From positions 1-38,421 of the forward strand of contig JAGRFZ010000096.1 of assembly GCA_020445785.1 (NCBI GenBank): a DNA stretch of 38,421 nt. Direction: 5' to 3'. The translations under genes and the position numbers were made by a program. The stretch is from Rhodocyclaceae bacterium (GTDB taxonomy: Bacteria > Pseudomonadota > Gammaproteobacteria > Burkholderiales > Rhodocyclaceae). Below the pieces are notes generated by a model. It saw only the letters and a list, made by a program, of their open reading frames with translations, did not search any database and was not told where the DNA came from. The first letter of the stretch is position 1. Each line of letters starts with the position of its first letter. Of this stretch, positions 1-38,421 are shown in pieces.

Positions 1-86
1 GGGGGGGGGGGCGGCGGCGTCGCGCAGGACGCGGCCAGCACGATCAGGCCGATGCCCAGCAGGCGGCGGCATGCGGAACGGTTCAT
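1..86 (-). CDS. Partial lipoprotein precursor (N-terminus only)
   Basis: The first 28 codons of a gene running off the window's left edge. The start reads [13 protein letters not shown], followed by a hydrophobic stretch and LAASC, which resembles a signal peptidase II lipobox with Cys21 as the lipidated residue; Ser at -1 and Ala at -3 are tolerated but not the commonest choice. A proline run follows, encoded by the run of G at the window start. Its ATG overlaps the gatA stop as ATGA (86-83), so translation is probably coupled to gatA. Many relatives have gatB at this position, so this gene either lies between gatA and gatB or replaces it. Function cannot be assigned from so short a piece. 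The homopolymer at the edge could hide a sequencing indel, but the visible codons lie before it in reading order. Confidence 0.6.
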
Positions 87-1561
87 CTGGGGCTTCCCTC
101 CTCTTCACTGGCCCGCGCCGGGCGTGCCTGGTGCCAATCCGTGGCCTGCTGAAAGCGGTGTGCGGCACTCAGCAGCCGGGCCTCGCCGAAGTAGTTGCCG
201 ATCAGTTGCAGGCCGACCGGCAGTCCTGCGCCACCGAGACCAGCCGGAAGCGACAGCGCCGGCAACCCGGCCAGATTGATGGCGACCGTGTAGATGTCGC
301 CCAGGTACATCTGCACCGGATCGTCGCACTTGGCGCCGACTTCGTAGGCGGTGGTCGGCGCCGTCGGGCCGGCGATCACGTCGCACTGCTCGAAGGCCTT
401 GCGGAAGTCGTCGGCGATCAGTCGGCGCAGCTTCTGCGCCTGCAGGTAATAGGCATCGTAATAGCCGTGGGAGAGCACGTAGGTGCCCACCAGGATGCGC
501 CGTTTGACCTCGCCGCCGAAGCCTTCCGCCCGGCTCTTGCCGTACATGTCCGCCAGATCGGTGTAGTCGGCGGCCCGGTGGCCGTAGCGCACGCCGTCGA
601 AGCGTGACAGGTTGGAGCTTGCCTCGGCCGGGGCGATTACGTAGTAGGCGGGGATCGCGAGCTTCGAGTTCGGCAGCTCGACCGCGACGGTGGTGGCGCC
701 GAGGCGGCGATAGGTGTCGAGGGCGGCATCGATCACGGCGCGCACGTCGTCATCCATGCCTTCGCCGAAATACTCACGCGGCAGTCCGATTCTCAAGCCT
801 TCGATCGGCTTGTCGAGGTCGCGAGCAAAATCCTCGGCCGGCCGCTCCAGGCTGGTGGAGTCGCGCGGATCGAAGCCCGCCATCGCCGTCAGCACCGGCG
901 CGCAGTCGGCCGCGCTCCGGCCCAGCACGCCACCCTGGTCGAGCGAGGAGGCGTAGGCGATCATGCCGTAGCGCGAGACCACCCCGTAGGTCGGCTTGAT
1001 GCCGGTGACGCCGCAGAACGAGGCCGGCTGACGAACCGAGCCGCCGGTGTCGGTACCGGTGGCCACCGGTACCAGGCCGGCGGCCACGGCCGCGGCCGAG
1101 CCGCCCGAAGAGCCACCCGGCACGCGGGTGGTATTCCACGGGTTGCGCGCCGCGCCGAAATGGGAGTTCTCGTTGGACGAGCCCATCGCGAACTCGTCCA
1201 TATTGGTCTTGCCGACCAGCACCGTGCCGGCCTTCTTCAGTTGCGCGACGACATGCGCATCGTAGGGGCTGACGAAATTCGCCAGCATCTTCGAGGCGCA
1301 GGTGGTGGGCATGTCCGCAGTGCAGAAGACGTCCTTGTGGGCCAGCGGAATACCGGTCAGTGGGCCCGCCTGACCGGCTGCGATGCGCGCGTCTGCGGCG
1401 GCGGCTGCGGCCAGCGCACCGCCCTCGTCGACGTGCACGAAGGCGTTGAGCCGGGGGTTCTCGGCGGCGATGCGATCGAGTGCGGCGCGAGTCAGCTCGA
1501 CGCTGGAAATCCGCTTGTCGGCGAGCGCCGATGCAAGCTCTTGAAGGCTGGCGTTCAGCAT
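83..1561 (-). CDS. gatA: Aspartyl/glutamyl-tRNA amidotransferase subunit A (GatA)
   Basis: 492 residues, the usual length. GatA is the amidase of the GatCAB complex: it releases ammonia from glutamine to convert Glu-tRNA(Gln) or Asp-tRNA(Asn) to the amidated form in the cytoplasm. The amidase-signature triad is visible: Lys76 (in LAHKDVF), cis-Ser151 (in the GGSSGGS glycine/serine loop) and nucleophile Ser175 (in [11 protein letters not shown]), with the same mutual spacing as in characterised GatA proteins. The gene lies 42 bases after gatC on the same strand and ends in a 4-base ATGA overlap with a lipoprotein gene. Its start [10 protein letters not shown] is normal for the family. No GatB gene is visible because the window ends. 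Confidence 0.97.
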
Positions 1562-1603
1562 GGTCAGGTCGGGTCGGAAAAGTGGGGTTGCCGCAATCGA
1601 AGG

Positions 1604-1891
1604 CTACTCGATAACCCGTGGCACCAGATACAGCCCCGCTTCGGTGGCCGGTGCCACCCGCTGAAAGGCGTCCCGCCGGTCGGGCTCCGTGACGACGTCA
1701 TCGCGCAGTCGCTGGTAGAGTTCCTGCGGGTGCGACATGGGTTCGACGCCGCTGGTGTCGACCGCCTGCATCTGCTCGACCAGATCGAAAATGCCATTGA
1801 GCTTGGCAAGCACGTCCTCGGCCTCGCCCGGCCCGAGTTCGATGCGCGCCAGACGGGCGATGTGTTTGACCTGATCGAGTTCGAGCGACAT
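1604..1891 (-). CDS. gatC: Aspartyl/glutamyl-tRNA amidotransferase subunit C (GatC)
   Basis: 95 residues, the full family length. GatC is the small subunit that wraps around and stabilises the GatA-GatB interface. The N-terminal part ([19 protein letters not shown]) is the classic GatC helix, and the conserved segment around [11 protein letters not shown] is present, followed by the [11 protein letters not shown] segment. It is the first gene of the gatC-gatA unit and is transcribed divergently from mreB, with a 96-base shared intergenic region. The ATG at 1891 is the only sensible start. Confidence 0.96.
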
Positions 1892-3031
<1,140 letters not shown>

Positions 3032-3048
3032 TCGATGGTCTTCAGATT

Positions 3049-3082
3049 CGCGGCCGCGGGGTGTACCGGGCGGCCGCGTTTT
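3049..3082 (+). terminator. Intrinsic terminator/attenuator between mreB and mreC
   Basis: Perfect 9-base stem CGCGGCCGC (3049-3057) and GCGGCCGCG (3070-3078) with a 12-base loop, followed by TTTT (3079-3082) and then TCG. It lies 17 bases past the mreB stop and 12 bases before the mreC ATG. The short U run suggests partial rather than full termination. That would leave MreB made in excess over the downstream membrane proteins, as is useful for a filament protein. Confidence 0.75.
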
Positions 3083-3094
3083 CGTTGACGCGTC

Positions 3095-4003
3095 ATGTCT
3101 CTGATCGGACACAACACTCCACCCATCTTCAAGCGGGGCCCCGCACCGACGGTGCGGCTGATGCTCTACGTGTCCGCCGCGCTGGTGCTGTTGGTCACCG
3201 ACCTCAAGTTCCGTTATCTCGAATTCATGCGCCAGACCGTCGCGGTGGTGCTCTATCCGGTCGAGCGGGCGGCCGCCACGCCGGCCGACCTGGTGCTCAA
3301 CGCCGCCACCTACTTCGCCACCTTGGCCAAGGTCCAACAGGAGAATTCGCTGCTGCGCCGCCAGCAACTGCGGATGTCCGAGCAACTGATGCGCCACGAA
3401 CAACTGGCCCAGGAAAACGGCCGGCTGCGGATCCTGCTCGGCATGCGAGACGAGCTGCCGGCACGCTCGGTGGCCGCCGACGTGCTGTATGCCGCCCACG
3501 ATCCGTTTTCGCGCAAGGTGATCCTCGATCGCGGCTCGACCCACGGCATTGCCCAGGGCGACGCGGTGGTGGATGAACGGGGCGTGATCGGCCAGGTGAC
3601 ACGGGTGCATCCGATCCAGGCCGAGGTCACGCTGCTCACCGACAAGGAGCAGGCGATTCCGATCGCGGTCCAGCGCAACGGCCTGCGCGGTGTCGTCTTC
3701 GGTGCCGGCGCCGGCCAGCTCGAATTGCGCTATCTGCCCGCCACCGCCGACGTCCAGCCCGGCGACACCTTGCTCACCTCCGGCCTCGACGGTCTCTACC
3801 TGCCCGGTCTGCCGGTGGCGAAGGTGATCCGCGTGGACCGCGACACCCAGGCCTTCGCGCGCATCTTCTGCTTGCCGGTCGGCGGCGTCGAGCAAAGCAC
3901 CCAGGTGCTGGTCATGGGCCGCTTGAGCCCGCCGCAGCCGCCGATGAGCGAGGAGGGCGGCGACGATGTCGTCGTCGGCGCCGATACGGGCAAGGATTCC
4001 TGA
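3095..4003 (+). CDS. mreC: Rod shape-determining protein MreC
   Basis: 302 residues. MreC is a bitopic inner-membrane protein whose periplasmic part binds and activates PBP2 in the elongasome. The sequence shows a short cytoplasmic tail, one membrane segment (about residues 24-40, LMLYVSAALVLLVTDLK), a coiled-coil stretch rich in Q, L, R and E (about 78-115, around QQENSLLRRQQLRMSEQL), then the two beta-barrel subdomains with the conserved GVIGQV and LTSGLDGLYLPGLPV-type segments. The C-terminal tail (PPQPPMSEEGGDD and onward) is low complexity. Its stop overlaps the mreD start (TGATG), so the two are translationally coupled. Confidence 0.97.
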   Translation: MSLIGHNTPPIFKRGPAPTVRLMLYVSAALVLLVTDLKFRYLEFMRQTVAVVLYPVERAAATPADLVLNAATYFATLAKVQQENSLLRRQQLRMSEQLMRHEQLAQENGRLRILLGMRDELPARSVAADVLYAAHDPFSRKVILDRGSTHGIAQGDAVVDERGVIGQVTRVHPIQAEVTLLTDKEQAIPIAVQRNGLRGVVFGAGAGQLELRYLPATADVQPGDTLLTSGLDGLYLPGLPVAKVIRVDRDTQAFARIFCLPVGGVEQSTQVLVMGRLSPPQPPMSEEGGDDVVVGADTGKDS

Positions 4004-4524
4004 TGCAGCCGACCAATCGCAGCCAGCGCATCCTGCAGCCGGTCAAGCTGTGGTACCTCTATCTGTCGTTGCTGGTGGCGTTCGCGCTGACCCTGATCCC
4101 GACCGGCCACCTGCCCGGCGTGCCCGACTGGCTGGCCCTCGTGCTCGCCTTCTGGAGCGTGCGCGAACCGCTGCGGGTAAGCCTCGGCACCGGCTTCGTC
4201 TTCGGCCTGCTGGTCGACGTCGGCCACGGCGCGGCCCTCGGCCAGCACGCCCTCGCCTATGTCCTGCTGACCTACGGCGCCAATGCCTTGTCGCGCCGGG
4301 TGTTGTGGTTCTCTCCGCTGGAGCAGGCGTTGCACATCCTGCCGCTGCTGCTGCTGATGCACGTGGTGATGGTGGTGGTGCGCATGCTGGCCGGCGCCGA
4401 TTTCCCCGGCTGGTGGTATTTCACCGGCAGCTTCACCGCGGCGCTGCTTTGGGTGCCCCTGCATTTCGTGCTGCTGTTCCCCCAGTTCCGCCCTGTCGAG
4501 CGCGACGACAACCGGCCGATCTGA
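4003..4524 (+). CDS. mreD: Rod shape-determining protein MreD
   Basis: 173 residues, almost wholly hydrophobic with about five or six predicted membrane segments. The GTGFVFGLLVDVGHGAALGQ stretch (from about residue 62) is typical of MreD. MreD is an integral inner-membrane component of the elongasome that modulates MreC-PBP2 interaction. The start overlaps the mreC stop by one base. The C-terminus ends in a short charged tail (RPVERDDNRPI). Confidence 0.95.
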   Translation: MQPTNRSQRILQPVKLWYLYLSLLVAFALTLIPTGHLPGVPDWLALVLAFWSVREPLRVSLGTGFVFGLLVDVGHGAALGQHALAYVLLTYGANALSRRVLWFSPLEQALHILPLLLLMHVVMVVVRMLAGADFPGWWYFTGSFTAALLWVPLHFVLLFPQFRPVERDDNRPI

Positions 4525-4539
4525 GCGTTCGCGAACCCG

Positions 4540-6459
4540 ATGAGCTTCGACGCCCCGGACCAGGAACTCCAGCATTTCCGCAGCCGCCTGCTGGTGGCCG
4601 GCAGCTTCATGCTGTTGTGTTTCGCGGTGCTGGTGGCACGCTTCGGCTGGCTGCAGATCAACCGCTTCGATTACTACCATACCCGTGCCGAGGACAACCG
4701 CATCGCACTGGTGCCGATCTCGCCCAATCGGGGTCTGATCGTGGATCGCGACGGCGAGGTGCTGGCCCGCAACTATGCCGCCTATACGCTGGAGATCGCG
4801 CCGACCCATTTCCGCCGGGCCGACCCGCTCTTCGACCAGCTCCAATCGGTGGTCGAAATCACGCCGCGAGACCGTCGCCGCTTCCGCAAGATCCTCGACG
4901 AGAGCCGCAATTTCGACAGCGTCCCGATCCGCATTCGGCTGAGCGACGAGGAGGTCGCCCGCTTCGTCGCGCGCCGCTTCGAGTTCCAGGGGGTCGAGGT
5001 CAAGGCGAGGCTGTTTCGCGACTATCCCAACGGCAGTCTGGCGGCCCACGTCATCGGCTACATCGGGCGCATCAACGAGCGCGATCTGGAGCGCATCGCC
5101 GCGCGCGAGGCGAGCGCCAATTATCGCGGCACCGAGCATATCGGCAAGGTCGGGCTGGAGCAGAGCTACGAGGACGAGCTGCACGGCGTTACCGGCTTCG
5201 AGGAGGTCGAGGTGGACGCCGGCGGCCGCGCGGTGCGGCAGTTGCGGCGTACGCCGCCGACCTCCGGCAACAACCTGGTGCTGACCCTCGACCGGGGCCT
5301 GCAACGGGTCGCCGAAAATGCGTTCAACGGCCGCCGGGGCGCCCTGGTGGCGATCGAGCCGGCCACCGGCGGTGTGCTTGCGCTGGTCTCCTCGCCGTCG
5401 TTCAATCCGAACCTGTTCGTCGATGGCATCTCCACCCAGGACTGGAACGCGCTCAACAACTCGCCCGACCACCCGCTGCTCAATCGGGCGCTGGCCAGCG
5501 CCAACCCGCCGGGCTCCACCTTCAAGCCCTTCATGGCGCTGGCGGCCCTGACCACCGGCAAGCGCACCGCGGACCAGGCCATTGTCGATCCCGGCTACTT
5601 CGACTTCGGCGGCCACCGGTTTCGCGACGACAAGGTCGGTGGCCACGGCATGGTCGACATGTACAAGTCGATCGCCTTTTCGTGCAACACCTACTACTAC
5701 CGGCTGGCCGCGGACCTCGGCATCGAGCAGATCGCTGGCTTCATGGATGGATTCGGGCTCGGCAGTCGTACCGGCGTCGACCTCGAGGGCGAGGCCAGCG
5801 GCGTCTTGCCGTCGCCGGAGTGGAAGCGCACCCGTTTCCGGCGGGTCGAGCAGCAGAAGTGGTTCGCCGGCGAAACCATCTCGGTCGGCATCGGTCAGGG
5901 CTACAACGCCTACACGCCGATCCAGCTCGCCAGTGCGGTGGCGACGCTGGCCGCCGATGGCGTGCGCTTCCGGCCCCATCTGGTGCGCTACGTCGAGGAC
6001 GTGCGCACCGGTTCGCGCCGGGTGATCGAGCCGGAGCCCTTGCTCCACCTGCCGCTGGCGCAGGAGCACGTGGATTTCATCAAGCAGGCGATGGAAGGGG
6101 TCAATCTCGAAGGAACCGGGCGGCGCGCCTTCAAGGACGCCGGCTATCGCGTCGCCGGCAAGACCGGCACCGCCCAGGTGTTTTCGCTGCGGGGCGCGAC
6201 CTATCGCGAGAAGCAGATCCGCGAGCGGCTGCGCGACCACTCGCTGTATGTCGCCTTTGCCCCGGTGGAAAAACCGGCGATCGCGCTGGCGGTGCTGGTC
6301 GAGAACGGTGGCTTCGGTTCCCAGGCGGCGGCGCCGATCGCCCGCCAGGTGCTCGACTACTATCTGCTCGGCATCGAACCGGAGCGCCCGGCACTGCCCG
6401 ACGAAGAGGCCAGCGACGAGATCGAGCCGGCGGCCGCGGCGCAGGGCGTCACACCATGA
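4540..6459 (+). CDS. mrdA: Penicillin-binding protein 2 (MrdA), elongasome transpeptidase
   Basis: 639 residues, normal for PBP2. It is a monofunctional class B PBP that cross-links new peptidoglycan along the side wall with RodA. One N-terminal membrane anchor (about 16-38, LLVAGSFMLLCFAVLVARFGW) is followed by the pedestal domain with NRGLIVDRDGEVLARN, then the transpeptidase domain. Active-site motifs are complete: S326-T-F-K329 (SXXK), S381-C-N383 (SXN) and K541-T-G-T (KTG). It starts 15 bases after mreD, and its stop overlaps the rodA start as ATGA. Confidence 0.98.
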   Translation: MSFDAPDQELQHFRSRLLVAGSFMLLCFAVLVARFGWLQINRFDYYHTRAEDNRIALVPISPNRGLIVDRDGEVLARNYAAYTLEIAPTHFRRADPLFDQLQSVVEITPRDRRRFRKILDESRNFDSVPIRIRLSDEEVARFVARRFEFQGVEVKARLFRDYPNGSLAAHVIGYIGRINERDLERIAAREASANYRGTEHIGKVGLEQSYEDELHGVTGFEEVEVDAGGRAVRQLRRTPPTSGNNLVLTLDRGLQRVAENAFNGRRGALVAIEPATGGVLALVSSPSFNPNLFVDGISTQDWNALNNSPDHPLLNRALASANPPGSTFKPFMALAALTTGKRTADQAIVDPGYFDFGGHRFRDDKVGGHGMVDMYKSIAFSCNTYYYRLAADLGIEQIAGFMDGFGLGSRTGVDLEGEASGVLPSPEWKRTRFRRVEQQKWFAGETISVGIGQGYNAYTPIQLASAVATLAADGVRFRPHLVRYVEDVRTGSRRVIEPEPLLHLPLAQEHVDFIKQAMEGVNLEGTGRRAFKDAGYRVAGKTGTAQVFSLRGATYREKQIRERLRDHSLYVAFAPVEKPAIALAVLVENGGFGSQAAAPIARQVLDYYLLGIEPERPALPDEEASDEIEPAAAAQGVTP

Positions 6460-7601
6460 CCGGACGCCGCTTCGAACTGCGCCGGGTGGTCGTCGCCCTG
6501 CTCGAGCCCCTCGATCCTATCCTGCTGGTGCTTCTTTGCCTGCTGCTCGGCTATGCCTTCACGCTGATGGCGAGCGCGTCGCCGGCGCGCATGGAATCGC
6601 AGATGATCAACTCGGCTGTGGCCGTGGTGGTGATGTGGATCGCCGCCCGGCTGCCGGTCCCGCGCATTCTTGCGCTGGCGCTGCCGGTCTATCTCGTGGG
6701 GGTGCTGCTGCTGGTGGCCGTGGCCCTGTTCGGCCAGACCTCGAAGGGGGCGCAGCGCTGGCTCGACATCGGCGTCGCGCGGATTCAGCCCTCCGAGATC
6801 ATGAAGATCGCCGTGCCGCTGATGCTGGCCTGGTACTTCCACCACCGCGAGGGCGCCATCGGCGCCCGCGACTTCGTCTTCGCCGGCATCCTGCTTCTCG
6901 TCCCGGTCGGCCTGATCGTGCGCCAGCCCGATCTCGGCACCGCCCTGCTGGTGGCGGCGGCGGGCTTCTTCGTGCTGTTCTTCGCCGGCCTGTCGTGGAA
7001 GCTGATCGCCCCGGTGGCGGTGGCGGGCATCATCGGCATCGGCTCGATCGTCGGCTTCGGCGATCGGATCTGCCAGCCCGAGGTCGATTGGGTCGTGCTG
7101 CACGGCTACCAGAAGAATCGGGTATGCACGTTGCTCGACCCCACGTCGGATCCACTCGGCAAGGGCTTCCACATCATCCAGTCGACCATTGCGATCGGCT
7201 CCGGCGGGCTCGCCGGCAAGGGCTGGCGCGACGGCACCCAGACCCATCTGGCCTTCATTCCGGAACGCCACACCGACTTCATTTTCGCGGTGCTGGGCGA
7301 GGAGTTCGGCTTCGTCGGCGCCTGCCTCCTGGTGTTCCTCTATATTGCATTGATCACCCGGGGCTTCGTCATCGCGATCGCGGCGCCGACCCTGTCGTCG
7401 CGCTTGCTGGCCGGGGCGGTGACGATGATCTTCTTCACCTACGCCTTCGTGAACATGGGCATGGTCAGCGGCATGCTGCCGGTGGTGGGCGTACCGCTGC
7501 CCTTCATCAGCTACGGGGGCACCGCCCTGGTTACCCTGTGCCTGGGGCTCGGCATCCTGATGAGCATCCAGCGCGCCCGTTACCTGACCCAGCAGACATG
7601 A
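6456..7601 (+). CDS. rodA: Rod shape-determining protein RodA (SEDS glycosyltransferase)
   Basis: 381 residues from the ATG that overlaps the mrdA stop. RodA is the SEDS-family peptidoglycan polymerase that uses lipid II and works as a complex with PBP2. About ten membrane segments are seen. Conserved SEDS stretches are present: GAQRWLDIG, QPSEIMKI, RQPDLGTALL, the loop motif PERHTDFIFAVLGEEFG containing the essential Asp, and the C-terminal VGVPLPFISYGGTA. A longer open frame continues upstream through the out-of-frame parts of mreD and mrdA, but it has no merit as a start. Confidence 0.97.
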   Translation: MTGRRFELRRVVVALLEPLDPILLVLLCLLLGYAFTLMASASPARMESQMINSAVAVVVMWIAARLPVPRILALALPVYLVGVLLLVAVALFGQTSKGAQRWLDIGVARIQPSEIMKIAVPLMLAWYFHHREGAIGARDFVFAGILLLVPVGLIVRQPDLGTALLVAAAGFFVLFFAGLSWKLIAPVAVAGIIGIGSIVGFGDRICQPEVDWVVLHGYQKNRVCTLLDPTSDPLGKGFHIIQSTIAIGSGGLAGKGWRDGTQTHLAFIPERHTDFIFAVLGEEFGFVGACLLVFLYIALITRGFVIAIAAPTLSSRLLAGAVTMIFFTYAFVNMGMVSGMLPVVGVPLPFISYGGTALVTLCLGLGILMSIQRARYLTQQT

Positions 7602-7612
7602 GGAATTCACCG

Positions 7613-8671
7613 ATGTCCGTTCCATCCGGCCTTTTCGCCACCGCCGCCGCCGCCGTCGTTTCGCTGCTGCTGGCCGGCTGTGGCGCGACGCCGGTGTCGC
7701 CCCAGGGCGAGCGCCGCCTTCCCGACGAGCGTCCCGGCGCCTACTATCAGGACGACGGGCCCCACGCCAATCCACCGGCGGATCTCGACCGGGTGCCCGA
7801 TGCGGTGCCGCGCGAAGAGCCCCTGCACCGCTATGCCAACCGCCCATACCGGGTGCTCGGCCAGAGCTTCACGCCGGCCACCCGCATCGCCGCCTTCCAG
7901 CAGCGCGGCAAGGCGAGCTGGTACGGCCGCAAGTTCCACGGCAAGCGCACCGCGAGCGGGGAGGTCTACGACATGTACAAGATGACCGCAGCCCATCCGA
8001 CGCTGCCGATCCCGAGCTATGTGCGGGTGAAGAACCTCGACAACGACCGCAGCGTCGTGGTGCGGATCAACGACCGCGGGCCCTTCCTGCGCGGACGTGT
8101 CATCGATCTCTCCTATGCCGCTGCCCACCGCCTCGGCTACATCGAACAAGGCAGCACCGATGTCGAAGTCACGGCGATCATGCCCGGCGATGAACTCGAA
8201 CTGAGTAGGGCCGCGCCGGTGCGGCCCCTGCGCCGGCCCGGCGCCGCTGCGTCGGCGGCCGAGGCCGCTGCGGTGCTGCCGCCCGAGCCGCCCGAGATCG
8301 CGCCGATCGCCACCTTGCCGCCCGTCGAACCGGCTGCCCTGCCAAGCGAGCCCGCCGCCGTGTCGCCGGCCGTGGTGCCGCCGCCGCCAGCCGCTGCAGT
8401 CGAGACGGCTAGGGCCGGTGACGGGACGCCGATCGCCACCGTGCGCCACTATCTCCAACTCGGCGCCTTTGCCAGTCGCGCCAACGCCGAAGACTTCCGC
8501 AACATGGCCGCGGGCGAGATCGACGAGCCCCCGGAGCGGTTCGAGATCGTGCCCCAGGGGCTGCGCTTTCGACTCCACCTCGGCCCCTATGCTACGGTGG
8601 AGGAAGCGCGCGAACGTGCCGCAGCGGTCGCCGCGACGCTCAAGATCAAGCCCTTCGTCGTTGCCCGTTGA
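7613..8671 (+). CDS. rlpA: Septal ring lytic transglycosylase RlpA (lipoprotein, SPOR)
   Basis: 352 residues from the ATG at 7613, which has GAGGA (7600-7604) at good spacing. A signal peptide ends in LLLAGC with Cys23 as the lipidated residue. The double-psi beta-barrel domain follows (about 95-195), with GKASWYGRKFHGKRTASGE, the histidine of TAAHPTLP and the aspartate of INDRGPF, which correspond to catalytic residues in Pseudomonas RlpA. A long Ala/Pro linker (about 205-268) leads to a C-terminal SPOR domain (about 275-350, HYLQLGAFASRANAEDF) that binds denuded septal glycan. RlpA cleaves stem-less glycan strands at the division site. It follows rodA by 11 bases, as in E. coli and relatives. 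Confidence 0.95.
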   Translation: MSVPSGLFATAAAAVVSLLLAGCGATPVSPQGERRLPDERPGAYYQDDGPHANPPADLDRVPDAVPREEPLHRYANRPYRVLGQSFTPATRIAAFQQRGKASWYGRKFHGKRTASGEVYDMYKMTAAHPTLPIPSYVRVKNLDNDRSVVVRINDRGPFLRGRVIDLSYAAAHRLGYIEQGSTDVEVTAIMPGDELELSRAAPVRPLRRPGAAASAAEAAAVLPPEPPEIAPIATLPPVEPAALPSEPAAVSPAVVPPPPAAAVETARAGDGTPIATVRHYLQLGAFASRANAEDFRNMAAGEIDEPPERFEIVPQGLRFRLHLGPYATVEEARERAAAVAATLKIKPFVVAR

Positions 8672-8731
8672 GGGCCCGCGGAGCTCGGCGCCTCGATCCC
8701 GATTCCACCAGCAGCCAGTGAAACCCATCCC

Positions 8732-9859
8732 ATGCGTCTCGTCACATTTCTGATCCTTTTCCTCTCCGCGCAGTTGTCCTTCGGGCAGGCTTCCGCGCCA
8801 CCCCAGGTCGCCGCCAACACCTGGCTGCTGCTCGACTACGTGACCGGGCAGCCGTTGGTCGAGCACGACGCCGATCGGCGCATCGAGCCGGCCTCACTGA
8901 CCAAGCTGATGACTGCCTACCTTACGTTCGCCGCACTCAAGGAAGGGCGGATCACGCCGGAACAACAGGTCCCGGTGTCCGAGAAGGCCTGGAAGATGAT
9001 CGGCTCGCGCATGTTCATCGAACCGCGCAAGCCGGTCACCGTGGAGCAACTGGTGCAGGGCATGATCGTGCAGTCCGGCAACGACGCCTGCGTCGCCCTG
9101 GCCGAACTGATCGCCGGCTCCGAGGAAGGCTTCGTGCAACTGATGAATCGCGAGGCGGAGCGCCTCGGCATGACGAGCACCCGCTTCATGAACACCACCG
9201 GTCTGCCCCATCCGGAGCACCTGACCACGGCCCGCGATCTCGGCATCCTGGCGGCCGCCATCATCCGCGATTTTCCGGCGTTCTATCCCACCTATTCGCA
9301 AAAGGAATTCACCTACAACGACATCAAGCAGCCCAATCGCAACCGGCTGCTGTGGGTCGATCCGACCGTCGACGGGGTCAAGACCGGCCATACCGAAAGC
9401 GCCGGTTATTGCCTGATCGCATCCGCCCAGCGCGGCGAGCGGCGGCTGATTTCCGTACTGACCGGCGCCGCCAGCGAGGCCGGCCGGGCCGAGGAGTCGC
9501 TCAAGCTGCTCAACCACGGTTTCCTGTTCTTCGACACCGTCCGCCTCTACGAAGCGGGCAAGCCGGTGTCGTCGCTGCCGGTGTGGAAGGGCGAGGCCGA
9601 CACCCTCGATGCCGGATTCCTGAACGACCTCGTGCTGTCGGTGCCCAAGGATCAGGCAGCCCAGTTGCAATTCGATCTGGCCAGCGTGCAGCCGGTGACG
9701 GCGCCGGTGACCAAGGGCCAGCAGGTCGCGACCCTGCGCATCTCGCTCGCCGGCGAATCGATCGGCGAGTATCCGGTGCGCGCCCTGCACGACGTGCCCG
9801 AGGCCGGCCTGATCGGCCGCAGTTGGGATGCCCTGCGCCTGTGGATCAAGAGCCTGTGA
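8732..9859 (+). CDS. dacA: D-alanyl-D-alanine carboxypeptidase (PBP5/6 family)
   Basis: 375 residues. A cleavable signal peptide (MRLVTFLILFLSAQLSFGQA) is followed by the peptidase S11 domain with S55-L-T-K58, S115-G-N117 and K217-T-G219, all three penicillin-binding motifs. The C-terminal PBP5-type beta domain begins near residue 285, and the last residues (about 357-375, LIGRSWDALRLWIKSL) look like the amphipathic helix that anchors the protein to the outer face of the inner membrane. It trims the terminal D-Ala from pentapeptides. Position after rlpA matches dacA of enteric bacteria; some beta-proteobacterial annotations use dacC. Confidence 0.96.
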   Translation: MRLVTFLILFLSAQLSFGQASAPPQVAANTWLLLDYVTGQPLVEHDADRRIEPASLTKLMTAYLTFAALKEGRITPEQQVPVSEKAWKMIGSRMFIEPRKPVTVEQLVQGMIVQSGNDACVALAELIAGSEEGFVQLMNREAERLGMTSTRFMNTTGLPHPEHLTTARDLGILAAAIIRDFPAFYPTYSQKEFTYNDIKQPNRNRLLWVDPTVDGVKTGHTESAGYCLIASAQRGERRLISVLTGAASEAGRAEESLKLLNHGFLFFDTVRLYEAGKPVSSLPVWKGEADTLDAGFLNDLVLSVPKDQAAQLQFDLASVQPVTAPVTKGQQVATLRISLAGESIGEYPVRALHDVPEAGLIGRSWDALRLWIKSL

Positions 9860-9866
9860 GCCGCGC

Positions 9867-10727
9867 ATGAATGCCGTCTGTCACCTCGATGGCCGTTTTC
9901 TGCCCCTGTCCGAGGCACGGATTTCGCCGATGGACCGGGGCTTTCTGTTCGCCGACGGCGGCTACGAGGTGATCCCGGTCTACTCGCGTCAACCCTTCCG
10001 GCTCGATCAGCACCTGGCGCGGCTCGGCAACACCCTGGCCGGGCTCGAAATTGCCGACCCCCACCCGCCGGCGCGCTGGCGCGAGCTGGTACACGAGGTG
10101 ATCGCGCGCAACGAGTGGGACGACCAATCGGTCTATGTGCAGGTCACCCGCGGCCGCGAGGCGCGCCGCAACCACGGCTTTTCGCCGGATCTCGCCGCCA
10201 CCGTCTTCCTCATGAGCGAGGCCTTGGTGACGGTGCCGGAGGAACAGCGCGAGGCGGGCGTCGGCGCCATCACCGCGGCCGATTTTCGCTGGCTACGCTG
10301 CGATCTCAAGACCATCGCGCTGCTCGCCAACTGCCTGCTGCGCAACCACGCCCTCAAGGCGGGCTGTGCCGAGGCCGTCCTGCTGCGCGATGGTTTCCTG
10401 ACCGAGGGTTCCGCCTCGAACATCTTCATCGTGCGCGACGGCGTCATGCTGGCGCCGCCGAAGAGCCACCTGATGCTGCCCGGCATCACCTACGATGTGG
10501 TGCTGGAACTGGCCGCCGCCAACGGCCAGCCCCACGAGGTGCGGGAAATCCGCGAGCAGGAATTGCGCTCTGCGGACGAAATCTGGCTGACTTCGTCCAC
10601 CAAGGAGGTGCTGCCGATCACGCGCCTCGACGACCATCCGGTCGGCGACGGCCGCCCGGGTCCGGTGGCGCGGAAGATGACCGCTTGGTACCAGGAGTTC
10701 AAGGCGAGGGTAATGCGTCGTGGTTGA
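9867..10727 (+). CDS. dat: D-amino acid transaminase (D-alanine aminotransferase)
   Basis: 286 residues from ATG 9867, 7 bases after the carboxypeptidase stop. Fold-type IV PLP-dependent aminotransferase that interconverts D-alanine/2-oxoglutarate and D-glutamate/pyruvate. Visible family signatures: FLPLSEARISPMDRGFLFADG near the N-terminus, the PLP lysine in RCDLKTIALLANCLL (about residue 148), and EAVLLRDGFLTEGSASNIF. A link to peptidoglycan precursor metabolism fits its place after a D,D-carboxypeptidase, which releases D-Ala. A branched-chain aminotransferase is less likely because of length and context. The 3' end overlaps ybeD by 8 bases. Confidence 0.92.
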   Translation: MNAVCHLDGRFLPLSEARISPMDRGFLFADGGYEVIPVYSRQPFRLDQHLARLGNTLAGLEIADPHPPARWRELVHEVIARNEWDDQSVYVQVTRGREARRNHGFSPDLAATVFLMSEALVTVPEEQREAGVGAITAADFRWLRCDLKTIALLANCLLRNHALKAGCAEAVLLRDGFLTEGSASNIFIVRDGVMLAPPKSHLMLPGITYDVVLELAAANGQPHEVREIREQELRSADEIWLTSSTKEVLPITRLDDHPVGDGRPGPVARKMTAWYQEFKARVMRRG

Positions 10728-10992
10728 CCGAAATTCCGAATCGCTGATCGCGTTTCCGAGCGACTTTCCGATCAAGGTCATGGGCGTGCGCAGCGACGAC
10801 TTCGCCCAGATCGTGCTCGAGGTGGTCCTGCGCCATGACCCCGCCTTCGATGGCGGCTCGATGGAGATGCGGCCGTCGCGCAAGGGCAACTACCTGTCGT
10901 TGACCTGTACCGTGCGCGCGACTTCGCAGGCCCAGCTCGATCGTCTGTACCGCGAGCTGTCGGCCCATCCGCTGGTGAAGGTGGTGTTGTGA
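10720..10992 (+). CDS. ybeD: YbeD / DUF493 family protein
   Basis: 90 residues from a GTG at 10720 that overlaps the end of dat. The small alpha-beta DUF493 fold is recognised from [11 protein letters not shown] near the N-terminus, [12 protein letters not shown] in the middle, and the C-terminal [12 protein letters not shown]. Family members are structurally like ACT/regulatory domains and sit almost invariably before lipB, suggesting a regulatory role in lipoate metabolism, but the molecular function is not established. It ends in a GTGA overlap with lipB. Confidence 0.93.
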
Positions 10993-11630
10993 GCGGACGC
11001 GAGGCGCCACCGATCGTCGTTCGCCGCCTCGGGCGGGTCGACTACGAGCCGACCTGGCAGGCAATGCGCGACTTCACGGCGAGGCGGGACGAATCCTCGC
11101 CGGACGAACTGTGGCTGCTGGAGCATCCGCCGACCTACACGCTCGGCCAGGCCGGCAAACCCGAGCACTTGTTGCGCGCCACCGAGATTCCGCTGGTCAA
11201 GATCGACCGCGGCGGCCAGATCACCTATCACGGGCCGGGGCAGGTGGTGGCCTACCTGCTGCTCGACCTGCGCAGACGAAACCTCAAGGTGCGCGAAATG
11301 GTCCAGCGCATCGAGCAGGCCCTGATCGACTGTCTCGCCGACTATCGGCTGGCGGCGCTGCGCAAGAGCGGTGCTCCCGGCGTCTACATCGGCGAGGACA
11401 AGATCGCCGCGCTCGGTCTGCGGGTGCGAAACGGTTGCTCCTACCACGGACTTGCCCTCAACGTCGATATGGATCTTGCCCCATTTACGTGGATCAATCC
11501 CTGCGGCTATAGTGGCCTGAAGACCATACGACTCAAGGATTTCGGTGTCGGCGACGGGGTCGATGCGGTGGCCGAGCGACTGCTCGCGCACCTGCTGCGG
11601 CAATTCCCGTCCACGCCCATCGCGGGCTGA
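10989..11630 (+). CDS. lipB: Octanoyl-[ACP]:protein N-octanoyltransferase (LipB)
   Basis: 213 residues from GTG 10989, coupled to ybeD by a GTGA overlap. LipB moves the octanoyl group from acyl carrier protein to lipoyl domains of 2-oxoacid dehydrogenases and GcvH. The signature [12 protein letters not shown] (74-85) is complete, and the catalytic pair Lys138 (in [11 protein letters not shown]) and Cys172 (in NPCGYSGL) is present. Length is normal for the family. Confidence 0.97.
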
Positions 11631-11662
11631 GGCGACACCGGCTTCGCCCACGGAGACCAGCC

Positions 11663-12610
11663 ATGGAAGGCAGCCCCCGCAAGCAGCGCGGCGCGGAAAA
11701 GACCGCGCGCATTCCGATCAAGATCGTCCCGGCCGAGCGCCTGAAGAAGCCCGAGTGGATTCGCATCAAGCTCGGCGCCGGCGAGGAGGTCGAGCGATTC
11801 AACGAGATCAAGGCCACCTTGCGCGACCACAAGCTGCATACGGTCTGCGAGGAAGCCTCGTGCCCGAACATCCACGAATGCTTCGGCAAGGGCACGGCGA
11901 CCTTCATGATCATGGGCGACATCTGCACCCGGCGTTGCCCGTTCTGCGATGTCGGCCACGGCCGTCCGGAGCCGCTCAACGGCAACGAGCCGGCCGAACT
12001 GGCGCGTACCATCGCCGCGATGCGCCTCAACTACGTGGTCATCACCTCGGTGGATCGCGACGACCTGCGCGACGGCGGCGCCCAGCATTTCGTCGATTGC
12101 ATCCGCGAGACCCGCCAGGCGTCGCCGGACACGCGGATCGAGGTGCTGGTGCCCGATTTCCGCGGCCGCATGGAGGTCGCCCTCGAAATCTTCGACCAGG
12201 CGCCGCCGGACGTCATGAACCACAATCTCGAGACCGTGCCGCGGCTCTACCGCCAAGCCCGTCCGGGTTCCGACTACCAGTACTCGCTCGACCTGCTCAA
12301 GCAGTTCAAGGCGCGCCACCCGGAGGTTCCGACCAAGTCGGGCCTGATGGTCGGCCTCGGCGAGGACGACGACGAAATCCTCGCGGTGCTGCGCGACCTG
12401 CGCGCGCACGACGTCGAAATGCTGACCATCGGCCAATACCTGCAGCCCTCCGGCGGCCACCTGCCGGTACTGCGCTACGTGCATCCGGACACCTTCAAGA
12501 TGTTCGAGACCGAAGCCTTGAAGATGGGCTTCAAGAACGCCGCCTGCGGTCCCATGGTGCGTTCCAGCTACTGGGCCGACATGCAGGCCCACGGCGCCGG
12601 CGTGGTCTGA
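11663..12610 (+). CDS. lipA: Lipoyl synthase (LipA), radical SAM
   Basis: 315 residues, with GGAGA upstream of the ATG. LipA inserts two sulfur atoms into protein-bound octanoyl groups. The auxiliary cluster ligands are C62, C67 and C73 (the CX4CX5C motif), the radical-SAM cluster ligands are C88, C92 and C95 (CTRRCPFC), and the C-terminal RSSY motif, whose serine ligates the auxiliary cluster, is visible before WADMQ. Last gene of the operon, 32 bases after lipB. Confidence 0.98.
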
Positions 12611-13000
12611 GGCCGCAAGCGCGCGGTGTCGGTTTGGGGCGACGACGCGACGCTGGCCGCAGTCGTCGCCGACCCCTTCGTGCGGCCCCTGCGCCTGTGG
12701 TGCCGCCCCGGGGCCGCGCGGGGCGCGGTCGCGCCGGCCGCCCAGGCCTGAGCGCACCGACCGAAACCTGATTGGCCCGAGCCCCGGGCCTCGTCCGAAA
12801 TGCTGTCACGCCCGGCCAAGCCCTGCGGATTGCCGGTGGCACGGCTGCGCCTGCACGGACCGCCCGGCGGGTGCCGCCGGGCAGCGCATATTCCTTGTGA
12901 TTAGCGCGTAGGACTAAGGTTATGCTGCTGTCAGTCGATATCAAACCCCGTTGAAGAACAATGCGAAGGGCGGGCGGTCGGCCCGAACCCCGGAGGCATG
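12611..13000. other. 390-base intergenic region before the TonB receptor
   Basis: No convincing gene on either strand; the open frames here are extensions of out-of-frame GC-rich reading. It holds a perfect 9-base hairpin (GCCCGGCGG 12862-12870, CCGCCGGGC 12874-12882, loop GTG), not followed by a T run. After it comes an AT-richer stretch (12888-12960) that is the likely promoter region of the TonB-receptor operon, with TTGTGA (12895-12900) and TATGCT (12921-12926), though their 20-base spacing is not canonical. The motif GTAGGACTAAGG (12908-12919) is unusual for its surroundings and could be an activator site. No cobalamin, FMN or TPP riboswitch consensus was recognised. Confidence 0.5.
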
Positions 13001-15139
13001 ATGACATCACAACCCATGGCCGTGGCGCGTCGCGCGCTGATCCTCACGCTCGTCCTGTGGCACGGTGCGGCGGCGACAGCCGGCGAAATTTCTGCCGAGG
13101 ACGGCGAGGCGCTGCGCAATCTCCTGGAGATCCTCGAGGAACAGACCGAGATCGCGACCAAGACCCGGCTCAACGCCGACTACGTGCCCGGCCTGGTGAC
13201 CGTGCTGCACGGCGACGAAATGGCGGCTCTCGGGGCGCACACGGTCTGGGACGCGTTGCGGCTGGTGCCCGGCGTCGAGCCGTCCACCGACCAGATCGGC
13301 GGGCGCCAGACCCTGGTGCGGGGCGTCGGCGGCAGCTTCGCATCCGGCAACATGAAGATCCTGCTCAACGGACGGGCGATGAATTCGGCCTTGTCGGCCA
13401 ACGCCAATCCGGTGTTGAACCTGCCGATCGAGCAGGTGGATTCGATCGAGGTCGTGCGCGGTCCGGGCTCGGCGGTGCACGGAGAATTCGCCTATGCCGG
13501 CGTGCTCAACGTGATCACGCGCAAGAAGGGGCGCGCCGCATTCGTCCGGGCCACGGAGTACGACCGCTATGCGGCCGGCGGCTATGCCAACTGGAATCCG
13601 GCCCCCGGGGTCGACGCCAGCGTCAGTCTCGGCGGCTGGCATGCCGCGGGCGTCGGTCGTGGCTCCGGGCGCGACGCCCTGTACGGTGGCAACAACGCAC
13701 CCCAGAGCGTGCTCTCCAACGCGCCGGGACCGGTGGACGACGAAATGGAGCAGCGATCGTTCCTGTTCGACGTCTCCGGCGAGTCGCTCTCCCTGTCGTT
13801 CGCCTACGTCGAAGACGGCAACGGCGACCACTTCGGCACCATCAACGTGCTCGACAGCGCCGAGGCGCGTGGCGTGGACTACCGCAACCGCTACCTGATG
13901 CTGAATGGCTCCGGCGAGCGGATGCTGGCGCAGGACCTCAGCGCCACCGCCACGCTCGGTTGGCAGTACTACGAAAACCATTTCGACATCCGCCTGCTGC
14001 CGGACGGCTTCACGTGGCTGAATGCCGCATTTCAGCCGACCGTGCTGCCGAATGGCTACGTCTCGGAAGGGTATTACGAGGAACAGCGGTTTTCCGCCGA
14101 ACTGGATTTCCGCTGGGAAGGGTGGGAAGGCCATCGCTGGCTGGCCGGGTTTGCGGTCGGCAAGATCCTGGTGGGGGACTCCTGGCAGCGCAACAACGTC
14201 CACCCCCAGACCCTCGAGCCGGTCGAGCCGCCGATCCGGCTCGGCCTCGAGGACGGCGTGCCATGGGTGTCGGAAGCCCGCTCGCGGCGCATTGCCAGCG
14301 TCACGCTGCAGGACGAATACCGGCTCGGCGAGGACGTGACGGTGACGGCGGGGCTGCGCTACGACGACTACAGTGATTTCGGCGCCAACACCTCGCCCCG
14401 GCTCGCCGCGGTCTGGCGGGTCGACCGGCGCCACGTGTTCAAGGCCCAGTATGCGGAGGCCTTTCGGCCGCCGACCTTTTACGAATCGGCCTTCTCGTCG
14501 GACGAGGCGCCGAGTCCGATGCGCATCGCCAAGCTCGAACCCGAAACCATCCGCAGCCAGGAACTGGCCTACATCTACAAGTCACCGACCACGGAATTCC
14601 GGGTGACCGGATTCCGCTCCCACCTCGCGGATCTGATCGTCGATACCGGCATTCTCGGCTTCGTCAACGCGCCGGGCGTCGATCTCACCGGCGTGGAGCT
14701 GGAGCTCGGCCGGCGCATCGGTCCGACCTTTCGGATCGATGCCAACCTGACCGTGGTGGACACCGAGCGCGGCGACACCGGTGCGAGTGTCGCCGGCGCG
14801 GCGGAGCGTCTTGCCAATGTCGTGCTGCGCTACGCGCCGCGTGCGAGCCGCAATTACGCCCTGTGGCTCCGGCATGTCTCCGAACGCGCCCGCGAGCCGG
14901 GCGATTCGCGCCCTCCCCTCGGCGGCTACGAAACCGTGGACCTGACCGCGTCGCTGGCGGACTGGCCGGCACGCGGGCTGAGCCTGCGCCTCGGGGTGAG
15001 CAATCTGTTCGACCGGGACGTACGCTATCCCGCATTCACGACCCTGGATGTGCTCGGACAGCCGATCCCGTCCTACGCCGACGATTACCCGCAACCCGGT
15101 CGCAGCGCCTGGCTCCAGTTCCAGGTGGAATTTCGATAA
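13001..15139 (+). CDS. TonB-dependent outer-membrane receptor
   Basis: About 712 residues. Two adjacent ATGs (12998 and 13001) follow GGAGG (12992-12996); the second has the better spacing. A signal peptide is seen (RRALILTLVLWHGAAATAGE). The mature N-terminus has an acidic segment LLEILEEQTEIATKTRLNAD that could hold the TonB box. The plug domain (about 55-165) includes DALRLVPGV, VRGVGG and VVRGPGSAVHG-FAYAGVLNVITRK. The remainder is a 22-strand barrel with alternating polar and hydrophobic strands, ending in WLQFQVEFR. A substrate cannot be read from sequence. Because it heads an operon with signalling proteins and a carotenoid-hydratase-like fusion, it may take up a hydrophobic ligand or act as a sensor. 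It is not a clear match to siderophore or B12 receptors. Confidence 0.9.
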   Translation: MTSQPMAVARRALILTLVLWHGAAATAGEISAEDGEALRNLLEILEEQTEIATKTRLNADYVPGLVTVLHGDEMAALGAHTVWDALRLVPGVEPSTDQIGGRQTLVRGVGGSFASGNMKILLNGRAMNSALSANANPVLNLPIEQVDSIEVVRGPGSAVHGEFAYAGVLNVITRKKGRAAFVRATEYDRYAAGGYANWNPAPGVDASVSLGGWHAAGVGRGSGRDALYGGNNAPQSVLSNAPGPVDDEMEQRSFLFDVSGESLSLSFAYVEDGNGDHFGTINVLDSAEARGVDYRNRYLMLNGSGERMLAQDLSATATLGWQYYENHFDIRLLPDGFTWLNAAFQPTVLPNGYVSEGYYEEQRFSAELDFRWEGWEGHRWLAGFAVGKILVGDSWQRNNVHPQTLEPVEPPIRLGLEDGVPWVSEARSRRIASVTLQDEYRLGEDVTVTAGLRYDDYSDFGANTSPRLAAVWRVDRRHVFKAQYAEAFRPPTFYESAFSSDEAPSPMRIAKLEPETIRSQELAYIYKSPTTEFRVTGFRSHLADLIVDTGILGFVNAPGVDLTGVELELGRRIGPTFRIDANLTVVDTERGDTGASVAGAAERLANVVLRYAPRASRNYALWLRHVSERAREPGDSRPPLGGYETVDLTASLADWPARGLSLRLGVSNLFDRDVRYPAFTTLDVLGQPIPSYADDYPQPGRSAWLQFQVEFR

Positions 15140-15178
15140 CGACGGCTGCGACCGTCACCTCGACCCCCACGTCCCACC

Positions 15179-17122
15179 ATGGCCAACCTGACACCTTCCG
15201 ACAGTTTCGCTGCCCTCCAGCTTGCCAACTACCTATTGACCGCCGGCCTGCTGGTGGTTGCCTGGCGCCACGACCGACGTCTGTTCTGGGTCATGCCGGC
15301 TGCCATCGCGTACGGCTTCCTGGTCGAGTATTCGCAAGTCTCCAAGGCGGTGCCGCCCTACCATTACACCGAGGCCCTGGTCGCCCTGCCGGGCCCGGTT
15401 CCGCTCGGCGTGGTGCTGAGCTGGGGCACCATCCTGTATGCGGTGCTGGCGACGGTACGGGCGCTGGCGGTGCCCGGCTGGCTGGCGCCGGTGGTGGCTG
15501 GCCTGCTCGCCACCACCATCGATTTCGTGTCCGACCCGGCCTTCGTCTCGCTCGGGTTCTGGGTGTGGGACATCCCGGGGCAGTGGTTCGGCATTCCCTG
15601 GACCAATTACGTCGGCTGGTTCGTCATCGTCGCCAGCTTCACCGCGTGGCTCGGCGTGCTGCGACACCACGGACCGCAGAAGCCCTGGTTCGAAATGCTC
15701 GCGCCCTGGCTGGCAGTGCCGTTGGCCTTCGGCTGCTTCGTCGCCATCATGCTCGGCTATCTGTGGCTGGAATCCCGGGCCGTGCTCGACCCCTCGTCGC
15801 TGGTCGCATTGCTGTTCGCGCTGGCCGCGCTGCCGGTGCTGGCCAGGCTGCGCCGCTTCTCCGGCGGGCAACCCTTGTCGCTCGCGGTGCTGGCGGCACC
15901 GTTGTTCCTGTACGGCACTTCGCTGCTGATCCTGTTCGCCGGCGGACTCCATCGCCGGGAAACCGAACTGGCGATCGTGATGCCCGGCTTCACCCTGCTC
16001 GGTCTCGCCGGCTTCCTGTGGCCGTACCGATTCGGCGAGGGGTTGCGGCGCATCGGCGATGCCGTCGCTTCGGGCATCCAACTCTCGCGGCGGGCGCTGG
16101 CCGCGCTGTTGCTGGTGGCGGCCGCGAGCGGCGCGGCGCTGGTTGCGCTGACTCCCGACAAGGGCCTGATCGGCCCGGTCGAGCTTCCCTCGGACGACGC
16201 TTTCCTGCCGAGCCAGGACGTGCAATGGTGGTACTGGACGGGCCACCTCGAATCGGAGGAAGGGCGCCGCTTCGGCTTCGAGGTCGTGTTCTTCACCTTC
16301 GACAGCTTCGCCTTCATGCGCGATCAGTTGGTGCAGGTGGCGATCACCGACGTCGAGGACGACAGCTTCCACTTCGCCGAGCATCTCGAGTTTCACTTGC
16401 CGGCGCGCGCCGACGGTCGTTTCGATCTGCGGGTCGGCCCCGGCGACATCGTCCGGGCGGTCGGCGACGATCGGCTCGACCGCCTGCACAGCGAAGTGGA
16501 CGGCTACGTGCTGGATCTCGAGCTCGAGGCCTCCAAGCCCCCGGCCCTGCATTACGGCGGGGATGCCCACCCGTATCGTTTCGGTGGTTACACCTATTAC
16601 TACTCACGGGTTAGCATGAAGACCCGTGGCACCCTGAGCGTCGGCGGCAAGACCTACAAGGTATCGGGCAGCAGTTGGTTCGATCGCCAGTACGGCGAGC
16701 TCTACCAGGCCATCGTCAAGGGTTGGCAGTGGTTCGCGATCGAACTCGACGACGACCGCCAGATCATGCTCTACGACATCCTGGGCGCGGAGAACAAGGT
16801 CGAGCGCTCCGGGTCGATCACCGACGCCGCGGGCAACACGCGCCCGATCGTCGGGCACCAGTTCAAGGTCGAAGTCCTGGGGCGATGGCGCAGTCCGCAT
16901 ACCGGCTGCGTCTATCCGTCGGGGTGGCGGGTAGAAGTGGATGGTGAGACCTTCGAGGTCGAACCGATGGTCAAGGACCAGGAACTGCGGGCCAAGCACG
17001 GCTTCTGGCCGGGCCCGGAATATTGGGAAGGTGCGGCCACGGTCAGCGGAAGTTCCGCCGGCAGGGCCTACGTAGAACTGAATGGATTCTGCCGGGGCGC
17101 CGAGGGAACATTGGCTTTCTGA
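15179..17122 (+). CDS. CruF-like membrane domain fused to CrtC/AttH-like lipocalin domain
   Basis: 647 residues. The N-terminal half (about 1-310) is polytopic, and its first part matches the CruF/bisanhydrobacterioruberin hydratase family (Pfam Caroten_synth): FLVEYSQV with Glu50, YHYTEAL (61-67), then DFVSDPAFVSLGFWVWD and GIPWTNYVGWF (about 115-148). The C-terminal part (about 330-647) matches the CrtC/AttH-like double-lipocalin family: QWWYWTGHLES near residue 348, YYYSRVSMKTRG, SWFDRQYG (499-506) and GWQWFAIELDDDRQIMLYD. CruF and CrtC are unrelated families that both hydrate carotenoid C-1,2 double bonds, so the pairing is striking. No other carotenoid gene is nearby. Substrate, and whether either half is active, is unknown. 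No clear Shine-Dalgarno precedes the ATG; the gene follows the TonB receptor by 39 bases. Confidence 0.8.
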   Translation: MANLTPSDSFAALQLANYLLTAGLLVVAWRHDRRLFWVMPAAIAYGFLVEYSQVSKAVPPYHYTEALVALPGPVPLGVVLSWGTILYAVLATVRALAVPGWLAPVVAGLLATTIDFVSDPAFVSLGFWVWDIPGQWFGIPWTNYVGWFVIVASFTAWLGVLRHHGPQKPWFEMLAPWLAVPLAFGCFVAIMLGYLWLESRAVLDPSSLVALLFALAALPVLARLRRFSGGQPLSLAVLAAPLFLYGTSLLILFAGGLHRRETELAIVMPGFTLLGLAGFLWPYRFGEGLRRIGDAVASGIQLSRRALAALLLVAAASGAALVALTPDKGLIGPVELPSDDAFLPSQDVQWWYWTGHLESEEGRRFGFEVVFFTFDSFAFMRDQLVQVAITDVEDDSFHFAEHLEFHLPARADGRFDLRVGPGDIVRAVGDDRLDRLHSEVDGYVLDLELEASKPPALHYGGDAHPYRFGGYTYYYSRVSMKTRGTLSVGGKTYKVSGSSWFDRQYGELYQAIVKGWQWFAIELDDDRQIMLYDILGAENKVERSGSITDAAGNTRPIVGHQFKVEVLGRWRSPHTGCVYPSGWRVEVDGETFEVEPMVKDQELRAKHGFWPGPEYWEGAATVSGSSAGRAYVELNGFCRGAEGTLAF

Positions 17123-17174
17123 GGGTCGCCGAGCGGCGCCCGATGCGTCTCGCGGATCCGGATGGGGAGTTGGT

Positions 17175-17751
17175 TTGAAGCGGTCCAAGTGGCCCTGGCC
17201 GCGGCGCATCGCGTGGGCAATCGCAGCCGCCCTGAGCTTGCTGGCATCGTCTTGGCTCGGCGCGATCGCCGCCGACGAGCAGGACGCGCGCCGCCTAGCG
17301 GTCGGCATCAATCTCTTTCCGGCGGTGCTGGCCGCAGATCAGGACATCGCGGCCAAGCGCGACGGTTCCGGCCCCCTGCGCCTGTTGCTGGTCCACCGCG
17401 ACGAGGGGGCGCTGATCGAGGAGCTCGCGGCGACCCTGCGCGACAAGGGGGCGATCCGCGGCATTCCGCTGCACGTGGAGATCGTCGCGGTCGACAACCT
17501 CGCCGCGTTCGAAGGCGAACAGGCCGCCGGTGTCTTCCTCGCCCAGCGCCTGGGCGAGGACATTGCCGCGATCCTGAACTTCAGCCGACGCCATCAACTG
17601 CTCACGTTCTCGCCCTTCGAGGGCGACGTCGAGCGTGGCGTCGTTGCCGGCATGGCGGTCAGCGACCGCGTCATGCCCTACGTCAACGTCGAGGCCATCT
17701 CTGCCTCCGGGCTGCGAATCAAGCCCTTCTTCCTGAAGATCGCCGAGCGCT

Positions 17752-17765
<14 letters not shown>
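17175..17765 (+). CDS. YfiR-like (DUF4154) periplasmic protein
   Basis: 196 residues if it starts at the TTG at 17175, which has GGGGAG (17164-17169) 5 bases upstream; it is then a signal-peptide start (MKRSKWPWPRRIAWAIAAAL, cleavage near residue 33). An ATG at 17082 is in frame but lies inside the preceding gene, lacks a ribosome site, and would bury the signal peptide. The mature protein resembles YfiR, a periplasmic regulator of c-di-GMP signalling: an alpha/beta domain with a nucleotide-like switch segment and the C-terminal pattern around MPYVNVEAISASGLRIKPF. Its stop lies in the start of the hybrid kinase gene (14-base overlap), which suggests the two act together. Confidence 0.75.
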
Positions 17766-20515
<2,750 letters not shown>

Positions 20516-20526
<11 letters not shown>

Positions 20527-21442
20527 CAAGCCGCGGGTGCTGATCGTCGATGACGAGCGCTCGAACATCAACATTCTGGGCAACCTGCTCGAAGCCGACT
20601 GCGATGTGCTGGTCGCCACCGACGGCGCGTCGGCATTGCGCCGCGCGTCGGCCACCGAGCGGCCCGACCTCATCCTGCTCGACGTCATGATGCCCGACAT
20701 GGACGGCTACGAAGTGTGCCGGCGCTTGAAGGAGGACGACGCCACGCGCGACATCCCGGTGATCTTCATCACGGCGATGGGTGAGGAGGACAGCGAGGAG
20801 CAGGGCCTGTCGGTGGGCGCGGTCGACTACGTGACCAAGCCCTTCTCCTCGGCGATCCTGAAGATGCGGATTCGAACCCATGTCGAGCTCAAGCGCCTGC
20901 GCGACCATTGGCAGCGACTGTCCACGGTGGATGCGCTGACCCAGGTGGCCAACCGGCGGCGCTTCGACGAGACCCTGGATGCGGCCTGGCGACGGGCGGT
21001 GCGCGACCAACACCCGCTCGCCCTGATCATGGCCGATGTCGATCACTTCAAGGCCTTCAACGATCACCATGGGCACCCCGCGGGGGATGCCTGCCTGCGC
21101 CGCATTGCGTCGGCGATGGAGGGCGAGGTGCGCCGTGTCGGCGATCTCCTGGTGCGCTATGGGGGCGAAGAGTTCGCGTGCCTGATGCCTGGTGTCGATG
21201 TCGATGGCGCAGAGGCCGTGGCCCGCCGCATGTGCCTGGCGGTGCAGGCGCTCGCGATTGCCAACGAGCACCCGGCGGTGCTGGCGCCGGTCAGCATCAG
21301 CGTCGGTGTCGCGGCGGTGATCCCGAGTGGCGATCACGGGCCGCAGATTCTGGTGTCGGAGGCCGACCGGCAGCTCTACGATGCCAAGCGCAGCGGACGC
21401 AACCGCACCTGCGCGGCGGCCGCTGCCACGCGCCGCGCCTGA
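20516..21442 (+). CDS. Response regulator with diguanylate cyclase (REC-GGDEF) domain
   Basis: 308 residues. A receiver domain (about 6-125) with acidic pocket D12-D13, phospho-acceptor D56 (LILLDVMMP) and conserved K108 (TKPF) is followed by a GGDEF domain (about 135-302). The active site is GGEEF (216-220), a functional variant. An RxxD inhibitory site (R207-V-G-D210) sits five residues before it, so product feedback is expected. It should make c-di-GMP when phosphorylated. Translationally overlapped with the hybrid kinase, it is the likely output of that relay. The C-terminus ends in a short Ala-rich tail. Confidence 0.95.
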
Positions 21443-21457
21443 GCCGCGGCGCCACGG

Positions 21458-22009
21458 TCAGCCGCGCATCCTCGCCTCGGCGGCCTCCAGATCGCGCACG
21501 TAGAACAGGAAATCCATCTCCGGCGCTGGCGCGCCGAGGCGTGTGGCCACCGCGGAAATCTGGCCGCGGTGGTGCACGAAGTGGCCCATCAGGTGCACCA
21601 GTACGTCGCGCACGCTGCTGCGTGACAGCGCGCAGCCGAGGCGGTGGTAGCTGATCTCGCCGTCGATGAATTCCTCGCCGCGGTCGCCCAGCCAATGGCC
21701 GAGGGTGCGCAGCGACTGCTGGATTTCGGCCTTCAGTCGACTCCAGTCGTCCTGGCGGATGGTGTGGAAATCGGCGGTCGCGTCGCGTCCGGCGAGGCGC
21801 GCCGCCCACAGGTCGAGAACCACGTGCAGGTGGTCGACGGTATGGTGGATGCTCGGGAAGAACAGGCCCTCGGGGCGGGTCAGCGCGCTCGGCTCCAGAC
21901 CGCTGAGGCTTTCGAACAGGATTTGGTTGGCCCAGATCTGGTAGTCGATCTGAGTTTCGAAATGGGACTTCCAGTCCACGGCTTCGCTCCGTCCGGTCGA
22001 TGCGTTCAT
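21458..22009 (-). CDS. DinB-family (putative metal-dependent) protein
   Basis: 183 residues if it starts at MNASTGRSEAVDW. A GTG 10 codons later, with GGAG at good spacing, is an alternative start giving 173 residues. The fold is the DinB/YfiT four-helix bundle: DYQIWANQILFESL near the N-terminus, HTVDHLHVVLDLWAARLAG, and GHFVHHRGQISAVATRLG, so the three conserved metal-binding histidines are present. Family members bind divalent metal and often act in thiol transfer, but this one has no assigned reaction. It is convergent with the diguanylate cyclase, 15 bases apart. Confidence 0.88.
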   Translation of the reverse strand: MNASTGRSEAVDWKSHFETQIDYQIWANQILFESLSGLEPSALTRPEGLFFPSIHHTVDHLHVVLDLWAARLAGRDATADFHTIRQDDWSRLKAEIQQSLRTLGHWLGDRGEEFIDGEISYHRLGCALSRSSVRDVLVHLMGHFVHHRGQISAVATRLGAPAPEMDFLFYVRDLEAAEARMRG

Positions 22010-22150
22010 TCTATAACCAGTGCCGCAGGCTTGCGTGCCTCGGGGCGGCCCTGGCGCCAGCGACAATGCAACAGGGTGTGCCGGCCACGGACCGGTGGCC
22101 GCTGCGGTGATAGGCTGGCGGCATCGTCACAGCAAGCGGTGGAGGAAACC

Positions 22151-22828
22151 ATGCGATCGCTCGTCAAGTTCGCGGCGGCGCTGCTCGTCAGCGCGCCCGC
22201 CTGGGCGTTGAACCTGTCCGACCTGACCCAGGGCGAAGCCACCGGCGGACTCAAGGAGGCGCTGACCCAGGGCGCCGGCAAGGCCGTCGAACTGCTCGGC
22301 CGGGAAGGCGGCTTCATGGACAACCCCCAGGTGCGCATTCCGCTGCCCGAAATCCTCGCCAAGTCGGAGCCGTTGCTGCGCACCATGGGCAAGGGCGATC
22401 AGCTCGACAAGCTCGTCGCGACGATGAACCGTGCCGCCGAGGAAGCGGTGCCGAAGGCCAAGCCACTGCTGATGGATGCGGTGAAGGAAATGAGCGTCGA
22501 AGACGCCAAACAGATCCTTTCCGGCGGCGACGATTCGGTGACCAGCTACTTCAAGGAGAAGACCGCCGGTAAGCTCGCCGAATTGTTCGAGCCGACGGTC
22601 AAGCAGAGCACCGACAGCCTGGCGGTATCCAAGACCTACAACAAGCTGGCCGGCAAGGGCGCCGGTTTCGGCCTGCTGAAGGAGGAGGACGCCAAGGTCG
22701 AGAGCTATGTCACCCGCAAGGCACTGGACGGTCTGTACCTGATGATTGCCGAGCAGGAAAAGGCGATCCGCAAGGATCCGGTCGGTGCCGCCGGCGCCCT
22801 CGCCAAGAAGGTGTTCGGCGCGCTGTAG
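22151..22828 (+). CDS. DUF4197 family secreted protein
   Basis: 225 residues, with a strong GGAGGA (22141-22146) before ATG 22151. The signal peptide is MRSLVKFAAALLVSAPAWA, so the mature protein is periplasmic. The body matches DUF4197: repeated short helices such as GGLKEALTQGAGKAVELLG near the start, IPLPEIL, SVEDAKQILSGGDDSVT, YFKEKTAGKLAELF and a C-terminal ALDGLYLMIAEQEKAIRKDP. The family's function is not known. It is a short single-gene unit; a hairpin follows 29 bases downstream. Confidence 0.92.
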   Translation: MRSLVKFAAALLVSAPAWALNLSDLTQGEATGGLKEALTQGAGKAVELLGREGGFMDNPQVRIPLPEILAKSEPLLRTMGKGDQLDKLVATMNRAAEEAVPKAKPLLMDAVKEMSVEDAKQILSGGDDSVTSYFKEKTAGKLAELFEPTVKQSTDSLAVSKTYNKLAGKGAGFGLLKEEDAKVESYVTRKALDGLYLMIAEQEKAIRKDPVGAAGALAKKVFGAL

Positions 22829-22845
22829 CGGCACCCGCCCGTCGA

Positions 22846-22878
22846 TTACAATAGGCGATGCCGCCCTCGGGCGGCATC
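22846..22878 (+). promoter_or_regulatory. Hairpin and possible promoter before rep
   Basis: A TTACAAT element (22846-22852) resembles a -10 box for rep, without a good -35. A perfect 9-base stem follows (GATGCCGCC 22857-22865, GGCGGCATC 22870-22878, loop CTCG) ahead of GTCGTTTCC. It could be a weak terminator of the DUF4197 gene or a structured rep leader; the missing T run makes it uncertain. Confidence 0.4.
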
Positions 22879-22901
22879 GTCGTTTCCACTCCAGACCCCT
22901 C

Positions 22902-24887
22902 ATGTCCGCCCAGCTCAATGCCCCGCAGCGCCAAGCCATCCGCTATCTCGACGGCCCGTGCCTGGTGCTCGCCGGTGCCGGCAGCGGCAAGACCCGGGTG
23001 ATCACCCACAAGATCGCCCATCTGGTCGGCGAATGCGGCATGAACCCGGCCAACATCGCTGCGATCACCTTCACCAACAAGGCGGCCAAGGAGATGCAGG
23101 AGCGGGTCGCCGGCCTGCTCGGCGGGCGTTCCGGCAAGGGCTTGACGGTGTGCACCTTCCACGCCCTCGGCGTGCGCATCGTGCGCCAGGAGGCGAAGCA
23201 TTGCGGCCTCAAGCCCCAGTTCTCGATCCTCGATGCATCGGACACGGTGCAGGTCGTCACCGATGTCGGTGGCAACGTGGACAAGGCGCGCGCGCGCGCC
23301 CTGCAATGGCAGATCTCGGCCTGGAAGAACGCGCTGGTCGGTCCCGAGCAGGCGGCCCAACTCGCCGACAACGAACTGGCCGCCGCCGCCGCGAAGATCT
23401 ATCCGCATTACCAGCGTACGCTGCGCGCCTACCAGGCGGTCGATTTCGACGACCTGATCGGGCTGCCGGTGCACCTGTTCGAGAATCACCCGGAGGTGCG
23501 CGAGCGCTGGCAGAGCCGCCTGCGCTACCTCCTGATCGACGAGTATCAGGACACCAACCGCGCCCAGTACCGGCTGTTGAAGTCGCTCGCCGACGTACGC
23601 GGCGCCTTTACCGCGGTCGGCGACGACGACCAGGCGATCTACGCCTGGCGCGGGGCCGACGTCGAGAACCTGCGCCAGCTCTCGGTGGACTGGCCGCGGC
23701 TGAAGGTCATCAAGCTCGAGCAGAACTACCGCTCCAGTACGCGCATCCTGAATGCCGCCAACACCGTCATCGGCTTCAACCAGAAGCTGTTCGACAAACG
23801 GCTGTGGTCCGATCTCGGCGCCGGCGAGGAGATCACCGTGTGGTCAGCCGGCGACCCGGAGCGCGAAGCCGAGTCGGTCGCGATGAAGATCGCCGGTCAT
23901 CGTTTCGAGCGCCGCGGCAAGTACGCCGACTATGCGGTGCTCTACCGGGGCAACCACCAGGCGCGGCTGATCGAGCAGCAACTGCGCAACCACAAGATCC
24001 CCTACAGCCTCTCGGGCGGCCAGAGCTTTTTCGAGCGGGCCGAGATCAAGGACTTGTGTGCCTACCTGCGGCTGCTGGTCAATGCCGACGACGATCTCGC
24101 CTTCATCCGCGCGATCACGACGCCGCGCCGCGGCATCGGCCCGGCCACCATCGAGGCCCTCGGGCGCTACGCCGGCGAGCGCCACGCCAGCCTGTTCGTC
24201 GCCGCACGCGAGGAAGGGGCGACCGAGCACCTGAATGCCCGCCAGCTCGACCCGGTGCGCGAATTCTGCGCCTTCATCGACCGCCTCGCCTGGCGCGCGC
24301 CGCGGGAGCCAGCCGCTCGCCTGCTGGACGAACTGCTGGCCGAAATCGACTATCAGGCTTGGCTCTTCAATTCCTGTGACGAGCGCGAAGCCGAAACCAA
24401 GTGGAGCAACGTATCCGACTTCGTCGCCTGGCTCGGCCGCAAGGGCGAGGAAGACGGCAAGAGCCTGATCGAGCTGACCCAGACCATCGCCCTGATCAGC
24501 CTGCTCGACAAGGACGACGAGAATTTCGACGGCGTCCAGTTGGCGACGCTGCACGCCGCCAAGGGGCTGGAGTTCAAGCACGTCTTCCTGGTCGGGGTGG
24601 AGGAGGGCCTGCTGCCCCACCAGAGCGCGATCGACGAAGACAAGATCGAAGAGGAGCGCCGGCTGATGTACGTGGGCATCACCCGCGCCCAGCGCAGCCT
24701 GCAGGTGAGTTGGTGCGAACGCCGCAAGTCCGGCCGCGATCTGCGCAACTGCGAGCCCTCGCGCTTCATCGAGGAGATGGGTACCGACGGCGTGCGCCTC
24801 GGCGGCGGCAAACGCGCCGAGCCGGTGAGCCGAGAGGAAGGGCGCGCCAAGCTCGCCAGCCTGCGGGCGATGCTGGGCTCCGGCTGA
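22902..24887 (+). CDS. rep: ATP-dependent DNA helicase Rep
   Basis: 661 residues, close to E. coli Rep. A UvrD/Rep family (SF1A) 3'-5' helicase that removes proteins ahead of forks and restarts replication. All motifs are visible: Walker A AGAGSGKT (24-31), Ia ITFTNKAA, II LLIDEYQDTN, III VGDDDQAIYAWRGAD, IV LEQNYRS, V LATLHAAKGLEFKHVFLVG and VI RRLMYVGITRAQ. The short C-terminal tail after motif VI, ending LRAMLGSG, fits Rep rather than UvrD, whose C-terminal extension is longer. The start is chosen at MSAQLNAPQRQA; the longer frame upstream runs through the DUF4197 3' end. Confidence 0.95.
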   Translation: MSAQLNAPQRQAIRYLDGPCLVLAGAGSGKTRVITHKIAHLVGECGMNPANIAAITFTNKAAKEMQERVAGLLGGRSGKGLTVCTFHALGVRIVRQEAKHCGLKPQFSILDASDTVQVVTDVGGNVDKARARALQWQISAWKNALVGPEQAAQLADNELAAAAAKIYPHYQRTLRAYQAVDFDDLIGLPVHLFENHPEVRERWQSRLRYLLIDEYQDTNRAQYRLLKSLADVRGAFTAVGDDDQAIYAWRGADVENLRQLSVDWPRLKVIKLEQNYRSSTRILNAANTVIGFNQKLFDKRLWSDLGAGEEITVWSAGDPEREAESVAMKIAGHRFERRGKYADYAVLYRGNHQARLIEQQLRNHKIPYSLSGGQSFFERAEIKDLCAYLRLLVNADDDLAFIRAITTPRRGIGPATIEALGRYAGERHASLFVAAREEGATEHLNARQLDPVREFCAFIDRLAWRAPREPAARLLDELLAEIDYQAWLFNSCDEREAETKWSNVSDFVAWLGRKGEEDGKSLIELTQTIALISLLDKDDENFDGVQLATLHAAKGLEFKHVFLVGVEEGLLPHQSAIDEDKIEEERRLMYVGITRAQRSLQVSWCERRKSGRDLRNCEPSRFIEEMGTDGVRLGGGKRAEPVSREEGRAKLASLRAMLGSG

Positions 24888-24938
24888 GCGTCGCCCGCAG
24901 GCCGCGTCGACCAGGCCGGCGGCCCGCCCACGGCAGGC

Positions 24939-25370
24939 TCAGATCGGCGGCGCCTCGAAGCTGGCGCCCGACTGGTTGGCCATGTGGGCCACCGCCCGCG
25001 CTACTTCGTCGTCGGTCAGGTCGGATGCACCGCCCCGTGCCGGCATCTGGTTCTTGCCGTTGATCGCCGCCTGCACCAGCGCTTCGTACCCCTGTGCGAT
25101 GCGCGGCGCCCATTGCTCCGCGTTGCCGGTCATCGGTGCGCCGAGGGCGCCGCTCGAATGGCAGGCCGCGCAGACCCCGGCGACGATCTCTTCGCCGCTG
25201 CGCTTGCCGGGTTCCACCTTGACCTTCTCGACCGAAACCTGGCCGATCGGCAAAATCGCCCGCGCCATCTCTTCGGAGTCTCGCTCGGGGGCCTTGCCGC
25301 AGGCTACGACGACGGCCGCGGCGCCCACGACGAGCGTTGCGCGCAGTGCGGATTGTGTGATGTGGTTCAT
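24939..25370 (-). CDS. c5-type monohaem cytochrome c, predicted lipoprotein
   Basis: 143 residues. The start MNHITQSALRATLVV is a signal sequence ending in VVACGK, so Cys24 could be lipidated, which would tether the cytochrome to a membrane. The haem site is C67-A-A-C70-H71, and the distal ligand is probably Met109 in NGKNQMPARGG, the order and spacing typical of cytochrome c5. The C-terminal helix segment SDLTDDEVARAVAHMANQ is also characteristic. It likely shuttles electrons to a terminal oxidase or reductase. A TATACT hexamer (complement of 25407-25412) about 37 bases upstream may be its -10. It is convergent with rep. Confidence 0.9.
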   Translation of the reverse strand: MNHITQSALRATLVVGAAAVVVACGKAPERDSEEMARAILPIGQVSVEKVKVEPGKRSGEEIVAGVCAACHSSGALGAPMTGNAEQWAPRIAQGYEALVQAAINGKNQMPARGGASDLTDDEVARAVAHMANQSGASFEAPPI

Positions 25371-25534
25371 CGATCGTTCTCTCTGTCCGAAATCGTTGTG
25401 CGGCCGAGTATACCGCCTCGTGACGAATGGACTGGCACGCCAAAACCGGGTATGCTCCCCGCCCTTGTGTCCGACAACGGAAGCATAGCCGCAACGGACA
25501 CCGGCATCCGCCGTCGCAGACGGCAATGCTCGTG

Positions 25535-25611
25535 GCGCCCGTAGCTCAGCTGGATAGAGTACTGCCCTCCGAAGGCAGGGGTCGTGCGTTCGAATCGCGC
25601 CGGGCGCGCCA
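25535..25611 (+). tRNA. tRNA-Arg (anticodon CCG)
   Basis: 77 bases with encoded CCA. Acceptor stem GCGCCCG pairs with CGGGCGC (25601-25607), the D arm contains AGCTCAGCTGGATAGAGT, the anticodon stem CTGCC/GGCAG encloses CTCCGAA with anticodon CCG at 25569-25571, and the T loop is TTCGAAT. It reads CGG codons, common in GC-rich genomes. A terminator follows directly. Confidence 0.98.
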
Positions 25612-25620
25612 AAACATCGA

Positions 25621-25652
25621 TGGGTCGGGTCCGAAGGGCCTGACCCATTTTT
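25621..25652 (+). terminator. Intrinsic terminator of tRNA-Arg
   Basis: Stem TGGGTC (25621-25626) and GACCCA (25642-25647), extended inward by GG/CC pairs with one mismatch, followed by TTTTT (25648-25652). It lies 10 bases after the tRNA CCA end. Confidence 0.8.
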
Positions 25653-25751
25653 CTGCCCAGCGGTATGGCAATGCCGCGTATCCGTCCGTCCACCTTCTGA
25701 TCCCGTTCCGGCCCGGTGCGCCCGGGTGTCGGGCGATGCATGCGGCGCGGA

Positions 25752-25757
25752 TATACT
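25752..25757 (+). promoter_or_regulatory. Possible -10 box for the TIR gene
   Basis: TATACT lies 41 bases before the TIR ATG, in otherwise GC-rich DNA and after the tRNA terminator. No recognisable -35 is at 16-18 bases. The gene itself has a clear AGGAGAG ribosome site. Confidence 0.3.
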
Positions 25758-25797
25758 CTCCTGCGCCGGCCTGCCGGATTCCTGACAGGAGAGACGC

Positions 25798-26718
25798 ATG
25801 AGTGACGTGTTCCTGAGCTACGCGCGGCAGGACCATGCCGCCGCCGAGGCGTTGGCGGCTGCGCTCGAGGCGCAGGGACTGTCGGTGTGGTGGGACCGGC
25901 ACATCGTCGCCGGCCACACCTTCGACGAGGCGATCGAGCGCGAACTCGACAGCGCCGACAGCGTCGTCGTGCTGTGGTCGGCCGCCTCGGTCGGTTCCGA
26001 GTGGGTGCGCAGCGAGGCCTCTACGGCGGCCGAACGGGGCGTGCTGATCCCGGTGTCGATCGACGGCCAGCGGCCGCCGCTCGAATTCCGCCGCAAGCAG
26101 ACGGTCTCGCTGGCGGACTGGCGCGGTGCCGCCGACCACCCCGGATTCACCCAACTGCTGCAGGCAGCGCGCCTGCGCACCGCAGCGTCGACTCCGCCGA
26201 CCGTGCCATCACCGGCGGCCCCGGCCGAGGCGCCGAGGCGATGGCCCCTGCTGCTCGCGCTCGGTGCCGGGCTGGCCGTACTGGTCTATGGCCTGTTCGC
26301 AATCCGGTCGGACCCACCGGCCATCCCGACCCAGGCTGCGACGCCGCCCCCGGCACAGCCGCCAGCCACACCGGCGCCGGCTCCGCGGCCGATCCACCGC
26401 TATCGCTGGCAATTGGTGGCCTCGAACATCGACGATGACATCTACGTCGAGATCAACGCCATCGAGCGCTTCAGGAAGGCGGGCGGGCAGGCCACCTTCG
26501 ACCTCACCCCCTACCTGACCGACGGCGACGACCGGGTGAATGTGCGCCTGGGCAACGGCAACGGCGGCCCCAGTTCGCTGAACGTGCAATTCCTCCGCGA
26601 CGGCAAGCCCTACGGCGGCACCGCGCGCCACAGCATCGTCCTTTCCCACTGGGGCTGGCAATTCGATTGGGAATGGATCGTCAATCGGAGCAGCGGCAAG
26701 ATGCGACGCGTGAAGTGA
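25798..26718 (+). CDS. TIR domain protein with transmembrane segment and novel C-terminal domain
   Basis: 306 residues. Residues 1-125 form a TIR fold: DVFLSYARQD (3-12), the WWDRHIVAGHTF loop (31-42), a strand SVVVLWS (55-61), and Trp69 followed by Glu73 in SEWVRSEAS, the position of the catalytic glutamate in NAD-cleaving TIR domains. A membrane segment (about 149-169, WPLLLALGAGLAVLVYGLFAI) and a Pro-rich linker (172-198) lead to a C-terminal domain (200-300) rich in beta strands and aromatic residues (HWGWQFDWEW). The latter I do not recognise. Topology puts TIR inside and the C-domain outside. Many bacterial TIR-membrane proteins carry sensory outer domains, so it may be a signalling or defence protein. 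Base composition is like the chromosome. Confidence 0.85.
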   Translation: MSDVFLSYARQDHAAAEALAAALEAQGLSVWWDRHIVAGHTFDEAIERELDSADSVVVLWSAASVGSEWVRSEASTAAERGVLIPVSIDGQRPPLEFRRKQTVSLADWRGAADHPGFTQLLQAARLRTAASTPPTVPSPAAPAEAPRRWPLLLALGAGLAVLVYGLFAIRSDPPAIPTQAATPPPAQPPATPAPAPRPIHRYRWQLVASNIDDDIYVEINAIERFRKAGGQATFDLTPYLTDGDDRVNVRLGNGNGGPSSLNVQFLRDGKPYGGTARHSIVLSHWGWQFDWEWIVNRSSGKMRRVK

Positions 26719-26827
26719 GCCGGGCGGCGAAAGCGTGGCCGCGCAAACGTTCGGCGCGGAATGGATGGTTCCGCCGTCCCGGGCCTCGGCGCGGGATAGG
26801 CAAAGAAATGCGCGGCGCGTGAGTCGG

Positions 26828-26841
26828 CGGCCGAAAGGCCG
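26828..26841. repeat. Short hairpin between convergent genes
   Basis: CGGCC-GAAA-GGCCG (26828-26841) is a perfect 5-base stem with a stable GNRA-type tetraloop between the TIR and DUF3592 genes. There is no T run, so it is at best a weak terminator. Confidence 0.3.
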
Positions 26842-26889
26842 ATTGCCCGGGTTCCTGCCGCCGGCCCGCGAAGCAATGCCTCAGCCCGA

Positions 26890-27384
26890 CTATTCCGGGA
26901 ACATGCGCGGAAAGAACTTCGCCATCAACACACCGGTCAGCGTGAATACGAGACCCAGCCCGAGAAAGAACCAGGGAACGCCGTGGCCGCCGGGCTCGAG
27001 AACACACTCGCTTGCGTCTTCGGGTCGAAAATAGACCGTGACGCGTGCGCCCACGGGATACTGCGCGGCGATCGAGGCGGCACGGTCGTACTCGCCGGTG
27101 CCGTATTCGCCGTAGGAGATTCGGTCGCCTTCGAGCCAGCGTCCGTCGACTTCGTAGCGGTAGCCGACCGCCGCGTGGTAGGTCGTCGACGAGCGTGAAC
27201 CGCTCGAACTGCTGCTCTCCGAGCGCACGCCCGAGGTCAGGATTTCGCCCGGCGCCTCGGGCCATTCCAGGCTCCGATAGGCCTTGAGCGTCTGATCGAT
27301 GCCGATCCAAATGCTAAGCGCGCCGACCGCGATGATGATCCACGGAAACACGCGAACCCCGAAAAAGCGCTTCGCCGGTGACAC
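26890..27384 (-). CDS. DUF3592 family membrane protein
   Basis: 164 residues from a GTG at 27384. The architecture is one membrane helix (about 12-30, VFPWIIIAVGALSIWIG), an extracytoplasmic beta domain (about 40-130) and a second helix near the C-terminus (about 137-155, VPWFFLGLGLVFTLTGVLM). The beta domain shows the DUF3592 pattern: AYRSLEWPEAPGEILTS near the start, YHAAVGYRYEVDGRWLEGDRIS, and YPVGARVTVYFRPEDASECVLEPG. A serine-rich loop (SESSSSSGSRSS) interrupts it. Function of the family is not known. It is convergent with the TIR gene and divergent from the phosphoesterase-STAND gene. Confidence 0.85.
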   Translation of the reverse strand: MSPAKRFFGVRVFPWIIIAVGALSIWIGIDQTLKAYRSLEWPEAPGEILTSGVRSESSSSSGSRSSTTYHAAVGYRYEVDGRWLEGDRISYGEYGTGEYDRAASIAAQYPVGARVTVYFRPEDASECVLEPGGHGVPWFFLGLGLVFTLTGVLMAKFFPRMFPE

Positions 27385-27906
27385 CTCGCCCCCCGCAACC
27401 GAATCGGAGTCCGCATCCTAGCATCGGTTCGACGACATGCCGGGCACACCGACCACTTGGATGCCGTTGGCCGTCCCGCCGACCGCGATCGTGATATATC
27501 CGGGCTTGCGAATCATGCATGATGTAAGGAGCGAAGCAGGATGATCGCGATAGGGCGTCGGGCGAAACCTGCCCTGGTGGGCTCGCGGGGCCAATGTCGT
27601 CGCCATGGCAACTTCGCCGGCCATCTGCCGCGGTGAGTAGGGGCGTTGAAGGTTGGGAGAGGCACGATTCGCGGCATGGCTGGAAATCGGCCTTTGCGGC
27701 CGGCCAAGGGCTCGGGCCTCAACAACTGCTACGGAATCGGTAAACTGCCGTTCGGTGAAACGGCGGCGTGCAACTTTTCTAGACCTGGCCCTAAAGGTTC
27801 TCGCCTCCTGACGGCCTCGCGCCTGCAACCTCGATGACTACTTCCTGGGAGTTGCTCGGACGTTGTTTTAGGTAAGCTGCACTCCTTAGACCACCGGGCG
27901 AGACGA
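27385..27906. other. 522-base gap at a composition boundary
   Basis: Between the DUF3592 gene and the low-GC phosphoesterase gene. GC content falls toward the right end. No gene is convincing: the short frames (for instance a 32-codon minus frame from ATG 27516) lack ribosome sites. A perfect 6-base hairpin, GCCGTT-CGGTGA-AACGGC, lies near 27747-27764. The last 60 bases hold TTGCTC (27852-27857) and TAAGCT (27873-27878), a weak promoter with short (15-base) spacing. This stretch may carry debris from the insertion of the following gene. Confidence 0.4.
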
Positions 27907-30900
27907 ATGAAGATCCTCCACCTGTCTGACCTTCATATTGACAAGACCATTGTCAAGGACCAGCGCATTGTTCTGCGGGCACTGTTCGCAGACTTAGAAC
28001 GGGAGGTCAAAGAGTTTGGCTCATTTGACATGGTTTTCTTTACCGGCGATCTAGTCGCCAAGGGGGCCTACACCGAAGAAAACATTGAGCTCGTTCGACG
28101 CGAATTTCTGCAGCCCCTGCTCGAATCGGCCTCCGTTGATCGTACGAGGTTGTTCATGGTCCCTGGGAATCATGATGTCGACTTGAAGTCGCAATCACAG
28201 ATTCTCGCCAACGCTCAAAAGGGGCTCATCGACAATGATGAAATTTCCCGACATCTTACAGAAGTAACCCAGCCAATAGCCCCGAGGACAGGTCTAGAGG
28301 CATTTAACTCATTGCTTGATGAGTGGCTTAAAGCAAAGCCAGTGCTGGAAAACTCCCACTATCGCGGGTACATCGTCAAGGTGGGCGGATTTAACGTCGG
28401 TGTTGCTGCCCTTAACTCAGCGTGGAAATCAACCGGTGCGCCGCAGGACGGTGACTACGGCAAGCTCTTGGTTGGCTCCAAGCAACTTGATGACATCCTT
28501 GAGTGCATGCAAGACGTCCAGATACGGCTAGCGCTTCAGCATCATCCAATTCACTGGATGATGCCAAAAGACACCCAATACCTGCACCGCCAACTGCTTC
28601 TTCATTTTGACGCCCTATTTCATGGGCATAATCATGAACCGGATGCGCAGTTCATTTCTGGAGCCTCCAAGAACTATTTGGTAAGCAATGCTGGGTGTCT
28701 GTATCAAAGCCGAGATTTTTTTAATGGGTACTGTATTTGCACATTCCGGGAACAAACGAATGACTGGGAACTTCGCGCTCGCGAGTACATTGAAGCACGA
28801 CAGGTATTCGACGTTTCGCTAAGGTTTGCGCCCAGCGGAGTGGCAACCTTCACAAAACTCCCCCCCGCCTTGGGCAATGAGGCCCCTTTGTTGCCGACTG
28901 ATGAGTACATCGAGGCACTTCAAACCGCGTGCAATTCTCGCCTGTTGTCTACATTAGTCTCGGGGGTGGCACCGCAATCGCTCAGGACAATTTTTGTAGA
29001 CCCACCTATAAGCAAAGTTTCCGCCAAGCAATTGAGCGTCGAGAAAACGAACGGAGGAAGAAACGTTTTCCTTGCACTTAAGGAGATTCTTGCCAGTAAA
29101 CGGAGCGTGGTCTTTGTTGGCGCAAAGGACATGGGGAAGACAACACTTCTTCATCATTTATGTTCGCTCAGTCTGGATGTCGGGCAAGCCGAGATAGCCC
29201 CATTTGCTTCTTACATAGATCTGGATGCAGCCGGTGAGACACGCGCCAACTTGCTTGAATCTCTGACCGCATTCGGACAGGGCGCCTATCGACGCTCTGA
29301 ATACTTGGCGTTACTCAGAGCGGGATCAATAATGATCTGCTTTGACAACATTAAGACATCAAGGTCACGGCAACTTGAATCAGTCATTGCCCTATGCGCA
29401 GAATTCAATAGCTGCCGATTCTACTTCGCAATCCACGAGGATGCGGAATACTCGCTGTCTGCGGAGTCGCTGCCGAGACTTTGCAGAGAAATGGATGTTT
29501 ACTACCTTCATCCGTTTGGCAGAAAGGAAACGCGTCAGCTAACACAGCGCTGGTACGGAGAAAGCGTAGCACAAGCTTCAGCGAAGGTTGACGAAATTAC
29601 ATCACTTCTATCTCGTCTAAATATTCCACGGTCTCCATTTCTGATTTCGGTGCTGCTATGGATCCGCGAAAAGCAGACGCAGTTTTCCCCGGTTAACCAA
29701 GCCGAGATCATTGACGCCCTCGTTGACGGAGTGATGGAAAAGCTCACGGAGAGCAAAGATCGCTCCGGACTGGATTCCAACATAAAGCGGCACTTTCTTG
29801 CGGATTTGGCCGAACACTTTCATAGAACCGGATCACGTCGAATTACAAGCCATGCGCTTGATGCATTTGCTGTCGACTACTTCGGAAGGAAGGGCCTTCT
29901 CTCTGCAACGGGCCCATTCATTGCCGACCTTAAGAGCAAGAGGATACTGCTCGAAATTGGCAACGAAGTCACTTTCATGTTTGATAGCATCCGCGCGTTC
30001 TTTCTGTCGACTAGGATGAACGAATCACGAGATCTCCTGAATGCCGCATTGACCCCAGACGGCTTTCTCTCGTTGAGCGAGGAACTTGATTACTTCACAG
30101 GCCGACACCGGGACAGGAAAGAGGTCCTTGAGCGAGTAGCTGAGGTAGTTGCTTCGTTTAGGGCAGAGGCAAGTTTAGATATTCAGTTGTCAGCGTTCGA
30201 AGGCATAGCCACTTCTGGCAACCCAGTTTCCGGCGGGGCTTCAGAAGCTGATGATTCTGGTGCCCTGAACTCCGTAATTACTAACCACAGGCCATCGCCC
30301 GAGACGCGAGAGGAGTTGCTTGAGTCAATTGATGAGCAATCCAGAACACGCGGTGCACACGAAGTCGAGGAGATACGTCTAAGTCGAATCCGAGGGGTCA
30401 TTGGAAGGTACTTGGAGGCGTTGCGTGTTGGATCTGCCGTACTGCGCAATTCTGAACTGGTTAACGATGTGCAGCTCAAGCGGACCGTCTACAAGCAGTT
30501 TGTCGCCAATTGGTGTGAGATCATGATTGCCGTCATGATGTCAATCGATTCTACAGAGGATGAGAATCAGGGTTTGGCAGCGCTAAAGAGCTTCTTGCCT
30601 CCCGGAAACCCGAATCTTGCGAACTATCTCTTGAAGATGCTTGCGCCAAACGTCATCATTGCAATCGCCGCCGAAGCCATTGGAACGGCGAAGCTACAGC
30701 TGATAATCGAGGAAGCCATTTCCCAGTCGACGTCAACAGCGGAGAAGATTGTAAATGTATTCTTCTCTGTCGACTTGGGTTTTGATAAACGATTTATTTT
30801 CTTGAAGGGATTGCTCCTGGAAAGCAAAGGAAAGCGTTTCGTTGCTGAACTGGTTTTCTTTAAATTGATGCAACTGTATTTGATCGGTCGAATCAGCGAT

Positions 30901-31038
30901 CGGGACGTTTTGCGTATCAAGGATCTTCTGGGCGAATCTGTTTCCTCGATGATGTCAATCGACTCAGGGCAGGAGCGGGCAGCGACAAAGGCTCGACTGC
31001 TTTCCAGTCTTGAGCGAATGAAGCTCTTGAAACATTAG
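27907..31038 (+). CDS. Calcineurin-like phosphoesterase fused to STAND-type NTPase (putative defence protein)
   Basis: 1043 residues, clearly AT-richer than its surroundings. Residues 1-300 are a metallophosphoesterase with every metal-site motif: D8-x-H10, G47-D48, G87-N-H-D90, H212-H213 and G240-H-N-H243. Residues 385-640 are a P-loop NTPase: Walker A G405-AKDMG-K411-T412 and a Walker B-like strand ending at D480 (IMICFDN). Then come helical segments typical of STAND/NACHT-like proteins (winged-helix area around 590-700) and an all-helical C-terminal region (about 700-1040) with no recognised repeat. In STAND immune proteins the C-terminus senses, the NTPase oligomerises, and the N-terminal domain is the effector, so the phosphoesterase would act on nucleic acid or a nucleotide. 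Activity and target are inferred, not shown. A standalone gene with no partner or transposase nearby; ribosome site weak. Confidence 0.85.
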   Translation: MKILHLSDLHIDKTIVKDQRIVLRALFADLEREVKEFGSFDMVFFTGDLVAKGAYTEENIELVRREFLQPLLESASVDRTRLFMVPGNHDVDLKSQSQILANAQKGLIDNDEISRHLTEVTQPIAPRTGLEAFNSLLDEWLKAKPVLENSHYRGYIVKVGGFNVGVAALNSAWKSTGAPQDGDYGKLLVGSKQLDDILECMQDVQIRLALQHHPIHWMMPKDTQYLHRQLLLHFDALFHGHNHEPDAQFISGASKNYLVSNAGCLYQSRDFFNGYCICTFREQTNDWELRAREYIEARQVFDVSLRFAPSGVATFTKLPPALGNEAPLLPTDEYIEALQTACNSRLLSTLVSGVAPQSLRTIFVDPPISKVSAKQLSVEKTNGGRNVFLALKEILASKRSVVFVGAKDMGKTTLLHHLCSLSLDVGQAEIAPFASYIDLDAAGETRANLLESLTAFGQGAYRRSEYLALLRAGSIMICFDNIKTSRSRQLESVIALCAEFNSCRFYFAIHEDAEYSLSAESLPRLCREMDVYYLHPFGRKETRQLTQRWYGESVAQASAKVDEITSLLSRLNIPRSPFLISVLLWIREKQTQFSPVNQAEIIDALVDGVMEKLTESKDRSGLDSNIKRHFLADLAEHFHRTGSRRITSHALDAFAVDYFGRKGLLSATGPFIADLKSKRILLEIGNEVTFMFDSIRAFFLSTRMNESRDLLNAALTPDGFLSLSEELDYFTGRHRDRKEVLERVAEVVASFRAEASLDIQLSAFEGIATSGNPVSGGASEADDSGALNSVITNHRPSPETREELLESIDEQSRTRGAHEVEEIRLSRIRGVIGRYLEALRVGSAVLRNSELVNDVQLKRTVYKQFVANWCEIMIAVMMSIDSTEDENQGLAALKSFLPPGNPNLANYLLKMLAPNVIIAIAAEAIGTAKLQLIIEEAISQSTSTAEKIVNVFFSVDLGFDKRFIFLKGLLLESKGKRFVAELVFFKLMQLYLIGRISDRDVLRIKDLLGESVSSMMSIDSGQERAATKARLLSSLERMKLLKH

Positions 31039-31381
31039 GCTTTTAGGAGGCCCATCAGCCAGTGAAGCGGCAGCGCTCCCCTAGCGGAAGCGATAGGGTC
31101 GGGTCGCCCATTGTTACCTTCCGCTTGCCATTGAACGCAGGCTTTCCGGTCGGTTTGCCGTCGCTCGGCGGCAACCACCCGAATGGCCGCTCAGGCCGAA
31201 AAAGAGGCGCCCGCTTCGATTCGACGTGGGCCTCGTCCGGCCTCTCCGTGGATTCGCGGAAGGGGATCGTCCCGAATCCGGCAGCCGGCCATGCGCACGG
31301 CAATTCCCGCGCGATGCCTGCAACCCGTACCGGCGGCGCGGAGTGCTGACGCCGTGGCCAACGAGGACGAACTTCCCCCCC
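31039..31381. other. 343-base gap after the phosphoesterase-STAND gene
   Basis: Returns to high GC within about 60 bases of the stop codon. An inverted repeat AGCGGAAG (31083-31090) / CTTCCGCT (31118-31125) is present, with a GGGTCGGGTCGCCC segment between; no T run follows, so termination is uncertain. The overlapping open frames on both strands look like coding shadow and have no ribosome site. No gene is supported. Confidence 0.4.
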
Positions 31382-34300
31382 TCAGTCGAATGTCGGCCAC
31401 TGTGCTTGCAGGCCGCTGCCCTCGAGCGTCGCCTCGATCGCCGTGGCGATCTCTTCCGCTCGGCGGCGATGCCCGGCGGCAACGCCGGTGTCGCCGGACG
31501 CGCGGGCGATGCGTGCGAGCAGGCGCTCGGCGTCGAGTTCCAGGCGCACCCGCCCAATGCCTTGCGCGCTGTCGCGGCACACCGTCAACGCCCTGCGGGC
31601 CTCGTCGGGGCGTCCGTCCAGCAGCCAGGCTTCGGCCTGCCAGCGGTGGGCGACGGCGGCCATTTCAGCCAGGTCGTTGGCCGTGCCGATGGCCAGCAGT
31701 TCGTCGGCGGCGGTCCGCGCCGCGGCGGCGTCGCCGGTAGCGATCGCGCGCTCTGCGGCGGCTTCTAGGCAGCGCAGCAGCAGGTAGCGCTCGCGATTGT
31801 CCCTGGCCGTGGCAATCGTGTTGGCGAGTGCCGGTGCCGCCTCCGGCTCGCCGGCGCGACAGCAGGCGATCACCAGGTCGGCCAGCAGCGTGGTTTCCCA
31901 GAAGCGGATGCCGGTGTCGCGGATCAGCGCGAGTGCGGTCTCGGCCTGGCCTCGCGCTTCTCGGTCGAGGCCCAGGTCGAGCAGGAGCTGGGCGGCGAAG
32001 TCGTGGCCGATCATCTGGTAGCGTACCTGATCGACACCGACCAGCCAGGTCATGGTTTCCTGCATCTGCGTCCATGCCTCGCCGTAGCGGCCGGTGCAGG
32101 CCCATACGTGCTGCTGGCCGAGCAGGGTTGGGCCGAGGTGCCACTGGAGGTCGGCGTCGCGGGCGATTCCGAGCGCCGCCGCGAAGCTCTGTTCGGCGCC
32201 GGGGTAGTCGGCGATGCCGCGGCCGCCGCACTGGGCGTGGCCGATCATCATCAGGTTCTCGGATTCGTAGCTGCGGTCGCCGATGGCGCGGGCCAGTTCG
32301 ATCGAACGCCGGTAGCTGTCGATCGCGGCCACCGGTTCGGCATCGGCGAAATAGGCCTCGCCGCGTCCGTGCCAGGCCTGTACCGCCGCCAGGTCGGCGA
32401 AGCCCTCGGCCTGGCAGATGTCCACGGCCTCCTGATGGTGCGTGATCGCCAGGCCGTTGCGGCCGATGCTCCAGGCGACGGTGCCGAGATGGTAGAGGGT
32501 GTCGGCGACGTGCCAGTGGTCGTCGAGGGCGCGGGATTCGTCGAGGGCTTCGAGCAGGCACTCGCGGGCACGATCGTAGGCGTCGGCGCGGCGATAGGCC
32601 ATGCCGAGCTGGATGGTCAGGTCGCGCAGGCGGGCGCGGTCGCCGCTGGCGCGGGCGGCTTCGATGACGCGCCCGATGTCCTCGACCGCGCCGTCGGTGA
32701 CCCCGGCCTGGGCGCGGGCGATGCCGCGCCGCTCGTAGAGGTCGAGCCGCGCCGTGTCGTCGGCGGCGGCCGGGTGCGCATCGGCGAGCGCCACCGCCCG
32801 ATCGAGCCAGCGCAGGGCCTCGCCCATCGCGAACAGGTGCTGGGCGCGCTCGGCGGTGCGCAGCAACGGATCGAGCGCGCGCGACCACTGGTGCGATCGC
32901 TCGAAGTGCTCGGCCAGCCGTGCGCCGCGCTCGGCCGGCGCGATGTTGTGGGCGCCCTCCAGCGCGGCGGCGACCGCGCCGTGCAGCAGCCGGCGCCGTG
33001 CGCCGCCGATTTCGGCATAGGCCACCTCGCGCAGCTTGTCGTGGCTGAAGTCGTAGATGCCGCCGTCCGCCTCCTCGCGCAACAGTCCGCGACCGACCAG
33101 GCGCTCCAATCCGTCCAGCAGCCAGTGCTCGGTCTCGCGCCCGGCGGCCAGCAGGGTGTCGAAATCGAAGCGTCGGCCGATCACCGCGGCGGTGTCGAGG
33201 ATCGGCCGGATGTCCCGCGGCACCTGGTCGAGCCGGGTGCGGATGGCCGCGCGCAGCGCGTCGGGCAGGGCCACCGCCGTGCCGCCCGGCGTGCCTTCGT
33301 CGCTGGCGACGCCGTGCAGCAGCGCGGTGAGGAAGAACGGATTGCCCTCCGACTCGCGATGCAGCCGTGCGACCGACGCCGCCGAGCCGAGGCGTGGGTC
33401 GTCGCTCGCCGCCAGCAGGCGGCCGGTATCCTCGGGTGCGAGCCGGGCCAGCCGCAGCCGCACTTCGGCGGCGTCACGCTCGAGGCTGTCGGCCCACTGG
33501 GCCAGGCGGGCGTTCTCGCCCAACTCCTCGTCGCGATAGGCGTAGATCGCCAGCAGCGGCCAGCCGCCGCGCTGGCGGCCCAAATAGTGGAACACCCGGG
33601 CGCTGGCCTCGTCCGCCCACTGGGCGTCGTCCAGGGCCAGCACCAGCGGCCGGTCGCCGCGGGCCGCGGCGAGCAGTTCGTCGATCGCGCGCATCATCCG
33701 CGCCTGGCGCGCTTCGGGGAAATCCCGGGCGAGCTCCGGCAGCCCCGGAAAGCACTCGGCCACGGCCGGCGACAGGGCCGCCAGTTCGGCCAGTGCGACC
33801 GGGGCGAGCCTGTCGAGCGCGCCCTGTGGTGCGCGGGCGAGGGCGATCGAGATCAGTTCGACCACCGACTGGTACGGCGTGCTGCGTTCGATCTCGTAGC
33901 AGCGCAGCGCGAACATCGGCACCTCGGCCTGCCGCGCGTGGCGCCCGATCTCCCGCAGCAGCCGGCTCTTGCCGATGCCGGGTTCGCCTTCCACCAGGGC
34001 CAGCCGGCGCCCGCCGCGGCGCACCGCCTCGAGCAGCGCATCGAGGCGCGCTAGTTCGCGGTCGCGTCCGACCAGTGGTGTGGCCTCGGCAGACGGCGTG
34101 GCATCGGTCGGCAGGGCCGGTGCGGCATCGGTGGCACGGCGCGGGCGGCTGTCCACCGGCAGCGGTTCGGGGCGGCCGACCGATCGGGCGGCATCGACGA
34201 ACGCGGCGCGTTCGCCGTCCGGAACGCCGAGGGCCTCGGCCAGGCGCTCGGCGAGCGGGCGGGAGGGACGCCGTTCACCGGCTTCGATCTTGCGGATCGC

Positions 34301-34405
34301 GTAGCCGGAGCAACTGACCCGGGCAGCCAGCGCCTCCTGGGTCATGTCGAGCGCCTTGCGGCGCCGCTTCAGCCAGTAGCCGAACGAATGGGTGCGTTCA
34401 TCCAC
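31382..34405 (-). CDS. XRE-family regulator with ATPase and helical-repeat domains
   Basis: 1007 residues from a GTG at 34405 that has GGAG eight bases upstream; the frame stays open further upstream, but that part is arginine- and proline-rich junk. The N-terminus is a helix-turn-helix of XRE type (about 6-65: FGYWLKRRRKALDMTQEAL, then SGYAIRKIEAGERRPS). A P-loop ATPase follows (about 100-400) with Walker A GEPGIGKS (Lys146) and Walker B LVLALDDAQWAD (about Asp259), the STAND/AfsR-MalT type. The remainder (about 440-1007) is a long array of TPR-like helical pairs. Such proteins are ligand- or partner-controlled transcription regulators. It is divergent from a methyltransferase gene and likely controls it or itself. 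Confidence 0.87.
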   Translation of the reverse strand: MDERTHSFGYWLKRRRKALDMTQEALAARVSCSGYAIRKIEAGERRPSRPLAERLAEALGVPDGERAAFVDAARSVGRPEPLPVDSRPRRATDAAPALPTDATPSAEATPLVGRDRELARLDALLEAVRRGGRRLALVEGEPGIGKSRLLREIGRHARQAEVPMFALRCYEIERSTPYQSVVELISIALARAPQGALDRLAPVALAELAALSPAVAECFPGLPELARDFPEARQARMMRAIDELLAAARGDRPLVLALDDAQWADEASARVFHYLGRQRGGWPLLAIYAYRDEELGENARLAQWADSLERDAAEVRLRLARLAPEDTGRLLAASDDPRLGSAASVARLHRESEGNPFFLTALLHGVASDEGTPGGTAVALPDALRAAIRTRLDQVPRDIRPILDTAAVIGRRFDFDTLLAAGRETEHWLLDGLERLVGRGLLREEADGGIYDFSHDKLREVAYAEIGGARRRLLHGAVAAALEGAHNIAPAERGARLAEHFERSHQWSRALDPLLRTAERAQHLFAMGEALRWLDRAVALADAHPAAADDTARLDLYERRGIARAQAGVTDGAVEDIGRVIEAARASGDRARLRDLTIQLGMAYRRADAYDRARECLLEALDESRALDDHWHVADTLYHLGTVAWSIGRNGLAITHHQEAVDICQAEGFADLAAVQAWHGRGEAYFADAEPVAAIDSYRRSIELARAIGDRSYESENLMMIGHAQCGGRGIADYPGAEQSFAAALGIARDADLQWHLGPTLLGQQHVWACTGRYGEAWTQMQETMTWLVGVDQVRYQMIGHDFAAQLLLDLGLDREARGQAETALALIRDTGIRFWETTLLADLVIACCRAGEPEAAPALANTIATARDNRERYLLLRCLEAAAERAIATGDAAAARTAADELLAIGTANDLAEMAAVAHRWQAEAWLLDGRPDEARRALTVCRDSAQGIGRVRLELDAERLLARIARASGDTGVAAGHRRRAEEIATAIEATLEGSGLQAQWPTFD

Positions 34406-34592
34406 GCGGTCATCTCCGGGTTCCCTCCGACAGTGTAGCCCGGATGCCGCCGCCGAAAGCGGGATCCCGGGGGGACGGGGCGCGAGCGAACCGGCGCGTC
34501 GCGCCCGATGCCGCGCGGGCCCCGCACGCGGGTGGCCGGCGATCGCCGCAGTGGCTTCCTGCGCCTGCGGGTACCTGGTCGAAGCGCCGGGT

Positions 34593-34607
34593 TTCGAATC
34601 GCGCCGG
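34593..34607 (+). repeat. 15-base direct repeat of the tRNA-Arg T-arm
   Basis: TTCGAATCGCGCCGG occurs here and at 25589-25603 inside tRNA-Arg, exact and in the same orientation. Matches end one base outside on each side. It could be an attachment-site remnant of an element once inserted at the tRNA, or chance; the tRNA acceptor end is not repeated. Confidence 0.5.
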
Positions 34608-34628
34608 CGGCTTCGCCGTGGCGGCAAC

Positions 34629-34656
34629 GCTTTCTGTCCCGCTTTCTGTCCCGCTT
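34629..34656 (+). repeat. 12-base tandem repeat
   Basis: GCTTTCTGTCCC occurs twice head to tail (34629-34640, 34641-34652), followed by GCTT of a third partial copy. It is a local slippage repeat in the regulator/methyltransferase intergenic region. Confidence 0.75.
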
Positions 34657-34742
34657 GGCGTGACCCCGTCGAGACGGCGCGCTGGTGAAATGAGCCTGCC
34701 TGAAACGCAAGGCCAATCCACCCGAACCCCAAGGAGAGAATC

Positions 34743-35576
34743 ATGAATCCGATCCAGACCAACAGCCAGCCCGCCACCCCCGACCTCGGCGCCGTCAAGA
34801 AGAAGCAGCACGCCGCCTGGTCGGCCGGAGACTACGCAGTGGTTGGCACCACCCTGCAGATCGTCGGCGAATCCCTGTGCGAGGCCCTCGACCTGCGCGC
34901 CGGCGAGTCGGTGCTCGACGTGGCCGCCGGCAACGGCAACTCGACGCTTGCCGCGGCGCGGCGCTGGGCCGACGTGGTATCCACCGACTATGTGCCGCAA
35001 CTGCTGGAGCGGGCTCGTCAGCGCGCCGATGCCGAAGGCCTGCGCATCCAGTTCGAGCAGGCCGACGTGGAGCAGTTGCCGTATCAGGATGGTGAGTTCG
35101 ACGTCGTGATGTCGTCCTTCGGCGTCATGTTCACGCCGGACCAGAAGCGCGCCGCGGCCGAGATGGCACGGGTCTGCCGCGCCGGCGGCCGCATCGGCCT
35201 CGCCAATTGGACGCCGGAGAGCTTCGTCGGCCAGATCTTCAAGGTCATCGGCCGCTATCTGCCGCCGCCCGCCGGCGTCGTTTCACCGGCGCTGTGGGGC
35301 ACCGAGGCGCACCTCGAGACCCTGTTCGCCGGTCGCTGCCGGGAGATCCGCAGCGAGACCCGCCAGTTCGTCTTCCGCTATCGCAGCGCGGCCCACTGGC
35401 TGGACGTCTTCCGTGCCTACTACGGTCCCATGCACAAGGCCTTCGAGGCGGTCGATCCGGCGCTGCAGGATTCCCTCGCCGACGATCTCATCACCCTGGC
35501 CGAGCGTTTCAATCGCGCCACCGACGGCACCCTGGTCGCCCCCGCCGACTACATCGAAGTGGTGGTCCAGCGCTGA
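34743..35576 (+). CDS. Class I SAM-dependent methyltransferase
   Basis: 277 residues with AAGGAGAG before the ATG. A Rossmann methyltransferase of the UbiE/type-11 style: motif I VLDVAAGNGNSTL (57-69), an acidic residue after strand 2 (VVSTDYVPQLLERAR), motif near QADVEQLPYQDGEFDVV, and FGVMFTPDQKRAAAEMARV, then CRAGGRIGLANWTP. The C-terminal part (from about 165) would bind the acceptor, which cannot be predicted. It is not UbiE itself, which has other signatures and neighbours. Divergent from the XRE-ATPase regulator. Confidence 0.9.
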   Translation: MNPIQTNSQPATPDLGAVKKKQHAAWSAGDYAVVGTTLQIVGESLCEALDLRAGESVLDVAAGNGNSTLAAARRWADVVSTDYVPQLLERARQRADAEGLRIQFEQADVEQLPYQDGEFDVVMSSFGVMFTPDQKRAAAEMARVCRAGGRIGLANWTPESFVGQIFKVIGRYLPPPAGVVSPALWGTEAHLETLFAGRCREIRSETRQFVFRYRSAAHWLDVFRAYYGPMHKAFEAVDPALQDSLADDLITLAERFNRATDGTLVAPADYIEVVVQR

Positions 35577-35583
35577 GCGCGCC

Positions 35584-35604
35584 GGGCGGCGCCCCACGCC
35601 GCCC
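35584..35604 (+). repeat. Hairpin between methyltransferase and secreted-protein genes
   Basis: GGGCGGC (35584-35590) and GCCGCCC (35598-35604) form a perfect 7-base stem with a 7-base loop, without a T run. The following gene has its own ribosome site (AGGAGAG), so the hairpin may be an mRNA processing or stability element between two co-transcribed genes. Confidence 0.4.
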
Positions 35605-35628
35605 GCCCCCGGAGAACAGGAGAGAGAC

Positions 35629-36699
35629 ATGAGACCCGACCCACGACCCAGGCCGGCCGCGCGACCCCTGCGGCTGGCCGTGGCCGCCGCCTGCCTCACC
35701 GCGTCGGCCATCGCGATCGCCGAAACGGACAAGTCCCGCAATCTGGTGAGCGACATCGCCAACGCGCCGATCGTGGCGGACGGCGATGTCGCCGGCGCCG
35801 TCACCGACCTGGTGGTCACGCTCGATCGCGACCTCGATCCAGCCGTCGATGGCTACCATCTGGCTGCCGGCGGCACCATCCACGTGCGCTTGCCCGAGGT
35901 CTTCCGCGCGGTTGGCGGAGCGGCACTGGCCGACGTCTTCAGCAGCCCGCAATGCGTGCCCGGCAACATGCAGTGTGCCAGTGCGGTATTGCTGCGGGGC
36001 TGGCCCCAGGGGCCGATCCCGCCGCGCATGCCGCCCAGGCCCGCCGGCGAGGGAAAGGTGATCTACCGCATCGCCGCCGAGGACGGCCACACCCTGGTGT
36101 TCCGGGCCGAGGTGCCGATCGGCCCGGGCCAGCCGATGCCCCGGGCGGTCAATCCGGGCATCAAGCAGCTTCATCTGATCCTCAATGGCCATCGCAATCC
36201 ACCGCCCGGCCGCTACCCGGTCGCGGTCGTGATCCAGCCCGACCCCGACGATCCGGGGAGCCGCATCCTCGGACGCGGCGAAGTCCGGATTCGCCCGCAG
36301 GCGGGGCCGGCGCTGGCGCTGACCAGTGCCTACACCAAGGCCAACCCACGCTACCTGCGTGCGGCGCCGGGCGGGGAGGTACCGGTCGACTACCTGCTGT
36401 GGGGGCAATCCGGCGAGCCGCTCGATGGCGTCACGCTGGAGGCCGCGGCCGACGACATGGTGCTGATGCGCCGTGGCGAGCGCACCGTCGGTCGCATACG
36501 GATCGAACCGCCCCAAGGCGCCGCCGGTCACGGGGTGCGTGCCGAGGTTCCGTCCCGGACTGCAAAGGCGCCGGTGATGGGGGCGCCCGCGGCGCGCCTG
36601 AGGGCGTTTCTGCGCGCCGGCGACAGCCGCGGTCGCTACCGCTTCGAGCAGCGCATCGATGGCGGCCCGACCTGGGTCAGCTACCTCGACGTCGAGTGA
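35629..36699 (+). CDS. Secreted protein of unknown function
   Basis: 356 residues with AGGAGAG upstream of ATG 35629. An Arg-rich N-terminal region leads to a hydrophobic core (LRLAVAAACLTASAIAIAE), a signal peptide with predicted cleavage near residue 32. The mature protein has no further membrane segment. It contains two cysteines close together (SSPQCVPGNMQCASAV) that could form a disulfide, and beta-rich stretches such as KVIYRIAAEDGHTLVFRAEVP and GRYPVAVVIQPDPDD. I recognise no family. It follows the methyltransferase by 52 bases on the same strand and may be co-transcribed. Confidence 0.8.
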   Translation: MRPDPRPRPAARPLRLAVAAACLTASAIAIAETDKSRNLVSDIANAPIVADGDVAGAVTDLVVTLDRDLDPAVDGYHLAAGGTIHVRLPEVFRAVGGAALADVFSSPQCVPGNMQCASAVLLRGWPQGPIPPRMPPRPAGEGKVIYRIAAEDGHTLVFRAEVPIGPGQPMPRAVNPGIKQLHLILNGHRNPPPGRYPVAVVIQPDPDDPGSRILGRGEVRIRPQAGPALALTSAYTKANPRYLRAAPGGEVPVDYLLWGQSGEPLDGVTLEAAADDMVLMRRGERTVGRIRIEPPQGAAGHGVRAEVPSRTAKAPVMGAPAARLRAFLRAGDSRGRYRFEQRIDGGPTWVSYLDVE

Positions 36700-36751
36700 G
36701 GCCGCTGCCGAGCGTAAGCGGCAACGCACCCGGCCCCTGTGCGGTACAGAC

Positions 36752-36778
36752 CGGGGCAGGCCATTGGGGCCTGCCCCG
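36752..36778. terminator. Bidirectional hairpin between convergent genes
   Basis: A perfect 11-base stem CGGGGCAGGCC (36752-36762) / GGCCTGCCCCG (36768-36778) with a 5-base loop, lying between the ends of the secreted-protein gene and the efflux lipoprotein gene. No T run in either direction, but stem strength and position make it a plausible two-way transcription block. Confidence 0.6.
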
Positions 36779-36780
36779 AG

Positions 36781-38202
36781 TCATTGCCAGCCGCCGCCCA
36801 AGGCCTTGACCAGCGCGACGCGGCTGCCGGCCTCGGCGAGTCGGGTCGCAATCAGTTCCTGCTCCGCGCCGTATAGCGTGCGCTGGGCATCGAGCAGGCT
36901 CAGGTGGCTGTCCACGCCATTGCGGGTGCGGGCCTCGGACAACCGGTAGCCATCCTGCGCTGCTGCCACCAGCCGCTCGCCGGCGGCCAGCCGGGTGCCG
37001 ATCGTTGCCCGGTCGGCGAGGGCGTCGGCGACCTCGCGAAACGCCACCTGGATCGCCTTGTCGTAGCTTGCCACGGCGCTGTCGCGCTGCAACTCGGCAA
37101 CGTCGAGACCGGCGGCCAGCGCGCCGGCATCGAAGATCGGCAGCGAGATCGCCGGCGCGAAGCTCCAGCTACGCTGACCGGCTTCGAACAGGCTGTCGAG
37201 GCTGGCACTGGCGGTGCCGGCCGCTGCGGTCAGGCTGATGCGCGGGAAGAATGCGGCGCGGGCCGCGCCGATGTTGGCGTTGGCGGCGAAGAGTTCGTGC
37301 TCGGCCTGCATCACGTCCGGTCGCCGGGCCAGCACTTCGGAAGAGAGGCCCGCCGGCACCTCGGCCAGCAGTGCGCCGCCGGCGTCGTCGAGACCGCTCG
37401 GCAACCAGGCCTCGTCGACCGCCTCGCCGACCAGCAGGGCCAGCGCGTTGCGGTCCTTCGCGACCAGGGCGGTCTGGCTGGCGACATCGGCCCGGGCGCG
37501 GGCGACGGTGGTCTCGATCTGGCTCACCGCGAGTCGCGACGACGCGCCCAACTCGAAGCTCCTGCGCGTGATTGCGAGGGTCTGCTGCTGGGTATCCAGC
37601 GTGCGCTCGGCCAGGGCCAACAGGCTGCGGTCGGCGGCCAGTGCGAGCCACGCATCGGCCACCGCGGCCACCAGACCGACCTGGGTGCTGCGCTGGGCTG
37701 CCTCGGTGGCGAAGTAGGTCTGCAGCGCCTGCGTCTCGAGACTGCGGATGCGGCCGAAGAGGTCCAGCTCCCAGGCCGTGATGCCGACCGAAGCGCCGTA
37801 CTGGCGGCTGATCGCGGCCTCGCCGCTGCCGGAGAGATCGGCCGGCAGGCGGCGCGTGGTGGCGCTGGCATCGGCGTCGAATGCCGGCAGTCGGTCGGCC
37901 CGCTCGATGCGATAGCGGGCCTGGGCGGTGGCGACGTTGATCGCGGCGACCCGCAGATCCCGGTTGTTGGCCAGCGCCTGTTCGATCACCGTGCGCAGGC
38001 GGCTATCGAGATAGACCTCGCGCCACGCCTGGTCGACGATCGGCGAGGGGGCTTCGGCGCCGCCGGCGACGGCCTGCGGCCAACTGGCGGGCACCGCGGC
38101 AGCCGGGCGCTGCGGCGACGGCGCCAGCGTCGTGCAGGCGGAGAGCAGGGCTGCGGCCAGCAGCGCGCCGCCGCGGCGGAACAAGGTGGTCAATGTCCTC
38201 AT
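36781..38202 (-). CDS. Outer-membrane efflux lipoprotein, NodT/OprM family
   Basis: 473 residues from ATG 38202, preceded by GGGGAG. Signal peptide with LLSAC lipobox (Cys23). The body has the two tandem OEP (outer-membrane efflux protein) repeats: WREVYLDSRLRTVIEQALANNRDLRVA and WELDLFGRIRSLE in the first, and VLARRPDVMQAEHELFAANANIGAARAAFFPRI in the second, with APAISLPIFDAG after it. It forms the trimeric TolC-like duct of an RND tripartite pump. It lies one base after the stop of the pump gene (TGA-G-ATG), so it belongs to the same operon. Substrate is not predictable. Confidence 0.95.
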   Translation of the reverse strand: MRTLTTLFRRGGALLAAALLSACTTLAPSPQRPAAAVPASWPQAVAGGAEAPSPIVDQAWREVYLDSRLRTVIEQALANNRDLRVAAINVATAQARYRIERADRLPAFDADASATTRRLPADLSGSGEAAISRQYGASVGITAWELDLFGRIRSLETQALQTYFATEAAQRSTQVGLVAAVADAWLALAADRSLLALAERTLDTQQQTLAITRRSFELGASSRLAVSQIETTVARARADVASQTALVAKDRNALALLVGEAVDEAWLPSGLDDAGGALLAEVPAGLSSEVLARRPDVMQAEHELFAANANIGAARAAFFPRISLTAAAGTASASLDSLFEAGQRSWSFAPAISLPIFDAGALAAGLDVAELQRDSAVASYDKAIQVAFREVADALADRATIGTRLAAGERLVAAAQDGYRLSEARTRNGVDSHLSLLDAQRTLYGAEQELIATRLAEAGSRVALVKALGGGWQ

Positions 38203-38203
38203 C

Positions 38204-38421
38204 TCAGTGACTCCCCTCGATCGCGAGCGCGGCATCGGCCGCGGGTCGCCGTGTAAATAGCCGCCGGATGACGACGAAGAACAACGGAACGAAAAAGATG
38301 CCGAGCAGCGTCGCCGCGATCGTGCCGCCGAGCACACCGGTGCCGATCGCGTTCTGGCTGCCGGCGCCGGCGCCGCTGGCCAGGGCCAGCGGCAGCACGC
38401 CGAAGCCGAAGGCGAGCGAGG
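38204..38421 (-). CDS. RND efflux transporter, C-terminal end (partial)
   Basis: The last 70 or so codons of an AcrB/MexB-type HAE1 pump; the rest lies beyond the right edge. The visible part reads [18 protein letters not shown], then the [11 protein letters not shown] and [14 protein letters not shown] segments of the final two membrane helices. It pairs with the NodT-type protein that follows directly. The periplasmic adaptor gene should lie just upstream outside the window. Confidence 0.9.

Follow-up and report, generated by a model that had tools for sequence, protein, structure and literature searches.

The gene at positions 27907-31038 encodes, as we read it, a single-gene, horizontally acquired anti-phage STAND protein of the bacterial NLR-like kind, a reading to which we assign a probability of roughly 0.78 from the sequence and predicted-structure evidence below; that the protein acts in defence is very likely. 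By the window we mean the whole stretch of DNA analysed, 38,421 nucleotides from a Rhodocyclaceae bacterium. The gene lies on the plus strand and runs through 1043 codons from an ATG start with no internal stop; its product carries a metallophosphoesterase (MPP) domain, a NACHT/STAND NTPase and an all-helical C-terminus (Table 1). A preliminary description of this DNA had proposed the effector-NTPase-helical order of STAND immune proteins, and both domain matches and fold agree with it. What our analysis adds is that, in the sister clade, the same NACHT and C-terminal parts also occur with a TIR domain where the MPP would be.

Table 1. Features of the MPP-NACHT gene and of the slot that holds it (positions are those of the window; rows are those of the 30-row alignment).
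Feature	Positions	Strand	Evidence
MPP-NACHT-helical protein, PDC-S60 family	27907..31038	+	ORF; PDLC05051 2.5e-84; NF053861 2.5e-53, below cut-off
Metallophosphoesterase domain (putative effector), residues 1-300	27907..28806	+	
MPP motif I, D8-x-H10	27928..27936	+	29/29 covering rows
MPP motif II, D48	28048..28050	+	30/30 rows
MPP motif III, N88-H89	28168..28173	+	30/30 rows
MPP motif IV, H212-H213	28540..28545	+	30/30 rows
MPP motif V, H241-x-H243	28627..28635	+	H243 30/30; H241 28/30
NACHT/STAND NTPase, residues 385-700	29059..30006	+	Foldseek; profile vs PDB; PF24406
Walker A, residues 405-412 (GAKDMGKT)	29119..29142	+	Lys411 in 25/30 rows
Walker B region, residues 476-481 (MICFDN)	29332..29349	+	Asp480 in 30/30 rows
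All-helical C-terminal domain, residues 701-1043, putative sensor	30007..31035	+	predicted structure
Slot holding the gene, differs in congener	25651..31376	.	G005 comparison
tRNA-Arg (CCG), left border of slot	25535..25611	+	ARAGORN

We began with the MPP domain, which the preliminary description had called intact. Residue conservation was counted in an alignment of 30 rows, the window protein and 29 relatives, and the metal-binding motifs were kept across it, with H241 changed to Asp in two relatives (L018 and L029). Since the MPP ligands are near-invariant and Lys411 of Walker A is present in 25 of 30 rows, the phosphoesterase is conserved more strictly than the P-loop. The lysine is lost in L024, L034, L044, L094 and L095, indicating that ATP hydrolysis may be dispensable or that some copies are dead. 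The Pfam Metallophos model matched residues 1-245 (1.5e-14), and residues 3-311 were matched by a PADLOC 'Effector' model that carries the description Endonuclease (1.3e-20). A sequence-profile comparison with solved structures placed Mre11 (1.7e-9), Lmo2642 (3.5e-9) and SbcD (7.9e-9) nearest, followed by Rv0805 (6.6e-6) and GpdQ (2.4e-4); by fold, the ranking was slightly reversed. A match to YydB of B. subtilis (PDB 9a6c chain B, 481 residues) was confined to the MPP domain; in this entry the YydD-YydB pair was modelled integratively.

These likenesses bear on the idea that the protein is a DNA repair nuclease of the Mre11/SbcD type, which would fit the profile being closest to Mre11 and a match to TIGR00619 sbcd (5.4e-6). 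The model phrog_100, 'SbcD-like subunit', also matched (5.4e-29), but its best stretch, residues 479-1040, lies outside the MPP domain. We consider a repair nuclease highly improbable, as the MPP is fused to a NACHT domain and the nine window ORFs scanned contained no SbcC/Rad50-like family. Membership of SbcD itself was rejected at 26.4 bits against a cut-off of 77.65.

The P-loop NTPase noted earlier behind the MPP domain proved to be of the NACHT/STAND kind, both by fold and by profile. Foldseek matched it to NLRC4 (3.8e-8) and also to NOD2 and NLRP3, and a profile of the NACHT and C-terminal parts found NLRC4 in the PDB (7e-5). Pfam gave weak AAA_14 and nSTAND matches behind the MPP domain; PF24406 (nSTAND_NTPase4) was weak in the window protein (0.0039) and clear in four relatives. 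The P-loop with Walker A and B motifs and the NACHT-type fold that characterize STAND/NACHT proteins are thus present. The C-terminus, previously described as helical, was predicted to consist entirely of helices (residues 697-1043, pLDDT 83.5, pTM 0.81), and a Foldseek search of the PDB with this model returned no match at E≤0.001.

The preliminary description had also portrayed an AT-rich gene in a GC-rich chromosome, and had suggested horizontal transfer. Both points held. The GC content is 0.50 in the gene and 0.68 in the remaining window, and GC3 is 0.54 compared to 0.87 in a nearby TIR gene. The congener G005 keeps the sequence on both sides of the slot in collinear order, with 87-88% DNA identity, but in place of the 5.7 kb at 25651-31376 it has 2.0 kb of other sequence with a single 77-base match inside. 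Synteny with G005 and two further genomes, G004 and G002, stops at 25650-25654, just past the tRNA-Arg gene. In every one of 28 related loci, the gene has a lower GC content than its flanks (median difference 0.108; 2 of 30 were left out because their flanks were shorter than 3 kb), and in 21 of these 28 no other called gene of at least 200 aa is richer in AT.

The claim that the gene stands isolated held in part: the window contains no same-strand partner adjoining it, but a TIR-domain gene and the tRNA-Arg gene lie within 2.5 kb upstream. Its flanking ORFs encode a DUF3592 protein (26890-27384, minus strand) and, convergent to it, an HTH-AAA_16-TPR protein (31382-34798, minus strand). The latter has a domain order that is itself STAND-like; its gene is probably genus backbone, since it is kept in G005 at 87% DNA identity. 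The TIR gene (25798-26718, plus strand) encodes a TIR_2-domain protein of 306 aa downstream of tRNA-Arg and has host-like GC. Its DNA has 75-79% matches in four congeners, which in G005, G002 and G004 fall on a different contig from the tRNA-Arg match. We also observed a dispersed repeat of about 40 bases at 27467-27509, which is matched at 85-90% on five further contigs of this genome; two of the matches start at base 69 of a contig.

We next consider the distribution of the family. The gene matched only itself in its own draft genome (4.58 Mb). Matches were found in 3 of 61 genomes of the genus, family and order, that of the window included: the window protein at full length, an MPP domain only in G003, and an MPP domain in G029 whose frame is cut by the contig end. 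With the model of PDC-S60, a computed defence family described below, 321 genomes from the class yielded four matches including the window, and a search of 398 genomes of the phylum with the NACHT and C-terminal parts also returned four: the window, a full MPP protein in G691 (29% identity, GC 0.36 in a 0.60 locus), a protein cut by the contig end in G454, and a TIR protein in G500. Such NACHT and C-terminus searches from the window's clade gave few matches, including Calothrix and Exiguobacterium records. Among 5426 complete E. coli genomes, 18 carry a same-clade relative, and in 16 of the 18 the match spans 80% of the gene or more.

A contig scan with one MPP peptide pattern, from which 80 of 172 relatives were kept, and a scan of viral contigs, which yielded 20, broadened this set. 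At least 31 of the 80 matched all three of our models (MPP, NTPase and C-terminal), as did 6 of the 20 viral relatives, one of these (L104) with a split MPP; the remainder were partial or had MPP joined to other parts. Among the matches listed, the best relatives were from Roseateles (48%) and from Paraburkholderia and Caballeronia (36%), with Variovorax (33%) and Ca. Anammoxibacter (26%) further away. Three additional MPP proteins, each encoded by an open frame of 1154-1209 aa, make the Ca. Anammoxibacter genome (G384) rich in this domain. The three matches other than the window in the PDC-S60 search of the class were rejected as members of the window's clade, since they belong to the sister clade or have other architectures: L009 (MPP-NACHT, sister clade), L010 (MPP-SIR2) and L011 (MPP with a P-loop, by eye).

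Surveying the neighbourhoods of homologues, as the preliminary description had proposed, we saw defence-type contexts, type I restriction-modification (R-M) operons and prophage. One relative (L047) sits between hsdM and hsdS-hsdR of a type I R-M operon, and another (L017) has hsdM-hsdS ahead of it and, behind it, an AbiE-like pair, an hsdR fragment and a transposase; the gene names at both loci come from reading the sequences, backed by a Pfam tally and BLAST clusters. In the one E. coli prophage examined, the relative is encoded on the opposite strand, with antiterminator Q on one side and the holin and lysis genes on the other. By eye, a recombinase-like gene is among the neighbours in the near relatives L012 and L014, as are a transposase-like and a TIR-like gene in L013. 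The gene of L040, a relative resembling the defence protein DS-8 discussed below, has ribosomal protein genes on one side and rpoB on the other, and follows recombinase pieces. Plasmid contexts also occur. One such plasmid, pNY3A of Klebsiella grimontii (L006, 10001-13149), carries a copy of an L093-type protein that is split into two ORFs and probably inactive. At L013, a gene second upstream of the relative (8754-9566, minus strand) resembles by eye the TIR domain of CAP12/Pycsar; neighbours of this type had a Pfam count of 2 in 131 surveyed.

These contexts and the sparse distribution speak to the alternative that the protein is a housekeeping or regulatory phosphoesterase without a role in defence. 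Many MPP proteins are housekeeping enzymes, and the closest relative, L016, is by eye set amid ordinary chromosomal genes, where we saw neither defence nor mobile genes nearby. Against this, a full-length match occurs in one of the 61 genomes from the genus, family and order, the slot differs in a congener, relatives occur on a plasmid, in prophage and in R-M operons, the gene is AT-rich relative to its flanks in all 28 loci, and the MPP is fused to NACHT. We therefore find a housekeeping role improbable and return to the immune receptor reading.

Evidence on what the MPP domain contributes to such a receptor came from proteins that lack it. In a tblastn search of plasmids, L040 matched TIR-domain proteins through its residues 405-1040 (Vibrio), 360-872 (Streptococcus) and 361-849 (Lactococcus), with the MPP left uncovered. 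Five TIR-NACHT proteins (L142, L145, L137, L138 and L148) share the NACHT and helical C-terminus of the DS-8-like clade, have TIR and not MPP, and are nearer to the DS-8-like rows than to the window protein. Pfam confirmed TIR_2 and nSTAND_NTPase4 in three of the five (L142, L137 and L138); the TIR domain of L148 is taken from annotation, and that of L145, which is cut at a contig end, was recognized by eye. In direct BLAST, L142 aligned with the MPP protein L040 at 27% over 719 aa (220 bits) and with an MPP protein from a viral contig, L107, at 27% over 692 aa (257 bits); bits are quoted because the E-values refer to a 12-sequence set. The window protein itself is linked to TIR weakly and through the Vibrio TIR protein only (20% over 489 aa, 47 bits). 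With ordinary HMMER filters, our NTPase model found one of three TIR proteins, and a repeat run missed L142 as well; the others were recovered with the filters off, by direct BLAST or by the NACHT and C-terminus search.

In a tree of the NACHT and C-terminal parts (29 rows), a 100/100 branch sets two clades apart. Clade A comprises all five TIR rows and six MPP rows, the DS-8-like L040 among them; clade B holds 18 MPP rows and places the window protein beside Roseateles at 100/99. TIR requires two changes on this tree; it may nonetheless have had a single origin. None of the 18 clade B rows has TIR, but most were found via the MPP pattern, a scan that could not retrieve TIR members, so this absence carries little weight. 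Elsewhere, MPP is joined to NACHT and FGE (L038), nSTAND_NTPase5 (L051 and L063), NB-ARC and TPR (L052) or SIR2 (L010). Five of nine other MPP proteins scanned have a recognized P-loop domain and four showed MPP only, the domain not being N-terminal in three of those four. On these domain combinations, we read MPP as a portable effector domain. The MPP-SIR2 fusion (L010, 1-3399) lies directly behind an ATPase with, by eye, an SMC/RecF look. With the NACHT and C-terminal parts joined to TIR in some proteins and to MPP in others, what such receptors sense can be addressed directly and apart from what they cut.

In the mechanism that we favor, the helical C-terminus would respond to a phage-made trigger, and the NACHT domain would then bind or exchange nucleotide and assemble an oligomer. 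The N-terminal dinuclear-metal phosphoesterase would thereby be activated and would cut a phosphodiester substrate needed by the cell or the phage, so that infection aborts. TIR domains are known to destroy NAD or to signal from it. Because TIR fills the same slot in the sister clade, we lean toward a toxic enzyme: the comparison suggests that the MPP is a toxic phosphodiesterase or nuclease and not only a degrader of signals, and a nucleic acid or an abundant nucleotide is the most likely substrate.

The same immune receptor could instead carry an MPP that removes a signal, such as a cyclic nucleotide, by degradation and does not act as a toxic nuclease or nucleotide hydrolase. This possibility was put forward by the authors of DS-8 on the basis of likeness to human SMPDL3A (PMC13092281). 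In our MPP profile search of solved structures, SMPDL3A was absent from the 23 sequences at E≤0.01, and Mre11, Lmo2642 and SbcD were nearest. Taken with the fit of the 'Effector'/Endonuclease model noted above and the finding that TIR can occupy the MPP slot in the sister clade, this leads us to regard signal degradation as rather unlikely. A broader proposal, which we advance tentatively and at less than even confidence, is that the MPP of PDC-S60 and DS-8 is an interchangeable toxic effector that destroys nucleic acid or a core nucleotide, in a slot shared with TIR in sister proteins and contrary to the published idea of cyclic-nucleotide removal; PDC-S60 would then be a separate immune family, borne on plasmids, prophages and R-M operons, with a sensor lacking a confident PDB match.

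Finally, we compared the protein with known defence families. Avs STAND defence proteins have the order effector-NTPase-sensor, and the preliminary description had named them as an example of it. At a threshold of E 1, the PADLOC library, which presumably includes Avs models, gave four matches: PDC-S60, 'Effector' and two models named PDC-S01. None of the four is an Avs model, and they give no particular tie to Avs. The order is also that of bNACHT proteins, as described in excerpts of PMC12169576. Calcineurin-type effector domains in such proteins were, as the preliminary description said, predicted earlier by comparative genomics (excerpts of PMC7159879 and PMC8195603). Its view that phosphoesterase effectors are little explored has been overtaken, since the DefensePredictor report describes DS-8 and DS-9 as validated experimentally (PMC13092281).

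The closest family is PDC-S60 (PADLOC PDLC05051), a computed phage defence candidate whose model matches residues 1-943 at model positions 1-925 of 1027. The model scored 280-1403 bits in 14 tested rows of the window's clade and 80-211 bits in six MPP rows of the sister clade, and gave no score with three TIR proteins. A full-text literature search for 'PDC-S60' found no paper. These scores place the window protein in PDC-S60, a sister group for which the literature search found no published function.

DS-9 is, in that report, a two-gene system (an MPP gene and a HAD phosphatase gene), unlike the window's single gene (PMC13092281); its MPP (DS9_1_antiphage) is homologous to that of the window over residues 2-213 (2.4e-15). 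DS-8 is described there as a single MPP and NACHT protein that guards E. coli against phage; changing any one of three residues, two in the MPP and one in NACHT, abolishes the protection (PMC13092281). Like DS-8, the window protein is a single chain with an N-terminal MPP bearing metal ligands followed by NACHT, and the DS-8 model (NF053861 DS8_antiphage) matches its residues 5-706. The model aligns only that far, whereas our C-terminal model matches L040 at 140 bits. Identity with DS-8 was rejected at 181 bits against an equivalog cut-off of 790, which none of the 35 genomes or records searched passed, L040 coming highest at 788 bits. Given this score and an alignment that ends at 706, anti-phage activity is extrapolated from DS-8 over a long distance. 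The substrate of the MPP is a question raised in the DS-8 report (PMC13092281), and the E. coli prophage copy, which belongs to the window's clade, is suited to work in laboratory strains. Separated from the DS-8-like L040 by the 100/100 branch, the window protein is a new and distant member of a kind with one tested member, DS-8, and because the two are so remote, any behaviour that they share is likely to be general for the wider family, making the window protein a useful test case.
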